DNA of 64,000 nt from the NCBI RefSeq assembly GCF_006542395.2, contig NZ_CP038231.1, positions 1,860,001 to 1,924,000 of the forward strand, written 5' to 3'. The first letter of the stretch is position 1, and every line of letters begins with the position of its first letter. This document shows, piece by piece, positions 1-64,000 of the stretch. The position numbers were made by a program, and so were the translations under genes. Under the pieces are notes generated by a model. That model was not told where the DNA came from, searched no databases, and worked only from the letters and a program-made list of their open reading frames with translations. This stretch comes from Formicincola oecophyllae. GTDB taxonomy: Bacteria > Pseudomonadota > Alphaproteobacteria > Acetobacterales > Acetobacteraceae.

Positions 1-1
1 G

Positions 2-442
2 GGGTCGCTTGTTCTGTGGTCTGCTTTCACCATCGGCAACAGCCGCTGGCTTAAGCGCGTGACGGTTTCAGAACATGATTGGAACTTGCTGATTGGGCTG
101 TGCGCTGGCGCGCAGACGCTGCTTTTGGTGCCGTTCATGCTGCCAGCAGTCCACAGCTACAGCTGGCCTGTGTGGGAACGCCTGGTTGTGGCTAGCCTGG
201 GGGTGGGTGTTCTGGCCTCCATTGTAGGCAACACGCTGTGGGGGCGGATGTCGCGCTTGCTGCCCCTGACCCTGGTGGGGCAGATGGTTGTGTGCGAAAC
301 CATGTTCGCGCTGCTTTACGGTTTTCTGTGGGCGCGGCGCTGGCCCAGCGTGGCTGAATGGTGTGCCCTGCTGTGCGTGACCATTAGTGTGGGGCTGTGC
401 GTGGCTGCCCACCGCCCGCCGCGCAGGCGGCGTGGGCGCTGA
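2..442 (+). CDS. DMT (EamA-type) transporter, C-terminal part, cut by the window edge
   Basis: The frame is open from the first bases of the window and no start is visible, so the 5' part lies outside. What remains is very hydrophobic, with about four membrane helices, and resembles the second EamA half of drug/metabolite transporters. A helix with the pattern LGVGVLASIVGNTLWGRM is followed by two more helices and a short basic tail (RRRRGR). These are inner-membrane exporters or permeases, but the substrate cannot be read from the sequence. A GTG at 59 is a possible internal start, but the upstream codons continue the same hydrophobic protein, so truncation by the window edge is more likely. 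Confidence 0.7.
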   Translation, partial: GSLVLWSAFTIGNSRWLKRVTVSEHDWNLLIGLCAGAQTLLLVPFMLPAVHSYSWPVWERLVVASLGVGVLASIVGNTLWGRMSRLLPLTLVGQMVVCETMFALLYGFLWARRWPSVAEWCALLCVTISVGLCVAAHRPPRRRRGR

Positions 443-542
443 AGGCCCAAGCCCGTGTTGAGGATGGTTGTTGCGGCAAGGCACACCTACACCTAGAAGC
501 AAGCCCATAGAGGCAAAGCCTGCAAAAGGACGTGACGACACC

Positions 543-1907
543 ATGACGACCCCCCACCGCATCCTGGCATGGCTTGCAGCTGGCGCCGCCACATTGGCAC
601 TGGCGCCCGCAGTGCGCGCGCAGGTCATCAGCGCGCAGGAGGCCTCCCCTGCCTATGGCCAGGATGATGATGGCGATTCAGCTATGGACGCCCCTTTCAT
701 TGCTGGCGTCACCCACCCACGCGGCAGGCTTTACGATGTGGTGGTGGGGGTGGACACCGTCCTTCTAGGCAACAAGGGCGCTGGCGTCCAAGGGCGGGGC
801 AAGGCGCAGCGCGGCCAGGGGCAAGCCCACACACAGGGCCCCAAGCGCCAGTTCCTGCCCATGTGGCGTGTTTCCTCCCTTATGGATCGCTCAGCCCTGA
901 TTGGGGAGCCTGACCTGGTGCCAACGCTGGTTTTCCGCCAGTACCGCGATGACGAGGCCCCCCAGACCATCAGCATCAACATCGCCCGCGGTGGGCCTGA
1001 CCTTCCCTCCTGCCACCATCAGGCGGACTTCACCCCCATCCTCGTCACCATCAAGGGGGACCCGACCGATTACCTCGACCCCACGTTGATCCATCAGGGC
1101 GCCTGCATTCCAGCCCATGGCCGCGCCCATGTGCCCTTCACGGTGCCAGGGCCCCATGGCGGCCACTACATGCTGGCCATTGGCCTGGCCACGGCTGATG
1201 GCCTGGCACCATCGCGCCGCGGTGGCAGCACGGCCGTCTACAGCCCCCGCGACCTGGCGGCAGAGAAGCGCGAGCGCGATTCAGGCAGCGGGGCCGATTT
1301 GCGCCTGGCGCGCGTCCCCTACGGCTTTGTGTTCAGCCGCCCCGTTATCGCAGCGCTGACAGCGCCTGCTGCCAAAGCTTTTGCCCCTTTGACCGACACC
1401 CCCTTGAGGACGCGTTCCAGGCCAGAGGGTGTGCAGATTGACGCCTTGCGCTTTTCCCCCTGGGTGGAGCGAGCTGGCAAACACTATGTGGGGTGGAACT
1501 ACGCCACCCCCCTGATGGGCGCTTTTGAGTGGAACCCCCCTGTGGCCACAAGCGCCACTGTTTCCTCCGTTTTGTGGAACGGTGTACGTGTAACGGCTGA
1601 GGAAGTCGGCTACTGCCAAGCGCCTGACGTGCCGGCATGGCGCTTCACCGCTGTTGACGCCCAGGGGGAAGGTGGCGCTGAAGTGGCGACTGAGGGCGAC
1701 CAGGACCTGATGCCAGACGACAACACTATGGAACGCTACCAAAACCACAGCAGCGTCAGCGCTACCATCTGCGCCTCTTACGGCGGTCCACCCGTGGAGC
1801 TGGCATTCCCGACCGCTTCAGGGCAGGGTGAGAACATCCTGTTCTTCCTACCGCGCCGCCACCCCACCCTGGTGCCAGCGCGCCATGCCCCCCAGCGCAG
1901 GCGTTAA
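543..1907 (+). CDS. Exported protein of unknown function
   Basis: This is a 454-residue protein. I chose the ATG at 543, not the in-frame TTG at 468, because the ATG begins a clean Sec signal peptide: MTTPHR, a hydrophobic core rich in Leu and Ala, then a cleavage site near AVRA-Q (residues 21-25). An AAGGA lies about 14 bases upstream. The mature part is rich in Pro and Gly, with scattered Cys (for example LPSCHH, GACIP, EVGYCQ, TICASYG) that could form disulfides, which suggests a periplasmic or surface protein. I recognise no family. It is followed 50 bases later by another unknown gene on the same strand. Confidence 0.65.
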   Translation: MTTPHRILAWLAAGAATLALAPAVRAQVISAQEASPAYGQDDDGDSAMDAPFIAGVTHPRGRLYDVVVGVDTVLLGNKGAGVQGRGKAQRGQGQAHTQGPKRQFLPMWRVSSLMDRSALIGEPDLVPTLVFRQYRDDEAPQTISINIARGGPDLPSCHHQADFTPILVTIKGDPTDYLDPTLIHQGACIPAHGRAHVPFTVPGPHGGHYMLAIGLATADGLAPSRRGGSTAVYSPRDLAAEKRERDSGSGADLRLARVPYGFVFSRPVIAALTAPAAKAFAPLTDTPLRTRSRPEGVQIDALRFSPWVERAGKHYVGWNYATPLMGAFEWNPPVATSATVSSVLWNGVRVTAEEVGYCQAPDVPAWRFTAVDAQGEGGAEVATEGDQDLMPDDNTMERYQNHSSVSATICASYGGPPVELAFPTASGQGENILFFLPRRHPTLVPARHAPQRRR

Positions 1908-1957
1908 ACCCCCGCCATTCTGCCCCACCCCTAGCTAGCCCCTGCAGGAGAGATCCC

Positions 1958-2704
1958 GTGGCATCTGCCCTTGACCACATCGTGAAATTTATTGTGCCAG
2001 CTGAGATGCTGGCTGCCATCCTCAATGTCTACCCAACTGATTTCCACCCCTCTGGCCTTGGCGCCCTGCTGGCGGTGCCCACAGCAGGGGGGGAGGGCGT
2101 TGGCCTGGCCTGCGGCTATGACGCTGTCATCCTCAGCGGGGCTTATGGGCGTGCTGAATGCCATGTGGGCAAGGAAGCGCAGTTCAAGCCGCTGACCTTC
2201 ACCCTAACGGCGCGCTTCATCAACGCTGTGCGCCGGGCGCCCGCTGGTGTGGGGGTTTTGTTCCTGGTGGTGATGGATGACAAGGACCGCCCTAAGCCAG
2301 AGCTGCGCGCCAAAATCAACATGGCGGCTGGTTTTGAAGGTGTGTGCGGTGATGTTTCGCTGGCGGCCACCGCCATGGCAGACAACCAGCCCTTCCCTCA
2401 AACAGGCCAGATCGATCTGGCGGCTGACTGGCTTGCCTGCTTGGCCAGCCAGCAGGGCAGCGCTGTGGAGGAGCCGGAAGCCGTGACTTGGCGGCCAGCC
2501 AACCTGGCGCGCTTGGCGCAGGCTGGCGTCACAGCGCGTTCTGAAACCATGACGTTCCAAGACAGCCATACGAAGGACAGTCACGCCAAGAACAGCCAGG
2601 AAGGGGCAAGCCAAGGGGGAGGGGAAGCACCAAACGTGCTGCGCCATGCGCGCTACCACCGCGCCAATGCCCCCTACAGCCTGGACGGCTATGCCCTGGC
2701 TTGA
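1958..2704 (+). CDS. Hypothetical protein
   Basis: The 248-residue protein starts at GTG 1958, preceded by CAGGAG eight bases upstream. It has no signal peptide or membrane helix. The first 190 residues look like a folded alpha/beta protein (runs such as AGVGVLFLVVMDDKDRP). The last 60 residues are low-complexity and polar, with a repeated DSHTKDSHAKNSQ pattern, and are probably disordered. I recognise no family. It lies 50 bases after the exported protein and may be co-transcribed with it. The next gene is convergent. Confidence 0.55.
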   Translation: MASALDHIVKFIVPAEMLAAILNVYPTDFHPSGLGALLAVPTAGGEGVGLACGYDAVILSGAYGRAECHVGKEAQFKPLTFTLTARFINAVRRAPAGVGVLFLVVMDDKDRPKPELRAKINMAAGFEGVCGDVSLAATAMADNQPFPQTGQIDLAADWLACLASQQGSAVEEPEAVTWRPANLARLAQAGVTARSETMTFQDSHTKDSHAKNSQEGASQGGGEAPNVLRHARYHRANAPYSLDGYALA

Positions 2705-3070
2705 AGACCCCAAGCACGGGGCTGATTTCTGACCGCTGGTAGCTTCAAACGCGTTCAACAGGTCAAGTCTGGCGCTGAGGCTGCGTTGAAGCCCTGCAGG
2801 GGTAGATGTTCCCCCATGCCTCAGGTTGGGTGACTTGACGCTTGCCCCGCCTAAACAAACGCCCCCTCTGGATAACAGGCGCTGGTTCAGGGGCAGGTTT
2901 CCCAGGCCCCGGTCACACTGGTCATACTGCCGTGGGGGCGCATTTTATGAGCTATCCTGACCCACCCTGTGCCCAGCAAGCCAGCCTTGGCTGGAAGCAC
3001 GTGTGAAGGGCTCAGAAAAAGCCCCCAGGCCGCATAATGGCCTGAAAGCCATTAACCTTAACCAGGGCCT
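2705..3070. other. Convergent intergenic region
   Basis: This 366-base stretch lies between two convergent genes. Apart from the terminator-like hairpin near its right end I see no gene, repeat or RNA in it. Confidence 0.5.
3012..3046 (-). terminator. Rho-independent terminator for the hypothetical gene at 3071-3448
   Basis: On the minus strand the hairpin CAGGCC-ATTATGC-GGCCTG is followed by GGGGCTTTTTC, about 25-50 bases past the stop codon. The six-pair GC-rich stem and short T-run fit a modest intrinsic terminator. Confidence 0.5.
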
Positions 3071-3448
3071 TCAGCTGGCCACGGGGAAAGGCAAGTTGAC
3101 GGGGATCTCCTCAGAGGCGCTGTTGGTCTTGGCGTTGAGGCGCGGGTTGTAGCGCGACTGCAGCCACGCCACTACAGCTTTAGAACGGCCCTTCTCGTCA
3201 AAAGGCGCCCAAGCGAAACGCAGCCCATGCTTGATGTAAGCCTCAAAAGGCTTTTCCTCCAGCCGCGCCAGGACGCGTTCGCCAATGGCGCCAGACCCAA
3301 CAAAAATCACGCCGTTGCGTTCGCTTTCAATCACGAAAATGCCTTTTTCCTCTTTAGGGAGGTCGTTGGCGTCACGCGTGGTGGTCCATTTGAGCTTGAT
3401 GGCCTTGGGCGCCGTCTCAGGCATGTTGTTGAGGGAAATCTTGGGCAT
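3071..3448 (-). CDS. Small protein, possibly GIY-YIG-like
   Basis: This 125-residue soluble protein starts at an ATG with AGGA about 11 bases upstream. Residues 35-60 (KGIFVIESERNGVIFVGSG, then IGERVLARLEE) and the ending AVVAWLQSRYNPRLN resemble the outline of GIY-YIG nuclease domains. Those begin with a short strand G-[IV]-[YF]-x-I, a second strand YVG-[SK], an Arg-containing helix and a closing YNPxLN. The catalytic GIY and YIG tyrosines are replaced (GIF, FVG), so an active nuclease is doubtful. The similarity is my reading only. A terminator follows the gene. Confidence 0.55.
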   Translation of the reverse strand: MPKISLNNMPETAPKAIKLKWTTTRDANDLPKEEKGIFVIESERNGVIFVGSGAIGERVLARLEEKPFEAYIKHGLRFAWAPFDEKGRSKAVVAWLQSRYNPRLNAKTNSASEEIPVNLPFPVAS

Positions 3449-3587
3449 GGTTTTTCCTAACAGTGGGGTTGGGGCGTGGCCACAGGGGTGAACATGGCTG
3501 GGCGCGCCCAGGTTGGATTGCCCATAACCCTAGGCGCTTTCAGGCCATACCCCAAGGGTGGGGAGGCCTGCGCCAGCGGGCTGGTTT

Positions 3588-4805
3588 TCAGTGTTGCTGG
3601 GGGGCTGGCGCTGTGGCCGCAGCCAGACCACTGACGAACAGCGTTGGGCTGTGGAACTGCTTTTCAGCCGCAGCCCTGATTTCCTGCGCGCGCGCAGGCG
3701 TGATGGCGCCTGCTTTTTGCTGGGCTGCAACCTCCAGGTTGGTTTTCAGTACTGGCATGATGTCGTGCTCCGTATGTTGGGTGGCCATGGCCCAACGGTA
3801 CCAGGCGCTGTTGTAGCAATGCGCCAGGCCATCCCATGCTGGCGAGGCGTTCCAGCTGTAAAGGTTGGTGCATTCGGCCAGTTCATCTTCGCGTTTTTGG
3901 GCGAACCAGCGTTGAGAACGCTGCCATTCCTGGGCTTCGCGCCCTTTGAGGCTGAAATCAAGCTTGGTTTGCCGCTGCAGCGCTTGGTAGCGCTCCAAAG
4001 CCTGCTGAAGGGTGATTTGCTTGTTTTCAAGCGCTTGGGAAATGGCCACGTTGCCATCGAACATGGGTTGAAGGTCGGTCAGCTTGTAACTGCCTGTGCG
4101 CCGCGCCCAAGTGGCTAGCGCCATGTTGCGGCACAGGGCTGCCTCCACAAGTTGGCCCATGGGCTTGAACTTGTTCACGCAGCGCCTGGTTTGCCAGCCC
4201 AGCATTTTAAGAGGGGCGATGTCGGGGTTGGCTTTCCAGGTGGTGGGATGGGAGAGGGCCGCTTCCTCCATCCCCAGGCGGAAATGAAGGCGTTCAGCGT
4301 CAGGCGACATCTGGCCAGACTGCACCTGGGCTGCGTTGGCTAGGTTGGTGCGTTCAAAATCATCGATGACGGCGCCATCCATGTGCCCGCCTTCCGCCCA
4401 GCGGCGGAAAAGACCGTTCTGGCACTGGCCCAGCTTCATCCAGTTGGGGTGGTCAGTGTTGCCCCAGCGTTCAATGCAGTTGGTCACGCCATTGCGGGTG
4501 GAACGCACAGGGTCGGCTGGGTCTTCAGGTTCCTGTTCAGGCAGGATGGTGGGCAGGGCCTCCACAGGGCAGTAGAGGTTGGAGGCAGCGCACATCAAAG
4601 GGTGGGCCATGGCCCAGTCCTGGTCCGGGCTGCCGTAAGTGCCGCTTTGCTGGCAGCCAGCGGCCAGCAAGGCCAGCACGCCAACGCTTGCCCAGCGCGC
4701 CAAGGCACGGTGCTGTTTGGGCTGGCTAGCGCTGCCCTGGCTGGTTGCTGCGCTGCTGGGGGGGATTGCGTGGTTGGGGGGTAGGCTTGCGCTGGCACGG
4801 GGCAT
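3588..4805 (-). CDS. Lipoprotein of unknown function
   Basis: The 405-residue protein starts at ATG 4805, with AGGA about 11 bases upstream. The frame runs further upstream, but only this start places a lipoprotein signal correctly: a basic stretch (KQHRALARW), a hydrophobic core and the lipobox LLAAGC, giving lipidation at Cys about 52. The mature protein is rich in Trp, Gln and Cys and mostly helical (TLQQALERYQALQRQTK). Repeated Cys-containing segments (CIERWGN, CQNGLFRRW, ECTNLYSW, CYNSAWYRW) share a C-x5-8-W spacing and may be internal repeats. I know of no family name. It is expected to be anchored to the outer or inner membrane. Confidence 0.6.
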   Translation of the reverse strand: MPRASASLPPNHAIPPSSAATSQGSASQPKQHRALARWASVGVLALLAAGCQQSGTYGSPDQDWAMAHPLMCAASNLYCPVEALPTILPEQEPEDPADPVRSTRNGVTNCIERWGNTDHPNWMKLGQCQNGLFRRWAEGGHMDGAVIDDFERTNLANAAQVQSGQMSPDAERLHFRLGMEEAALSHPTTWKANPDIAPLKMLGWQTRRCVNKFKPMGQLVEAALCRNMALATWARRTGSYKLTDLQPMFDGNVAISQALENKQITLQQALERYQALQRQTKLDFSLKGREAQEWQRSQRWFAQKREDELAECTNLYSWNASPAWDGLAHCYNSAWYRWAMATQHTEHDIMPVLKTNLEVAAQQKAGAITPARAQEIRAAAEKQFHSPTLFVSGLAAATAPAPQQH

Positions 4806-5407
4806 GGCTGTGTTCCTGGTTGCAACGGCAAGGTGGTGCCCTGCGCCAGAAAGCACGGGCCGTGGCGCGCGACAGCCAGCCAGGCCGTAACAAGGCGCAG
4901 GGCACTGGCGCGTCCAGGCTGGCTTGGCACCCATGCTGCGTGCCGTGACCAATAAGCGGGGAAGCGACCATGCCAGCCGTGGGGCCGGGGCGGCATGAAG
5001 CACCGGCCCAGGCCAGGTGGCTGGGGGCTTCAAGATGGTGCCATGCTAACCTGAAGCGGCGCTGGCCAAAACCCTTCAAGCGTGTTGGCGCCTGGTTATT
5101 TTAGGTAAAAACCAACTGTTACATTATTCATGACCTGCTTTATGACCTCAAACAGCCCCAGCAACGCTGGCAAAACCAGGAAAAAGGTGGCCAATCACCT
5201 TGGCTGCTGGTGGGGCCTGGCAGGCCAAAACCCCAGCTGGAGCTCAAGGATCCAAGCCCCTAGCTCCCACTCTAGAATGGTGAAACATTCTTCCAGCTGG
5301 GTGCAGGGCCAGGGCTGGCAACTACCTTCACCCCAGGGGCAAGGAAGCCAATATGCCAAGGGGCAGGCATGGCAGCCCTGTTTCAGGCAGCCGTCCCCTG
5401 GCAGCGT
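4806..5407. other. Intergenic region between pyruvate decarboxylase and the lipoprotein gene
   Basis: About 600 bases without a convincing gene. The part around 5090-5140 is AT-rich and probably holds the promoter of the leftward lipoprotein gene. The region 5130-5407 shows no codon pattern like that of the neighbouring genes and no clear repeat. Confidence 0.4.
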
Positions 5408-7144
5408 TCACACGCTGCGGCTGTAGTCCATGTCTGCAATGGCTTTGCCCATTTTCCACAGCCCCTCAGGCGCATCCAACGGTTCCAGGTGGACTTCAAT
5501 CAAGGTGAGTTTGCTGGGGTTTTCCGCTGCTGCCAGGGCCACTTCAAGCTCCTGCTGGTCGCGCACTTCAAAGCTTTGGCTGCGCCCTTCCTCCCCCAAG
5601 GCTTTGGGCAAGGCAGCGTAACGCCACGGCGCTACATCGTTGAAGGGGGCGTGCTCGCCCAGGATGCAGCGTTCCACCGTGTAGCCACGGTTGTTGATGA
5701 CGAACACCACCGGGTTGAGGTGGTGGCGCATCATGGTGGAGATCTCCTGCGCTGTTAGCTGGAAGGCACCTTCGCCTGTGAACAGAACATGGCGGCGCTT
5801 TTCCCCCAGGCCTAGGCTGGCCATTTGCTGGCCCATCACGGCAGGTGTGGCATAGCCGATGGCAGCCCAGATGGTCTGGATGTTGAAGCGCGCCCCTTCA
5901 GGCAAATCCACAGCGGCCAGGTTAGCGCTGCAGGTGCCCATATCGGTGAAGATGCCGTCTTCAGGGCGCAGGAAATGGGCAATGCGGTTCCAGAACACAG
6001 CGCCGTTCCAAGCGGCCTTGTCCGTGGCTAGGGGGGGCAGTGTGCGCTTGGGCGCAGGCCCGCTGGCCGCTTTGGGGGCTGGCAACGCCTGGGCTGTGGC
6101 ACGCAGAATGTCGCCCATGCGCGCGCCCGTCACCACCTTGCCTTTGCCAAGCGCTGGCGTGGCGAAGCCGTGGCGCAGGCCATAGGGTTCCACATTACAC
6201 CAGGCGCCGCTTTGAATAGCGGCGCTGAAAAAGCCTGTGGAGAATTCAAAAAGGCGCGTCCCCACTCCCACAACGCAATCCGCCCCCGCCACGTAGCTGT
6301 CCAGATCAAAGCCTGGGGCGGCTGGCACGCTGGCGCGGCCGTTATAGATGCCGCGGTAAAGGGGGTGGTTGCGCTCCAGCACTGTGCGCGATGTTGGCAG
6401 AAGAGCGTAGGGCAAGCCTGTGCGCGTGATGAAGTCCATCACCTGCTCTTCAAGGCCGTAGCGCGCCACCAGGGCGTCCACAAGCACAATGCCTTGGCGT
6501 GCCTGGCTGATTTTCCCAGCCAACGCACTGGTCACCATGGCAAGGGTTCCAGGGTCGCTTTCAGGCAGATCCAAGGCCAGCGGGGTGCGGGGGGTGGGAA
6601 TGGTAACGTCACACAGGTCGCAGGGCAGCTGAAGGTAGGCAGGCACTTTCTGCTGGAACACGTCAGTGATGGCGCGGTCGATCACCTCAGCTGCGTTGTG
6701 GGCTTCCACCCGCCCTTGGGAAGCTGTGTAGGGGCGGTAGGCTGCGCGTACGTCCTCATAATCACCATTGAGCAACGTGTGGTGGAGGGGGAAGCGGTTG
6801 TCCACCGCATTAAGCGGCGGCAATCCCGCCAGGGAAAGCACGGGCACGCATTCTGCCCGCGCGCCAGCCACCGCCTGCAGCGCTGAAAGGTCGCCAACGC
6901 CATAGGTCGTCAGCACAGCGCCAAAGCCTGAAAGGCGCGCGTCACCGTCTGCCGCGTAGGCTGCGTTCATCTCGTTGCAGCAGCCAATCCAGCTGATGCG
7001 CCCATCCTTCACCAGTAGTTCGAGGAACTCCAGGTTGAAGTCGCCAGGAACGCCGTAAAGGCGCCGCAGCCCTGCCTCATGAAGGCGATTGATGAGGTGC
7101 TGGCCAATGCTGATGCGGCCGTGGCTTGGGGTGGCGGCGGTCAT
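5408..7144 (-). CDS. pdc: Pyruvate decarboxylase / 2-oxo acid decarboxylase (ThDP enzyme)
   Basis: This 578-residue thiamine-diphosphate enzyme converts pyruvate (or a bulkier 2-oxo acid) to the aldehyde plus CO2. The ATG at 7144 follows AGGGAG; an upstream in-frame ATG at 7174 lacks a site. The N-terminal PYR domain carries the cofactor-activating Glu58 (CCNEMN) and the active-site pair His121-His122. The C-terminal PP domain has the ThDP/Mg motif at 457-485, reading GEG where most members have GDG and ending in NN. Glu at this place also occurs in related 2-oxo acid decarboxylases as I recall them, so activity is plausible. Pyruvate versus phenyl- or indolepyruvate specificity cannot be decided here. 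Acetic acid bacteria use PDC to pass lactate-derived pyruvate to acetaldehyde and acetate. The gene stands alone. Confidence 0.85.
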   Translation of the reverse strand: MTAATPSHGRISIGQHLINRLHEAGLRRLYGVPGDFNLEFLELLVKDGRISWIGCCNEMNAAYAADGDARLSGFGAVLTTYGVGDLSALQAVAGARAECVPVLSLAGLPPLNAVDNRFPLHHTLLNGDYEDVRAAYRPYTASQGRVEAHNAAEVIDRAITDVFQQKVPAYLQLPCDLCDVTIPTPRTPLALDLPESDPGTLAMVTSALAGKISQARQGIVLVDALVARYGLEEQVMDFITRTGLPYALLPTSRTVLERNHPLYRGIYNGRASVPAAPGFDLDSYVAGADCVVGVGTRLFEFSTGFFSAAIQSGAWCNVEPYGLRHGFATPALGKGKVVTGARMGDILRATAQALPAPKAASGPAPKRTLPPLATDKAAWNGAVFWNRIAHFLRPEDGIFTDMGTCSANLAAVDLPEGARFNIQTIWAAIGYATPAVMGQQMASLGLGEKRRHVLFTGEGAFQLTAQEISTMMRHHLNPVVFVINNRGYTVERCILGEHAPFNDVAPWRYAALPKALGEEGRSQSFEVRDQQELEVALAAAENPSKLTLIEVHLEPLDAPEGLWKMGKAIADMDYSRSV

Positions 7145-7377
7145 GATGTGTGCTCCCTGTATGACGTCAGGCACAGGACAGGGGACGCGCCCCTGGCCCC
7201 ACCTGCGCCAATGCTGCGCGGATGGGTGGGTGGCTGTGCCTGAACGTGCCAGCCATGGCCTGCGGGCTGCCCCACGGCGTGGCTGGTGGGAAACTAGCCT
7301 GAAACGCCCTGGTGGGGAATGGCCTGGAGAGATTGCCTGGAAGGAATGGTCCTGGCGTCATGGCCCTCATGCTGCCC

Positions 7378-8571
7378 TCACCCCCCTGTGGGGATGGTGA
7401 CCATAGCGCCCTGGCTTGTGGTGCTGTTGGCCAGGCCGCTGATGATTTGCAGCAGGGCGAAGGCTGATTTGGAATGCATGTCCTTTTTGGAGATCCAGTA
7501 CCAAGCGTTGCCATACCGCACGGAGACGTAGGCGTCATCAGGCGCTGTGGCTGAGGTACTGCAGCGGATGACGATAACAGGCCTGCGCCCCGCCGTTGTG
7601 GGGGTGACGCTGGCTGTCGTCAGGCCTTCCTTCACGTTGACTTCAGGCACCTCAATGGTGCTGGCCACATCCATGAGGATGGAAAGCATGGAGCGCGTGA
7701 CGATGGGCAGCTGGGTTTTGCCGTCTGGCTTGCGGCCATAGACGATCTCAGCCTCCGTAGCGCCCCTGGGCAGGTGGAGGAGCTCCTTTACCCGTTCCTG
7801 CAGCGCCGTCACCTCTGGCACGCCTGTGTTGGTGAACACCAGGTAGGAGTGCTCAGGCTTGGCTGGGGTGGTTTTGGTGGCTGGCTGGCCCAGGACGCGC
7901 CGCACCCCCAGGGCGTCATCGGTCTGCAATTCATGGAGGGACTTCAGAAGCCACGCGAAACGCGTTGAGGTGGAACGGGTGTAGAGGCTTTTGTTGCTGG
8001 CCATCACGGCGCGCATGTTGGCTGCCCCCCCTAGTGAGTCAGCCGTCAGCGCCAGGAGAATGTCGATAGGCGCGCCAGACTGCATCAAAGGTAGGATGAC
8101 ACTGGGCGGTATGGGCTGGAGGACGTTGTTGGCAAACCCCTCCCCCGACATGGGCTGGTAAGTGACGGTGGGGTTGTCCTGCAGCATGTAGCTGCCATTG
8201 CCGCCGATGAAGCTTTGCGGCCCGCCGCCGTTCCAGGGTGTACCGCTGATGTTAGCGCCCACCTGGTGCTGGTAGGAGTAGCTGGCGATGATCTGCATCG
8301 TTTCCAGCATAGTGGGGGCGTCACCATAGCGCAGCTGGACGATGTTAAGCAGCATCTCCTGCTTCTGGCTGGTGCTCAGCTGCCTGTCATAGGCCAGGCG
8401 GTCGCGCCTGTAGTTCTCAGGCCCGTGGTAGAACAACATGCAGCCGCTCAGGCTGGTGGCCGCCCCCACCCCTGCCAGGAGAAGGCACGCTGCGCGCAGA
8501 ACGCCCCGCCCCCTGGAGTGGGGGACGTCCTGGCACTGGTGAAAGCGTTGGGGGGAGTGGGAACGTTTCAT
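7378..8571 (-). CDS. Lipoprotein of unknown function
   Basis: The protein has 397 residues from ATG 8571, which has AAGG about 10 bases upstream; the longer frame from 8613 has no site. A signal peptide ends in the lipobox SLSGC. The mature protein begins YHGPENYRRDRLAYDRQLS, then QEMLLNIVQLRYGDAPTML, a segment I have seen in conserved proteobacterial lipoproteins of unknown role. A Gly/Asn-rich stretch follows, and the C-terminal half is alpha/beta. Its function is unknown and it is presumably membrane-anchored in the periplasm. The next gene on the strand, pdc, lies 230 bases downstream and probably has its own promoter. Confidence 0.6.
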   Translation of the reverse strand: MKRSHSPQRFHQCQDVPHSRGRGVLRAACLLLAGVGAATSLSGCMLFYHGPENYRRDRLAYDRQLSTSQKQEMLLNIVQLRYGDAPTMLETMQIIASYSYQHQVGANISGTPWNGGGPQSFIGGNGSYMLQDNPTVTYQPMSGEGFANNVLQPIPPSVILPLMQSGAPIDILLALTADSLGGAANMRAVMASNKSLYTRSTSTRFAWLLKSLHELQTDDALGVRRVLGQPATKTTPAKPEHSYLVFTNTGVPEVTALQERVKELLHLPRGATEAEIVYGRKPDGKTQLPIVTRSMLSILMDVASTIEVPEVNVKEGLTTASVTPTTAGRRPVIVIRCSTSATAPDDAYVSVRYGNAWYWISKKDMHSKSAFALLQIISGLANSTTSQGAMVTIPTGG

Positions 8572-8752
8572 GCCAGTGCCTTTATTGTTTTTGTTGGTTG
8601 CTGGGGCGCACACTCGCAGGGTTGGGACCTGCAGGGCGCCCCTGTTCCCTTACAGTCTAGCAGGGCGGCGCGGCAACCAGGGGCGGCCGCGCACCTGCCC
8701 CCAGCCCTTCAGGCGCAGGCCCTTTAGGCTGGGCTGGCTTTGAAGTGATTCC

Positions 8753-9103
8753 TCAAAGTGGCGGCTGCTGGGTAAGGTAGCGAATGCTGATACGGTTAGC
8801 GCCAAAAGCCGCCACAGCTTCTTCAAAAGCGCTGAAATGCGGCGTCTGGCTGTGCGCTAGGAAAGCATCACGGTTTTTGTAGACCTCATGGAGGATGACA
8901 GTGCGCGTCATAATCTCCTGCTGCTGGTCAAGGCTTGGGTGGGTGTCTGGCACCAGCACCTCAAAAGCCAGGCAGCCGCCCTTTTCATGGGCGAGGGATG
9001 CTGCAGCATCCTGCTGGCAAGCTTTCAGAAACCCCTTGAAAGAGGGGGCAGCTGTTGCGAACTCTGCTATGACGGTAAAGGCGTTAGCGGGCAGGCTGGT
9101 CAT
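8753..9103 (-). CDS. ABM-domain (YgiN-like) monooxygenase family protein
   Basis: This 116-residue protein starts at ATG 9103, just after GGAGG; the ATG at 9115 would sit on top of that site. It has the ferredoxin-like antibiotic-biosynthesis-monooxygenase fold: FTVIAEFATAAPSFKGFLKAC, then EKGGCLAFEVLVPD, TVILHEVYKNRDAFLAHSQ and a final strand. The E-Y pair in HEVYKN and the HSQTPHF helix are typical. Members act as small quinol or heme monooxygenases or as signalling dimers. The substrate is unknown. It is a single gene divergent from the exported DUF4232-like gene. Confidence 0.7.
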   Translation of the reverse strand: MTSLPANAFTVIAEFATAAPSFKGFLKACQQDAAASLAHEKGGCLAFEVLVPDTHPSLDQQQEIMTRTVILHEVYKNRDAFLAHSQTPHFSAFEEAVAAFGANRISIRYLTQQPPL

Positions 9104-9199
9104 GATGACCTCCAAAACGGGTGGCGTTGAAGTGCCACGCTAGCACAGCCCGCCTAGCCGCGCTTGACCACACGCCCAGGGGTTGGGCAGGGAGGAGCC

Positions 9200-9931
9200 A
9201 TGATGAAAACGCGCAACACCACCAAGGCCATGCCCTGTGCGGCCCCCACACCCCTTGCACCCCTGGGGTGCCTGGCTTCTGCAGGTCTGGGCGCAGGCTT
9301 GTTTGGGTTGAGTGTGGGCTTGTTCAGTGCAGGCGTGGCCAGCGCAGCCCCTGTGCCGCCTTGCCAACCTGGCCAAGTGGCGCTGACCCAGCCAGACCCG
9401 CCAGGGTCCTACGCTGGGATGTCGCACAATGGCACGCGCCTCTCTTTCACCAACCTCTCAGACCACGCTTGCAGTCTGCCTGCGGAGCCTGAGCTGACCT
9501 TCACAGGGCCCAACGGACGCCCTTACGAGATCGTCACCACAAGCAGCTACGGCACCCCCACCGCTGATGAAGGCGGCACGGTCGTTCTGGGGCCAAAGCA
9601 CACCTCCCCCCCTGACCAGGCCACCCCTGCTAGCCCCCAGGCCGGGGCGCAGGCCACCAAGGCCACCCAGACCAACCAATCCCAGGTCAAAAACCACACC
9701 CTATCCAAGCCCCAGGGGCCCCCTGATGAGCTTGGCACCATCCTGTTCTGGGTTTCAGGCAATGTCTTCGACCGGGGGCGCTGCTTTGACATCAAGGAGG
9801 TGAGCATCAAAGCAGGGCCTCTTTCATGGCGCCAGCCACTGCCAGCGCAAATGTGCGGCCCAGCCACTTCGCCAGTGCGCGTTGACGAACCAGCCTTGAA
9901 ACCCACTAACCCTGCCGAACCCCTTCCCTGA
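9200..9931 (+). CDS. Exported DUF4232-like protein
   Basis: The protein has 243 residues from ATG 9200, with GGAGGAG immediately upstream. A signal peptide (MMKTRNTTK, long hydrophobic core, AxA near VASA-A) is followed by a domain with the pattern LSFTNLSDHACSLPAEPELT and a paired Cys later (RGRCFDIKEVS). This matches the beta-sandwich layout of DUF4232 domains: a strand with LxLTNxxxxxCxL, a middle strand, and a closing strand with Cys. A Pro/Thr/Gln-rich linker (about residues 135-175) interrupts the domain. It is probably periplasmic; function unknown. Confidence 0.6.
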   Translation: MMKTRNTTKAMPCAAPTPLAPLGCLASAGLGAGLFGLSVGLFSAGVASAAPVPPCQPGQVALTQPDPPGSYAGMSHNGTRLSFTNLSDHACSLPAEPELTFTGPNGRPYEIVTTSSYGTPTADEGGTVVLGPKHTSPPDQATPASPQAGAQATKATQTNQSQVKNHTLSKPQGPPDELGTILFWVSGNVFDRGRCFDIKEVSIKAGPLSWRQPLPAQMCGPATSPVRVDEPALKPTNPAEPLP

Positions 9932-10109
9932 CTCCAGTTCCACAGTCCTGTCCTTATCAGGGCCATGGGCCGCCAGCTGAAGGCCAGCGCGCCTGCTGGG
10001 CAACCACCCTTCCCCTGGCCTGCGCAAGCTGGTAACCGCATGGGATTCGCCGCCCCCACCGCCCACCCTTGCCAAGGGTTGGGCCCCTTTGCACAAGGCA
10101 CGCCGCCCC

Positions 10110-11504
10110 ATGGCTGAAGCACCCCAACACGCTGAACCATCCCCAGCCCCTGGCGGCCAGGCGCAAGGCGCAACCCCCCCTGGGGCTGAGGGCGCGCCGC
10201 CTAGCGCCTTCGGACCTAGCGCCCTCGACCATGGGGTTGAACGCGCAGCTGAACCCTCAGCGCTTGATTCAGCGTTGGCCGGGGCCTTTTCAGCCCTCCA
10301 AGGGGGCCAGGCGCCTGTGCACCACATCCACGTGGCAAGTGAGCCCATGGGGGGGGAGGGCGCACCCCTGGGCGCTGTTGGCCTTGCTGTGGCGCCAGAC
10401 ACCTTCACGGCCGCAGGCCACCCCACAGACCCAGCCGTGCAGGCTGTGGTGACGCCAGCAGCCGTGGTGCCCAAGCCGCCAGCAGCCCGCCGCCAGGCCA
10501 TGGTGGGCACACTGCTGGCGCTTGGGGGTTTTGCGGCCTTCTCCATCAGCGATCTGTTCTCCAAATTGCTGGCTGGCAGTTTGGGGCCGTTTGAAGTGGC
10601 CATGACGGGGGGCCTGTTCGGCCTCCTCCTGCTGCCCTTCATCAAGCAAAAGGGCACGTCCTGGCGCGCGCTCCTGCCAGAGGGCAGGCGCATGTGGGGC
10701 ATTTGGCTGCTGCGCGCTGTGGCTGTGTTCCTGGCAACGGCTCTCAGCGTGGAGGCCTTCATGCTTCTGCCCATGGCGGAGGCCATGGCGCTGATGTTCC
10801 TCTGCCCCTTCATCACCAACATCCTGGCCACTGTGCTGCTTCACGAGCACGTTCCCCCTTCCTCCTGGATGGCCACGGTGGTGGGGTTCGCTGGCGTGCT
10901 GATGATTCTGCGCCCCGGCGTGAAGGAGGTTGGCGTTGGCGAGCTGTGCGCCCTGGCCGTGGCGTTCGTCCTGGCGCTGAACGTGGTTTCCTTCCGCATG
11001 GCGCCAGCTGGGGCTGAAAACCCGTTGACGATGTTCAGCGCCACCATTTTCGGCCCCCTTTTGGGCAATGGCCTGCTGGCCTTGGCCCTTGGGCAGCTGG
11101 CGGTGCCCCAGGGGGCTGTGGTGTGGGGGGATTTGTTCGGCTATGGGTTCCTCATGGCGGTTGGCCAGCTTCTGCTGATGAGCGCCTCCCGCCTGGTGTC
11201 CTCCAGCCGCGTCTCCCTCACCCAGTACAGCCAGATGTTGTGGACGGTCGGCTTCAGCCTGACGATTTTCCACGACCATTTCGACCTCCTGACCATGCTG
11301 GGCATCATGGTCATCCTGATGTCGGGCGCGCTTGAATGGGTGGGCAAGAACTTCCGCCTGGTGGCGGTGCATTACCAGCGCCCCCTTGCCAGGGTGCGCA
11401 CCACCCACCCCAAAATCAGGCGCTGGCGCCGCACCCGCCCGCCGGAGCAGCCGCGCCCTGCGCCTGGCGTGCGCCCCTACAGCCCGCGCAAGCCCGGGCT
11501 GTGA
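10110..11504 (+). CDS. DMT family (EamA) transporter with disordered N-terminal extension
   Basis: This 464-residue protein has a 130-residue Pro/Ala/Gly-rich N-terminal tail followed by ten predicted membrane helices in two EamA repeats (LLALGGFAAFSISDLFSKLL; LCALAVAFVLALNVVSF). The signature PMAEAMALMFLCPFITNIL and the ending of repeat 1 (GFAGVLMILRPG) are typical of drug/metabolite transporters. A basic, Pro-rich C-terminal tail closes it. The start used is ATG 10110; TTG 10089 is in frame but lacks support. Long soluble tails are not usual in this family, so the true start could also lie near residue 130. Substrate unknown. It is followed 31 bases later by the DUF805 cluster. Confidence 0.7.
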   Translation: MAEAPQHAEPSPAPGGQAQGATPPGAEGAPPSAFGPSALDHGVERAAEPSALDSALAGAFSALQGGQAPVHHIHVASEPMGGEGAPLGAVGLAVAPDTFTAAGHPTDPAVQAVVTPAAVVPKPPAARRQAMVGTLLALGGFAAFSISDLFSKLLAGSLGPFEVAMTGGLFGLLLLPFIKQKGTSWRALLPEGRRMWGIWLLRAVAVFLATALSVEAFMLLPMAEAMALMFLCPFITNILATVLLHEHVPPSSWMATVVGFAGVLMILRPGVKEVGVGELCALAVAFVLALNVVSFRMAPAGAENPLTMFSATIFGPLLGNGLLALALGQLAVPQGAVVWGDLFGYGFLMAVGQLLLMSASRLVSSSRVSLTQYSQMLWTVGFSLTIFHDHFDLLTMLGIMVILMSGALEWVGKNFRLVAVHYQRPLARVRTTHPKIRRWRRTRPPEQPRPAPGVRPYSPRKPGL

Positions 11505-11535
11505 ACGCTGCTGTGAACACTAATGCTGCCTGACC

Positions 11536-12453
11536 ATGCCCCAGCCCCAGTCCAAGCCAAGCTACCGGCCAACCCTGCTGACCCTGGACAATCTGCCCCG
11601 CAATGGCTGGCAGTGGTTCCTGCGCGCGCTGCGTCGCAGCTTGGTGTTTGGAGGGCGCGCCACCAGGCGGGAATATGGGTGGTTTGTTTTCTGGGCAGTG
11701 CTTTTGGTGGCTGGGGCCTGGTTTGCGCCCCTTGTCGGCCATGAGGCCAGTGTGGCGCTTGGGCTGTTCCTGGCACTGCCTTTCCTGGCTGCCACGACGC
11801 GGCGCCTTCATGACGCGGGCTATTCAGGCAAGCTCCTGGCCAGCGGGCTTTTCCTGATGATGTTGGCTTATGGCTGCACCGTGCCCCTTGAGAACAGCCA
11901 GGGCATTCAAGACCTTGGCCCTGCGGCGGCGGTGGAAAAAGGCATAACTTGGTTTTTGGGGATCTTTGCCCTGGTGGGTGGCGCTGTGCTGGTTTTGTTC
12001 ATGCTGCGCCCTAGCCAGCCAGGCGCCAACCGCTTTGGACCCAACCCTTACGCCGCCCTTGGCCTTGATGAAGGGGTGGAAAGCCCAAGCGGCACTAAGA
12101 AGGAGCAACAAACTGCCAACCAGGACCAACCATCAAACACCCATGGCCAGCCTGCCCCAACGGGGCGCGAACGGCCCTTGGCAAGCGCGCCTTCGGCCCA
12201 TGCGAGGGCGGAACAGGTTGAGGTGATGGAAGCTGCGCCCCCTCAGCCCAAACGGCCCGCACCGCTTTCAACGCCACCCAAACCCCAAGCGCCTCCCAAG
12301 GCGCCTTCAGTCGTGCCACGCCCCAGGGACGCCCAGCAGGAACTGGCCAGCCTGGCCTTGCTGGAACAATACGCAGCCCTGCACAGCAAAGGCGTTTTGA
12401 CGGACGCTGAGTTTAAACGCAAAAAGGCCCAGCTCCTCAGTTCACCTAACTGA
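11536..12453 (+). CDS. DUF805 membrane protein with C-terminal SHOCT domain (copy 1)
   Basis: The 305-residue protein begins with a DUF805 domain (about 20-170). It opens NGWQWFLRAL, then FGGRATRREYGWFVFW entering helix 1, then the hallmark TTRRLHDAGYSG between helices. After three to four helices comes RPSQPGANRFGPNPY, the family's closing signature. A 110-residue Pro/Gln/Ala-rich linker leads to a SHOCT module (about 273-302: ALLEQYAALHSKGVLTDAEF). DUF805 proteins are inner-membrane proteins of unknown function; SHOCT domains are short helical hairpins thought to mediate oligomerisation. It is the first of five adjacent genes sharing these parts and is closest in sequence to the copy at 13406. 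Confidence 0.85.
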   Translation: MPQPQSKPSYRPTLLTLDNLPRNGWQWFLRALRRSLVFGGRATRREYGWFVFWAVLLVAGAWFAPLVGHEASVALGLFLALPFLAATTRRLHDAGYSGKLLASGLFLMMLAYGCTVPLENSQGIQDLGPAAAVEKGITWFLGIFALVGGAVLVLFMLRPSQPGANRFGPNPYAALGLDEGVESPSGTKKEQQTANQDQPSNTHGQPAPTGRERPLASAPSAHARAEQVEVMEAAPPQPKRPAPLSTPPKPQAPPKAPSVVPRPRDAQQELASLALLEQYAALHSKGVLTDAEFKRKKAQLLSSPN

Positions 12454-12605
12454 ATGGCAGCGCCTTGGGGGCTGGCTACCATGCGGGAAAGCCGTGCGGA
12501 ATCCGCCCTTATCCAGGGTGCCCTGCGCCCTTGCCTTCAGGAGGTGGGGGCTTACTATCATGGCCGTTCTGCAGCACCCTTGCTCCCTTACCTAAAGGCC
12601 CCACC

Positions 12606-13292
12606 ATGCCACCTACCCCCCTTAAAAACACGCCCCCCACTGGTTGGGACTGGTTCATGCAAGGGTTGCGGCATTACAGCGACTTCAAAGGCCGCTCACC
12701 ACGGGCGGCTTTTTGGTGGTTCGCCATCATGTCTTTTGGCTTCAGCGTTCTCATTGGTTGGGTGGATGTGATTTTCAAAGCAGGGCACTTCCTGAGTGCT
12801 TTGTTTTGGGTGGCGCTGTTCCTGCCCATGGTGGCTGTTTCAGTGCGGCGCTTGCATGACGCTGGCCATTCCAGCTGGTGGGCTATCGCTTTCTACCCCA
12901 TAGCCATGGTGGAGCTGGGCTGGCTGAACGCCATTTCCATGCCCCATGCCACCAGCGACCCTTTTCTGGTGTTGACGACATTCCTCGGCGTTGTGCTTCT
13001 GCTGCCTTACTTGGCTTTGGCCATTACGTTGTTTGTTTTCTACTGCCAATTAAGCCAGCCTGGCCCCAACAGATACGGCCCCAATCCTTATGCACCCCAA
13101 CCTGGCGCTGCGCCGCCTGCGCCAAGCCAGCCCCCGCCCACCCAGCGCACTTCTACCCAGCACCATGACCAGACCCAGCAGGAACGGGAAACGCTGGACT
13201 TGCTGGAAAAACTTGCAGCCCTTCACGCCCAGGGTGTTTTGACGGACGCTGAGTTTGAGCGGAAGAAAGCGGAGCTTCTCCAGGAAAAGTGA
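12606..13292 (+). CDS. DUF805 membrane protein with C-terminal SHOCT domain (copy 2)
   Basis: The protein has 228 residues from ATG 12606; the reading frame runs further upstream but the family N-terminus (TGWDWFMQGLRHYSDFKGRS) fixes the start. The DUF805 domain shows FKGRSPRAAFWWFAIM, then SVRRLHDAGHSSWW, about four membrane helices, and the closing SQPGPNRYGPNPY. A Pro/Gln/Thr-rich linker of about 35 residues leads to a SHOCT module (LDLLEKLAALHAQGVLTDAEF). The downstream base sequence of the SHOCT part is close to that of copy 3. There is no obvious terminator before the next gene, so the cluster may be one transcript. Function unknown. Confidence 0.83.
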   Translation: MPPTPLKNTPPTGWDWFMQGLRHYSDFKGRSPRAAFWWFAIMSFGFSVLIGWVDVIFKAGHFLSALFWVALFLPMVAVSVRRLHDAGHSSWWAIAFYPIAMVELGWLNAISMPHATSDPFLVLTTFLGVVLLLPYLALAITLFVFYCQLSQPGPNRYGPNPYAPQPGAAPPAPSQPPPTQRTSTQHHDQTQQERETLDLLEKLAALHAQGVLTDAEFERKKAELLQEK

Positions 13293-13405
13293 TGGCGCTG
13301 AAGGTATAAGCACCGGCAGTGCAACAGGGCGCCTGGCGGCCCAAAATTCTGTTTTTCCCCCTGTTTTTGCGCCTAATCACACCTAATTTTTTCTGAAACC
13401 AGGCC

Positions 13406-14167
13406 ATGCCCAAACCCCATCCAACCCTCCTCACACTTGAAACACTGCCCCACAATGGCTGGCAGTGGTTCCTGCGCGCGCTGCGACTGGGCACAACATT
13501 TGAAGGCCGAGCAACGCGGCAAGAATATGGGTGGTTCATCTTTTGGATGGTGTTGCTGGTGGCTGGGGCCTGGTTTGTGCCCTTTGTGGGCCATGGGGCC
13601 AGCGTGGTGCTTGGGCTGTGCTTGGCAGTGCCTCTTCTGGCTGTCACAACACGCCGCCTTCAGGATGCTATCCCTACGACAAGGCCTCTTGTAATTAAGG
13701 TCTATGTTTTGTGTTTATTCACATTGGGGATGGAAGGGTTCATTTATTGCTATCCAAATGCTGATGTCCACGTTACAGCTGCCATTTTAGTCATTGTGGT
13801 AGTTTGCTGGGCGGCCTACTTTCTAAGCATATTATATTACCTACTTTGCCCCAGTCAGCCTGACCCCAATCCATACGGCCCTAACCCCTACGCTGCCCTT
13901 GAGCTTGAAAGCGGGGGTGCGGAAAACCCAGCGGCAAGCACGGGCGCAGCCCAAAATGAAGGCCAAAATGAAAGCCCGAGCAGTGGCGTTCAGGAACCAG
14001 CCCAGGCGCCACTTCAAGCCCCCACAGTGGAACCACAGCCCAGGGACGCCCAGCAGGAACTGGCCAGCCTAGCGTTGCTGCAGCAATACGCTGCCCTTCA
14101 CGCCCAGGGCGTTCTGACGGACGCTGAGTTTGAGCGCAAAAAAGCAGAACTCCTCCAAGGGAACTAA
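13406..14167 (+). CDS. DUF805 membrane protein with C-terminal SHOCT domain (copy 3, mosaic)
   Basis: The protein has 253 residues. The first 85 residues and the SHOCT tail are near-copies of the gene at 11536 (NGWQWFLRALR, GRATRQEYGWF; PQPRDAQQELASLALL). The middle (about 13,670-13,860) is different, noticeably AT-richer and encodes unrelated helices (KVYVLCLFTLGMEGFIYCY). The hallmark TTRRLHDAG has become TTRRLQDAI, losing the conserved His and Gly, and the closing motif is SQPDPNPYGPNPY. This looks like a duplicated gene whose membrane core was replaced by recombination or has drifted. Whether it still works like the others is uncertain. Confidence 0.8.
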   Translation: MPKPHPTLLTLETLPHNGWQWFLRALRLGTTFEGRATRQEYGWFIFWMVLLVAGAWFVPFVGHGASVVLGLCLAVPLLAVTTRRLQDAIPTTRPLVIKVYVLCLFTLGMEGFIYCYPNADVHVTAAILVIVVVCWAAYFLSILYYLLCPSQPDPNPYGPNPYAALELESGGAENPAASTGAAQNEGQNESPSSGVQEPAQAPLQAPTVEPQPRDAQQELASLALLQQYAALHAQGVLTDAEFERKKAELLQGN

Positions 14168-14344
14168 GGGCTGCGCAAAATTAGGTGGGGCTGGGTAGGT
14201 TAGGCTTTTAGGGGGCATTACCGCAGCCACCTCGTCACGGGGGCCAACATCCTTTGCCCAGGTGCAGGGTCGTTTCCATGCTGCAACGGCTGGTGGTTTG
14301 TGCCACCCTCCAAGCACCAGCATTCCCAGCCAACAGGAAACACC

Positions 14345-14857
14345 ATGAACAACACTCCCCCCTCCCCATCTACCAGCGCTACACCAACCCTGCCCCAGGA
14401 TGGCTGGGGGTGGATCATGCAGGCCTTGAAGAACTACGCCGTGTTCAGCGGCCGCTCCCCCAGGCGCGCGTTCTGGTGGTGTTCACTGTTCCAGTTCGGG
14501 GCTGTGCTGGTGGCCAATCTGGGGGATATGTTGTTCAACACAGGCAACCTCCTCAGCGCCCAGGTCTGGCTGGGGCTTTTGCTGCCCACCTTGGCTGTTG
14601 GCGTGCGGCGCCTTCACGACACGGGCCGTTCAGCTTGGTGGGTATTCATCAACATGCCCTTCCTGGCAGCTGGCTGGGGGCTGTGGTCTTTAGCCAAACG
14701 CCACGCCTGCCCAGAACACGCCCATGCGCTGGTGGTGGCTGGTGGCGCCCTGTTCATCATCGGGCTGGCGCTGACGGTGGCGCAGTTTGTGTTTGAATGC
14801 TTGCCCAGCCAGCCAGGCCCCAACAAATACGGCCCCAACCCTTACAATCAGGGGTAA
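14345..14857 (+). CDS. DUF805 membrane protein without SHOCT tail (copy 4)
   Basis: The protein has 170 residues from ATG 14345. It is a complete DUF805 domain: DGWGWIMQALKNYAVFSGRS, PRRAFWW into helix 1, GVRRLHDTGRSAWW, three further helices and SQPGPNKYGPNPY. It ends four residues later, so the linker and SHOCT tail of its neighbours are missing. The superinfection-immunity-like gene that follows 170 bases later does carry a SHOCT tail, so tail and head may have been exchanged between these genes. Function unknown; inner membrane. Confidence 0.83.
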   Translation: MNNTPPSPSTSATPTLPQDGWGWIMQALKNYAVFSGRSPRRAFWWCSLFQFGAVLVANLGDMLFNTGNLLSAQVWLGLLLPTLAVGVRRLHDTGRSAWWVFINMPFLAAGWGLWSLAKRHACPEHAHALVVAGGALFIIGLALTVAQFVFECLPSQPGPNKYGPNPYNQG

Positions 14858-15027
14858 GGAGAAGGCCCAAGCTGGTGTGGGCTGGTGCAGCCTGCAAAGA
14901 CCACGACCCTGTGCGCAGTTGCTTGCTAAGGCACCGCAGGGGCTTGATCATCCCAGCCTGTTCACGTCACATTCAGCATTGCCCACAACCAGGACCGCGC
15001 CCAACCCCCACACCGCGCCATGGTGGC

Positions 15028-15480
15028 ATGAGGAGAACCAGAGCTTTGGAAGATCTTGGTGCCGTTGTCGTGGTTTTGGTGTGTGGCGTTGTGGCGCTGT
15101 GTGTCTACTTCATTCCCACCATGGTGGCTTCCCAACGGGGCGTCATCAACAAGCAGGGCGTTTTCCTCATTAATCTGTGCTTAGGTGGAACAGGGCTTGG
15201 CTGGATGGTGGCGATGGTTCTGGCTTGCATGTTGCCAACCCACCAGGACCGGCAACGCGCTGGTCAGAGCGCGGGGCCCGCACCCCAACCTACCCCGGCG
15301 CCAAGCCTCCACGCGCAGCACGCAGCCCCTGTGGCCCAGGCGCCAAGCAAGCCAGACCCCACCCAGCGGGAGCGGGACAATCTGGCCCTGTTGGAGAAAT
15401 ACGCGGCCCTGCACAGCAAAGGCGTTTTGACGGACGCTGAGTTTGAGCAACGCAAAGCCGCCATCCTAACCCAACCCTGA
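15028..15480 (+). CDS. Superinfection-immunity-like membrane protein with SHOCT tail
   Basis: The protein has 150 residues from ATG 15028 (the frame is open further upstream, and no strong ribosome site marks the start). The N-terminal half has two membrane helices in the pattern ALCVYFIPTMVASQRG ... FLINLCLGGTGLGWMVAMVLA. This matches the Imm_superinfect family (named after the phage T4 Imm protein), whose usual form is YFLPTxxAxxRxH ... NxxLGWTxxGWVxAL. A Pro/Ala/Gln-rich linker follows, then a SHOCT module (LALLEKYAALHSKGVLTDAEF). Thirty-nine bases of the tail (15406-15444) are identical to 12376-12414 in the DUF805 gene copy 1. Chromosomal members of this family are usually of unknown role, so phage exclusion is only a possibility. 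Confidence 0.7.
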   Translation: MRRTRALEDLGAVVVVLVCGVVALCVYFIPTMVASQRGVINKQGVFLINLCLGGTGLGWMVAMVLACMLPTHQDRQRAGQSAGPAPQPTPAPSLHAQHAAPVAQAPSKPDPTQRERDNLALLEKYAALHSKGVLTDAEFEQRKAAILTQP

Positions 15481-15594
15481 CCTCCAACGCCCCTTGGCAG
15501 GTTTTGGGTATAGCGCCACCCAGACTTCAACCGTGCCCAGCCACCAGGGGTTGGGCTGGACGGGTGGGCGGCTTTCTCCTTAAAACGTTACGCA

Positions 15595-16470
15595 ATGAAA
15601 TTGAGAGCGCCCCGCCCCACCCTGCGCCGTGCCTGCCCCACCAAGCCCCTGCGCCGTTGCGCGTGGGTATTGCTAGCTGCTGGCTTGGGCGTGCTGCCTT
15701 TGGCAGGCTGCGGCTATTTCGATTCGCGCGATGCCCACCGTGCCCAGTTCGAGTTCATCGGCATGACGGGGTTCGACCTGCAGGCCTGCGCTGGCATCCC
15801 CGGTAAAACGGCCAAGCTCAACGACACCACCCAGATTTGGCAGTACGCCATCACCCGTACACTGCCCACGCCCCAAGGGTCCACATTCATACCTATTGGG
15901 GACATCGTCAGCATTTACCAGTCCTTCATGGGGGGGGCTGGCAACAACTGCACCATGATTGTGCGCCTAGACCATGACCGCGTTTCAGAGGTGCATTATG
16001 CAGGCAATGATGATGAGTATCTGGGCTCAGACGGCATCTGTTCCATGATTGTGCGCGGCTGCCTGCGCCAGGCGGAAGCCACCATGCACCCTGCTGGCAG
16101 CTATTGGCCACTGGGGCCTGTCTCAGCAACGCGTTCGCCCCAGATACCGCCCCAAAGCACCAGCGCCACCTATTCCAAGCAGTCAGGCAGCTATGTGCCT
16201 GTGTTTGACGGCAACCCTGACCTGCCCACCATCAGGCCCGTCAGCCAGGCGCGCGCTGAAAGCAGGGGCGCAGCCGTGCGGCAATACGACATTGACGCCC
16301 TCCAAAAGCGTGCTGACGCCCAGGCCAAGGCAGCTGCCCAGCAGGTCCTCACCCACGTTCAGGCCCAAGCTCAGGCGAAAGGGGCAGGACGCGCGCACGC
16401 CCCAGCCACCCCAGCCCAAAACTGCCCACCTGATTGCGCTGCTGCCATCACAAGCGCTGAAGGCAACTGA
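15595..16470 (+). CDS. Lipoprotein of unknown function
   Basis: The 291-residue protein has an Arg-rich n-region (MKLRAPRPTLRRACPTKPLRR), a hydrophobic core and the lipobox LPLAGC, giving lipidation at Cys about 39. The mature N-terminal domain (FIGMTGFDLQACAGIPGKT ... WQYAITRTLP ... CTMIVRLDHDRVSEVHYAGND) has the outline of small outer-membrane lipoproteins that bind or assemble other proteins. The C-terminal third is Ala/Gln-rich and helical. Cys pairs (QACAG, NNCTM, GICSM, GCLRQ) may form disulfides. The gene converges on pdxJ with only 28 bases between stops. Confidence 0.6.
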   Translation: MKLRAPRPTLRRACPTKPLRRCAWVLLAAGLGVLPLAGCGYFDSRDAHRAQFEFIGMTGFDLQACAGIPGKTAKLNDTTQIWQYAITRTLPTPQGSTFIPIGDIVSIYQSFMGGAGNNCTMIVRLDHDRVSEVHYAGNDDEYLGSDGICSMIVRGCLRQAEATMHPAGSYWPLGPVSATRSPQIPPQSTSATYSKQSGSYVPVFDGNPDLPTIRPVSQARAESRGAAVRQYDIDALQKRADAQAKAAAQQVLTHVQAQAQAKGAGRAHAPATPAQNCPPDCAAAITSAEGN

Positions 16471-16498
16471 CCCCAAACGCCCTGTGGTAGTTCCAGGT

Positions 16499-17197
16499 TC
16501 AAGGATTGATGAGCGCCTTCATGCGCGCCACCACAGGGCCTAGGCCGTCAAACACCGCCTGGCTGATGAGGAAATGCCCGATGTTGAGCTCAGCCAGCCC
16601 TGGCAGGGTGGTGATGGGGGCCACATTCTCAAAAGTCAGGCCGTGACCTGCGTGCACCTCCATGCCGTTGGCGGTGGCTGCCGCTGCAGCTTGGCGCAGG
16701 CGTTCCAGCTCCCCCACCTTGCCTGCGGCGTAAGCGCCTGTGTGCAGTTCCACCACAGGTGCGCCAAGGCGGTGCGCCGCCGCCACGCTTTCTGCTGTGG
16801 GGTCAATGAACAGCGAAACGCGGATGCCAGCCCCAAGCAGTTTCTGGATGCGCGGTTTGAGCGCACCTTCCTGCCCCACAACGTCAAGACCGCCTTCCGT
16901 GGTTAGTTCCTGGCGGCGCTCTGGCACCACGCAGCAGGCATGGGGTTTGAGGGCAACGGCCATGGCCGTCATCTCATCTGTTGCGGCCATTTCGAAGTTC
17001 AGAGGCGCTGGCAGCGCGCGCAGGCGCTTGATGTCGTCATCCTTGATGTGGCGGCGGTCCTCACGCACATGGGCGGTGATGCCGTCTGCGCCATTTTCCA
17101 GCGCCATGCGGGCTGCCGCGACAGGGTCTGGGTAATTCTCGCCGCGTGCATTGCGCAGTGTGGCAACGTGGTCAACATTGACGCCAAGCCTGATCAT
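16499..17197 (-). CDS. pdxJ: Pyridoxine 5'-phosphate synthase
   Basis: PdxJ condenses 3-amino-2-oxopropyl phosphate (made by PdxA) with 1-deoxy-D-xylulose 5-phosphate to give pyridoxine 5'-phosphate, the last ring-forming step of the DXP-dependent vitamin B6 route. The protein has 232 residues from ATG 17197 (AGGAG upstream); the frame extends 20 codons further but MIRLGVNVDHVATLRNARG is the family N-terminus. Further hallmarks are GADGITAHVREDRRHI, CVVPERR, TEGGLDV, LFIDP, VELHTGAYA and HAGHGL. The length is slightly short but complete. It lies 34 bases downstream of pdxA on the same strand, so the two probably form an operon. Confidence 0.95.
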   Translation of the reverse strand: MIRLGVNVDHVATLRNARGENYPDPVAAARMALENGADGITAHVREDRRHIKDDDIKRLRALPAPLNFEMAATDEMTAMAVALKPHACCVVPERRQELTTEGGLDVVGQEGALKPRIQKLLGAGIRVSLFIDPTAESVAAAHRLGAPVVELHTGAYAAGKVGELERLRQAAAAATANGMEVHAGHGLTFENVAPITTLPGLAELNIGHFLISQAVFDGLGPVVARMKALINP

Positions 17198-17231
17198 GGT
17201 GTGCTTTCTCCTAACTAAGGTTAATAAGGGT

Positions 17232-18347
17232 TCAGTGGGTGCTGCGGGCCTTGGCAATGGCCTGGGCCGTTAGCAGCGCCTGGTGCAGGCTGCGGGCATC
17301 GGCCACGCGCTGCCCTGCTTGGGCAGGGCTGCCCCATTGGCTGGGAGGGCGGGCGATGTCAAAGGCCGTTCCATGGTCTGGCGATGTGCGCACCACATCA
17401 AGCCCCAGGGTGATGTTTACCCCCTCCTCCATGCCCAAAGTCTTCAAAGGAATCAGCCCCTGGTCATGGTAAAGGCACAGGGCAGCGTCATAGCGCGCCC
17501 TGGCTGCTGGGGTGAACATGGTGTCGGGTGGCATGGGGCCTTCAACATCAAGCCCCTCCGCTTTGAGGGCTTCAAGGGCTGGGGATATGACGTCCCTCTC
17601 CTCACAGCCCATCATGCCGTCCTCCCCAGCGTGGGGGTTAAGGCCAGCCACCCAAAGCCGCGGCCTGGGCAGGCCGAAATCACGTTTCAAGGCAGCCACG
17701 GTGCGGCGCGCCACATCCATGATGCGCGCACGCCCCCCCTCCCCCTGCAGCGCTGCAACAGCGCTGGCCAAGCTGGTGTGAATGGTGGCCAGAACCACCC
17801 GCAGCCCTGGCTGGGGCGTATGGCCCCACGCCCTGGGGGGGCACGCCAGCATCATCAGCTCCTCACCCCCTTGCCCTGTTAGGGAGGCGATGAATTCAGT
17901 GTGCCCAGGGAAAGAGAATCCAGCCGCCTTGAGAACATGCTTGGCGATGGGGGCCGTCACCACCCCCGCCACATCGCCAGCCAGCGCAGCCTGCGTGGCC
18001 TGGGTGATGGCCGCCACAACGGCAGGGCTGTTGGCGCTGTCAAGCGTACCTGGGGTGACGGGTTCTGGGCAGCGCACCACCATGACGGGCAGCGCGTTAG
18101 CGAACACGCAAGCTGCCTGGCTTGGGTGGGTGATGGCTTGGGTGGGAATAGCCCCTGCCATGAGGGCGGGGTCGCCATACCAGCAGAACACAGGTCCCTG
18201 GCCACGGGTCTGCCGCCAGAGGGCAGCTGTGATTTCAGGCCCGATGCCAGCTGGGTCCCCCATGGTGACGGCCAAGGGGGGTAGGGGTGCGGGAACAGTC
18301 CCCAGCGCCATGGTGGCTGGGGTGGGGTGTGCGCTTTGGTGGCTCAT
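17232..18347 (-). CDS. pdxA: 4-hydroxythreonine-4-phosphate dehydrogenase
   Basis: PdxA oxidises 4-phosphohydroxy-L-threonine with NAD(P)+; the product loses CO2 and feeds PdxJ. The protein has 371 residues. It opens after a short variable leader with [15 protein letters not shown], and shows [13 protein letters not shown] and [20 protein letters not shown], which supply metal- and phosphate-binding His and Asp residues, plus [10 protein letters not shown] and [10 protein letters not shown]. The start at 18347 has no clear ribosome site; ATG 18311 is an alternative. It is the first gene of a pdxA-pdxJ pair. It is somewhat longer than the E. coli enzyme because of the N-terminal leader. Confidence 0.95.
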
Positions 18348-18661
18348 AGCGCCAGTCTAGTGCGCTTTGCCCCTTGCCTTCACCCTGGAGCCCTGCATGG
18401 CAGGCCCCCAGAAAACGCCCTGGGGCAGGGCCTTTCAAAGGGCAGCTGGGGGTAAGGCCTGTTGCGCGCTGCCCACAGCGCCTGGGGAAAGGACGTAGTC
18501 CAGCGCTGAATGGATTTACAGCAACGGCCCTTGCCTTGAAAATGGCTGCAATCTTAAAAAGGGGGCGTTTTTAGAAAGGGGGCGTTGTGGCCCATCCATG
18601 GGCCTCTATCGCCCCCTTGCCCCTTAGCCACGACCCAGACAGAGAGGCACCGAACAGCCCC
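18348..18661. other. Divergent intergenic region pdxA / LapA-like gene
   Basis: About 314 bases between divergent genes. It should hold promoters for pdxA (leftward) and for the LapA-like/pyrF/trpF run (rightward). I see no convincing -35/-10 pair, only a short direct repeat of the string AAAGGGGGCGTT (around 18556 and 18575). Confidence 0.35.
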
Positions 18662-19039
18662 ATGGTCAGACTTTTCATTATTGTGCTTTATCTGGCCGCG
18701 CTGGCCATGTTCGCCATCAGCAACATGCAGCCCAACCCGGCTGACCCCACAGCCATTTACCTGGCTGGCACGCTGGGCGAATTCCATGCCTCAGCAGGCA
18801 TGTTGGCGGGCTGCGTTGGCGTGGCTGGCCTTGTGCTTGGGCTCATCCTGGGTGCCATGGGCCAGTTCAAGGATTGGCGCAAAGGCCGCGGCATTGAAAA
18901 GAAGCTGCGCGAGGTGGAGAAGGACAACGCTCGCCTGCAGGGCCTAGTGGCCCAACATGCCCTCAACAACAGCACAGCCCAGGCAGCAGCTGTCACAACT
19001 GCTGATGGCCGCGATGAGCCCCAGCTGACGGCCAAATAA
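18662..19039 (+). CDS. LapA-like (DUF1049) membrane protein
   Basis: The protein has 125 residues from ATG 18662. It has two membrane helices (VRLFIIVLYLAALAMFAISN; ACVG-type region AGCVGVAGLVLGLILGAMG) followed by a cytoplasmic coiled-coil (EKKLREVEKDNARLQGLV). This is the layout of the LapA/YciS (DUF1049) family, which in E. coli takes part in lipopolysaccharide assembly. The usual N-P-V motif after helix 1 appears as SNMQPNPADPT. Its stop overlaps the pyrF start (TAATG), so it is translationally coupled to pyrF, an arrangement common in Acetobacteraceae as far as I recall. Confidence 0.7.
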   Translation: MVRLFIIVLYLAALAMFAISNMQPNPADPTAIYLAGTLGEFHASAGMLAGCVGVAGLVLGLILGAMGQFKDWRKGRGIEKKLREVEKDNARLQGLVAQHALNNSTAQAAAVTTADGRDEPQLTAK

Positions 19040-19812
19040 TGGTCACAACGCCTGCTCCTGCCAACCAGCCTTCAGCCAACCAGCGGGGGGCTCATCGCCG
19101 TACCAAGCTCATCGCTGCCATTGACACCCACAGCCTGGCCCATGGCCAGCAACTGGCCACGCAGCTGAATGGCGTTGTGGATGCCATTAAGCTGGGGTTT
19201 GAATTCACCTATTCATGTGGTTTGGAGGCCGTGCGGGCGCTTGGCGCCAAGCAGGGGCTTTTCCTGGACCTCAAGCTGCATGACATCCCCAACACTGTGG
19301 CCCAGGGCGTGGCGGCCTTGGCGCCCTTGGGGCCTTTGCTGATGACCATCCACGCCTCTGGCGGCAGCGCCATGGTGCGCGCTGCCAGGAATGCCCTCGA
19401 TGAGGCCTTCAGCGCTAATCCTGGGGCGCGCCCCAAGCTCATCGCTGTAACGGTGCTGACCAGCCTGGACGGTGCTGCCCTCCTGGAACTGGGGGTGGAC
19501 GCCACCCCAGCCCAGCAGGTGGTGCGCCTGGGCAGGCTTGCCATAGAAGCTGGGGCGGATGGCCTCGTGTGCTCCGCCCATGAGATCGCCCCCCTGCGCC
19601 AGGCTTTGGGTGAAGCGCCCCTTCTGGTGGTGCCTGGCATCCGCCCTGCTGGCAGCGCCCATAACGACCAAAAGCGCATCATGACACCAGGCCAAGCAGC
19701 TGAAGCTGGCGCTGATTGGATCGTGGTGGGCCGCCCCATCACTCAAGCAGCAGACCCAGCAGCGGCTGCGCGCGCCATCCAGGCAGAGCTGGCCGCCCAC
19801 ACCAACCCGTGA
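19039..19812 (+). CDS. pyrF: Orotidine-5'-phosphate decarboxylase
   Basis: PyrF decarboxylates OMP to UMP, the last step of de novo pyrimidine synthesis. It has 257 residues, with LIAAIDT at strand 1, AIKLGFEF (substrate Lys), the catalytic LDLKLHDIPNTV (Asp-Lys-Asp network), TIHASGG, AVTVLTSLD, GLVCSAHE and the phosphate loop VVPGIRPAG ... WIVVGRPIT. It carries a 22-residue polar N-terminal extension. Its start overlaps the preceding stop and its own stop overlaps the trpF start (GTGA), so three genes are read as a coupled unit. Confidence 0.95.
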   Translation: MVTTPAPANQPSANQRGAHRRTKLIAAIDTHSLAHGQQLATQLNGVVDAIKLGFEFTYSCGLEAVRALGAKQGLFLDLKLHDIPNTVAQGVAALAPLGPLLMTIHASGGSAMVRAARNALDEAFSANPGARPKLIAVTVLTSLDGAALLELGVDATPAQQVVRLGRLAIEAGADGLVCSAHEIAPLRQALGEAPLLVVPGIRPAGSAHNDQKRIMTPGQAAEAGADWIVVGRPITQAADPAAAARAIQAELAAHTNP

Positions 19813-20555
19813 CAAGCGCCCCCCTTCAGCTTGCCAACCAGCCTGCCCAGGCTGGACCAATTAATGTGCAGGTGAAGATTTGCGGCCTCACCACGCCAAG
19901 CGACTTGGCGCTGTGCCACCAGCTTGGCGTGGCGTGGGTTGGATTGGTGTTTCACCCCCCCTCCCCCCGCGCACTTAATGCTGGGCGTGCAGCCGTCATC
20001 AGCGCAGCCGCCCCCCCAGCCAGCCAAGGCGGGCCAAAGCGCGTTGGGCTATTCGTTAAGCCAACGCTGGCCACCATTCAGGCCGTTCTAGATCATGTCC
20101 AGCTGGACGTCCTGCAGCTTTACACCAGCCTTGAACAAGCAGCCATGCTGCAGCAGGCGCTTGGCAGGGAGGGTTTAGGGGGCGAGGTGCGCAGGGAAGT
20201 TTGGCTTTCACGCGCCATCAAAAGCAAAGCAGACGTGCCCAGCGCTATGGCCAAGGGTGTGGCGCGCTGGGTGGTGGAGGCCAAACCGGCAAACCAGGCC
20301 ATGCCAGGCGGCGCTGGCCAGCGCTTTGATTGGGGCTTGCTCAGTGACTGGCGCCAAGGGGGCGCCCCAGGCCCCTGGATGCTGGCTGGGGGCCTCAACC
20401 CAAGCAATGTGGGCCGTGCCATCGCCGCCACAGGCGCTGTGGCTGTTGACGTCTCCTCAGGGGTGGAAAGCGCGCCAGGGGTGAAGTCCCCCGCCCTCAT
20501 CAAGGCTTTTGTGGAGCAAGCGCGCCAACCTTCAACCCCGCTTGGGGCTAGGTAG
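19809..20555 (+). CDS. trpF: Phosphoribosylanthranilate isomerase
   Basis: TrpF converts N-(5'-phosphoribosyl)anthranilate to CdRP in tryptophan synthesis. I chose GTG 19809, which overlaps the pyrF stop as GTGA. The 248-residue protein shows VKICGLT (catalytic Cys), VGLVFHPPSPRAL, VGLFVKPT, LDVLQLY, GPWMLAGGLNPSNV and AVDVSSGVES (catalytic Asp and phosphate loop). It is longer than the usual 205-215 residues, with inserts around EVWLSRAIKSKADVP and the following loop. The usual partner trpBA does not follow; instead a tRNA gene comes next. Confidence 0.92.
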   Translation: MTSAPLQLANQPAQAGPINVQVKICGLTTPSDLALCHQLGVAWVGLVFHPPSPRALNAGRAAVISAAAPPASQGGPKRVGLFVKPTLATIQAVLDHVQLDVLQLYTSLEQAAMLQQALGREGLGGEVRREVWLSRAIKSKADVPSAMAKGVARWVVEAKPANQAMPGGAGQRFDWGLLSDWRQGGAPGPWMLAGGLNPSNVGRAIAATGAVAVDVSSGVESAPGVKSPALIKAFVEQARQPSTPLGAR

Positions 20556-20587
20556 GGGATTTTCCCCTCTAAAGTCCAAATTACACG

Positions 20588-20616
20588 TTGACCAAACAGG
20601 CCAAAACAGCTAGAAC
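20588..20616 (+). promoter_or_regulatory. Sigma-70-type promoter for the tRNA-Ser gene
   Basis: TTGACC (20588-20593) and TAGAAC (20611-20616) are separated by 17 bases and end 36 bases before the tRNA. This is a good match for a vegetative promoter. Confidence 0.5.
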
Positions 20617-20652
20617 CACCCCTGCAAACGCCGTGGACAACGCGTTGTCAGC

Positions 20653-20742
20653 GGAGGGGTGGCCGAGAGGCTGAAGGCGGCGGTTTGCTAAACCGTTATA
20701 CACTGTCAAGGTGTATCGAGGGTTCGAATCCCTTCCCCTCCG
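20653..20742 (+). tRNA. tRNA-Ser (anticodon GCU)
   Basis: A 90-nt cloverleaf with acceptor stem GGAGGGG pairing with CCCCTCC. The anticodon loop is TTTGCTAAA (anticodon GCT at 20687-20689). It has the long variable arm typical of class II tRNAs (TACACTGTCAAGGTGTA) and a T-arm GGGTTCGAATCCC. CCA (20743-20745) is encoded directly after the discriminator G. It reads AGC and AGU codons. Confidence 0.97.
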
Positions 20743-20783
20743 CCATTTATCTCATTATTTTAAAAGCATTTTGGTTATTTTCC

Positions 20784-20809
20784 AGGGGCGCGCTTCACCG
20801 CCCCTTTTT
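20784..20809 (+). terminator. Rho-independent terminator of the tRNA-Ser transcript
   Basis: The stem AGGGGCG / CGCCCCT encloses an 8-base loop and is followed by TTTTTG, about 40 bases after the tRNA. Confidence 0.75.
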
Positions 20810-21160
20810 GCATGATGGTTCACGCCTGTATTCCTGGTCTCAGGTTCTGCACAAGTAACTTTCACGCCCTCTCAGCCGCTTTGATGTATTGAGGGGGAAA
20901 AGTTTGAACAAACCTTGAACAGATTAACTTTATACATCCACGTAGCCCAAGCAGATGGTCGTTAAGTCACAGCTGCTTTGAGCTTAGGCACTTCATGACT
21001 AAGCTTGATCTTTTATTCTTTCCAGTATGCTTAAGGTGCGCTTGCCAGCAGGAAAAAGCTCTTTAAAATCATTGCCGTTTTGAAACATCAGGGCGCTTGG
21101 ACCTGCCACAAGCGCCCTTTGTTTTGCCTTGTTCTTGTTCAAAAAGGCCAGCGCTACGCC
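20810..21160 (+). other. AT-rich leader region of the DUF805-SHOCT gene with internal terminator-like hairpin
   Basis: No coding gene is seen here. The stretch is AT-richer than its surroundings and holds possible promoter elements around 20904-20936 (TTGAAC, TATACA, not ideally spaced). At 21090-21118 a 10-pair stem (AGGGCGCTTG / CAAGCGCCCT) with a 9-base loop is followed by TTGTTTTG, 43 bases before the start of the downstream gene. It may be the terminator of a small RNA, or an attenuator for that gene. Confidence 0.45.
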
Positions 21161-21943
21161 ATGACCCACTACCAACTCAACACTGACCAGCCTGAAAAGC
21201 CAGCTTTGCCCCAGAATGGATGGGGATGGTTCATGTTGGCTTTCAAGAATTATGCCGTTTTCAAAGGTCGTGCCCCCAGGGCGGAATTCTGGTGGTTCAT
21301 GCTGTTCATGTGGATCTTCATTCTTATCGCTGGGGGGCTTGATATCCTCTTCCATTGGTGGGGTGTTCTCGGTAGCCTGGTTGACCTGGCATTAATCCTG
21401 CCTCATCTGGCTGTCTCAACGCGCCGCTTGCATGACATTGGCCGTTCAGGATGGTGGCTGGTGGTTTACTGGTTTTTCTATGTGATGTTGTTTGGTGGCG
21501 TGGTGGTTCTGGTTTTCAACGCCAAACAAATTCAAGCCATGTTCAACCAGACTGCTCCTGAGAATTCAGGTTTGATTGGGGTCGCCTTGTTCACAGGGCT
21601 AATATTCCTTATATACACCGTTTTAGACCAGGTGCTCTTGATATTTGATTGCTTGCCAAGTCAGCTTGGTTCTAACAAATACGGTCCCAACCCTTATGGT
21701 TATGGGCCTGCCGTTAAGGAGCAGGCTTTCCTTACTGAAGCTGGTCCAGATGTTGGCATTGCCCCGGCCAACCAGGCCCCGGTGCTATCACCCACCCAGC
21801 AGGCAGCCCAAGCCCAGGCCCGCGCCCAGCAAGACATGGATGCCCTGGCATTGCTGGAGAAATTCGCTGATTTGCGCGACAAGGGCGTTCTGACGCCAGA
21901 GGAGTTCGAACGGAAGAAAGAAGAGATCCTCTCCAAATTCTGA
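21161..21943 (+). CDS. DUF805 membrane protein with C-terminal SHOCT domain (distant copy 5)
   Basis: The protein has 260 residues from ATG 21161 and the same architecture as the 11.5-14.9 kb cluster. The DUF805 domain opens NGWGWFMLAFKNYAVFKGRA, then PRAEFWWFMLF into helix 1, TRRLHDIGRSGWW, three more helices with an inserted loop (QIQAMFNQTAPENSG), and the closing SQLGSNKYGPNPYGYG. A 50-residue linker leads to a SHOCT module (ALLEKFADLRDKGVLTPEEF). The gene is AT-richer than the cluster copies and its SHOCT base sequence is different, so it has not been homogenised with them. It stands alone after tRNA-Ser and its terminator. Confidence 0.85.
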   Translation: MTHYQLNTDQPEKPALPQNGWGWFMLAFKNYAVFKGRAPRAEFWWFMLFMWIFILIAGGLDILFHWWGVLGSLVDLALILPHLAVSTRRLHDIGRSGWWLVVYWFFYVMLFGGVVVLVFNAKQIQAMFNQTAPENSGLIGVALFTGLIFLIYTVLDQVLLIFDCLPSQLGSNKYGPNPYGYGPAVKEQAFLTEAGPDVGIAPANQAPVLSPTQQAAQAQARAQQDMDALALLEKFADLRDKGVLTPEEFERKKEEILSKF

Positions 21944-22092
21944 AGCCTTATTTCTGGGCAGAGGGGCAAAAGCTTGGGAAAGCCGCCCCAAAGCCACGCT
22001 TTCAAAACCGTGCTCCCTCAACAGTTCCCCTAAAGCCCCAACCCTGCCAACGCCGGCGTGAAACACCGGCTTAGGGGTTTCAAGGCAATGCA

Positions 22093-22116
22093 GGGTGCAA
22101 GCCCAAAGGTAGTAAA
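22093..22116 (+). repeat. Hairpin plus AGTAAA module of the structured repeat family (degenerate)
   Basis: GGGTGCAAGCCC forms a small hairpin followed by AAAGGTAGTAAAA. The same hairpin-then-(A)AACGCAGTAA order is found at 51393, 52176, 61203 and, on the other strand, 52561. Confidence 0.45.
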
Positions 22117-22160
22117 AATTTTGCTTAGACCCCTTCAAGACAATCCGGCCCTTTCTGCTG

Positions 22161-22292
22161 CCTTATCCTGCGGGCGTCAGCAAGTGCGCACCGGCCTTAA
22201 CGGGCCACTGTCCTACAGGGTTTCCGCCCTGACATTCCAGGCTTTAACGGACTTGCACCCCATACGGCGGCTCTGCCGCACAGGTAGCCTGG
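22161..22292 (-). repeat. Degenerate structured element fused to a CRISPR-repeat remnant
   Basis: Read on the minus strand, 22292-22240 gives a CRISPR-like CTACCTGTGCGGCAGAG running straight into GCCGCCGTATGGGGTGCAAG and CCGTTAAAGCC. This is the same junction and order as at 52104-52155. Bases 22271-22288 match 17 of 18 positions of the type I-F repeat of this genome. The far end of the element (about 22161) is poorly conserved. No spacer-repeat units follow, so this is a relic. Confidence 0.55.
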
Positions 22293-22467
22293 AGGGGAAG
22301 GAGCTGGCTGGTGCTTTGAAAAAGGCATTAAATAAGAAATTAAGATAAGCGGGCGTGGAGCTGCCTAAGTCAGCTCTCATCATATGTGCTGCGGGGCGTT
22401 CCTCAAGCACAGCGCCAACCATAAAGAACTGCAAGAAGGGGTCTGGTGAAAGCTAGGCTTTACACAT

Positions 22468-22557
22468 ATGGAAAAAATCATGGACAGCCGCTGGACGTTC
22501 CCCGTTATCATTGTTGTCAGCGCCCTTATAGGCACTTGCCTTGGCTGGAAACTCTGA
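22468..22557 (+). CDS. Possible 29-residue single-pass membrane peptide
   Basis: ATG 22468 opens MEKIMDSRWTF followed by a hydrophobic run (PVIIVVSALIGTCLGW) and a short end KL. A second in-frame ATG at 22480 has TGGA about 11 bases upstream. The hydrophobic run could be a signal anchor. There is no homologue I recognise and the support is weak, because such short ORFs occur by chance. Confidence 0.25.
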   Translation: MEKIMDSRWTFPVIIVVSALIGTCLGWKL

Positions 22558-22754
22558 CTTCCCCTTGAAGGGTAAGACGGTCCCACAGCCAAGCCTAGTG
22601 CGGTGTCGTGCCCTCTTCAGCAACGCCACCAACCAAGGAAGTGGGGTCAGGGAAGTGGGGAAGGGCGGACGTCCTTCGTGCCAATCCCATCTGAGCCAGC
22701 TTCCGCTCCTATTAACCTTCTCAAATTACCTCCCCACCCTAAGGATTAGTGGGG

Positions 22755-23237
22755 TCAGCGGCGGCTGGGAGAGAGGGCACGCCCACCCTTAGAGGGGTGC
22801 TGCGGTCGTGGCGCTGTGGGGTAAGCTTCCATAGGGGTGCTGCCTGGCGGTATTTCAGCCAAGTAGCGGCTTAAAGCTTTGTCCACCTGCATGTTCTCAG
22901 AAGGGGCCATGTCATGATTGATGGCATTTTCCAGGGCATGGCGGGCGGCATTGTCCACCTTTAGCAGGGTTGGCATGTCGGTAGCGCCCAAGCGGCGGCT
23001 CAGCAAGGCGTTGCGCGCCATGCCATTGACCACGAAATAAGCGTAAAGCCGCGCCTGGGGGGAAACCAAGGGCTCCGCTTCCTCCGCCTGGGCGGCCTCA
23101 GCCCCCTGGCCTGGTTCAGCACGGCAGGCGGTCATGGCCATGGCAGTGCCAACGCCCAGCAACAGCACGGGCAGCAAGGCCAGGCGCCAAGGCGAAGCCC
23201 CCTTTGGCGTGGAGGTTGGGCGGGCTTGAGGGTGCAT
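22755..23237 (-). CDS. Putative lipoprotein, unknown function
   Basis: The protein has 161 residues from ATG 23237; an ATG at 23303 is an alternative with GGAG upstream. After MHPQARPTSTPKGASPWR comes a hydrophobic stretch and a likely lipobox (MTAC). The mature part has an acidic Ala/Glu-rich spacer, then a helical segment (SPQARLYAYFVVNGMARNALLSRRLGAT). Function unknown. The gene is divergent from rpmE, whose start lies about 120 bases away. Confidence 0.55.
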   Translation of the reverse strand: MHPQARPTSTPKGASPWRLALLPVLLLGVGTAMAMTACRAEPGQGAEAAQAEEAEPLVSPQARLYAYFVVNGMARNALLSRRLGATDMPTLLKVDNAARHALENAINHDMAPSENMQVDKALSRYLAEIPPGSTPMEAYPTAPRPQHPSKGGRALSPSRR

Positions 23238-23358
23238 TAAAGGGGGCAACAAGGGTACCTCATTCTTTTCAGCGGCTGCTTGATGAGTTATAGAGCCCTT
23301 CATCCGCTTGATCCGCTCCGGTCGGCATCGGAGCCCCAGCACAGTAAGGTTTGCATAC

Positions 23359-23592
23359 ATGAAGCCCGATATTCACCCCGATTACCACGAAGTCACCATC
23401 ATCCTGGCTGACGGCACAGAGTACAAGACGCGTTCTTGCTACGGCAAACCCGGCGACACCATCAAGCTGGACATCGACCCCCATACCCACCCCGCCTGGA
23501 CCGGCGTGCAGCGCATCATGGACACCGGGGGCCGCGTTGCCAAGTTCAACAAGAAGTTTGGTGGCCTGGGCAACCTCGGCGCCAAGAAATAA
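23359..23592 (+). CDS. rpmE: 50S ribosomal protein L31 (bL31)
   Basis: The 77-residue protein [20 protein letters not shown] ... shows the L31 N-terminus and the [20 protein letters not shown] segments. It lacks the zinc-binding CxxC of the C+ form, as is usual for the alphaproteobacterial type with a single Cys. It binds the large subunit near the central protuberance. TAAGG lies about 12 bases upstream. Confidence 0.95.
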
Positions 23593-23682
23593 CGGCGCTT
23601 GGCTGCCCCCAAGCGCGCTTGGGCAGGCGGCCAGCCCCTTTTTAAAATCATCGTTCGACCCCTGTTTGAGGTGAATGCGACC

Positions 23683-24309
23683 ATGTCCCAGCAGCCCCTC
23701 ATGCCCAAGGCCACCGCTGTGTGGCTCATCGACAAGACTGGCCTGACGTTCACCCAGATTGCCGAGTTCTGCGGCATGCACCCCCTTGAGATCCAGGCCA
23801 TTGCTGATGGCGAAGTGGCAACAGGCATCAATGGTTATGACCCTGTTGCCAACCACCAGCTTTCCGCAGCTGAAATCACCCGCTGCGAGAAGGACCCTGC
23901 AGCGCGCCTCAAGCTGTTGCCTGCCAAAAACCCCGTGACGCGCCGCACCAAGGGTGCGCGCTACACCCCCGTTGCCCGCCGCAACGACAGGCCTGACGCC
24001 ATCGCTTTCATCCTGCGCCAGTTCCCGCAGGTCCAGGATGTGCAGATCGCCCGCCTGCTTGGCACTACCAAAGACACCATCGCCAAAGTGCGCGAACGCC
24101 AGCACTGGAACAGCGCCAACATCAAGCCGCGTGACCCGGTTATTCTGGGCCTGTGCACGCAGACGGACTTCAACGCTGCCGTCAACGTTGCCAATGAGCG
24201 TGTAGCGCGTGAGAAGGCCGAAGCTGGCCTTAAGGATGGCATGGGCGCCATCCCTGCAGCGCCTGAAGCACCTGCTGCGGAAGCGCCAGCTTCCACCCCC
24301 GAAGCCTGA
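23683..24309 (+). CDS. DUF1013 (TrcR-like) protein
   Basis: The protein has 208 residues from ATG 23683 (GAGGTG upstream). It has two helix-turn-helix-like segments ([49 protein letters not shown]) typical of the alphaproteobacterial DUF1013 family. In Caulobacter a member (TrcR) is described as an RNA-polymerase-associated cell-cycle transcription factor; I cite this from memory. An Ala/Pro-rich tail ends the protein. The stop overlaps the purE start (ATGA), and rpmE precedes it by 90 bases. Confidence 0.8.
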
Positions 24310-24866
24310 TGGCCGCCCAAGCCAGCGCCAGCGCTGCTGGGGCCCTCCAAGGGGCGCCCTTGAAGGGCACCGCCCCAGGTCCTGCGCAGGTGGGCATCAT
24401 CATGGGCAGCCAGTCGGACTGGCCCACCATGCGCCATGCCGCCCAAACGCTGGACGCCCTGGGGGTGCCCTGGGAAGCGCGCATTGTTTCAGCCCACCGC
24501 ACGCCAGACCGGCTGCAAGCCTATGCCAAAACGGCCCAAGGGCGCGGGTTGAAAACCGTCATCGCCGGCGCTGGCGGCGCTGCGCATCTGCCTGGCATGG
24601 CGGCAGCCTGGACGGCCCTCCCCGTGCTGGGCGTGCCTGTGGAAAGCCGCATCCTTAAAGGGCGCGACAGCCTGCTTTCCATTGTGCAGATGCCAGCTGG
24701 CGTGCCTGTGGGCACGTTGGCCATTGGCCGCGCTGGCGCTGTGAACGCTGCCTTGCTTTCGGCTGCTATCATCGCCCTTTCTGATGCTGCCTTGGCCCAG
24801 CGCTTGGCTGATTGGCGCGCTGCGCAGACGGCCTCCGTGGCAGCCGCTCCTTCAGACGAACCTTGA
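24309..24866 (+). CDS. purE: N5-carboxyaminoimidazole ribonucleotide mutase
   Basis: PurE moves the carboxyl group of N5-CAIR to C4, giving CAIR in purine synthesis. The 185-residue protein shows [22 protein letters not shown] (catalytic His), [13 protein letters not shown] and [14 protein letters not shown], all class I hallmarks. A 27-residue Ala/Gly-rich leader precedes the domain; the coupled ATGA overlap with the upstream gene supports this start. purK follows after 150 bases. Confidence 0.95.
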
Positions 24867-25018
24867 AAGCGCAGCCGACCCAGTAAGGGATGGAGGAGCG
24901 CTAAGGGCTGCCCAATACCCCATGGTTTTTCCTGCCCTAGGCCTTCCCTGCTGGGTTAGCTCACCCGGCTGCCCACCCGACCACATCATTTCCCCCGTTT
25001 CCAGGAGCCACCACGCCC

Positions 25019-26182
25019 ATGCCCGGCAACGCTTCAGCTGTTTTCGCCAGCTTTCCCTCATCAGGCATCATTGGGATTGTGGGTGGTGGGCAATTGGGAC
25101 GGATGTCCGCCCAAGCTGCAGCCAAGCTGGGGCTGCGCGTGCACATATTGGCTGACGGGCCAGATAGCCCCGCTTCTGAAGTGGCCTGGAAAACCACGGT
25201 GGGCCGCTATGACGACCCAGCCGTGCTGGAACGCTTCGCCGCAGAGTGCGATGTGGTGACGTTTGAGTTCGAGAATATCAGTGAAGAGGGCCTGGCCCAC
25301 CTTGAAACGCTGCGCCCTGTGCGCCCGGCGCGCCGCATTCTGCAAATCAGCCAGGACAGGCTGGTGGAGAAAGCCACCCTTGAAGAACTTGGTTTTGAGG
25401 TCGCCCCCTGGCGCCCTGTCCGCACTGAGGCCGAACTGGCGGCGCTGGCTGACTTCCCCCTGCCCTTCGTGCTGAAGACCACGCGCCTGGGCTATGACGG
25501 CAAAGGCCAGCGCTGGATCAGGACGGAGGCGGAGCGTGAAGCCCTCCTCAACGGGCAGGACGCCAAGGCGCCACCACTGCCCCTGGTGGCTGAAGGCAAG
25601 GTGGACTTCGCGCGCGAGCTCAGCGTAATGGTGGCGCGCAGCCCCTCTGGCACCATCATCAACTTCCCTGCTACGGAGAACCACCACCGTGATGGCATCC
25701 TGCGCCTTTCCATCGCGCCAGCCCCCATCACGCCTGAGCGCACTGCCGCGCTAGAGGTCCTGGCCTGCCACCTGGCGGAGAAGCTAGGCCTTGAAGGGCT
25801 GATGGGCATTGAGTTCTTTGAGGCTGAGGACGGGCGCTTCCTCATCAACGAAATAGCGCCGCGCCCGCACAATTCTGGCCACTGGACGCAGAATGGTTGC
25901 ACCCTTGACCAGTTTGAGGCCCACATCCGTTCCGTGGCGGACATGCCACTGCCCAAGCCCTGGCGCCATTCAGACGTGGCGATGAGCAACATCATCGGCC
26001 CTGACGACATGGCCCAGGTCCCCGCCATGCTGCGGGAGGAAGCGGCGGCCGTTCACCTCTACGGCAAAAAGGAGGCCCGCCCAGGCCGCAAAATGGGCCA
26101 CGTCAACCGCCCCTTCCCCAAAGGGGCCATGCCTGGCCTCCCCACCCTCGCCACCTTCAAACCAGCTTTGAAAGAGGGTTGA
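25019..26182 (+). CDS. purK: N5-carboxyaminoimidazole ribonucleotide synthase
   Basis: PurK makes N5-CAIR from AIR, bicarbonate and ATP; PurE then uses it. The 387-residue ATP-grasp protein begins with GIIGIVGGGQLGRM (dinucleotide-like loop) and shows DVVTFEFENI, LKTTRLGYDGKGQ (ATP-binding Lys and Gly loop), EGKVDFARELSVMVAR, MGIEFFEAEDGRFLINEIAPRPHNSGHWT (metal and substrate residues) and GHVNRP. It is complete and of normal length. The purE-purK order fits a joint operon. Confidence 0.95.
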   Translation: MPGNASAVFASFPSSGIIGIVGGGQLGRMSAQAAAKLGLRVHILADGPDSPASEVAWKTTVGRYDDPAVLERFAAECDVVTFEFENISEEGLAHLETLRPVRPARRILQISQDRLVEKATLEELGFEVAPWRPVRTEAELAALADFPLPFVLKTTRLGYDGKGQRWIRTEAEREALLNGQDAKAPPLPLVAEGKVDFARELSVMVARSPSGTIINFPATENHHRDGILRLSIAPAPITPERTAALEVLACHLAEKLGLEGLMGIEFFEAEDGRFLINEIAPRPHNSGHWTQNGCTLDQFEAHIRSVADMPLPKPWRHSDVAMSNIIGPDDMAQVPAMLREEAAAVHLYGKKEARPGRKMGHVNRPFPKGAMPGLPTLATFKPALKEG

Positions 26183-26269
26183 GGGACCTTGGCAGGATCT
26201 TTGGGGTGGAGCTATAAGCAACGTACCTTGTCTGCCCCAGGCCAGATTTTGAATCCATGAGGGAACACC

Positions 26270-26608
26270 ATGTCCAGCAATGAGCTCCGTAAAGGCCGCC
26301 ACACCACTTACGGCAAGCGCATTGGCCTGTACGGGGAAGGGGGCAGTCATGCTGGATTCTTGCAGGATGACAACAGCGTCGTGCTGTCCTTCCCGTTCAA
26401 GGATTGTGTCCTTGAAGGGGGCATGACCAAAGAAGACAAAAAACGTGAAGAACGTTACCTGCACCAGGCGATGGACCGCAGGGACATCAACACCCTGTTT
26501 GAACCCAAAGTCTTGACAGGCTTTGAGTTTGTGGGCGATCCCAACAGCCAACAGCCAACAGCCAACAGCCAACAGCCAACAGCCAACAGCCAACAGCCAA
26601 CACTGTAG
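26270..26608 (+). CDS. mod: Type III modification methylase, N-terminal segment, out of frame with the rest (phase OFF)
   Basis: ATG 26270 has AGGGAAC just upstream and encodes 112 residues. Residues 1-90 are the standard Mod N-terminus: RKGRHTTYGKRIGLYGE, FPFKDCVLEGGMTKEDKKRE, then INTLFEPKVLTGFEFVGD. The sequence then enters eight-plus copies of a 7-base repeat, read as PTANSQQ, and stops just after them. The remaining Mod sequence continues in a different frame from 26527 onward. One more repeat unit (nine) or two fewer (six) would join both parts into one protein of normal type III Mod layout. As written, only a short fragment would be made. Confidence 0.8.
   Translation: MSSNELRKGRHTTYGKRIGLYGEGGSHAGFLQDDNSVVLSFPFKDCVLEGGMTKEDKKREERYLHQAMDRRDINTLFEPKVLTGFEFVGDPNSQQPTANSQQPTANSQQPTL
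26541..26602 (+). repeat. Heptanucleotide tandem repeat (CCAACAG) x 8 plus a partial copy, inside mod
   Basis: Eight perfect CCAACAG units fill 26541-26596 and a ninth, incomplete unit (CCAACA) follows. Because 7 is not a multiple of 3, gain or loss of a unit shifts the frame, while all three frames of the repeat stay open. Such repeats change length by slipped-strand mispairing and act as on/off switches. Confidence 0.95.
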
Positions 26609-26682
26609 AGTTTTTTGACGAACAAGGTGCCCTCAAGCAGAACCTGCTGATCAAGGGCAACAACCTGCTGGCTCTCCACGCT

Positions 26683-28026
26683 TTGGAGCCGCGCCTGGCT
26701 GGCAAGGTGAAGCTCATTTACATTGACCCGCCTTACAACACAGGCAGTGACGGTTTTAAATATAATGATGACTTCAACCATTCATCATGGTTGGTGTTCA
26801 TGAAAAACCGTCTTGAAATAGCCCAAAAGCTTTTAAAAGATGATGGCGTTATATTGGTCCATTGTGATGATCAAGAGCAGGCTTATTTAAAAGTTCTTAT
26901 GGATGAGGTGTTCGGGCGCGATAATTTTGTTGAAACCTTTATATGGAAAAATTCTGATAATGCGCCAAATTTGTCTAAAAAATCACGTAGTTCAGTAGAA
27001 TATATCCATGCTTATGAAAAGAAAATGGATAAATCTATTCCTTACATAGGTAAATTAACTGAAAATGGTGATGCTCCATTAAATCATAGAGGCAATTCAA
27101 TCAAAGAACTTACATTTCCTCAAAAATCTATAAAATTTAATATCAAAGATTGTAATGTTAAAGTTGGAAAACCTGACAGAATAGAAATAATGAATGAATT
27201 TGAGATTTTTGATGGCCTTAATGATAGAGCAGTTCGTCTTAAAGGGGATTTTGTTTGGACACAAGAAAAGTTAGAAGAGGAAATTCAGTCTGGGACCTAT
27301 TTTATTGTTAAATCAGATAAATTTGCTATCAGATTTCAACGGTTAAACACCAAGCCAATGGCGCCTGAGAAATTTATTGGCAATAATTATCTAACCAAAT
27401 CCCTTGGGATAGGTACTAATGAAGACGCAAGCAGTCATTTAAGGGAAATGAATATAAAATTCGCTTATTCCAAGCCTGAAAGTATAGTGGCTTTTTTCAT
27501 CAAGGCCATTACCAACCCAGGGGATATTGTTCTGGACTACCATCTTGGTTCGGGCACCACGGCTGCTGTGGCCCATAAAATGGGCCGGCGCTGGATTGGC
27601 ATTGAGCAGATGGACTATATCGAGAACATCACCAAGGAACGCCTCAAAAAAGTCATCGCTGGCGAGCAAGGCGGGGTTTCGGAAGCCTTGAAATGGCACG
27701 GTGGGGGCACGTTCGTTTATTTTGAACTGAAGAAATACAACCAGGAATTCTTGGAGCGCATCATGGCGGCAGATAGCTTAAGCGCTTTGAAAGCCGTGCA
27801 GGACGACATGTTCAGGAACGCCTTCCTCACCTTCTGGACTGATGCCAGGGAGTTCAGGGAAGAGCATGACTACGGCAAACTCAGTTTGGAGGAACGCAAA
27901 AAGAAGCTCATCGCCGTGTTGGACGAAAACCACTTCTACCTCAACAAGCGTGAGATGAATGACAAGCGCCACGTGGTTTCAGGGGAAGAGAAAGCCCTGA
28001 CCACACGTTTCTACGGTGAAGGCTGA
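26683..28026 (+). CDS. mod: Type III DNA modification methylase (adenine-N6), catalytic part
   Basis: The protein is open from 26527; TTG 26683 is only the first start-like codon. Codons upstream (NTVEFFDEQGALKQNLLIKG) already belong to Mod, so the true protein begins at 26270 once the repeat is in register. Catalytic motif IV DPPY lies at about 26725-26736 (IYIDPPYNTG) and the AdoMet motif follows near the C-terminus (LDYHLGSGTTAAVAHKMG). That order marks a beta-class N6-adenine methylase like EcoP15I Mod. The segment 26757-27480, where target recognition lies, is strikingly AT-rich compared with both flanks, a sign of exchange from another source. Its stop overlaps the res start (TGATG). 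Confidence 0.9.
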   Translation: MEPRLAGKVKLIYIDPPYNTGSDGFKYNDDFNHSSWLVFMKNRLEIAQKLLKDDGVILVHCDDQEQAYLKVLMDEVFGRDNFVETFIWKNSDNAPNLSKKSRSSVEYIHAYEKKMDKSIPYIGKLTENGDAPLNHRGNSIKELTFPQKSIKFNIKDCNVKVGKPDRIEIMNEFEIFDGLNDRAVRLKGDFVWTQEKLEEEIQSGTYFIVKSDKFAIRFQRLNTKPMAPEKFIGNNYLTKSLGIGTNEDASSHLREMNIKFAYSKPESIVAFFIKAITNPGDIVLDYHLGSGTTAAVAHKMGRRWIGIEQMDYIENITKERLKKVIAGEQGGVSEALKWHGGGTFVYFELKKYNQEFLERIMAADSLSALKAVQDDMFRNAFLTFWTDAREFREEHDYGKLSLEERKKKLIAVLDENHFYLNKREMNDKRHVVSGEEKALTTRFYGEG

Positions 28027-28715
28027 TGGGCAAGGCAACTGTCCTCCAACAGGATACCATCCAACAATCCCTTGAAGGGGCCCTGTTCAACCAGTTGGCC
28101 ACAGACCACGCCTACCAGGTATGGGCCCAGAATGAAGGCCAGGAACTACCCGCCTGTATAACGGACAACCTTTCGCGCACATTGCGTGATTACCAGGAAG
28201 AGGCGGTCAGGCGTTTCATTTGGTTGTTTGAGAACGACCGTGCCCAGGCCAGGCACCTGCTGTTCAACATGGCCACGGGCACTGGTAAGACCGTCACCTT
28301 GGCTGCCCTGGTGCTTTACCTTTACAGCCAAGGCTATCGGAACTTCGTGTTTTTGGTGCACCAGCTCAACATCAAGGAGCAAGCCGAAAACGTCTTGACG
28401 GTGGCCCGTGACAAATCAGGCCCCAACCCAAAATACTTGTTCAACCCCAAGGGCGTTAAAATCAATGGCCAGGCTGTGCACATTCAAAGCGGCGCAGGGT
28501 TTGTTCGCGCTGCCGCGCCCAACCCGCCAGCCATCATCAATTTCATTTTCACCACCACTTCTGGCCTTTACAACGCCCTGACTGTTGAAAGAGAAAATGA
28601 GTTGGGACTGGATGATTTCGCTCAGAACCCCACAGTTCTCCTGGCTGATGAAGCCCACCATTTGAATGTGGAAACCAGGAAAAGCGTCACTAAAAGGACA
28701 AGGAAGAATTGCTGA
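28026..28715 (+). pseudogene. res: Type III restriction enzyme, N-terminal helicase part (frameshifted)
   Basis: ATG 28026 overlaps the mod stop. The 229-residue fragment holds the translocase start: LRDYQEEAVRRFIWLFEND, Walker A NMATGTGKTVTLAALVL, the region FVFLVHQLNIKEQ, and the Walker B/DEAH motif LLADEAHHLN. After ETRKSVTK the frame changes at the A-run 28692-28695 and ends at 28713-28715. One extra A would give KKDKEELLNWE and join it to the next frame. This is either a real inactivating deletion or a sequencing error in a short A-run. Confidence 0.8.
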
Positions 28716-30949
28716 ACTGGGAAACCGCTGTTCAGAAAGCCTTTGCCAGGCGCCAAGACAACCTGTTGCTGGAGTTCACGGCCACTGTTGATTACAAAAA
28801 CCCCAACATTCTTGAGAAATACAAAAGCAAAATCATCCAGCGCTATGATTTCAAGGCGTTCAACCAAGATGGTTACAGCAAAGTGGTCAGGCCACTTTAC
28901 AATGAGGCCACCCAGGCCATTGACCAGAAACGCGCGCTCATCGTCCATGCGGTGGCGTTGAGCCAATACCGCAAGTTGCTGGCAGCCAGTTTGGGGGTGG
29001 TCCTCAATCCGGTCATCCTGGTCAAATCCACCAAAGTAAAGCAGTCAGAAGAGGACAGGAATTTTTTCAACGCCGTCATCCAGTCCATAACGCCAGAGGA
29101 CTTCAGGCCCTTGTTGAAGTTGGGGGACAGTTTGCGCAGTGCCCTCAGCAAAGCTGAAGCGTCCTCAACAACCTCTTCCCAGGGCCATCAGGAAGATTTA
29201 ACCATTGCGCAGATGTTCACCTGGCTGGCTGACGCCAAACGCCGTGGCGCCCTGGCTGGCCCCCGGGACCCAGATGGCCTGCAGCATTTCATAGCCAGCA
29301 TTAAGGAGGATTTCTCCCCTGAGAGCACGTTGGTGTACAACAGCCAGAAAAAGGACAATCCCACCCTGCTTAAAAAGCTGGATGACCCACGTAATACCAT
29401 CAGGACCATCTTTTCCGTTCAGGCCTTGAATGAAGGCTGGGATGTGTTGAGCCTTTTTGACATCATCCACTTTGACATTGCCAGCACCAAAAAGGTTTCC
29501 TTGCAGGATGTTCAGCTGATTGGTCGGGGCGCCCGGTTGTTCCCTTACGAATTGCCTAGAAAATATGACAACGCCGGCATGTTCTCCCAAGATTTCGGCA
29601 CGGACCGTTACAAACGGAAATTTGACCGCAGCCCCCAAGCCCATGAACGCATCCTTGAAACCATGTTCTACCATTTCGTCAAAACGGGAGCTTACTGGGA
29701 GGGGCTCAAAGAAGACCTGTTGGGTGAAGGGATCATCAACCGGGGCAGCGTCAAAATCACCTTGAAGCTCAAAGAGCACTTTCAAAAAAGTGAGACCTAC
29801 AGGAAAGGTTTTGTGCTCCTCAACAAACGTGTGCAGCGCACGGAAGTCACTGAAAGGGAATTGGACGCCTTTCTCCAGAAGCCCCTTGAGGTGCGCCCTT
29901 ATGAACTGCGCAGTGAAAGCCTGCATGACAGGCAGCGCGCCCAAGCCATGGAGGCTTTGGAGACAAAAAAAATAAAGCTGACGGAGGAGTTTTTCTCCAG
30001 AACGCTTTTGCGCTCTGCCCTCATGGTGGCTGAGGGGGACTTCTTCCGCCATGAGAATCTTGCGCGCCATTTGCCAGGCCTAGAAAGCGTTGATGTGTTC
30101 CTGACAAGGCACTTGCCCCGATTTGAGATCATTTACCGCCACCATCCCAACAAATCTTTTGAAGGGCTTTCCGCGCAGGAAAAGCACCATTTGCTGGTTC
30201 ATGCGGTTCTGCCCCAAATCAGAAAAGCCATGGACAGGGAAATGCCCCTCATGATGGGCAGCCGCACATTTTACCCTGTCCCCATGGAAAAGGTGTTTTC
30301 CAAGGTCAAGGACATCTGGTTGGTTGCTGACGATGGCGCCACTGGGCCTCAGGGTGAGAAATTGCCTTTCTCCTCCACGGAACGTGCGCGCAGCCAAATC
30401 AATCATTTTGATGATGAACTGCGTTGTGACCTATCCCGGGAAAGTTGGTATGCCCACAATGATAATTATGGCACTTTAGAAGAAAAACGCTTTGTCAAAT
30501 ATATTCAAAACCACATCACAAAGCTGCAAAGCAGGTTTAAGGGCTGTGAGATTTTCCTTTTGCGTAATGAGCTGGAGTATTTCGTTTACAGCTTGAAGGA
30601 TGGAAGGCGTTTCGCGCCAGATTACCTGTTATTCATCAATGATAGGGTAAACCGGCAATTTTATTTCCAATGTCTGCTGGAGGCCAAGGGGGAACATCTT
30701 TGGGAACATGATTCCTGGAAGCAAGAGGCCCTGCTGAACATCACCCATAATGCCGAAGTGGACTTGACGGCACCGCCTGGTGGTGTGGAGGTGCACGGCA
30801 AATCATTTGTGGCTTCAGCAGATTTTCTCCTTACTGTTCGTGCAGAACATTATGAAACGATCAAATGTTTGGGCGTAGCTTTCTATAATGCTGAACCTGA
30901 AAAGGAACAGGCATTCCAAACAAGCCTTGGAACCACTTTGGGTTTATGA
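28709..30949 (+). pseudogene. res: Type III restriction enzyme, remaining part (helicase domain 2 and nuclease)
   Basis: This 746-residue segment begins at TTG 28709 in the shifted frame. It contains the second RecA-like lobe (LEFTATVDYKN; FSVQALNEGWDVLSLFDIIHF; DVQLIGRGARLFPYEL, the motif VI arginines) and a C-terminal PD-(D/E)xK endonuclease (RFAPDYLLFINDR ... FQCLLEAKGEHLWEHDSWKQ). It is otherwise intact and would complete a Res subunit of about 970 residues. With mod out of frame as well, the system as sequenced should neither methylate nor cut. Confidence 0.85.
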
Positions 30950-30969
30950 CGGTTTGCGGTTGAAAACCT

Positions 30970-31707
30970 TTACGGTTGGTTTTGCCCCAAAGGGTTCTTG
31001 ATGGCGGCGTGGAGGGCGCTGGGGGATAGGGGAAGGCAGGTGATGTGAGGCAAGCGGGGCAGCGGTGCCCCACCACTCATGCCCGTTTCCGCCACGTTTC
31101 CAGCAAGCGTGCTTTCCGCTTCATTCAGCGCTGACCCCTGGTCCCCAGGTGTGATGGACTGGCTGGCGGCGCTGCCCTGCTGGGGCTCGGCTTCTGGGCA
31201 GCTTGGCTGGAACCTTGTGTTTCGTTCAAAGAACAGGCCCCAGCCCATGATGTCACAGCTTTCAGCGCCAACATAGAAACGCGCCAGGAGGGCTTTGCGC
31301 CCCCCCTCAACCCCTTTGCCTGGCACCAGGGCTGCCTGCGGCATGGCGAAGCTGGTTGAGACCTCAAAAGGCAGGATGGGCGGGAAAAGCGCACTGCGCA
31401 GGCAGAGGAAGGTTTTCTCAGCGAAAAAGCCCTTCTCCCCCATCGCCTGGCTCATGAAGCAAGGGTTGGCCTCTGGCAGGCCTTGGCAGGACCATTCATC
31501 AAGCGTCTTCTCAGGCAACCAGAAGCTGCACCCTTCCTGCAACGCTTCGAAAATGAGGTAGGCATGGCGCCTTGCCTTAGTTGAGGCATTCCAGATGGTG
31601 AGGTCCAGCGGGGTGGCCAAGCGCGCGGCCTGCCCCAGCCCCTGCCTGCTGCCAGCCAGCAGGGCGGTGGCGCCCAAGGTGGGTTGGAGAATAAAGCGTG
31701 TGTTCAT
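30970..31707 (-). CDS. Hypothetical protein
   Basis: The 245-residue protein starts at ATG 31707, preceded by GGGGG about nine bases upstream. It is soluble and Cys-containing (GCSFWLPE, WSCQGL, NPCFMSQ, FLCLRSALFP, ESCDIMGWG). The first 170 residues look folded and the rest is low-complexity. I recognise no family. It lies convergently 20 bases from res, and 200 bases below the AlbA_2-domain gene on the same strand. Confidence 0.5.
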   Translation of the reverse strand: MNTRFILQPTLGATALLAGSRQGLGQAARLATPLDLTIWNASTKARRHAYLIFEALQEGCSFWLPEKTLDEWSCQGLPEANPCFMSQAMGEKGFFAEKTFLCLRSALFPPILPFEVSTSFAMPQAALVPGKGVEGGRKALLARFYVGAESCDIMGWGLFFERNTRFQPSCPEAEPQQGSAASQSITPGDQGSALNEAESTLAGNVAETGMSGGAPLPRLPHITCLPLSPSALHAAIKNPLGQNQP

Positions 31708-31905
31708 AAAACCCCCAAACCTTTTCCAGTCGCCCTGCCGTGCCGCACCCGCTGGGCCTTTGGCCAGGGCGTGGCTGGGAGCAAGGTTAGCGCATGGTGA
31801 TTGCGTTGCCCATCTGCGTTGCCTGACAGCATGGCCTCATAGTGCCGAACAAAGCCCAACAGATTTACCAAGGGATGGCCTGTGCAGATTGCTTAGAAGG
31901 TTGGT

Positions 31906-33189
31906 TCAGTTGTTGGAGATGAAAGCGATTTTCCGCGCTAGGCGCCGGCACTCCCGCCCAAGCAGGCGCGCCTTGGCCAGAAGCCCCTCCTGTGTGGTGC
32001 TACCCACTGGCAGGGAGCGGGCTTGACTGTGCAGTTCCTTGAGCGCGCGCCGGGCCTCCTTGATGTCGCGCACGGTTTGCTGGGTGTAGAATAACCGCAT
32101 TGTCGTCAGCGCGCTGTTGAGGGAGCCAACGCGGATCTCCGCCAAGGGGAAGTCCTGCCCGTACTGGGCGCTGTCCACCCCCATGGGGGCCAAGGCCAGC
32201 GAAAGCGCTGATGAATGCGTTGGCGGCATCATCTCAGGCGTGTGGAACAGAAGCGCCTTGCCGCGCTGGCGCAGCACAGCTGGCTGCTGGGTGGGGGCGC
32301 CTGCCGCGCTTTTCAGGTGCCATTCAGGGCTTGGCGCTAGTTCCAGGCGGCTGCAATGGATGTTCTCCACAATGGCGTAGACATGCTGCCCCATGCCGCG
32401 CCCGCCATTGGCCACCTCCAGCGTGAAGGGCAGGGGCGAGGAGCGGCCGCGCATACGTTTGAGGCCCTTGCGGTCGCGCTCCAGCCCCAGTTGGAAGGAG
32501 GCGCGCGGCAGGAGGCCGAACATGCCGCGCAGCATTTCTGGCTGGGCATCGATGAAGGATTCGCCAGCGCGCACATAGTAGCGCCTGTCCACCTCGCTGC
32601 GGTAAGGGACATTAGGCCCCGGCGGGATAAGGCTGATGACCATGCCGCGCTCACGCACCCTGCCGTCCCTGCCTGTGAAAGCGTACTGGAAGGGAAGGTT
32701 CTCCACAGCGCTGGCGGCGGGGAACACCGCTTTGGAGAGGTGCGAGTTCAATAATTCAGCATAGCGCGCAGCGTTGGCTGCCCCCAGGGGGCCTTCAAGG
32801 CTCATGGCGGGTTCGCCGTTGCGGTGGGTGCGCTTTTCCGAATGCCCGTCAGAGGTGCGGAAGCAATCCTGCAGGCGCTGAGCGGGGGAGCGGAGGTCGC
32901 CTTCAGGGCCGAAGTTCTTCGGGTCGATCAAGCCCCACACTAAAATACCGCCAGCACTGTTGCTGAAGCCAGAAAGGGCCTTGCTGTAGTTCTTCATGCT
33001 GTTGCGCTGCAGCGTGAAAGGTGGCCTGGGGCGGTTGGTCAGCACCATTTCTTTGAAGTCCAGGTACATGTCCTCCTGCAAGCCATTTTCCAGGATGTCG
33101 CGCACAACGGCCTGCAGCCTGGCTTGGCGCACTTCTGCGTCATCCATCTGGGCGGCTTCCTGAACGCGCCTGAGCATGGGCTGAACCAT
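31906..33189 (-). CDS. AlbA_2 (Schlafen-type) domain protein
   Basis: The 427-residue protein starts at ATG 33189 (GGGGGT upstream). Residues about 40-220 form an AlbA_2 domain: EDMYLDFKEMV (the family's E-x-x-x-D/E-F-K start), KALSGFSNSAGGILVWGLID (the helix-strand with the Gly loop), then DRRYYVRAGESFIDA. AlbA_2 domains bind nucleic acid or nucleotide and occur in regulators and defence proteins. The usual C-terminal HATPase-like or winged-helix partner is not evident; the second half has a Gly-rich segment (EVANGGRGMGQHVYAIV) and a basic coiled-coil end (LLAKARLLGRECRRLARK). It sits 125 bases below the RadC-like gene. Confidence 0.7.
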   Translation of the reverse strand: MVQPMLRRVQEAAQMDDAEVRQARLQAVVRDILENGLQEDMYLDFKEMVLTNRPRPPFTLQRNSMKNYSKALSGFSNSAGGILVWGLIDPKNFGPEGDLRSPAQRLQDCFRTSDGHSEKRTHRNGEPAMSLEGPLGAANAARYAELLNSHLSKAVFPAASAVENLPFQYAFTGRDGRVRERGMVISLIPPGPNVPYRSEVDRRYYVRAGESFIDAQPEMLRGMFGLLPRASFQLGLERDRKGLKRMRGRSSPLPFTLEVANGGRGMGQHVYAIVENIHCSRLELAPSPEWHLKSAAGAPTQQPAVLRQRGKALLFHTPEMMPPTHSSALSLALAPMGVDSAQYGQDFPLAEIRVGSLNSALTTMRLFYTQQTVRDIKEARRALKELHSQARSLPVGSTTQEGLLAKARLLGRECRRLARKIAFISNN

Positions 33190-33313
33190 GGTACACCCCC
33201 TGTGTGCCGCTGTGTGTTCCTGTTGTGCCTACAGCTGCGCCGCCAAGCGCCACCGTGGCCCCTGGCGCGCCACCCCACACCGCAGACCATCGCACGCTTT
33301 CAAGGGGGGCGTG

Positions 33314-35179
33314 TCAAGCGCGGCCTGAGGGGCTGCTGCCCACAAGCGTGCCCGCCATGATGCAGTGGCAGTGGGTGGCACCCACTACGATGTGCTCCGC
33401 TAACTCCACCCCCACCAGCGCCAAAGCGTCCTGCACTTTGTCAGTCATCTGTTTGTCCATGGCAGAGGGGGTGGGATCGCCGCTGGGGTGGTTGTGCACC
33501 ACCAGAACGCTGTGCGCCTGGAGTTCCAGCGCCAGGCGCGCGATCTCACGCGGGTAGACGGGCGCTTGATTGACAGTGCCTGTTCCTGTGATGCGTTCAG
33601 CAACGCTGTGGCCATGCTGGTTGAGGAACAGCACCCTGAACTGCTCTTCCCCCAAATTGCCCATCATGACGGCTAGATGGTGGAGGAGCGCCAAAGGAGC
33701 TTGGCGCAAATCCAGCCCTTCCAGGCGGGCTGCGCTTAAACGGTGGCAGAGGGCGCGCAGCACCATCAGGTGCATGGCGGTGCCCTCCACTGGTTTGGCC
33801 TCCCCCCAGGCCCACTGCCCCTGAACGCGCAATGCCAGCGGGTCTTGTAGAAGGCAGCGCAGGCGCAAACTGGCCACAGCTTCATGGTGGGCTGTTTGGC
33901 GCCCTCCCAAGGATTGAATACGGTGCGCGCGGCTTGGGCCGGACAATGGTATGGGGCGCTTGCCTGAAGGGGGGCACTGGGCTTCCTGCAGCCCTTCTGC
34001 TCCACGGGCCCATTCTGGCGCTGCCCCAGCTGGGTAGTAGGCGCCTTCCAAACCTGCCTCCGTAGCGGTCAGGCCAGCCATGAACTCGTCAGCGTCTGGG
34101 ACGCTGTCAGCCAGCGTGAAGGGGGGTGGGCTTTCTTCTGCCCCCTCTGCCCAGTCATTTTGGCGGAGGGCGGCCTGCAGGTTGGGTGGCAACGCCACCA
34201 CGCCCCACAGGCAGCCCAAGGCCTGGCCCAACGTTTCAAGCGTTTGCCACGCCGGTTGCCCTGGGTGGAGGGTGGGCAGGCGGGCATTCCAATCCACTTT
34301 GGCCGGTTTAGCGTGTTCCGGACTGGCATGTTTCCGGCAACGCTCCGATTGGACGGGGCCATGGAGGGCAACGGCGCTTTGGTGGGCAGGCTCATCCAAA
34401 GCTGGCAAGGGCAACATGGTGTGGATAACAACCCCCAAATGAGCCAGGCCATCCCGCAAGGCCGCGCGGGCCTGGCCATGTTCGGCCGCCAACCAGGTTG
34501 GTGGTGCCAACACCACCAGCGCCGTGGCCCCCACCAGCAAGCAGCGTCTGGCCAGCAGGGGGAGAGCGCCATGCCAGCCACCGGTGAACAGGTTCTCATC
34601 AGCTAGGATGTTGTTGGCGCTGCCCAGGAAAAGCACCCTGAGAGCGCGTGTGGGGGCTGTGTTGGCAGGGCTTTTGCCAGGGCCCGGCTGATGGAGAGCT
34701 GGAGTGGTTGAGAAGGGCTGTGGCGCCGCTTGGAGATAGGCTTCCAGCCGTTCTGGCCCCTCAAGCAACCAAGGCCGCAGGGTTAGGCCAGGCGCTAAGT
34801 GGGACAAGCAAAGCGCAGGCAGCGCTAGCAGGGCGCTGGCTTTGGGGCTGGCGCCAGCAGCGGCTAGGGCTGATGGTTCCGCCCCCAGAAGCCCGGCCAA
34901 ACCTTTGAAGGCCGCCAAAAAGTGCTTGGCGGTTGCCTTGGTGTCACGCCTTGGGTGGCTGGCAAATAGCAAGGCTTCAATCAGTTCGTAATCAGCCAGC
35001 CCCTCTGGCCCGTGGCGGAGGATGCGCCCGCGCAAACGCGCCCTGTGGCCAGCCCCCGCCGCGCTGCGCGCCTTGGTTGGGGTGTGTGCGCCCTTGGTCA
35101 CGGCTTTGCCCGTTTCCTTCCCCCCTGGTGGGGCGGCAGGTGAAGCTGGCGCTGGATTGGATGTTTTGCGCGTGGCCAT
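33314..35179 (-). CDS. RadC-family protein with two MPN/JAB domains, the first degenerate
   Basis: At 621 residues it is more than twice the usual RadC length (about 220-250). Residues 44-110 match the RadC helix-hairpin-helix start (GHRARLRGRILRHGPEGLADYELIEALLF). Residues 177-260 resemble an MPN domain (RVLFLGSANNILADENLF) in which the metal site HNHPSG is replaced by LAPPTWL. After a long variable middle comes a second MPN domain (about 505-610), EEQFRVLFLNQHGH. It has a complete JAMM motif: His562, His564, Ser572, Asp575 in HNHPSGDPTPSAMD. RadC's cellular role is still unclear, and links to DNA repair are disputed. The start lies only 17 bases from the divergent uvrD start. Confidence 0.85.
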   Translation of the reverse strand: MATRKTSNPAPASPAAPPGGKETGKAVTKGAHTPTKARSAAGAGHRARLRGRILRHGPEGLADYELIEALLFASHPRRDTKATAKHFLAAFKGLAGLLGAEPSALAAAGASPKASALLALPALCLSHLAPGLTLRPWLLEGPERLEAYLQAAPQPFSTTPALHQPGPGKSPANTAPTRALRVLFLGSANNILADENLFTGGWHGALPLLARRCLLVGATALVVLAPPTWLAAEHGQARAALRDGLAHLGVVIHTMLPLPALDEPAHQSAVALHGPVQSERCRKHASPEHAKPAKVDWNARLPTLHPGQPAWQTLETLGQALGCLWGVVALPPNLQAALRQNDWAEGAEESPPPFTLADSVPDADEFMAGLTATEAGLEGAYYPAGAAPEWARGAEGLQEAQCPPSGKRPIPLSGPSRAHRIQSLGGRQTAHHEAVASLRLRCLLQDPLALRVQGQWAWGEAKPVEGTAMHLMVLRALCHRLSAARLEGLDLRQAPLALLHHLAVMMGNLGEEQFRVLFLNQHGHSVAERITGTGTVNQAPVYPREIARLALELQAHSVLVVHNHPSGDPTPSAMDKQMTDKVQDALALVGVELAEHIVVGATHCHCIMAGTLVGSSPSGRA

Positions 35180-35196
35180 CAGGCGCCCAAGGCTTT

Positions 35197-37911
35197 ATGA
35201 AAAGGGTTGTGACCCATCAACGCTCCCCCTCCCCCCCTGCCGAGACACCATCACTGTTCACGTACAGTGGCGACCAAGGCGTGGCGGAACCTTCCCCCAG
35301 CCAGGCCACCACCCCCGCAGTGGAGGAGCCGCCGCCTGCTGACGAAGGTGCCTATGGCGCCTTTGACCCCAGCAGCCCGGCCAGCCCACCCCCTGAAGGC
35401 CCCCCTGACCCTGAAAAAGAACAAGAGAGGGCGCAGGATGGGGCGCAAAGTGATTATACAGCACACCCACCCCTGCCAGAGGAACCGCCAACGGGCCCTT
35501 TCACCGCTACCGCTGCAGCTGGGGACTATCTCTCTGGGTTGAACGCGGCCCAAAGGCGCGCTGTGGAAACCACGGAAGGCCCCTTGTTGATCCTGGCTGG
35601 TGCTGGCACAGGCAAAACACGCGTCCTGACCACACGCTTTGCCCACATCCTGTTGGAAGGGCGTGCCTGGCCAGGGCAGGTGCTGGCTGTGACCTTCACC
35701 AACAAAGCCGCCAGGGAGATGAGGGAGCGCATCAGCGCGCTGCTCGGCAGGCCTGTGGAAGGGATGTGGCTTGGCACGTTCCACGCGCTCTGCGCGCGGA
35801 TGCTGCGCACCCACGCCCCGCTTGTGGGGCTTGGGCGTGACTTTACCGTTCTGGACAGCGATGACCAGACGAGGCTCCTCAAGCAAATCATGGCTGGCCA
35901 GGCCGTTGACCAGAAGCGCTGGCCAGCGCGGCAGCTCCTCAGCCGTATTCAACTTTGGAAGGATAGCGGGCTTCTGCCAAGCGACATTGGCCCAACAGAG
36001 GATGACGGGATGGCCGGCGGCCAGGCGCGCGCGCTCTACACCCGTTACCAGCAGCGCCTGCGCGAACTCAACGCCTGCGACTTCGGCGACCTGATGCTGC
36101 ACATGGTCAGCTTGTTTCGCGCCCACCCGGAAGTCTTGGCGCAGTACCGCAGGAAGTTCCGCTACATCATGGTTGATGAGTACCAGGACACTAACCGAAT
36201 TCAGTACGAATGGCTGAAAATGCTGGCCCAGCCTGAAGCGGGCGGCAGCCAGGGCGCTGGCGAGGCACCACGAGCCCCCAACATCGCCTGCGTGGGCGAT
36301 GACGACCAGTCCATCTACTCCTGGCGGGGGGCGGATATCAGCAATATTCTGAGCTTTGAGAAGGACTTTCCCAGTGCCGCCATTGTGCGGCTGGAAAGCA
36401 ACTACCGCTCCACAGCGCACATCCTGGGGGCGGCTTCTGGCGTCATTAGTTTCAACGAGGGGCGGCTTGGCAAGACCCTCCACCCCTCTGACGCGGCAGA
36501 GGAAGGCGAGCGCGTCATGGTGGTGGACGCCGCTGATTCAGCTGCTGAGGCCCGCCTGGTGGCGCAGATGGCCAAGCGCCTTCACCAAAGCGTGCCGCAG
36601 GACTGGGGGGATATGGCCGTTCTGGTACGCGCTGGCTTCCAGACCAGGCCGTTTGAGGAAGTCTTGATGCGCGAAGGCCTGCCCTACCAAGTTGTGGGCG
36701 GCGTGCGCTTTTATGAACGCGCTGAAGTGCGTGACGCCATCGCTTACATCCGCGCCATGGCCCAGCCCCATGACGACCTGGCGTTTGAACGCATCATCAA
36801 CGTGCCAAGGCGTGGTGTTGGCGCAGCCTCCCTGCAGCGCCTGCGCGATGAGGCCAGCGCGCGCGGGCTTTCGCTGCAGCAAGCTGTGGCAGCCACCCTC
36901 AAAGAGGGCAAAATGAAAGGCAAGGCCGCCACCCAGCTGGCAATGCTGCTGGAGGTGCTAGAGAAAGGCCGTGCCATGCTGGGCGCAGGGCCAGGTGGCG
37001 CCCAAGATCTCCAAGCCCACCAGGGCGCCAGCGCTGGCGGGGGGCTGCGCGAAAGCCTGGGACCAAGCCATGTCCAGGCCGCCAACCAAGTGCTGGAAGG
37101 CAGTGGTTACCTGCAGATGTGGCGTGACGACAAAAGCGTGGAGGCCCCAGGCCGGCTGGAAAACCTGGCCGAGCTCCTCCACGCCATGGGGGACTACCCC
37201 TCCCTGCCAGCCTTCCTGGAACATGTGGCGCTGGTGATGGACAGTGACACTGTGCGCGATGATGGCGGCCGCCTTTCCTTGATGACGCTGCACGCTGCCA
37301 AGGGGTTGGAGTTCGATACCGTTTTCCTGCCTGGGTGGGAGGAGGGGGTCTTCCCCTCCCAGCGCTCTGTGGATGAGCGCGGCCAGGAAGGGCTGGAGGA
37401 GGAGCGGCGCCTGGCCTATGTAGGGCTAACGCGCGCCAGGAAGCGCGCCGTGGTGCTGAACGCTGCCAGGCGGCGCTTGTACAATGGCTGGCAGGATGCC
37501 ATCCCAAGCCGCTTCTTGGATGAACTGCCCGAACATCACATCTACCGCCAAAGCCAGCGCCGCCCAGGGCAACCTGCACCCCACCAGCGCAGCGCCTGGG
37601 GCGCGCCTAGTGGGGGCACATTTAAGCACCCTTACAGGGGTGGAACCTTCAGGGCGCAGGACGCTGGCAGTGGGCGCCCAGGCACAGCCACCACGCCCGT
37701 GCGCGCGCCTGCTGAGTCAGTTCCCAGCAGCACGCCAGCCAGGCCCCGCCCAACCATGCGCCCCCACAGCTTCACGCTGGGGCAGATGGTCCAGCACAAC
37801 CGCTTTGGCGAAGGCACCATTCTGGCTGTGGAAGGTGACCGCTTGACCATCCATTTCCAGGACCACGGCGACAGGCGCATCATGGCGCGCTTCGTCACCC
37901 CTCTTTCCTAA
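35197..37911 (+). CDS. uvrD: UvrD/PcrA/Rep-type DNA helicase
   Basis: This is a 904-residue SF1A helicase; the start at ATG 35197 has AAGG just upstream. After a 108-residue acidic, Pro-rich N-terminal extension (unusual for the family) come the Q-motif LNAAQRRAV, Walker A GAGTGKT (135-141), VTFTNKAAREMRER, TFHALCARML, Walker B VDEYQDTN, GDDDQSIYSWRGA, ESNYRS, LMTLHAAKGLEFD and VGLTRARKR. The C-terminal Tudor-like part (GQMVQHNRFGEGTILAVEG) is the PcrA/UvrD RNA-polymerase-binding type. It unwinds DNA 3'-5' in excision and mismatch repair and removes stalled complexes. It is divergent from the RadC-like gene. Confidence 0.93.
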   Translation: MKRVVTHQRSPSPPAETPSLFTYSGDQGVAEPSPSQATTPAVEEPPPADEGAYGAFDPSSPASPPPEGPPDPEKEQERAQDGAQSDYTAHPPLPEEPPTGPFTATAAAGDYLSGLNAAQRRAVETTEGPLLILAGAGTGKTRVLTTRFAHILLEGRAWPGQVLAVTFTNKAAREMRERISALLGRPVEGMWLGTFHALCARMLRTHAPLVGLGRDFTVLDSDDQTRLLKQIMAGQAVDQKRWPARQLLSRIQLWKDSGLLPSDIGPTEDDGMAGGQARALYTRYQQRLRELNACDFGDLMLHMVSLFRAHPEVLAQYRRKFRYIMVDEYQDTNRIQYEWLKMLAQPEAGGSQGAGEAPRAPNIACVGDDDQSIYSWRGADISNILSFEKDFPSAAIVRLESNYRSTAHILGAASGVISFNEGRLGKTLHPSDAAEEGERVMVVDAADSAAEARLVAQMAKRLHQSVPQDWGDMAVLVRAGFQTRPFEEVLMREGLPYQVVGGVRFYERAEVRDAIAYIRAMAQPHDDLAFERIINVPRRGVGAASLQRLRDEASARGLSLQQAVAATLKEGKMKGKAATQLAMLLEVLEKGRAMLGAGPGGAQDLQAHQGASAGGGLRESLGPSHVQAANQVLEGSGYLQMWRDDKSVEAPGRLENLAELLHAMGDYPSLPAFLEHVALVMDSDTVRDDGGRLSLMTLHAAKGLEFDTVFLPGWEEGVFPSQRSVDERGQEGLEEERRLAYVGLTRARKRAVVLNAARRRLYNGWQDAIPSRFLDELPEHHIYRQSQRRPGQPAPHQRSAWGAPSGGTFKHPYRGGTFRAQDAGSGRPGTATTPVRAPAESVPSSTPARPRPTMRPHSFTLGQMVQHNRFGEGTILAVEGDRLTIHFQDHGDRRIMARFVTPLS

Positions 37912-37949
37912 CTTGGCAGCACCCCTTTGAAGCTGGCCAGCGCCCTTGG

Positions 37950-39293
37950 TCAGGGTGCTGGTTGGCGGGGGTAGTTGTTGTTCAGGAGCACATGGGCTGG
38001 TGCGTCCCCCTTAAACTGGTAGGGGGCGCGCACATTGCCCGCCAGGATGCTGTTGCTGACGATGATATGGCTGACTTGGGGGGTGTAGACCACAAGCCCG
38101 TAATCCTGCGTGGCAGGTAGGTTGCGCCATTGGCCAGATGTGATGGCGTTGAGGATGATGTTGTCGCCACCCTTGACGACAACGCCGGAATGCCCCCGTT
38201 GCAGAACCGAATTGCCAATGACCTGCGTGTTGCTGACGGAAAGATCATGGACATTCTGCACGACCAGGCCATCCTGCCGGCTGCCTTCGATGGTGTCGCC
38301 CGTCATCACCACATTGTGGATGCCAGGCTCCCCCCCTGCAGTGCCAGCGCCGATTTCCACCCCATTGCCGCGTGAGACCCCGACACGTGTTGAGGTCATT
38401 TGCACGCTGTGGATAAGGTTGCCATGGCCTGGGTTCAGCAGCAGGCCGCTATGGAGGGAGTCGTCAAGGTCGCAACCATCAATCCAGATGTCAAACGCCT
38501 GCCCTGATGTCCATCCGGCATGGGGGCGCTGGGGGCCTGCCGGATCCACGAGAACGGCCCAGCCCTGGCCGTCCAGGCTGGCGTTGACCAGGTGCAGGGC
38601 GCCTGTCGCCTCCACATGCACGCCAGCGTTGGAGGGTTCGTCATCGTTATTGAAGGCCGTTACGTTTGAAAGGACCTGCAAGGGGCCGCCAACAATGTGG
38701 AAGCTGTCGTGCCCCACATGGGAGACATCCACCGCCGTTAGGCGCAGGCCCCCAGCGCCATCTTCCCTGAAGCCGTCATGGAAAGCAGCCACGTTGACGT
38801 CAGTCGCTTGGAAATCGGCCATGCCAATGACGTGCAAACCAACACCCCCTTGGGGGCCAGGGCCGAAAAAGGAGAGGTGGCGTGCCCCACCACCAAAGTA
38901 ATGGCCAGCCCACAGCAGCAAGTCCTTGTGGGGTGCCACCATCCGTAAGGATGAAAGGTGCTTGCCCGCACCAGTGACATAGATAGGCGCAGCAGCCACC
39001 AGGGTTTCGTTGACGGTGCACTTGCTGCCAGCAGGCAGGATCACCTCCCCACCCCCTGCTTTGTTAAGGGCAGCGAACACGCGCTTGAAAACGGCTGTAT
39101 CGTCAGCTAGGCCATTGCAGGCGGCCCCCGCCCGCACCACGTCCACTTGGCGCGCCTGCTGTCCAGGGGCCAAAGCTGCGGCTGGAGCGGCGTTGAGGGC
39201 GCACAGCGCTGCAACCCCCCCGGCCATGGCACACTGGGCCATGGCGTGACGGCGTTTCAGCAGGGCAATCACTGTGGCTTTCCTGAGGGACAT
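37950..39293 (-). CDS. Exported right-handed beta-helix protein (pectate-lyase-3 type)
   Basis: The protein has 447 residues; ATG 39293 follows CAGGTG. A Sec or Tat-like signal peptide (MSLRKATVIALLKRRHAM, hydrophobic stretch, AAPAAALA) precedes VDVVRAGAACNGLADDTAVFKRVFAAL and GGGEVILPAGSKC. That is the start of the pectate lyase superfamily 3 / glycosyl hydrolase 28-like fold. About ten beta-helix rungs follow, visible as repeated short strands with N and G turns (HNVVMTGDTIEGSRQDGLV; NGVEIGAG). It may be a polysaccharide lyase, epimerase or surface protein; catalytic residues cannot be assigned. The neighbouring glycosyltransferase hints at a link to extracellular polysaccharide. Confidence 0.75.
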   Translation of the reverse strand: MSLRKATVIALLKRRHAMAQCAMAGGVAALCALNAAPAAALAPGQQARQVDVVRAGAACNGLADDTAVFKRVFAALNKAGGGEVILPAGSKCTVNETLVAAAPIYVTGAGKHLSSLRMVAPHKDLLLWAGHYFGGGARHLSFFGPGPQGGVGLHVIGMADFQATDVNVAAFHDGFREDGAGGLRLTAVDVSHVGHDSFHIVGGPLQVLSNVTAFNNDDEPSNAGVHVEATGALHLVNASLDGQGWAVLVDPAGPQRPHAGWTSGQAFDIWIDGCDLDDSLHSGLLLNPGHGNLIHSVQMTSTRVGVSRGNGVEIGAGTAGGEPGIHNVVMTGDTIEGSRQDGLVVQNVHDLSVSNTQVIGNSVLQRGHSGVVVKGGDNIILNAITSGQWRNLPATQDYGLVVYTPQVSHIIVSNSILAGNVRAPYQFKGDAPAHVLLNNNYPRQPAP

Positions 39294-39436
39294 GGCGCAC
39301 CTGGCCGTTGCGGGCCTGCACCCTGCGGCAGAAGCCCTGATGGTTGACTTTCAAGGCGGCTTTGGCAGAAATGCCCAGCACCATAGTTACATAAATTATA
39401 TACCATCACTGAACATTTGCCGGGTAAAGTACAAAC
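39294..39436. promoter_or_regulatory. AT-rich divergent promoter region
   Basis: This 143-base gap lies between divergent genes. The core (39380-39430) is AT-rich with TTACAT, TATATA and TAAAGT strings able to serve as -35/-10 elements for either side. No exact assignment is possible. Confidence 0.4.
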
Positions 39437-41614
39437 ATGCGTGTTGGCGTCATCGTGCAGGGGCTTTTCGAGAAAAGCGATTCAATTGGCTATGACGCTG
39501 TCCTCCAGCACAAATTGCTGCGGCAAGCGCATGACTGCACCCTTTACGCTGAAACCAGCAACCCGGCCCTGCACCCGGATGTCACCATCAAGGGCATGGA
39601 CGACTTCCACCGCGACTTCAGCGGCCTTGACCTGGTCATCTACCATTTTTGCGATGGCTGGGCGGAAATGGATGCTTTCGTCCTCAAGCGCCCTGAGAAG
39701 TTCATCGTCAGGTGGCACAATAACACGCCGCCCTGGTTCTACGTCTTCAAGCAGAAGCGCTTTGCGCAGCGTTCGCTGCAGGGCTTCGAGGTCATTGCGG
39801 ACTTCGCAGCTGCCCAGGTGCGCTTACTGACCAATTCCCGCTTCACCTCTGAACAGTTCGCTGTTCTGGGGGGGGACAGAAACCGCGCTGAAGTGGTCTA
39901 TCCAGGCAGCCGCTACCTTTTCTCCCCGCCTGAAAAGTTCCAGAACGCTGGCGACAGACGGGGAGACGTCATCAATGTTCTTTTTGTGGGGCGATTCGTG
40001 GCCCATAAAGGGCACCGCAACCTCATCCACGTGTGCGACTTCATTGCGCGCCATTCCCCCTACCATGTGAACCTGCACATCGTGGGGCGCAGGGACACCG
40101 CCCTTGATGAATATAATAGCGAGATCGAGGCCCTGTCCGCGGCCTCTGCCGCTGAAGTGCACGTTTACGGCGAAGTCAGCGAGGCAAAGCTTTACGAACT
40201 TTACGACACCGCCGACGTTTTCCTGTTCCTGTCGGAGCATGAGGGCTTCGGCTTGCCTGTGTTTGAGGCCATGTCGCGCAATCTGCCTCTGGTGGCCTGG
40301 CGTACAAGCGCCCTTGATGACCTTCTGGAGTCCCACCCACTGGCTTTCAAGGCGTTTGATATAGCCCATTTCGCTGCAGCCGTGCTGGCCCTCAAAAAGC
40401 CTGAGGTGCGCGCGCGCACCCTGGCCATCCAGCAAGGGTTTGGCGCGCTCTACGCCCTGGACGTGGTCAAGCGCCAGCTTCTGGGGGCGGTGGGGACCCT
40501 CGCCAATGACCAGCAAGGCCCAGGCGCCCTACCAGCAGCCACAGCGCCACAGGCTGAAGCCACCCCCCCAGCTGAGGGTGCCAACCACGCCTTTGTGCGC
40601 AACGCCTTGGAGGAGGAGCGCGCGCGCTTGCCCGCCGTCAAAGGCGCCAATGCCTTCCTGCACGATTTCAGCGGGCACTACGTTTCCAAATACGACCTGA
40701 AAGTGTTCCGGACATTCTTCGATGAGCAGCAGCGCAACGACATCAACTCCATGGGTAACCTGGCCCAGGGGCGCGTCAACGCCATTGATCTGGCGCCGGA
40801 GGCCTTCAGCCTTCACCATGGCGAGAAAAAGCCTGACCACCTGTTGATCCCAGCAGGCGCGCCGCACCGCAAGCATATTTTCTTCGGCCCCTATGCTGAC
40901 ATCAAGCAAGGCCACTACGAACTCGACCTGGTGTTTGCAGCCCAGGAGGGGGGGAGTTATCCCCGCATCCGTGTTGAGCTGGCTTCGCGCACGCATGGGG
41001 TTTTCGCCGTGTTTACCAGGCGCTTGCCCCACACCAGGGGAATGGCTTTCCATATCCCCGCTGACGATAGTGATTTCGAAATCAGGGCAACCAGCCTCGA
41101 CCCCATCAGGGAGGACATCCTGTTCCAAAAAGCGGTGCTACGCAGGGCTGCCCCGCGTGACGCCGTCACAGTCAGCGCTGAGGCCTTCACAGCCCCTGGC
41201 GCCATCCACCTTAAAGGGGCGCTTGAGTTCCCAGCCAAGGCTCATGCCAAGGGCACGGTCCTGCTCAGTGGCGCTAGCGGGCCCTTGGGCAAGGGGCCAC
41301 ACATTCTGGACATGGTTTTCAGGAACATTGGCTACCAGCGCCCCTGCCCCGTGGTGCTGCAGGTGCGTGCCCACAACCCTGGCGGGGGGGAGGGACCACT
41401 CCTCCAGAAGATGGAAGGGGACATCACGCAGTTAAGGAAAGTGCCCCTGGACGTGCCACGCCCTGGCACAAGGGTGGTGATGGAGGTAGCAATGCTGGGC
41501 GCTTTTGAAGGGGACATGGTGTTTGAAGGCGCCCAAATCACCAGCAACCCACCTGCCACCAACCCCAAGGCTAAGGGGTTGCGCAAGCTCACCCGCCTGT
41601 TCAGGAAGAAGTGA
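39437..41614 (+). CDS. GT4-like glycosyltransferase with C-terminal extension
   Basis: This 725-residue protein starts MRVGVIVQGLFEKSDSIGYD. The first 360 residues form a GT-B glycosyltransferase: the N-lobe ends at VVYPGSRYLF; the C-lobe holds VLFVGRFVAHKGHRNLI, HVYGEVSEAKLYELYDTADVFLFLS and the nucleotide-sugar motif EHEGFGLPVFEAM (267-279). A Pro/Ala/Gln-rich linker (about 355-385) leads to about 300 residues of mainly beta structure (HIFFGPYADIKQGHYELDLVFA; GPHILDMVFRNIGYQR), perhaps two jelly-roll-like carbohydrate-binding domains. It likely transfers sugar to a cell-envelope or secreted polysaccharide; donor and acceptor unknown. A ribosome site is poor. Confidence 0.8.
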   Translation: MRVGVIVQGLFEKSDSIGYDAVLQHKLLRQAHDCTLYAETSNPALHPDVTIKGMDDFHRDFSGLDLVIYHFCDGWAEMDAFVLKRPEKFIVRWHNNTPPWFYVFKQKRFAQRSLQGFEVIADFAAAQVRLLTNSRFTSEQFAVLGGDRNRAEVVYPGSRYLFSPPEKFQNAGDRRGDVINVLFVGRFVAHKGHRNLIHVCDFIARHSPYHVNLHIVGRRDTALDEYNSEIEALSAASAAEVHVYGEVSEAKLYELYDTADVFLFLSEHEGFGLPVFEAMSRNLPLVAWRTSALDDLLESHPLAFKAFDIAHFAAAVLALKKPEVRARTLAIQQGFGALYALDVVKRQLLGAVGTLANDQQGPGALPAATAPQAEATPPAEGANHAFVRNALEEERARLPAVKGANAFLHDFSGHYVSKYDLKVFRTFFDEQQRNDINSMGNLAQGRVNAIDLAPEAFSLHHGEKKPDHLLIPAGAPHRKHIFFGPYADIKQGHYELDLVFAAQEGGSYPRIRVELASRTHGVFAVFTRRLPHTRGMAFHIPADDSDFEIRATSLDPIREDILFQKAVLRRAAPRDAVTVSAEAFTAPGAIHLKGALEFPAKAHAKGTVLLSGASGPLGKGPHILDMVFRNIGYQRPCPVVLQVRAHNPGGGEGPLLQKMEGDITQLRKVPLDVPRPGTRVVMEVAMLGAFEGDMVFEGAQITSNPPATNPKAKGLRKLTRLFRKK

Positions 41615-41743
41615 GGCGCAGCGCCCTCGCTATGCTGGGCTGGGCTGGGTCTTCATGCTACCCTTCGCAGCCTGCCCCTCCCCAGGTCCTGCGTGGGAAC
41701 ACCAGGCCCCACCCCCTTTCCCCCGGCAACACCAGGCTGCACC

Positions 41744-42763
41744 ATGACCCTCAACCAACCGGGCGCTGCCCAGCATTCCGCCACAGGCATGGCGCCACGT
41801 TTCAGGGGCGCGCGTCACCCCAAAGCCCTGGAGACACTCTCCCTCACTGTGCCTGAGGAGGCTGTGGCCCTTTACGAGGCCGCCCTGCTGCCCCATGCGC
41901 TGACGGTGGGCATGTTCGAAGCCGATGACGAGCAGAAGTTCTGGCGCCTGGAGGCAGTGCGCGAAGCTGGCCAGGACGATGGGCCGCTCCAAGCCGCCCT
42001 CATGTTGGCTGGCCTGGTCAGTGGCGAAAGCCCCGCCATCGTGCGTGAAGCAACCGCCCCCTCTGGCTGGATTGAGAAAACACGCCAGGCCTTCCCTCCC
42101 CAGGACATCGGCAAGCGTTTCCGCATTGCTGGCACGCACCTGGAAAACCTGCCGCCCAGCCAGCGCTTGACCATCCGCCTGGACGCTGGCGCGGCCTTCG
42201 GCTCTGGCGAGCACCAGACGACCCGCGGCTGCCTTGTAGCGCTGGAGGCCATGGCTTGGCGCAAGCCAGCGCGCATTCTGGACATGGGGTGCGGTTCAGG
42301 CATCCTGGCCATTGGGGCGGCCATGCTCCTCAACAAGCCTGTGCTGGCAGTGGACATTGACCCGCGTTCTGTTGAAGTCACGCGGGAGAATGCCGCCCTC
42401 AACCACATCACCCCTCTGGTGAAGGCGGCTGTGGGCGATGGCTGGCACACCCCTGCCGTGCGCACCCATGCGCCTTACGATCTGGTTTTCGCCAACATCT
42501 TGGCGCGCCCGCTGTGCCGCATGGCGCCAGCCTTAGCTGGTAACCTACTGGCTGGGGGCACGGCCATTCTGGCGGGGCTGCTGGTTTCGCAAGCGCGCCA
42601 GGTCATCACCGCCCACCAGGCGCAAGGCATGATTTTGGAGCGCATCGCAGCTGACGGTCCTTGGTGCATTCTGACCATGCGCAAAGGCAGCGTCCGCACT
42701 CAGCGCACTAAACAGCGCAAAGGCGCCAGGCGCCCCAAACGCGCTGCCACCCCTCTGCGCTGA
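41744..42763 (+). CDS. prmA: Ribosomal protein L11 methyltransferase
   Basis: PrmA trimethylates ribosomal protein L11 with AdoMet. The protein has 339 residues from ATG 41744 (CAGG upstream). The C-terminal class I methyltransferase shows the hallmark RLDAGAAFGSGEHQTTRGCL, motif I ILDMGCGSGILAIGA, motif II VLAVDIDP, and DLVFANILARPL (PrmA NxL motif). The N-terminal substrate domain is present but weakly conserved, and a basic tail (TQRTKQRKGARRPKR) is added. It lies 50 bases before pepP and may be co-transcribed. Confidence 0.93.
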   Translation: MTLNQPGAAQHSATGMAPRFRGARHPKALETLSLTVPEEAVALYEAALLPHALTVGMFEADDEQKFWRLEAVREAGQDDGPLQAALMLAGLVSGESPAIVREATAPSGWIEKTRQAFPPQDIGKRFRIAGTHLENLPPSQRLTIRLDAGAAFGSGEHQTTRGCLVALEAMAWRKPARILDMGCGSGILAIGAAMLLNKPVLAVDIDPRSVEVTRENAALNHITPLVKAAVGDGWHTPAVRTHAPYDLVFANILARPLCRMAPALAGNLLAGGTAILAGLLVSQARQVITAHQAQGMILERIAADGPWCILTMRKGSVRTQRTKQRKGARRPKRAATPLR

Positions 42764-42814
42764 AACCCTGGGGCACAGCCGCCTTCCCCAGATTTTTTGA
42801 AGGAAAACCACCCC

Positions 42815-44824
42815 ATGAAACCCGGCACCCAGCCCACTCCCCCTTCACAGCGCCAGGCCAGCGCGCAGCCAGGCGGGGGTGGGACGCTGCCCGGCCCACT
42901 GCCCCTGGAACAGCGCCCCGAAGCAGCCCAAGCAGCCCTAGAGGCCATCAGCATAGCACTGGTCCCCACCCTTGGCGCCCCGCTGGACGCTTACGTGGTG
43001 CCGCGCAGTGACGCTTGGCTAGGCGAGTACGTCCCCCCCGCTGATGAGCGCCTGGCCTGGCTGACGGGCTTCACCGGCAGTGCTGGGGCAGCCGTCCTCC
43101 ACGCCCATCCTAGCGCAGGCGGCCTGGCTGGCGCCGTGTTTTCAGACAGCCGCTACACTACCCAAATGGCCCAGCAAGCCCCAGAGGACCTCTGGACTAC
43201 CCACAGCAGCAACCCAAGCGATGCTGAAGGCGGCCTGGCTGGACATCTGGGGCGCTTGGCCCAGGCGCGCACCACCAAAGGGCCGTTGCTGGTGGGTTAC
43301 GACCCCACTTTGACCAGCGCCGCCATGTTGAAAAACTGGCAGGGCGCCAACCCCCCTGAACGGGTTCGCTTCACGCCAGCCCCCAATCCCGTTGACGCCG
43401 CCTGGCATGACCAACCACCACCACCAGCAGGGTCTGCGCGCTTTTTAAAGCTGGACCACGCTGGGGAGCGCAACCGCCAAAAGCGCGCCCGCGCTGGCGC
43501 TGCCCTGGCGCGCGCTGGCGCCGCAGCAGCCCTACTGGGGGATGCCACCTCCGTAGCGTGGCTGTTGAACATGCGCGGCGATGACCTGGCCATGGTGCCG
43601 GTGACGCGCGCCCATGCCTTGCTCCATGCTGACGGCACAGCGGAGCTTTTCCTCCAGCCAGAACGCATGAGCGCGCCAGACCGCGCCAGGCTGGCTGCTG
43701 AAGGGGTGAGCATCCATCACCCCCAAGCCATGGCCCAGCGCTTGCAGGCCTTGGCAGGGCAGCGCGTGGGGGTTGACCCTGCCACTGTCACCCTCCACCT
43801 GGCTAACCTTCTGGAGAAGGCAGGGGCTGAAACCGTGCCTTTGCCAGACCCAACCCACCCCTTGCGCGCCGTTAAAAACGCTGTGGAACAGCAAGGCCAG
43901 CGCCAAGCGCAGCTGATAGACGGCGTTGCGATAGTGCGCTTCCTCCATGCACTGGAAGGGGAAGGCGTTGGCCAAAGCGAAAGCGCCCTGGCACGCAGGC
44001 TGGACGGGCTGCGCCTCAGCCATCCCCAATGCGTTGGGCTGAGCTTTGATACCATCAGCGCCACTGGACCCCATGCGGCCCTGCCCCATTACAGGGCGCT
44101 GCCAGGTCAGGACGCCATTTTGGGCAATGGCGCGCTTTACCTGGTGGATAGCGGCGGGCAGTATCCCTTTGGCACCACGGACATTACGCGCACGTGGTGG
44201 GTGGGGGACGCTACCCCCCCTGATGACATCATGGAAGCCTACACGCGCGTTCTGAAAGGCCACATCGCTCTGGCCACCTTGGTGTTTCCAGCTGGCACGC
44301 CTGGAAGCTTGCTTGATTCCTTCGCGCGTGCGCCGCTTTGGGCCGCTGGGCTTGATTATGGCCACGGCACGGGCCATGGGGTGGGCAGTTATCTGTCCGT
44401 TCACGAAGGCCCCCACAGCATCACCCCAGGCAACCGCCATGTCGGCTTTGAGGCCGGCATGATCGTCTCCAACGAACCTGGCTATTACCGCCCAGGCGAT
44501 TTCGGCATCCGGACAGAAAACCTGCTTCTGGCTGTCCCAGCCCCCTTCAGGGGGGAGGGGAAGGCGTTCCTAGCGTTTGAGACCCTGACCCTGGCCCCCA
44601 TCAACAGGCGCCTCATTAAGCGCGGGCTTCTCAATAGTGATGAGCTAGCGTGGCTTGACCATTACCATGGCCGCGTTCTCTCAGCTTTAACGCCGCGCCT
44701 GGAAGGGCAGCTGCGCCAGGAAAGCGCCCAGTTCGGCCCTGGCAGCCAGCAGGTGGCTGAAACCCGCGCTGTCCTGGAATGGCTGGAGCGTGCCTGCGCC
44801 CCTTTGGAGGGGGAGCGGACTTAA
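42815..44824 (+). CDS. pepP: Xaa-Pro aminopeptidase (aminopeptidase P family)
   Basis: The protein removes N-terminal residues that precede proline. It has 669 residues from ATG 42815 (AAGGA upstream), the three-domain form also found in eukaryotic APP1: creatinase-like domain 1 (DAYVVPRSDAWLGEYVPP, FSDSRYTTQ), domain 2 and the pita-bread catalytic domain. Metal ligands are visible: Asp in LVDSGGQY, Asp in TTDITRT, His in HGTGHGVG, Glu in SNEPGYY and Glu in GIRTENLLL, giving a two-metal site. The E. coli PepP form is shorter. A terminator follows at 44856. Confidence 0.9.
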   Translation: MKPGTQPTPPSQRQASAQPGGGGTLPGPLPLEQRPEAAQAALEAISIALVPTLGAPLDAYVVPRSDAWLGEYVPPADERLAWLTGFTGSAGAAVLHAHPSAGGLAGAVFSDSRYTTQMAQQAPEDLWTTHSSNPSDAEGGLAGHLGRLAQARTTKGPLLVGYDPTLTSAAMLKNWQGANPPERVRFTPAPNPVDAAWHDQPPPPAGSARFLKLDHAGERNRQKRARAGAALARAGAAAALLGDATSVAWLLNMRGDDLAMVPVTRAHALLHADGTAELFLQPERMSAPDRARLAAEGVSIHHPQAMAQRLQALAGQRVGVDPATVTLHLANLLEKAGAETVPLPDPTHPLRAVKNAVEQQGQRQAQLIDGVAIVRFLHALEGEGVGQSESALARRLDGLRLSHPQCVGLSFDTISATGPHAALPHYRALPGQDAILGNGALYLVDSGGQYPFGTTDITRTWWVGDATPPDDIMEAYTRVLKGHIALATLVFPAGTPGSLLDSFARAPLWAAGLDYGHGTGHGVGSYLSVHEGPHSITPGNRHVGFEAGMIVSNEPGYYRPGDFGIRTENLLLAVPAPFRGEGKAFLAFETLTLAPINRRLIKRGLLNSDELAWLDHYHGRVLSALTPRLEGQLRQESAQFGPGSQQVAETRAVLEWLERACAPLEGERT

Positions 44825-44855
44825 CGCCACGCCTTGGGAGTCACGCCTTCAAAGC

Positions 44856-44892
44856 GCGCCCAGCCCCACAGCTTTGCCTGGGCGCCCCTTTT
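44856..44892 (+). terminator. Rho-independent terminator after pepP
   Basis: The stem GCGCCCAG / CTGGGCGC (8 pairs, 14-base loop) is followed by CCCTTTT, 32 bases past the pepP stop and just before a convergent gene. Confidence 0.6.
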
Positions 44893-44904
44893 CACCAGGG
44901 CTGG

Positions 44905-45771
44905 TTAAAAGCAAAGCAGCTGACCAGTGGCAGCTTCCGCCATGAAGCTCACCATGCCAGTAATGGCGGCGCCTGAAAGCGCGCTGGGCTTCTCATGGTT
45001 GATGGAGGCCAGCTGAAGGGCAGCCTCGCAAGCTTGTAAGCGCCCCCCCAGCGCTTGGACCTGGCTAAGAAGCTCCGCCAAGGTGGCCACGCGGCAGGCA
45101 CGGGCGTGGCGCTCATTCTCCCCATACATCTCCGCCCGCAAAGGGGGGGAGAGGGCGATGATGGCCGCCCCGCTGAACAGCATGGTGGTGGGGCGCCTCA
45201 GTAAAAGAGCAGCGGTGGCTGCCGTTAACGCGCTGTGCAGGTGCGACCACTCAGCGCTGCACAGAATCATGAACAAGGGCTGGCTTCCTTGGGTGGAGGA
45301 AGCTTGGTTAGGGCTGGATGGAGGAGCGGCAGGCGTGCCTATACTGGCACTATCAAGGGCAGCGCCCCTGTCGGTCATGAAGGGGTCAACGCCGTAAGGG
45401 TCGCCTTTGTAGAAATCCTCCTCTCGGTGGGGGCGGGGCTTTTTCAAGGCTTGCTCTGCCAGGGCTGCCTCAGCCACGCTGAGCAGGCCCTTAAGGGCAC
45501 TTAGCACGGGGTTGGCGCTGGTGGCGCTGCCTGTGTCCTGGCTGGCTTGGGCAGGCGCTGTACTGATGGTGCTTTGGCCTGGCGCAATGGCCATGGCCTG
45601 GGGACTGCTGGGGTCCGCCAAATCCATGGCGCTTGTCGGAGATAGCAGGATGGCCACGGCCCCAACCTTTGCCGGGGCGTCCTCAAACGGGTCTTTGAAA
45701 CGGCCAGGCCCCGCCCCAGTCACGCCCTGGCGGCCGCGTGCCTTGGGTTTTTCATCCTGCCCCTTAGCCAT
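44905..45771 (-). CDS. DsrE/DsrF/DrsH-like family protein with long disordered N-terminus
   Basis: In this 288-residue protein the first 160 residues are polar and low-complexity. The last 125 form a DsrE-like domain: FMILCSAEWSHLHSALTAATAALLL, TTMLFSGAAIIALSP, then VATLAELLSQVQALGGRLQACEAALQLA and AGM-type GMVSFMAEA. The Cys in LQACEA lies where DsrE-type sulfur-carrier proteins hold their active Cys. Members move sulfane sulfur or act as peroxiredoxin-like proteins. The start (ATGGCTAA) overlaps the stop of the ThiF/MoeB-like gene by eight bases, which supports a joint role in sulfur or cofactor chemistry. Confidence 0.72.
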   Translation of the reverse strand: MAKGQDEKPKARGRQGVTGAGPGRFKDPFEDAPAKVGAVAILLSPTSAMDLADPSSPQAMAIAPGQSTISTAPAQASQDTGSATSANPVLSALKGLLSVAEAALAEQALKKPRPHREEDFYKGDPYGVDPFMTDRGAALDSASIGTPAAPPSSPNQASSTQGSQPLFMILCSAEWSHLHSALTAATAALLLRRPTTMLFSGAAIIALSPPLRAEMYGENERHARACRVATLAELLSQVQALGGRLQACEAALQLASINHEKPSALSGAAITGMVSFMAEAATGQLLCF

Positions 45772-46531
45772 GGTGAGGCACCCCTTGCTCTGCAGCCCCT
45801 TGCCTTGCGCCCTCCTGAACCATGCTATAGTGGGGGCAGCTTAGGCTGGCGCGCAACGTCAAGCCACGCAAACGCATGTCCTGCCCCTCCCAAAGGTGCA
45901 GCGTGCTTTCAAGGGCCTGTTGGCGTGCTGGCTCCAGCAGCAGCCGCACCACCTCAAGCGCCATCATTTGCGCCACCAACCCTGGTACTGGACCTATCAC
46001 GCCAGCGCCAGTGCAGCTGGCAGCGGGGCTTCCAGCCATGTGGGGGTGGAGGCAGCGCTGGCATGGCCCGCCAGGGTGGGCTGGGAAATGCACCATCCAG
46101 CCTGACCAGCCCTGCGCTGCCCCTGAAACCAGGCTGCGCCCAGCGCGCTTGCAAGCGTCTGAAAGCAGCAGGCGGGTGGTGGCATCATCAGTGGCATCAC
46201 ACACAATGTCGTAACGGGGCACCTGCGCCGCCATGAAGGCGGCGTCAGCAGCGTGTTCATGCCCGTCCAGCCAGGCAGCGCTGTTGAGCGCGCGCAAATG
46301 GGCCAACAGGGCCGCCACCTTGGGCCGGCCCACGTCACTTTCCACAAAAGGCGGCTGGCGGTGGAGGTTGCTGAGGGCGACCTGGTCATGGTCAACCACC
46401 CCCACCCTGCCAACGCCAGCGCCCACCAATGCGCGCGCCAAGGGTGCGCCTAGGCCGCCAGCGCCCACCACCAGCACGGCTGCGTTAGCCAGCCGCGCCT
46501 GGCCAGCGGCCCCCACATTAGGCAGCAGCAC
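45764..46531 (-). CDS. ThiF/MoeB-like adenylyltransferase
   Basis: These E1-like enzymes adenylate the C-terminal Gly of MoaD/ThiS-type proteins. The 255 residues show the ATP-binding VLVVGAGGLGAPLARALVGAG, VVDHDQVALSNLHRQPPF (family: NLxRQxxF), DIVCDATDDATTR, and CQRC of the zinc site with ASCTGAGVIGPVPG. The second zinc pair reads SCPHY, so one of four Cys is missing. The start is doubtful: the conserved upstream ELERHSRQ is encoded before GTG 46531, but no ATG, GTG or TTG lies between it and the stop at 46649-46651. A codon such as CTG 46606 may be used. It overlaps the DsrE-like gene downstream. Confidence 0.82.
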   Translation of the reverse strand: MLLPNVGAAGQARLANAAVLVVGAGGLGAPLARALVGAGVGRVGVVDHDQVALSNLHRQPPFVESDVGRPKVAALLAHLRALNSAAWLDGHEHAADAAFMAAQVPRYDIVCDATDDATTRLLLSDACKRAGRSLVSGAAQGWSGWMVHFPAHPGGPCQRCLHPHMAGSPAASCTGAGVIGPVPGLVAQMMALEVVRLLLEPARQQALESTLHLWEGQDMRLRGLTLRASLSCPHYSMVQEGARQGAAEQGVPHHG

Positions 46532-46598
46532 CTGGCGGGAATGGCGCTCCAGTTCAGCAGGGGTGAAGTCAAGCGGCCCCTTGGGTGTGGACTGGCGT

Positions 46599-46823
46599 TC
46601 AGGCAGGGGGAAGGTCTTCCTGAAGGACCGTGATGTTGATGGCGTAGGTCACCTCCCCATCCTCATCATCACGGTAGACGGTGCCGACTGCCTCAGGCCC
46701 CACGGCGACTTCGAAACTGCCTTTGCGGGTGGCGTCTGGGCGCACGGTGATGTCCGGGCTGTGCAGGAGGCGGCGCAACGCCCCCTGCAGGCGGGGGATT
46801 TCAGAAGCGGAAAGGTCAGCCAT
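46599..46823 (-). CDS. DUF3126 family protein
   Basis: The 74-residue protein runs from ATG 46823 with AGGA nine bases upstream. The pattern IPRLQGALRRLLHSPDITVR, then GSFEVAVG, GTVYRDDEDGEVTYAINITVL matches the small alphaproteobacterial DUF3126 family, of unknown function. It comes 70 bases before the ThiF/MoeB-like gene on the same strand, so co-expression is likely. Confidence 0.8.
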   Translation of the reverse strand: MADLSASEIPRLQGALRRLLHSPDITVRPDATRKGSFEVAVGPEAVGTVYRDDEDGEVTYAINITVLQEDLPPA

Positions 46824-46990
46824 GGCAGTTCCTGGAAGTGGTTGCAGGTGGGGCCGCAACAGCCGCCCCTGAAGGCCAGTCCATAAACGATGACGCTACA
46901 CAGGGCAAAATCTGCTGAGCCACCGCTGGCCAACCTTTGCCCTGGCTGGGGCTTAGGGATTGGCGCAGGGGCTAAGCCAGGGCTCGTCTT

Positions 46991-47911
46991 TCAGCCGCCG
47001 AAGGTGGCCGGGTCAGGCCCTAGGCGCCCAGCGGGGCTGTCCAGCCCAGCCATGGCCGCCATCTGCGCTGCTGAAAGGGTAAAGTTGAAGATGTCGGCGT
47101 TTTCCACCATGCGCGCTTTGTGGACCGATTTGGGGATGACAGCGCAGCCACGCTGCAGCAGCCAGCGCAGCACCACCTGGGCTGGCGTGCGGCCTGTGGC
47201 CTTGGCGATGTCGACTACGACAGGCAGCCCCAGCGCTTCCCCGCCGCCTAGCGGGCGCCACGCTTCTGGCAGAATGCCGTTTTCCAGGCAGTAATCCACC
47301 AACGCGCGCTGCTGGAAGCGGGGGTGGATCTCAATCTGGTTCACCGCTGGCAGGATGCCTGTCTCAGCCTCCAGGCGCGCCAAGTGTGGCGCCAGGAAGT
47401 TGGAAACGCCAATGGCGCGCACACGCCCTTCACGCCGCAGTTGGATGAGGGCGCGCCACGTCTCCACGTAGCGGTCCTGACCAGGACATGGCCAATGGAT
47501 GAGGTAGAGGTCGATCCGGCCTTGGCCAATCAGCTTCTCGCTGGCTTCAAAAGCGCGCAGGGCCTGGTCGTAACCTTGGCAGTTATTCCAAAGCTTGGTG
47601 GTGATGAACAGGCTGGGGTTGTGGCGTGCCGCCACGCCAACGCCAGCCTCATTGCCATAGAAGGCGGCCGTGTCCACAGCGCGGTAGCCAACGCTGCTGG
47701 CCTCGCGCACCACCTGGGCAGTTTCGAGGGCAGGGGTGCGCCAAACGCCAAGCCCCAGCCAAGGCATCAACGTGCCGCAGCGCAGGCGCACATTGGCCTT
47801 TGGGCTGTTGGGGGCGAACGGCCCTTGGTTGAGGAACAGTCCCTTGCCAGCTTTGGCGGCCTTCACAAGGGGGGCGCTTGCTGGTGGGTTGGGTTGTTGG
47901 GTGGGTTGCAT
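46991..47911 (-). CDS. Aldo/keto reductase
   Basis: This 306-residue NADPH-dependent reductase of the AKR5/2,5-diketogluconate reductase type starts at ATG 47911, preceded by GAGGAGAG. It has the catalytic tetrad Asp and Tyr in DTAAFYGNEAGVG, Lys in FITTKLWN and His in DLYLIHWPCPG. Further hallmarks are AIGVSNF, VNQIEIHPRFQQ and the cofactor-binding VIPKSVHKARMVEN. An extra 40-residue leader precedes the barrel. Acetic acid bacteria carry many such enzymes for sugar and aldehyde reduction; the natural substrate is not evident. Confidence 0.88.
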   Translation of the reverse strand: MQPTQQPNPPASAPLVKAAKAGKGLFLNQGPFAPNSPKANVRLRCGTLMPWLGLGVWRTPALETAQVVREASSVGYRAVDTAAFYGNEAGVGVAARHNPSLFITTKLWNNCQGYDQALRAFEASEKLIGQGRIDLYLIHWPCPGQDRYVETWRALIQLRREGRVRAIGVSNFLAPHLARLEAETGILPAVNQIEIHPRFQQRALVDYCLENGILPEAWRPLGGGEALGLPVVVDIAKATGRTPAQVVLRWLLQRGCAVIPKSVHKARMVENADIFNFTLSAAQMAAMAGLDSPAGRLGPDPATFGG

Positions 47912-48166
47912 GGTTATGCTCTCCTCAATCCAGCGGTGGTGGTACCTGGTTCATCCTGGCTGATGTGGCCGTTCACACCACCCTGCCACAGCGTCCACCA
48001 CCATGCCAGGCACGGCCTCCCTTGGTCTGATCTTGGGCCTGGTTCTGGGATGCCCCAGGCAAAAACTGCGCTGGGGGAGGGTGGCGGTTAAACGCCTGAA
48101 CGCTTAAAACTGGGGGGAACGTCCCTTAGTGACAGCCCCTTCAGCAGCCAGCCCCTCAGGTGCCCC

Positions 48167-50947
48167 ATGTCAGAAAGCCCCACCGCCACCACCCCAACAG
48201 CAACACTGGCGCCGGGACCATTAGACAAGGCCTTTGAGCCAGCACACCATGAAGGCGCGCTCTACCAGCGCTGGATGGCTGAAGGCGCCTTCAAAGCGGA
48301 CCCAGCCCAGCCAGGCCAGGCCTACAGCATCGTCTTCCCGCCGCCCAACGTCACGGGCACGCTGCACCTGGGGCACGCGCTGACTTTCACACTGCAGGAC
48401 ATCCTCTGCCGTTGGCAGCGCCTTAAAGGCGCCAACGTGCTGTTCCAGCCTGGCACGGACCATGCCGGCATCGCTACCCAGATGGTGGTGGAGCGCATGT
48501 TGGATAGGGAGGGCACCTCCCGCACGGCCTTGGGCCGCCCTGGCTTCCTGGAGCGCGTCTGGGCCTGGAAGGAGGAGCATGGCGGCCGCATTGTGGAGCA
48601 GCTCAAGCGCCTTGGCACTTCAGCTGATTGGAGCCGCGAGCGCTTCACCATGGATGATGGCCTCTCCCGCGCTGTGCGCCGCGTTTTCGTGCAGCTTTAT
48701 AAAGAGGGGCTGATTTACCGCGACCGCCGCTTGGTAAACTGGGACCCAGCCTTCCGTTCCGCCATTTCCGACCTGGAGGTGGACAATAAAGAAACCAAGG
48801 GCAGCCTGTGGCACGTGCGCTACCCTGTTGAGCGCGATGGCAAGCTGACGGGGGAGTACGTCACCATCGCCACCACAAGGCCAGAGACCATGCTGGCTGA
48901 CGCCGCCGTGGCCGTCCACCCATCAGACGAACGCTTTGCCCACCTCAAAGGGGCGCATGTGCGCCTGCCGCTGACGGGGCGGCGCGTCCCCCTCATCGAG
49001 GATGAGCACTCAGACCCTGAAAAGGGCACAGGCGCTGTCAAAATCACCCCTGCGCATGATTTCAATGATTTTGAGGTCGGCCAGCGCCACAACCTGCCCG
49101 CCCCCACCATGCTGGACGAAGGCGCCAACATCTGGCTTGACGAAATCATGGGGGAGGTGGAAGCCATCGCTGGTGTTTCAGACCCGGCCTTCGTCAGCGC
49201 CCTGGCCGGCATGGGCCGTGACGATGCCAGAAAGGCCATGGTGGCTGAGCTGGACCGCCTGGGCTTCCTGGCTGCTGTAGAGGACCACACCCTCCAGCAG
49301 CCCGTGGCTGAGCGTGGTGGGGCTGTGGTGGAACCGCGCCTGACCATGCAATGGTACTGTGACGCCCCCAAGCTGGCCGGCCCCGCCATCAAAGCTGTGG
49401 AGGGTGGCGCCATCGCGTTCGAGCCCAAGCAGTGGGAGAATACCTTCTTCGCCTGGATGCGCGACATCCGCCCCTGGTGCATCAGCCGCCAGCTGTGGTG
49501 GGGCCACCGCCTGCCCGTCTGGTACGGCAGCGATGGCCGCACTTACGTGGCTGAGACGGAAGAGGAAGCCCTGGCTGAAGCCCGCGCCCACTCAGGCCCT
49601 GACGTGGCGTTGCGCCAGGATGAAGACGTCCTCGACACCTGGTTCAGCTCTGGCCTGTGGCCGTTCAGCACGCTTGGCTGGCCTGACCGCAACGACCCCT
49701 TCCTGGAGCGCTACTACCCCACAAGCACTTTGGTGACGGGCTTTGACATTATCTTCTTCTGGGTTTCACGCATGATGATGCTGGGGCTGCACTTCATGGA
49801 GGAAGTGCCCTTCAGAAAAGTGGTCATCCATGGTCTGGTCCGTGATGAGAACGGGCAGAAGATGTCCAAGTCCAAGGGCAATGGCATCGACCCCCTCGAC
49901 CTCATCGCTGAGTATGGCGCTGACGCCACCCGCCTGACCATCTGCGCTGGCACGGGCCCCGGGCGCGACATTAAATTGGGCCGGGGCCTGGTGGAGGAGC
50001 GGCGCGCCTTCATCACCAAGCTGTGGAACGCCGCCCGCTTCGCTGAGATGAACCAAGCCATCCCCCGCGAAGGCGCAGCCCCCTTCAACCCCAACGCCGC
50101 CCAGGGCACGCTTGCGCGCTGGATCGTGGCAGAGGCCCAGAAGGCAGCCCACGGCGCCAACAACGCGCTTGAGGCCTCCCGCTTTGATGATTACGCGCGC
50201 CTCACCAGCCAATTTGTGCGCGATGTGTTCTGCGACTGGTTCCTGGAGTTCGCCAAGGGCGTCTTCAACAGCGATGACGCCGCCAACCAGGCGGAGAAGG
50301 CGGAACTGCGTGCAGCCACTGCCTGGGCCTTAGGCGCCATCCTGCGCATGTTGCACCCTGTAATGCCATTTGTGACAGCGACCTTGTGGGACAAAATGGG
50401 CTATGGCGCCCTTCAAGGTGACATCACCAAGCAGCGCTGGCCTGAAATGGCCCAGCCAGGCCAGGGGGACCAAAGTCACGAAAGCGAGATCGCTTGGCTG
50501 ATGGACGTCATTTCAGCTGTGCGTTCCGTGCGCGCTGAAATGAACGTGCCGCCATCACGCAAAGCCCCTCTCCTGCTGCGCGGTGCTGACGCCCCAACCA
50601 TGGCGCGTGCTCAAAAATGGCAGGAGGTCCTAGGCCGCATGGGCCGCATTGAGGGGGTGGAGAGCGTGGCTGAAGTCCCAGGGGAAGTCTGCGCCCAAGT
50701 GGTGTTCGAACAGGGGACGGGATTCATCCCCCTTGGCAGCTTGATTGACATCAACGCAGAAAAGGAACGTCTGGCGCGCGACATCCAGAAAGTGGAAGGG
50801 GAGATCACCAAAGTCTCCAAAATGTTGGGCAATGAGAAGTTCCTGGCCCGCGCCAAGCCAGAGGTCGTGGCGGAAAACCGCGCCCGCCTGGCCCAGTTCG
50901 AAGCCACGCGCAGCCGCCTCCAGGCTGGCCTCGCCCGCTTGGGGTAA
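48167..50947 (+). CDS. valS: Valyl-tRNA synthetase
   Basis: This class I enzyme charges tRNA-Val. It has 926 residues, with HIGH motif as PPPNVTGTLHLGHAL (HLGH 67-70), KMSKS motif as GQKMSKSKGN (about 563-572), an editing domain (TTRPETMLAD ... GTGAVKITPAHDFNDFEVG) and DTWFSSGLWPFS. It ends with the C-terminal coiled-coil arm typical of ValS (LIDINAEKERLARDIQKVEGE). The length is normal. The start follows TCAGG. It is a single gene; the repeat-rich stretch at 51.1 kb begins 170 bases after its stop. Confidence 0.97.
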   Translation: MSESPTATTPTATLAPGPLDKAFEPAHHEGALYQRWMAEGAFKADPAQPGQAYSIVFPPPNVTGTLHLGHALTFTLQDILCRWQRLKGANVLFQPGTDHAGIATQMVVERMLDREGTSRTALGRPGFLERVWAWKEEHGGRIVEQLKRLGTSADWSRERFTMDDGLSRAVRRVFVQLYKEGLIYRDRRLVNWDPAFRSAISDLEVDNKETKGSLWHVRYPVERDGKLTGEYVTIATTRPETMLADAAVAVHPSDERFAHLKGAHVRLPLTGRRVPLIEDEHSDPEKGTGAVKITPAHDFNDFEVGQRHNLPAPTMLDEGANIWLDEIMGEVEAIAGVSDPAFVSALAGMGRDDARKAMVAELDRLGFLAAVEDHTLQQPVAERGGAVVEPRLTMQWYCDAPKLAGPAIKAVEGGAIAFEPKQWENTFFAWMRDIRPWCISRQLWWGHRLPVWYGSDGRTYVAETEEEALAEARAHSGPDVALRQDEDVLDTWFSSGLWPFSTLGWPDRNDPFLERYYPTSTLVTGFDIIFFWVSRMMMLGLHFMEEVPFRKVVIHGLVRDENGQKMSKSKGNGIDPLDLIAEYGADATRLTICAGTGPGRDIKLGRGLVEERRAFITKLWNAARFAEMNQAIPREGAAPFNPNAAQGTLARWIVAEAQKAAHGANNALEASRFDDYARLTSQFVRDVFCDWFLEFAKGVFNSDDAANQAEKAELRAATAWALGAILRMLHPVMPFVTATLWDKMGYGALQGDITKQRWPEMAQPGQGDQSHESEIAWLMDVISAVRSVRAEMNVPPSRKAPLLLRGADAPTMARAQKWQEVLGRMGRIEGVESVAEVPGEVCAQVVFEQGTGFIPLGSLIDINAEKERLARDIQKVEGEITKVSKMLGNEKFLARAKPEVVAENRARLAQFEATRSRLQAGLARLG

Positions 50948-51120
50948 AGGCCCAGCACGTCAAGCTCAGGGCGGTGGATTAGGGGCAAGGGTTGGGTGGC
51001 ACCGCCTGGTTCATGCCCAGGCCCTGCTGCCCTTGGATGTGTCCCATCCCCTAGGCAACCCCTCCCTCCCAAAGCCCCTTGAACCAACCAGACTTTCAAA
51101 AAGGCTCTAACAAAGGACCC

Positions 51121-51520
51121 TTAAGTTAAGTCTTCGGGCTGTCAGGCGGCGATAAGTGCCGCCCTATGGGACGGCCCGTTAAAGCCGGTGTGAAACTTGT
51201 GAAGGCTGCAAAGCCAAACAGCGTGAGACAGCGGCTTGGGATTCCAAGACAGCGCTGCCCGAAGGGCAAACGAAACGTAGTAAACCTTCAGGCCTGCACG
51301 GGCAGAAGCCCTAGCCGGGTTCGTACAGCAAGAGTGTGTTTAAGATCCCGCGCTGCCCTATGGGTCACCGCTCCGGCTTTAAGGGTTCAAGAGGGACGTA
51401 AGCCCAAACGCAGTAAAGGCGTGGCCAACCGGTTCAAGAAGAACCCCGCATAAGGCCGCAGGCCTGTTGAAGCCCCGGTTTCACGCTGTTTGGCCTGGCG
51501 GCCCACATAGCCAGTCCAAG
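51121..51520. repeat. Cluster of degenerate structured repeat elements downstream of valS
   Basis: Two half-copies of the structured element meet head to tail. TCTTCGGGCT ... AGGCGGCGATAAG (51128-51155) is an element right end, followed by TGCCGCCCTATGGGACGG and CCGTTAAAGCC (51156-51180), a left end. Two internal modules follow: the hairpin TGCCC-GAA-GGGCA with AAACGTAGTAAACC (51256-51286), and GGGACGTAAGCCC with AAACGCAGTAAAGG (51393-51418). The string GCCAAACAGCGTGA (51213) recurs inverted at 51484-51500. An Arg/Lys-rich open frame crosses the region but follows the repeats and is probably not a gene. Confidence 0.55.
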
Positions 51521-51623
51521 AGTCTCAACCGAAAAGACTGTTTAAATAACCGAGCCAGAGTTGTGTGAGTGAAATTTCACTCTGTGTTCAGAGTAATATA
51601 TTCCAAACTCCTACCCGCCATCA

Positions 51624-51773
51624 TTATCTTGTTAAATAATCTATAAAAAATATAATAATTAACAGGGAAGTGCATCCAACTAGGACAATGTCACGACATT
51701 TCTTGAAATCTATGTATTCGATTTGTTTTTCTTTGAGACGTTTATCTAGGTCAGTTTCAGATTGTTTATTCAT
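51624..51773 (-). CDS. 49-residue single-pass membrane protein (AT-rich sORF beside CRISPR array 1)
   Basis: Read leftward from ATG 51773 with GTAAGGAAAAA just upstream (AGGA about six bases before the start). The first 25 residues are charged (MNKQSETDLDKRLKEKQ, then IEYIDFKK), and residues 28-47 form one hydrophobic helix (DIVLVGCTSLLIIIFFIDYL) ending TR. The surrounding 250 bases are far AT-richer than the genome, which suggests acquired DNA. It begins 31 bases beyond the degenerate terminal repeat of array 1, on the strand the array is expected to be transcribed from. I know no homologue. A small toxin, phage-derived protein or anti-CRISPR-like protein are all possible; chance cannot be excluded. 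Confidence 0.45.
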   Translation of the reverse strand: MNKQSETDLDKRLKEKQIEYIDFKKCRDIVLVGCTSLLIIIFFIDYLTR

Positions 51774-51803
51774 TTTTTCCTTACCCCCCAGATGGCCAGG
51801 AAT

Positions 51804-52131
51804 TTTCTAAACTACCTGAGTAACAGGAAACACGGCAAGGGAGAGGCGTGTCAAGCACTGCCCTTTCTGAGCTGCCTGTGCGGCAGGGAACTGCCCAACG
51901 CCTGGCGTGCTCCTACACGTCAATTTCTGAGCTGCCTGTGCGGCAGAGAACAGAACGTCCATGGCGTCCGCGCAGTAGAGTGTTTTCTGAGCTGCCTGTG
52001 CGGCAGAGAACCAGTGGAATAATGTGAAGTTGACGTGGGGAGCTTTCTGAGCTGCCTGTGCGGCAGGGAACGTGAGTATCACTACGCGCATAAGCACTTA
52101 ACGTTTCTGAGCTGCCTGTGCGGCAGAGCCG
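51804..52131 (-). CRISPR. CRISPR array 1, type I-F style repeat, leader missing
   Basis: Six 28-bp repeats start at 51804, 51864, 51924, 51984, 52044 and 52104, with five 32-bp spacers. In transcribed sense the repeat begins GTTCTCTGCCGC and ends GGCAGCTCAGAAA, the type I-F form, so transcription should run leftward. The 51804 repeat has nine mismatches and marks the trailer end. The 52104 repeat, which should adjoin the leader, has its last bases replaced by the structured element (AGAGCCGCC in place of AGAGAAC). Repeats at 51864 and 52044 carry CAGGGAAC. With no leader, new spacers are unlikely and transcription is uncertain. Confidence 0.95.
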
Positions 52132-52218
52132 CCATATAGGGCGAAGCCCGTTAAAGCCCGAAGTGACGGAGCGCAGAACATAGTTCAAGCGTAGTAAGTC
52201 TTCGGGCTAATAGGCGGC
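52128..52218 (+). repeat. Structured repeat element, copy C (at the leader position of array 1)
   Basis: The outer stem GCCGCC (52128-52133) pairs with GGCGGC (52213-52218). Inside are the hairpin GGGC-GAA-GCCC (52139-52149), the stem AGCCCGAAG / CTTCGGGCT (52155-52163 with 52200-52208) and the hairpin GAAC-ATA-GTTC (52176-52186) followed by AAGCGTAGTAAG. The layout matches copy E at 61155, including compensating base changes in the small hairpin. It may be a structured RNA, or a mobile palindromic element. Confidence 0.7.
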
Positions 52219-52386
52219 GATAAGGGAACTAGAACTGATTCACGCTTCAACGTCTGCAAACAGCCAGTAAATGCACTATGGGCCCATCTATCCCTCTCTT
52301 CAAGCCAGTTCTGGCGACAGCCCGTAACTGCCGTTTTTTCAAGGCGCTCAAAATTAGGGATAGAATGGAAGGTATGTTTGATGGCT

Positions 52387-52455
52387 ACACCGTGCCCCAC
52401 AGACAGCTCAGAAAGGGCAGTGCTGGTTGGGTTTCCTTGTCGCCACATAAAAGCC
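52387..52455 (+). repeat. Inverted remnant of a CRISPR array trailer
   Basis: Bases 52387-52414 match the transcribed-sense repeat at 21 of 28 positions, ending exactly in CAGCTCAGAAA. The following bases (GGGCAGTGCTGGTTGGGTTTCC, given here only by position 52415-52436) are the reverse complement, with few changes, of the trailer flank of array 2 at 61252-61275. Then CTTGTCGCC matches the inverted right end of the structured element. It is thus an old, inverted end of another array. Confidence 0.6.
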
Positions 52456-52548
52456 GCTGCGATACCGCGCCGCATGAGTTGCAAGCGGCAAGAAGCAGCG
52501 GCTTTCACAGGCCTATGGCCTTAGATGGCGCCGCTCTTGAAACCGGTT

Positions 52549-52602
52549 AGCCAGGCCTTTTCTGCGTTTGGGCTTACGCCCGGCACTGCGACAGGCCTGG
52601 CT
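52549..52602 (-). repeat. Structured element relative, copy D, directly downstream of glmS
   Basis: A perfect 10-pair outer stem AGCCAGGCCT (52549-52558) / AGGCCTGGCT (52593-52602) encloses, on the minus strand, the hairpin GGGC-GTAA-GCCC followed by AAACGCAGAAAAGG. The hairpin-plus-AAACGCAG module equals that of copies B and E. It may double as a transcription end structure for glmS. Confidence 0.5.
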
Positions 52603-52632
52603 TTTACGCCTTTCAGGCTAAATCGGTTCCGC

Positions 52633-54462
52633 TCACTCCACGGTGACGGACTTGGCGAGGTTGCGGGGCTGGTCAACATCAGTGCCTTTGAGCAACGCCA
52701 CTTCATAAGCCAGCATTTGCACTGCGATGGCGTAGAGCAAAGGCGCCGTGAAGGGGTCTGAATCAGGCAGGACCACCATGTGTTCCGCCACACCCTTGAG
52801 CTGGGCCGCCCCCGCCTTGTCTGTGAAGGCCAGGATGCGCCCACCACGGGCCTTGGCTTCCTGAAGGTTGGAAATGACTTTGTCGAACAGGATGGTGGAG
52901 GGGGCGATGGCCACCACAGGCACGGTTTTGTCAATCAAGCTGATGGGGCCATGCTTGAGTTCCCCAGCGGGGTAGGCCTCAGCGTGGATGTAGGTGATCT
53001 CCTTCAGCTTCAGCGCGCCTTCCTGGGCGATGGGCATACACACGCCGCGCCCCAGGAACAGAACATCGCGCGCTTCCGCAACGACCTTGGCCATGGCCTG
53101 GACGCCAGCCTCCCCACCCAGGATCTCCACAGCTTTGTGCGGCACAGCCTGGAGGGCCTTGGTGAGTTCGGCCGCCCGCTTGGCGTCAATGGCGCCGCGC
53201 GCCTGCGCCACCGTGATGGCGAGCGCGCCCAGAACGGCCAGCTGGGCCGTAAAGGCCTTGGTGGAGGCAACGGAGATCTCAGGCCCAGCTAAGGTGGGTA
53301 TCACGGCATCGCTGTCACGCCCCATGGTGGAGTGGTCCACGTTGAGGATGGAGAGAATGGCCTGGTCGTGGTCCTTGAGGTAGCGCAGCACACCCAGGGT
53401 GTCGGCTGTTTCCCCCGATTGGGAGATGAGCAGCGCCAGGCCGCGGTCTGGCTGATGGGGCTGGCGGTAGCGCAGTTCCGAGGCAACATCGATGTCCACA
53501 GGCAGGCGCGCCAGGCTTTCCAGCCAGTAGCGCCCCACAAGGCCAGCATAATAAGCGGAACCGCAGGCGGAGATGGTGATGCGCGGCAGCGTTGCCAGGT
53601 CAAGCGGCAGGGCTGGCAGCTTGAAGCTTTGGGTGGCTTGGTCGGTCAGGTTGGCCAGCGTCTGGCCAATGGCGGCGGGGTGCTCGTGAAGCTCCTTTTC
53701 CATGAAGTGGCGGTAGCCGTCCTTGCCAATTTGGGCGGCCTGGCCGGCTGGCTGGGTTTTGATGGGGCGTTCCACCACCTGCCCTGCGCGATTGTAAATC
53801 ACGGCACTTTGGGGAGTGAGAACGCACCAGTCGCCATCATCAAGGTAGCAGAGGCGGTTGGTCAGGGGCGCCAGGGCCAGGCTGTCCGAACCGAGGAACA
53901 TCTCCCCCTCCCCATAGCCGATGGCCAGGGGGGCGCCGTGGCGCGCGCCAATCAGCAAGCCGTCATGGCCTTCAAAAATCATGGCGATGGCATAGGCGCC
54001 CTCAAGCCGGGCAAAGGTTTGGCGGGCGGCTTCTTCTGGGGTGGCGCCCTGCTTCAGGAAGCCATCAGCGAGGTGGGCCACGACCTCTGAATCAGTTTGG
54101 CTTTGGAAAACGGCGCCCTTGGCTTCCAGTTCCGCTTTTAGCTCAGCGTAGTTTTCGATAATGCCGTTGTGGACAACAGCCACATCCCCCACCTTGTGGG
54201 GGTGGGCGTTGTTGGCTGTCGGCTCCCCATGGGTGGCCCAGCGCGTGTGGCCAATGCCCGTGGTGCCTTGAATGGGGGTTTCCGCCAAGGCGGCCTTTAA
54301 GTGGTCAAGCTTGCCTGCAGCGCGCACGCGCTCAATCTGGCCTTTGGGGCCAATGGTGGCGATGCCTGCTGAATCATAGCCCCTGTACTCCAGGCGCTTG
54401 AGGGCATCGAAAATAATGGGAACAGCCGGCTTGTGCCCGGCTACACCGCAGATTCCACACAT
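52633..54462 (-). CDS. glmS: Glutamine-fructose-6-phosphate aminotransferase (isomerising)
   Basis: GlmS makes glucosamine-6-phosphate from fructose-6-phosphate and glutamine, the entry to UDP-GlcNAc. The protein has 609 residues from ATG 54462 (AAGGAAGGAA upstream). MCGICGVAG gives Cys2 as the glutaminase nucleophile after Met removal. It also shows RLEYRGYDSAGIA, GHTRWATHGEPT and HNGIIENYAELK. Two SIS sugar-isomerase domains follow (SACGSAYYAGLVGRYW; ISQSGETADTLGVLRYLK), and the end AKSVTVE is typical. No glmS ribozyme is seen. It follows glmU on the same strand after 152 bases. Confidence 0.97.
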   Translation of the reverse strand: MCGICGVAGHKPAVPIIFDALKRLEYRGYDSAGIATIGPKGQIERVRAAGKLDHLKAALAETPIQGTTGIGHTRWATHGEPTANNAHPHKVGDVAVVHNGIIENYAELKAELEAKGAVFQSQTDSEVVAHLADGFLKQGATPEEAARQTFARLEGAYAIAMIFEGHDGLLIGARHGAPLAIGYGEGEMFLGSDSLALAPLTNRLCYLDDGDWCVLTPQSAVIYNRAGQVVERPIKTQPAGQAAQIGKDGYRHFMEKELHEHPAAIGQTLANLTDQATQSFKLPALPLDLATLPRITISACGSAYYAGLVGRYWLESLARLPVDIDVASELRYRQPHQPDRGLALLISQSGETADTLGVLRYLKDHDQAILSILNVDHSTMGRDSDAVIPTLAGPEISVASTKAFTAQLAVLGALAITVAQARGAIDAKRAAELTKALQAVPHKAVEILGGEAGVQAMAKVVAEARDVLFLGRGVCMPIAQEGALKLKEITYIHAEAYPAGELKHGPISLIDKTVPVVAIAPSTILFDKVISNLQEAKARGGRILAFTDKAGAAQLKGVAEHMVVLPDSDPFTAPLLYAIAVQMLAYEVALLKGTDVDQPRNLAKSVTVE

Positions 54463-54614
54463 TTTCCATTCCTTCCTTCTGGGTCTAGGTTCTGGGTCTT
54501 GGGGCGAACCAGCCATCTTCAGGCCTGCTTAGTGCAAGCTTAAACCTTTTTGGGCGCGCTGTGGGGGTGTCGGGGCTTTCTTTTCCCCATTCACCTGATT
54601 CTTTTCTCCGTTTG

Positions 54615-56015
54615 TTAATCCTTTGTAGAGCCCTTGTCAGATTTGGGGGCCTTCCCTTGGGCAGCGCGCGCCGCCAGGCGCCTGCGCAGCAGGGGGGCGC
54701 GCCCTGGACGGTTGGCTTGGCGTGCCCGACCTAAGGCCAGGGCTTCGTCTGGGACATCCTCCGTGATGACGCTGCCAGCCCCAACCAGCGCGCCATCGCC
54801 AACGCGCACAGGCGCCACCAAGATGCTGTCAGAGCCAACAAAGGCCCCCTGGCCAATCACGGTGCGGTGCTTGCCAAAACCATCATAATTGCAGGTGACG
54901 GTACCAGCGCCGATGTTGGTACCAGGGCCAATGTCGGCATCACCTAAGTAAGACAGATGGTTAGCTTTGCTGCCCTGGCCCAGATGAGTGTTTTTGAGTT
55001 CCACGAAATTGCCAACATGGCTTTGGGGCGCGCACTTTGTGCCAGGGCGCAGGCGGGCGTAAGGCCCTACCACGCTGCCTTCACCAACTGTGCAGCCTTC
55101 CAGGTGGGAGAAGGCGCGGATGGTGGCACCGCCTTCCACTACAACCCCTGGCCCGAAAAACACGTTGGGTTCCACCACGCTGTCTGGCCCCAGCTGCGTG
55201 TCCGCGCTGAGGAACACCGTTTCAGGGGCGACCAGGGTTGCGCCGCCAGCCATGGCAGCAGCGCGCAAGCGCTTTTGCAGCGCCGCCTCAGCCATGGCCA
55301 GCTGGGCGCGGTCATTGATGCCCATGGCTTCGTCCTCGCTGATTTCCAGGTGCACCACATGGCCTTCCTGGGCGGCCTGGGCTACGACATCAGTCAGGTA
55401 AAGCTCCCCCTGGGCATTAGCTGGGGTCAGCGCCCCAAGCCAGCGCGCCAGGTCATCGCCATTGGCGCAGACGCTGCCAGCATTGCACAGGGTCAGGGCG
55501 CGTTCCCCTGCCGTGGCGTCAGCGTGTTCCACAATGCGTTCGACCAGGCCAGCTTTGTTAAGGATGACGCGCCCATAGCGCCCAGGCACATTGGGACGCA
55601 TGGTGACCAGGACAAGGCTCACCCCAGGCTGGCGGCGCGCCTGGAGTGCACGTTCCATGGTGGCGGCTGTCATCAAGGGGTTGTCGGCGCACAGCACCAT
55701 CACATCCCCCACCGCCTGGCCAGGGGGCGCCCCAAAGCGTGGTGCCGCCTGGGCTGCTGCATGGCCTGTGCCGCGCCTTTCATGCTGGGTTGTGGTGGCG
55801 TGGGGCTGCACCGCTTCCTCCAACGCTGCCATCTCTGGCCCCACAATGACGGTGATGCTGTCAAACACCTGTTGGGCAGCAGCCAGCAAATGCGCCACCA
55901 AGGGCTGGTTGCCCAAACGCTGCATAGCTTTGGGGTGAGCTGACTTCATGCGTGTGCCGCGCCCCGCTGCCAGGATAACGGCACGGGCTGGGGTGGTGGT
56001 TGAGGATGCTGTCAT
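54615..56015 (-). CDS. glmU: Bifunctional N-acetylglucosamine-1-phosphate uridyltransferase / glucosamine-1-phosphate acetyltransferase
   Basis: GlmU carries out the last two steps to UDP-GlcNAc for peptidoglycan and LPS. The protein has 466 residues from ATG 56015 (GGAGG upstream). The N-terminal pyrophosphorylase domain opens AVILAAGRGTRMKSAHPKAM (nucleotide loop with catalytic Arg and Lys), then GTGHAA, LCADNPL. The C-terminal left-handed beta-helix shows hexapeptide turns (GPYARLRPG, VGNFVELKN, NHLSYLGDADIG, TVTCNYDG, KHRTVIG) with the acetyl-transfer His. A basic tail ends it. It forms a probable operon with glmS downstream. Confidence 0.96.
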   Translation of the reverse strand: MTASSTTTPARAVILAAGRGTRMKSAHPKAMQRLGNQPLVAHLLAAAQQVFDSITVIVGPEMAALEEAVQPHATTTQHERRGTGHAAAQAAPRFGAPPGQAVGDVMVLCADNPLMTAATMERALQARRQPGVSLVLVTMRPNVPGRYGRVILNKAGLVERIVEHADATAGERALTLCNAGSVCANGDDLARWLGALTPANAQGELYLTDVVAQAAQEGHVVHLEISEDEAMGINDRAQLAMAEAALQKRLRAAAMAGGATLVAPETVFLSADTQLGPDSVVEPNVFFGPGVVVEGGATIRAFSHLEGCTVGEGSVVGPYARLRPGTKCAPQSHVGNFVELKNTHLGQGSKANHLSYLGDADIGPGTNIGAGTVTCNYDGFGKHRTVIGQGAFVGSDSILVAPVRVGDGALVGAGSVITEDVPDEALALGRARQANRPGRAPLLRRRLAARAAQGKAPKSDKGSTKD

Positions 56016-56151
56016 GGTGGTGCCTCCTGCCTGGGGCGAGGTTGGGGGAAGGTTAGGCGGCAAATCCTGATGGGCCAAGGGCTTTCAACCCCTGCTGCCC
56101 CAAGTGGGCGCCATGGTTGGGGTTGCCACTTCCTTATTATTGCCCGTCATG

Positions 56152-59638
<3,487 letters not shown>

Positions 59639-59841
59639 TCAGTAAAGGGCAGACAGCCATGCGCCCCAACAAACGCCAAGGGCGCAGGGTGGCGGCGCAC
59701 GCCAAGGGAACGCCATGAATCCGGCTGCCGGAAAACAGGCTTTGGCGGTGATGTCAGTCACTGTGACTATAGCGGGAAACAGGGCCGGAAACCATCCCTT
59801 GCGCCCTTTAAAGGGCTGGAAATGGCTTGAAAACCGACCTT

Positions 59842-61050
59842 TCACGCCCCAAGCGTTGGCAAGGAGGGCAGTCTCTGAAGGGTGGGGCTGCCTTCAGCGC
59901 CTGTTTCCACCCCCCAGAACGCCGCCTGACCTTCCAAGGGGGCGAAGGTGCTGCGGTCCGTGCCGGTCAGCAGGGCTGTGGCGCCCGCTTCAAGCAAGCG
60001 TTCCATCAAGGCCTCGCGGTGGAGGGCGTCCAAGTGCAGCAAAGGCTCGTCTAGAAGCAGCACTGGCCTGACGGGACCCACCTGCGCCATCAGGCGCGCA
60101 TGGTCGAGGAGCGTTCCCAACACCATGGTTTTCTGCTGGCCACTGCTGGCCTCCCCCCCCAAGCGCCCTGTGGTGGCATCCCGCAACGTGAAATGCGCTT
60201 TGTGCGCGCCAAAGCCGCAGTAGCCGCGCAGAGCGTCCTCCTGGCGGTTTTGGCGCAAGGTGGCTTTCATCCATTCCTCCACCTCCAGTGCCGGCATAGA
60301 AGCCAGGCGTTCAGCCAAGGGGCAGGAAAGCTCCAGCAGGCTGCGGGGGAAGGCGTGCCGCGTTGACGAGGGGGGGGAAGGCGGCGCTGGCAAGGCCGCC
60401 ATGGCCTCCAGGAAAGCCAGGCGCGCTGCCGTGGCGGCAACAGCATGCCGGCTGAGGGAGGCCTCAAGCGCATCAAGCCAATCATGGTCCCATGTTCCTG
60501 GCGGGGCAGCCAGAAGGCGGTTGCGCCCAGCCAAGGCCTGCTCATGGGCGGCCATTTCCCGCGCATGGCCTGGCTGGTGGGCCACCACCAGGCGGTCCAG
60601 AAAACGCCTGCGCCCGCCTGCGCCCTCGCTGCACAGCCTGTCCATGGCGGGGGTCTGCCACACGCAGGCGAACCAATCAGCCACGTCAGCCTGGCTGCGC
60701 ACAGCTTCGCCATCCAAGCGGAACTGGCGCCGGCGCTGGCCTTCCTCCACAGCGGTGGCCAGGGTGATGGCCTCCTGCCCATGGGGGCTTTCCACAGTCA
60801 ATTCCGCAGCAACACCCCACCCCCCCCTCAGCCCTTCCCCACCAGGGGGTTGGTAGGCCAGGCGCCCTAAGGGGGCCGCGCGCAGGCCGCGCCCAGGCGC
60901 CAGGAGGGAGACAGCCTCCAGAACATTGGTTTTGCCGGCCCCGTTAGGCCCTGTGAGTATGGTGAGGCCAGGTCCAGGGCGCCATGATAGGCGTGTGTAG
61001 TTGCGGAAGTCCGTCAGGGTGAGCTTGCTGATGTGAACGTTCTGCGCCAC
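59842..61050 (-). CDS. recF: DNA replication and repair protein RecF
   Basis: RecF helps load RecA at gaps through the RecFOR pathway. The protein has 402 residues; GTG 61050 has GAGGAAAAC upstream. It is an SMC-like ABC ATPase: ISKLTLTDFRNYTRLSW, Walker A GPNGAGKTNVLEAVSLLAPG, FRLDGEAVRSQADV, RRRFLDRLV, signature region GGEASSGQQKTMVLG and Walker B PVLLLDEPLLHLDALHR. The length and order are normal. It stands directly upstream of gyrB, the common bacterial order, and its upstream flank carries the repeat element and CRISPR array 2. Confidence 0.95.
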   Translation of the reverse strand: MAQNVHISKLTLTDFRNYTRLSWRPGPGLTILTGPNGAGKTNVLEAVSLLAPGRGLRAAPLGRLAYQPPGGEGLRGGWGVAAELTVESPHGQEAITLATAVEEGQRRRQFRLDGEAVRSQADVADWFACVWQTPAMDRLCSEGAGGRRRFLDRLVVAHQPGHAREMAAHEQALAGRNRLLAAPPGTWDHDWLDALEASLSRHAVAATAARLAFLEAMAALPAPPSPPSSTRHAFPRSLLELSCPLAERLASMPALEVEEWMKATLRQNRQEDALRGYCGFGAHKAHFTLRDATTGRLGGEASSGQQKTMVLGTLLDHARLMAQVGPVRPVLLLDEPLLHLDALHREALMERLLEAGATALLTGTDRSTFAPLEGQAAFWGVETGAEGSPTLQRLPSLPTLGA

Positions 61051-61154
61051 AGTTTTCCTCTCTGCTGTTGGCAGCGCTTTCCTTAGAACGCCCTACCTAA
61101 CCATGGCCATCCCTGCCCTCAGGCGCAACATTTCCCAGGCGACGATAGATAAGA

Positions 61155-61246
61155 GCCGCCGTATAGGGCGAAGCCCGTTAAAGCCCGAAGTGTCGGAGTG
61201 CAGCGCGTAAGCGCAAACGCAGTAAGCCTTCGGGCTAAGAGGCGGC
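61155..61246 (+). repeat. Structured repeat element, copy E (trailer side of array 2)
   Basis: The outer stem GCCGCC (61155-61160) pairs with GGCGGC (61241-61246). Inside are GGGC-GAA-GCCC (61166-61176), the stem AGCCCGAAG / CTTCGGGCT (61182-61190 with 61228-61236) and the hairpin GCGC-GTAA-GCGC (61203-61214) followed by AAACGCAGTAAG. GATAAG flanks it on both sides. About 80 percent of positions agree with copy C by eye, with differences concentrated in loops or as paired changes. Confidence 0.7.
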
Positions 61247-61275
61247 GATAAGGGAACACCAACCAGCACTGCCCC

Positions 61276-62206
61276 TTTCTGAGCTGCCGGTGCGGCAGGA
61301 AACAACGGCCGGGAACACAGTACTGACAGATGAGTTTTCTGAGCTGCCTGTGCGGCAGAGAACGCCGATTTCCTGTGTCCTCCCTCCATCTTTACTTTCT
61401 GAGCTGCCTGTGTGGCAGAGAACACCAAGCTGCGCTTGGGTGGCGATGCCGGGCATTTCTGAGCTGCCTGTGCGGCAGAGAACAAACGGGCATGCTGGGC
61501 TACCCCGCTTACAGCTTTCTGAGCTGCCTGTGCGGCAGAGAACCTGGGGCTGCCTTTCAGGGTGCCACTGTTCACCTTTCTGAGCTGCCTGTGCGGCAGA
61601 GAACACTGAACGCCTCGACTAATGCAGTTTTTGCAATTTCTGAGCTGCCTGTGCGGCAGAGAACGCTGCGCGGCCAGTTCGTTGACCAGGTTCCGCTTTC
61701 TGAGCTGCCTGTGCGGCAGAGAACACGACAGCGCGACAAATCCCCTGTTTGCGGTCTTTCTGAGCTGCCTGTGCGGCAGAGAACGGGTAAGGGTCTGTCT
61801 CTTTCGCCGTGACAAATTTCTGAGCTGCCTGTGCGGCAGAGAACACTCTCCGGCTCAATGCTTATTAAACCCCTGGATTTCTGAGCTGCCTGTGCGGCAG
61901 AGAACAATGGAAGCTTTGTCCAGTTGTTGTCTGTACCATTTCTGAGCTGCCTGTGCGGCAGAGAACTAATCCAGTAAACACCATCCTGGTTGCCGTCATT
62001 TCTGAGCTGCCTGTGCGGCAGAGAACCAGGTGCCCCAGCGTCCCAGGCACAGCCGACTTTTCTGAGCTGCCTGTGCGGCAGAGAACACGACAGCGCGACA
62101 AATCCCCTGTTCGCAGTCTTTCTGAGCTGCCTGTGCGGCAGAGAACCGTCACGCCCCATCCTTCACACGCGGGGCAGTTTTCTGAGCTGCCTGTGCGGCA
62201 GAGAAC
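61276..62206 (-). CRISPR. CRISPR array 2, type I-F style repeat, 16 repeats
   Basis: Repeats start at 61276, 61336, 61396, 61456, 61516, 61577, 61637, 61697, 61757, 61817, 61878, 61939, 61999, 62059, 62119 and 62179. The 15 spacers are 32 bp (12 of them) or 33 bp. The consensus equals that of array 1. The 61276 repeat is degenerate (GCCGGTG, CAGGAAAC) and marks the trailer end; 61396 has one change. The leader should lie to the right of 62206, where the flank is AT-rich. Spacers at 61725-61756 and 62087-62118 are near-identical. No cas gene is found within the window, so the interference proteins must be encoded elsewhere or be absent. Confidence 0.97.
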
Positions 62207-62670
62207 TAGAAGGTGTTGGCTGAAAGCGCGCGGTAAACAGCCAATGAAGGCATATTAAGCCCTTCTGCCTCTTTTGGGAAGACTTCTTTGAAAAACCTTA
62301 AAAGCCGCCATTTTTCGGGGTGGTGAAAAAAGAGGGTTTGAAATGGCGCTGACCAAGGCATGAATGAGGCGAAAAGGTTAACGAACTTGAGAAGAGTCTG
62401 TTGGAGATGATTTCCCTAAAAACGTTGCCAAACCAACTATAAATCTGCCTCTACCACACAACGAACCACGCGGAATTATGCTCCTTGGCGTTAAGTTTTA
62501 TGCCATATTTAACGTTTCGGAGGGCTTCAAAGGGCCTGTTATGCCCGTGTGGGCTGGGCAGAACCTGTCATTGTGCAGAACCAGTAACAGCGTGCCGGCC
62601 CCCCTTGGGCCTAAGCTGGCTGGGTACCTTCCCATTCTTCACTAAGGCGGCTTCACCAAGGAGACATGAA
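62207..62670 (-). promoter_or_regulatory. Probable leader of CRISPR array 2 and intergenic flank
   Basis: The first 150-250 bases right of the array are AT-rich with A/T runs (around 62280-62340), as expected of a I-F leader carrying the promoter and integration signals; transcription would run leftward into the array. A possible -10 on the minus strand lies near 62245-62255 (TTAATATG). The remaining part up to 62670 shows no gene with support. Confidence 0.55.
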
Positions 62671-62708
62671 AAAGGCTGGCCACGGAGCACGCAGCCAGCC
62701 TTTCTTTT
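62671..62708 (-). terminator. Rho-independent terminator after secF
   Basis: A 10-pair stem AAAGGCTGGC / GCCAGCCTTT with a 13-base loop. Read leftward it is followed by TTTTTC, placed about 70-105 bases past the secF stop. The right side also offers a T-run, so it could act in both directions. Confidence 0.75.
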
Positions 62709-62776
62709 CGGCCCTAGCCCTCAGGCGCTATGGCCGCTTGTGCCTAGGGGCCATGGGGTGCCTTGAACAGGGCCCT

Positions 62777-63721
62777 TCAGCTAGCTTTGCTGTGCAAGGC
62801 TGGGCGCAGGCGGTCATGGCCGAACAGCAGCAGCAGGGGGGCAGCGATGAAAATAGACGATGACGTTCCCACCACAATGCCAAACAGCATGACGGTGGCG
62901 AAGCCCTCCAGCGTCTCCCCCCCGAACAGGGCCAGGGGCAGCGCCGCCAGGAACACCGTCATGGAGGTGCCGAGCGTGCGGTTCAGCGTTTCGTTGATGG
63001 AGAGGTCGAGAAGTTCGCGCAGCGGCATTTTGGGGAAGCGGCGCAGATTCTCGCGGATGCGGTCATAGACCACCACCTTGTCGTTGGTGGAGTAGCCCAG
63101 GATGGTCAGCAGAGCTGCTACCATCACGGCGTCAAACTCAATGCGGGTGATGACCATAAAGCCGATGGTCTTGGTCAGGTCCAGAAGAAGGGTGATGATG
63201 GCTGAGAAGGCGAACTCCCACTCAAAGCGCACCCAGATATAGGCCAGGATCATGGCCATGCTGAAGCCCAGCGCCAGGAGGCCGTTGACCAGTAGCTCCC
63301 GCGAGACGGAGGCGCCGATAGCGTCAGCCTGCTGCACTTGAACGCCTGGAATGGCCTTGGTGACGGCGTTCTCCACCCCTGTGACGACTTTCTGCGTCAT
63401 TTCGGGGTTGTCGGGGCCGGCAGGCAGGGTGGCTGCAATGCGCAGCGTGCGGTGGTTGCCAAGATACTGGACGGAGGCAACATCCTGCCCAGCGCGCTGG
63501 AGGATGGCGCGCACGGCCTGGGGGGTTTCGGGCTTGGGCGCCTGGATGGTCACCATGACGCCGCCCCTGAAGTCCAGCCCAAGCTTCAGCCCTGGATGGA
63601 AGAACAGGATAAGGGAGAGGATGGAGAGAACAGCTGAGGTGGCAAGCCCAGCCTTGGCCCCTTTGAGGAAGGGGATTTGGTGACCATCCCGGACGAAACG
63701 GAAAAGCGGACGTGAAAGCAT
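62777..63721 (-). CDS. secF: Protein translocase subunit SecF
   Basis: SecF with SecD uses the proton gradient to help pull proteins through SecYEG. It has 314 residues: N-terminal helix after PFLKGAKAG, the SecF marker LGLDFRGGVMV, a periplasmic domain, then five helices with the RND-like transport segment (GYSTNDKVVVYDRIRENLRRFP, SINETLNRTLGTSMTVFLAALPL, FGGETLEGFATVMLFGIVVGT). The start lies two bases after the secD stop, so the two genes are coupled. A terminator follows at 62671. Confidence 0.96.
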   Translation of the reverse strand: MLSRPLFRFVRDGHQIPFLKGAKAGLATSAVLSILSLILFFHPGLKLGLDFRGGVMVTIQAPKPETPQAVRAILQRAGQDVASVQYLGNHRTLRIAATLPAGPDNPEMTQKVVTGVENAVTKAIPGVQVQQADAIGASVSRELLVNGLLALGFSMAMILAYIWVRFEWEFAFSAIITLLLDLTKTIGFMVITRIEFDAVMVAALLTILGYSTNDKVVVYDRIRENLRRFPKMPLRELLDLSINETLNRTLGTSMTVFLAALPLALFGGETLEGFATVMLFGIVVGTSSSIFIAAPLLLLFGHDRLRPALHSKAS

Positions 63722-63723
63722 GG

Positions 63724-64000
63724 TCAGACCGGAAGCTCCTTCGGGCGGGTGTGGGCGTACCAGCGCACAATCAGCAGGCGCGTCAGGACAAGCGTGGTAA
63801 ACAGCGTTGTGCCAATGCCGATGGTGATGGTGAGGGCGAAGTTGCGCACAGGCCCTGTGCCGAACACGAACAGCATGACGTGGGCGAGGAAGGCTGTGGC
63901 GTTGCTGTCCACGATGGTGCCTGTGGCCTTCTCAAACCCTACCTGGAGGGCCTGGAGGGGCTTAAGGCCCCTGTTCTGCTCCTCCCGGACGCGTTCATTG
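63724..64000 (-). CDS. secD: Protein translocase subunit SecD, C-terminal end, cut by the window edge
   Basis: The open frame continues to the window end; only the last 91 or so residues are seen. They show NERVREEQNRGLKPLQALQV, GFEKATGTIVDSNATAFLAH and FGTGPVRNFALTITIGIGTT, the SecD transmembrane core with the conserved GF-x-A-x-x-TI-x-DSN segment. The last helix ends FTTLVLTRLLIVRWY. It is the upstream partner of secF. Confidence 0.93.
   Translation of the reverse strand, partial: NERVREEQNRGLKPLQALQVGFEKATGTIVDSNATAFLAHVMLFVFGTGPVRNFALTITIGIGTTLFTTLVLTRLLIVRWYAHTRPKELPV

What the first reader, a model, noticed from the sequence alone, without database searches (positions are those of the whole stretch)
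26541..26602. Phase-variable type III methylase switched by a 7-bp repeat, currently OFF
Eight full CCAACAG units plus a partial one lie between the Mod N-terminus and the DPPY catalytic part. The two halves are in different frames: 26270 and 26683 differ by 413 bases. Nine units, or six, would restore one continuous Mod. The repeat itself is open in all three frames. Phase-variable mod genes (phasevarions) are well known in Haemophilus, Neisseria and Moraxella, mostly with 4- or 5-bp repeats. A heptamer-controlled one in an acetic acid bacterium appears new to me.
Basis: partly seen in the sequence, partly recalled or inferred. Interest (0 to 1): 0.8.

Follow-up and report, generated by a model that had tools for sequence, protein, structure and literature searches.

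The report
Repeat-switched DNA methylase gene, OFF here
A DNA-marking enzyme gene in what looks like an acetic acid bacterium carries a slippery 7-base repeat that, at its present length, puts the enzyme out of frame (off); gaining one repeat would turn it on, as in known switchable methylases of pathogens, so it is a new case of a known kind of epigenetic switch.

Summary
A perfect CCAACAG tract (62 bp, 8.86 units, 26541-26602) sits in a type III mod gene between its N-terminal domain and the DPPY methyltransferase core. At 8 full units translation stops after 112 codons; 6, 9 or 12 units give a 580-594 aa Mod. The longest perfect tandem in 100 simulated 64-kb sequences, and the longest multi-base one in 400 kb sampled from the same genome, was 20 bp. 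Best independent support: the closest relative found in the family (G115) has an unrelated 5-bp tract (ACTCA x16.6) at the same hinge, also out of frame. A Helicobacter mod has C12 in that linker; gonococcal modA has AGCC x22 in a nearby loop. The target-recognition region is a 32% GC, probably foreign, cassette between conserved flanks, as in allelic phase-variable mods. Most likely this is a slipped-strand phase-variable mod, currently OFF, with restriction probably lost. Length variation, methylation and a regulon were not observed. It is a new member of a known kind.

The parts
26270..26608 (+). mod, 5' part: N-terminal domain, ending at a TAG in the present 8-unit state (112 codons)
   Evidence: 65% identical to the G115 Mod N-domain over 85 aa, 58% to an Acinetobacter plasmid Mod over 90 aa; no Pfam or NCBIfam match of its own
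26541..26602 (+). CCAACAG tract, 8.86 perfect units: the proposed slipped-strand switch
26527..28026 (+). mod, catalytic part in another frame: DPPY at 26725-26736, recognition region about 26956-27456, motif I (DYHLGSGTT) near 27535
   Evidence: PF01555 E 6.9e-46; PADLOC MTase_III E 1e-131
26750..27470 (+). low-GC (32%) stretch covering the target-recognition region, probably an exchanged cassette
   Evidence: GC by 120-bp bins; the 15 lowest of the window's 720-bp GC values all start between 26341 and 27181; piecewise identity
28026..28715 (+). res, 5' part: TGTGKT at 28275, DEAH at 28647; ends early at a frame break in or near the A4 run 28692-28695
28694..30949 (+). res, 3' part in another frame (first listed start TTG 28709), with PD...EAK nuclease-like motif at 30617 and 30680
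   Evidence: (REase_III E 1.1e-61)

Best explanation
This is a type III restriction-modification locus whose mod gene is a slipped-strand, phase-variable gene. During replication the CCAACAG tract can gain or lose 7-bp units; since 7 is not a multiple of 3, each step changes the frame, and only unit counts of 3n (6, 9, 12) link the N-terminal domain to the methyltransferase core. The sequenced state (8 units) is OFF: a 112-residue fragment is made. In the ON state the repeat peptide (NSQQPTA)n is expected to extend a loop just before the catalytic core. Because res is also broken, the probable output is ON/OFF adenine methylation, and possibly a phase-variable regulon, rather than restriction. 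Shown here: the tract, the frames, the family, the site and its recurrence in a relative, the mosaic recognition region, the res break in this sequence. Inferred: actual length variation, methylation activity, loss of restriction in the living strain, gene regulation.
For: Perfect 62-bp tract far outside chance and outside a 400-kb sample of the genome. Frame arithmetic with both halves otherwise open. Type III Mod and Res matches: PF01555, ResIII, PADLOC MTase_III and REase_III. The nearest relative found, G115 (the only one of 396 other family genomes with a match better than E 1e-60), has ACTCA x16.6 at the same hinge and is also out of frame. Helicobacter sp. 13S00482-2 has C12 in the same linker with the frames differing. 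Relatives on Acinetobacter plasmids (L059, L061) join the two halves with a short SSR-free linker. Recognition-region mosaic: versus G115 71% / 24% / 66% (5', recognition, 3'), while a Pediococcus plasmid Mod gives 49% in the recognition region; its GC is 32% against 62% outside the locus. Literature passages: 17.4% of type III mod genes carry SSRs (PMC7394358); inactivating res mutations beside phase-variable mods in Haemophilus and Neisseria (PMC2667262) and Helicobacter (PMC3230613); mod genes OFF in most meningococcal carriage isolates (PMC7157529).
Against: No length variation has been seen: only one genome of the genus is held. Res is frame-broken here, and in G115 mod has an in-frame TAA and res its own frame break, so decay is a live rival. 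Among 17 informative relatives outside the family compared at this linker, only 1 has a tract there, so the switch is not a general property of these Mods. Switching rates for 8-9 heptamers in this host are unknown.
Confidence: 0.8

Rival explanations
1. A decaying restriction-modification locus: mod and res are both dead, and the repeat is a relic of a former switch that no longer matters.
For: res frame break in the window and, in the relative G115, a TAA inside mod plus a res frame break near a T6 run.
Against: The methyltransferase half is fully open for 499 codons with its motifs, the tract is still perfect, and OFF mods and broken res genes are described in species with phase-variable mods.
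Confidence: 0.25
2. A phase-variable defence system: both Mod and Res work when ON, and the res break is a sequencing error or a rare mutant of this one strain.
For: Res keeps TGTGKT, DEAH and PD...EAK motifs and the break fits a small indel near a short A run. In an ORF survey of the window no other split gene stood out, and two overlapping same-strand ORF pairs checked turned out to be whole genes of different families; so a lone error or a lone mutation are both possible.
Against: The break cuts res right after the DEAH motif; an error cannot be shown without reads. An A4 run is too short to be a likely switch of its own (general knowledge).
Confidence: 0.12
3. The unit count or the frame break is an assembly artefact, and the gene is really in frame.
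For: Short tandem repeats are commonly miscounted by assemblers (general knowledge); no reads were available.
Against: A miscount would still leave a perfect frame-shifting repeat in mod, and the nearest relative found has a different tract at the same place.
Confidence: 0.06
4. The repeat is selected as a protein linker (tandem peptide), not as a DNA switch.
For: All three frames encode the same polar heptapeptide NSQQPTA.
Against: The unit is not a multiple of three, the DNA is perfect at every position, and the present length breaks the protein.
Confidence: 0.02

Closest known systems
ModA phasevarion methylase of Neisseria (AGCC repeats; gonococcal copy read as locus L060; the name ModA rests on its AGCC repeat as described in PMC2667262)
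   Same: Type III Mod, 62% identical in the 5' core, 47% in the 3' part and 30% in the recognition region; same motif I variant DYHLGSGTT; frame-shifting tract in the 5' part of the gene; res lesions reported (PMC2667262, passages).
   Different: Tetramer rather than heptamer; the tract lies in an earlier loop of the N-terminal domain, not at the hinge before the core; further N-terminal residues are present there.
   Same: 71% / 66% identity in the conserved 5' and 3' parts; tract at the same hinge; out of frame; res frame-broken.
   Different: Pentamer ACTCA x16.6; different recognition region (24%); extra TAA in mod; PurK, the upstream neighbour in the window, has no match in the 13 kb read there.
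ModH of Helicobacter pylori (poly-G) and ModS of Streptococcus suis (GAGCA)
   Same: ON/OFF mod by SSR in the ORF, allelic recognition regions between conserved flanks, res mutations in some H. pylori strains (passages).
   Different: Unit length and sequence; host-adapted pathogens; variation in repeat number was shown there, not here.
pglE of Neisseria meningitidis
   Same: Phase variation controlled by a heptanucleotide repeat in the gene (PMC7157529, passage).
   Different: Pilin glycosylation gene, not a methylase.

Membership tests
Type III restriction-modification system | Mod with DPPY ahead of an FxGxG-type motif and recognition region between them | tested here: met
   DPPY 26725, DYHLGSGTT near 27535 (F of FxGxG replaced by H, as in the gonococcal locus L060 and 17 other VLDYHLGSGTT matches in fetched sequences, some of them copies of one gene), MTase_III E 1e-131
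Type III restriction-modification system | Adjacent res with helicase motifs and nuclease motif | tested here: met
   Motifs and family present, ATG of res overlaps the stop of mod, but the reading frame is broken
Type III restriction-modification system | Fold of EcoP15I-type Mod | tested here: inconclusive
   Tested only on the relative L007: VIA Z 24.5 to 6k0w (rmsd 3.3, 267 aligned), Z 23.4 to EcoP15I 4zcf (rmsd 3.5, 271 aligned); model mean pLDDT 57.5. By sequence the window's own core matches 6k0w and 4zcf at E 7.8e-29 and 8.5e-29
SSR phase-variable mod (phasevarion-type) | SSR in the ORF whose unit length shifts the frame | tested here: met
SSR phase-variable mod (phasevarion-type) | Variable recognition region between conserved 5' and 3' parts | tested here: met
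   Across species only; GC break. Alleles within the species could not be compared
SSR phase-variable mod (phasevarion-type) | Repeat number differs between cells or strains | not testable with these tools
   Only one genome of the genus is held
SSR phase-variable mod (phasevarion-type) | ON/OFF states change methylation and expression of other genes | not testable with these tools
   Needs methylome and transcriptome data

The most novel reading that the evidence does not exclude
The loop in front of the Mod core is a recurrent birthplace of phase switches: different units (7 bp here, 5 bp in G115, C12 in a Helicobacter) arose or replaced each other at one protein site, and in two separate lineages of one family the restriction half was lost while the switchable methylase was kept, giving phasevarions in bacteria outside the known animal pathogens.
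Probability: 0.3. Interest if true: 0.6.

Novelty: new member of a known kind. Interest (0 to 1): 0.42.

Why it matters
If it switches, a small-genome bacterium outside the usual animal pathogens would use random epigenetic switching. It offers a heptamer-controlled mod to test, and a case where the same protein hinge carries unrelated repeat units in two lineages. About one in six type III mods already carry such repeats (17.4%, PMC7394358, passage), so the mechanism itself is expected.

Tried and rejected
Looked for sister strains: the genus search holds only the window's own genome, so strain comparison failed. The genus of G115 has 2 genomes, 1 with the gene. Viral contigs: 1 pattern match, no relative. 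Phages: no match for the recognition region. A strict class-wide profile search found only the window's own gene, 1 of 385 genomes at E up to 1e-20; the phylum search gave 55 of 398 genomes, the window's own among them, mostly through the general catalytic part. Eight of the 40 plasmid rows listed for the N-domain (H32-H38, H60, all Acinetobacter) annotate it as a separate hypothetical protein; I suspected an OFF switch, but none of the four read has a repeat there, and unrelated ORFs follow, so I take them as truncations. An E. coli plasmid mod annotated as two overlapping genes also has no tract at the join. In 76 DPPY sites of fetched sequences, 7 had a tract (homopolymer of 9 or more, or at least 3.5 units and 14 bp) in up to 600 bp before DPPY; 13 loci were skipped beforehand as copies of the window's gene or of G115, and 9 loci had no recognised DPPY. 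Of the 7, the octamer of L038 lies upstream of the apparent start, and the A10 of L008 and G10 of L049 do not split the frame. A promoter scan found 5 sites against 3.7 expected, none of them upstream of mod on its strand. Papers: 0 for Acetobacteraceae with phase-variable and methyltransferase, 0 for acetic acid bacteria with phase variation and restriction-modification, 9 for phasevarion with symbiont and type III, of which I saw titles and starts of abstracts only and none names acetic acid bacteria; full texts held only. The Atack survey of mod repeats (gky192) and PMC1976455 are not held.

Full report
What is there. The tract at 26541-26602 is exactly as described: 62 bp, 8.86 perfect CCAACAG units. 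It lies inside a type III mod gene. The 5' part (ATG 26270) runs into a stop at 26606-26608 after 112 codons. The catalytic part is open in another frame, from 26527 to the stop at 28024-28026, with DPPY at 26725 and a motif I variant near 27535. It matches PF01555 (E 6.9e-46) and PADLOC's type III methyltransferase (E 1e-131). Of unit counts 4 to 14, the 3n counts (6, 9, 12) give 580, 587 and 594 aa; the other 8 of 11 give 105-127 aa.

Chance. In 100 first-order Markov sequences of 64 kb the longest perfect tandem (unit 2-12, at least 2.5 units) averaged 14.6 bp, maximum 20. In 400 kb sampled from the same genome (20 stretches of 20 kb from a 1,945,806-bp contig) the longest with unit 2 or more was 20 bp and the longest homopolymer 10. 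Three units in a row occur in the own genome only here, as 6 overlapping matches. That the unit is free of stops in every frame is common among 7-mers (69%).

Relatives. Among 397 family genomes, generic methylase matches are nearly universal (383), but apart from the window only G115 is close (E 6.1e-82; the next best is 4.8e-57). G115's gene has ACTCA x16.6 (83 bp) between the same two conserved segments, and its halves are also in different frames. The units are unrelated, so the tract was born twice or replaced. Of the 17 loci from the named genome collection, 2 (L019, L022) lack the N-domain; the other 15 hold 19 Mod copies compared at this linker. Two of the 19 have N gaps there; of the 17 informative ones, 1 (Helicobacter sp. 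13S00482-2, C12) has a tract there with the frames differing. Plasmid and phage relatives L058, L059 and L061-L064 have none in the linker. The gonococcal locus (L060) has AGCC x22.25, but in an earlier loop of the N-domain. A Flavobacteriaceae contig has two mods with G9 and G10 tracts further 5', the frame changing across each. So frame-shifting tracts arise at several points in this family.

Where the site lies in the protein. SSR-free relatives join the halves by a short linker, for example L059 and L061. In a model of the relative L007 (mean pLDDT 57.5; 86-92 per ten-residue block from 81 to 120) the matching place, aligned by eye, is about residues 90-97: the turn after strand 82-89 and a short strand 92-95, ahead of the core. 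The model's best solved matches are type III Mods: 6k0w (Z 24.5, rmsd 3.3, 267 aligned), EcoP15I 4zcf (Z 23.4, 3.5, 271) and Mbo45V 7dsu (Z 21.9, 4.2, 282). That the repeat peptide is tolerated there is inference.

Mosaic. Protein identity of the catalytic part to G115 is 84/118 (71%) in the 5' piece, 35/147 (24%) in the recognition region and 125/189 (66%) in the 3' piece; for the Acinetobacter plasmid Mod L059 it is 71, 29 and 62%. The Pediococcus plasmid Mod is different: 59, 49 and 41%; the Bacteroidia Mod L007 gives 61, 44 and 53%. The recognition stretch has 32% GC against 48.5% for mod-res and 62% for the rest of the window, and the window's lowest 720-bp GC values lie on it. This is the pattern described for allelic phase-variable mods (PMC8125046 and PMC6265453, passages). 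In plasmids the recognition region matched 6 records, of Lactococcus, Enterococcus and Pediococcus.

Res. The downstream gene is a type III res (PADLOC REase_III, E 8.1e-34 and 1.1e-61 for its two parts), but it is split by a frame break in or near the A4 run at 28692-28695, just after DEAH. In G115 res has a frame break near a T6 run, and mod has an extra in-frame TAA. This can mean decay, or that restriction was dropped and methylation kept. The latter was proposed for Haemophilus and Neisseria (PMC2667262, passage seen), and res nonsense and frameshift mutations are reported beside modH (PMC3230613, passage seen). In an ORF survey no other split gene stood out in the window; two overlapping same-strand pairs checked against Pfam are whole genes of different families. 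This weakens, but does not exclude, sequencing error; not every gene was checked.

Mechanism. Best supported: slipped-strand gain or loss of 7-bp units toggles Mod; the sequenced state is OFF; Res needs Mod (PMC5149525, passage) and is broken anyway, so the likely output is ON/OFF methylation. Confidence 0.8 for the switch, and about 0.4 that it controls other genes, which is inference only.

Known or new. SSR-switched mods are a known class: 17.4% of type III mod genes in one survey, as cited in PMC7394358 (passage). Heptamers switch pglE in meningococci (PMC7157529, passage) and sit in the hmw promoters of Haemophilus (PMC11475388, passage). A search for phasevarion, heptanucleotide and mod together gave 3 papers; in the passages seen the heptamers are those of hmw and pglE, none in mod. 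Two searches joining acetic acid bacteria with phase variation gave no paper. The main survey was not readable, so absence from print is not established. Hence: a new member of a known kind, of moderate interest.

Noticed in passing
window 61336-62206: CRISPR-like array: 15 copies of a 28-nt repeat (TTTCTGAGCTGCCTGTGCGGCAGAGAAC, one with a mismatch) at 60-61-bp spacing; two spacers are near-identical (from 61725 and from 62087). Of 7 ORFs between 48167 and 63721 scanned against PADLOC, 6 gave no match and 1 (59842-61050, RecF/SMC-like) gave 51, of which the 25 shown include no cas gene of the array's own. The repeat resembles type I-F repeats (recalled).
   Followed up: partly
window genome G000: No 16S rRNA match in the 3-contig assembly, which is rated 100% complete (but the control search rings in only 9 of 14 genomes). 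With about 1.96 Mb and 61% GC this fits Oecophyllibacter saccharovorans (size and GC recalled), whose sole rrn operon is on a plasmid (PMC10645730, passages). The organism name is a guess.
   Followed up: partly
L056 (G115:C1:972500-985500): ACTCA x16.6 tract in a mod gene that also has an in-frame TAA, beside a frame-broken res: a second candidate phase-variable locus in the family, possibly decaying.
   Followed up: yes
L011 3652-3660 and 8461-8470: Two mod genes on one Flavobacteriaceae MAG contig, with a G9 and a G10 tract in their 5' parts and the frame changing across each: likely phase-variable pair.
   Followed up: partly
L038 1201-1229: Octamer GTGGTTCA x3.6 upstream of the apparent start of a mod in another family genome (G155), with part of its reverse complement nearby: possible intergenic element.
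   Followed up: no
window 31909-35179 (-): Near the mod-res locus lie a weak Schlafen/AlbA_2-like ORF (below the Pfam cut-off) and a RadC-like gene; mod-res follows a purE-purK pair.
   Followed up: no
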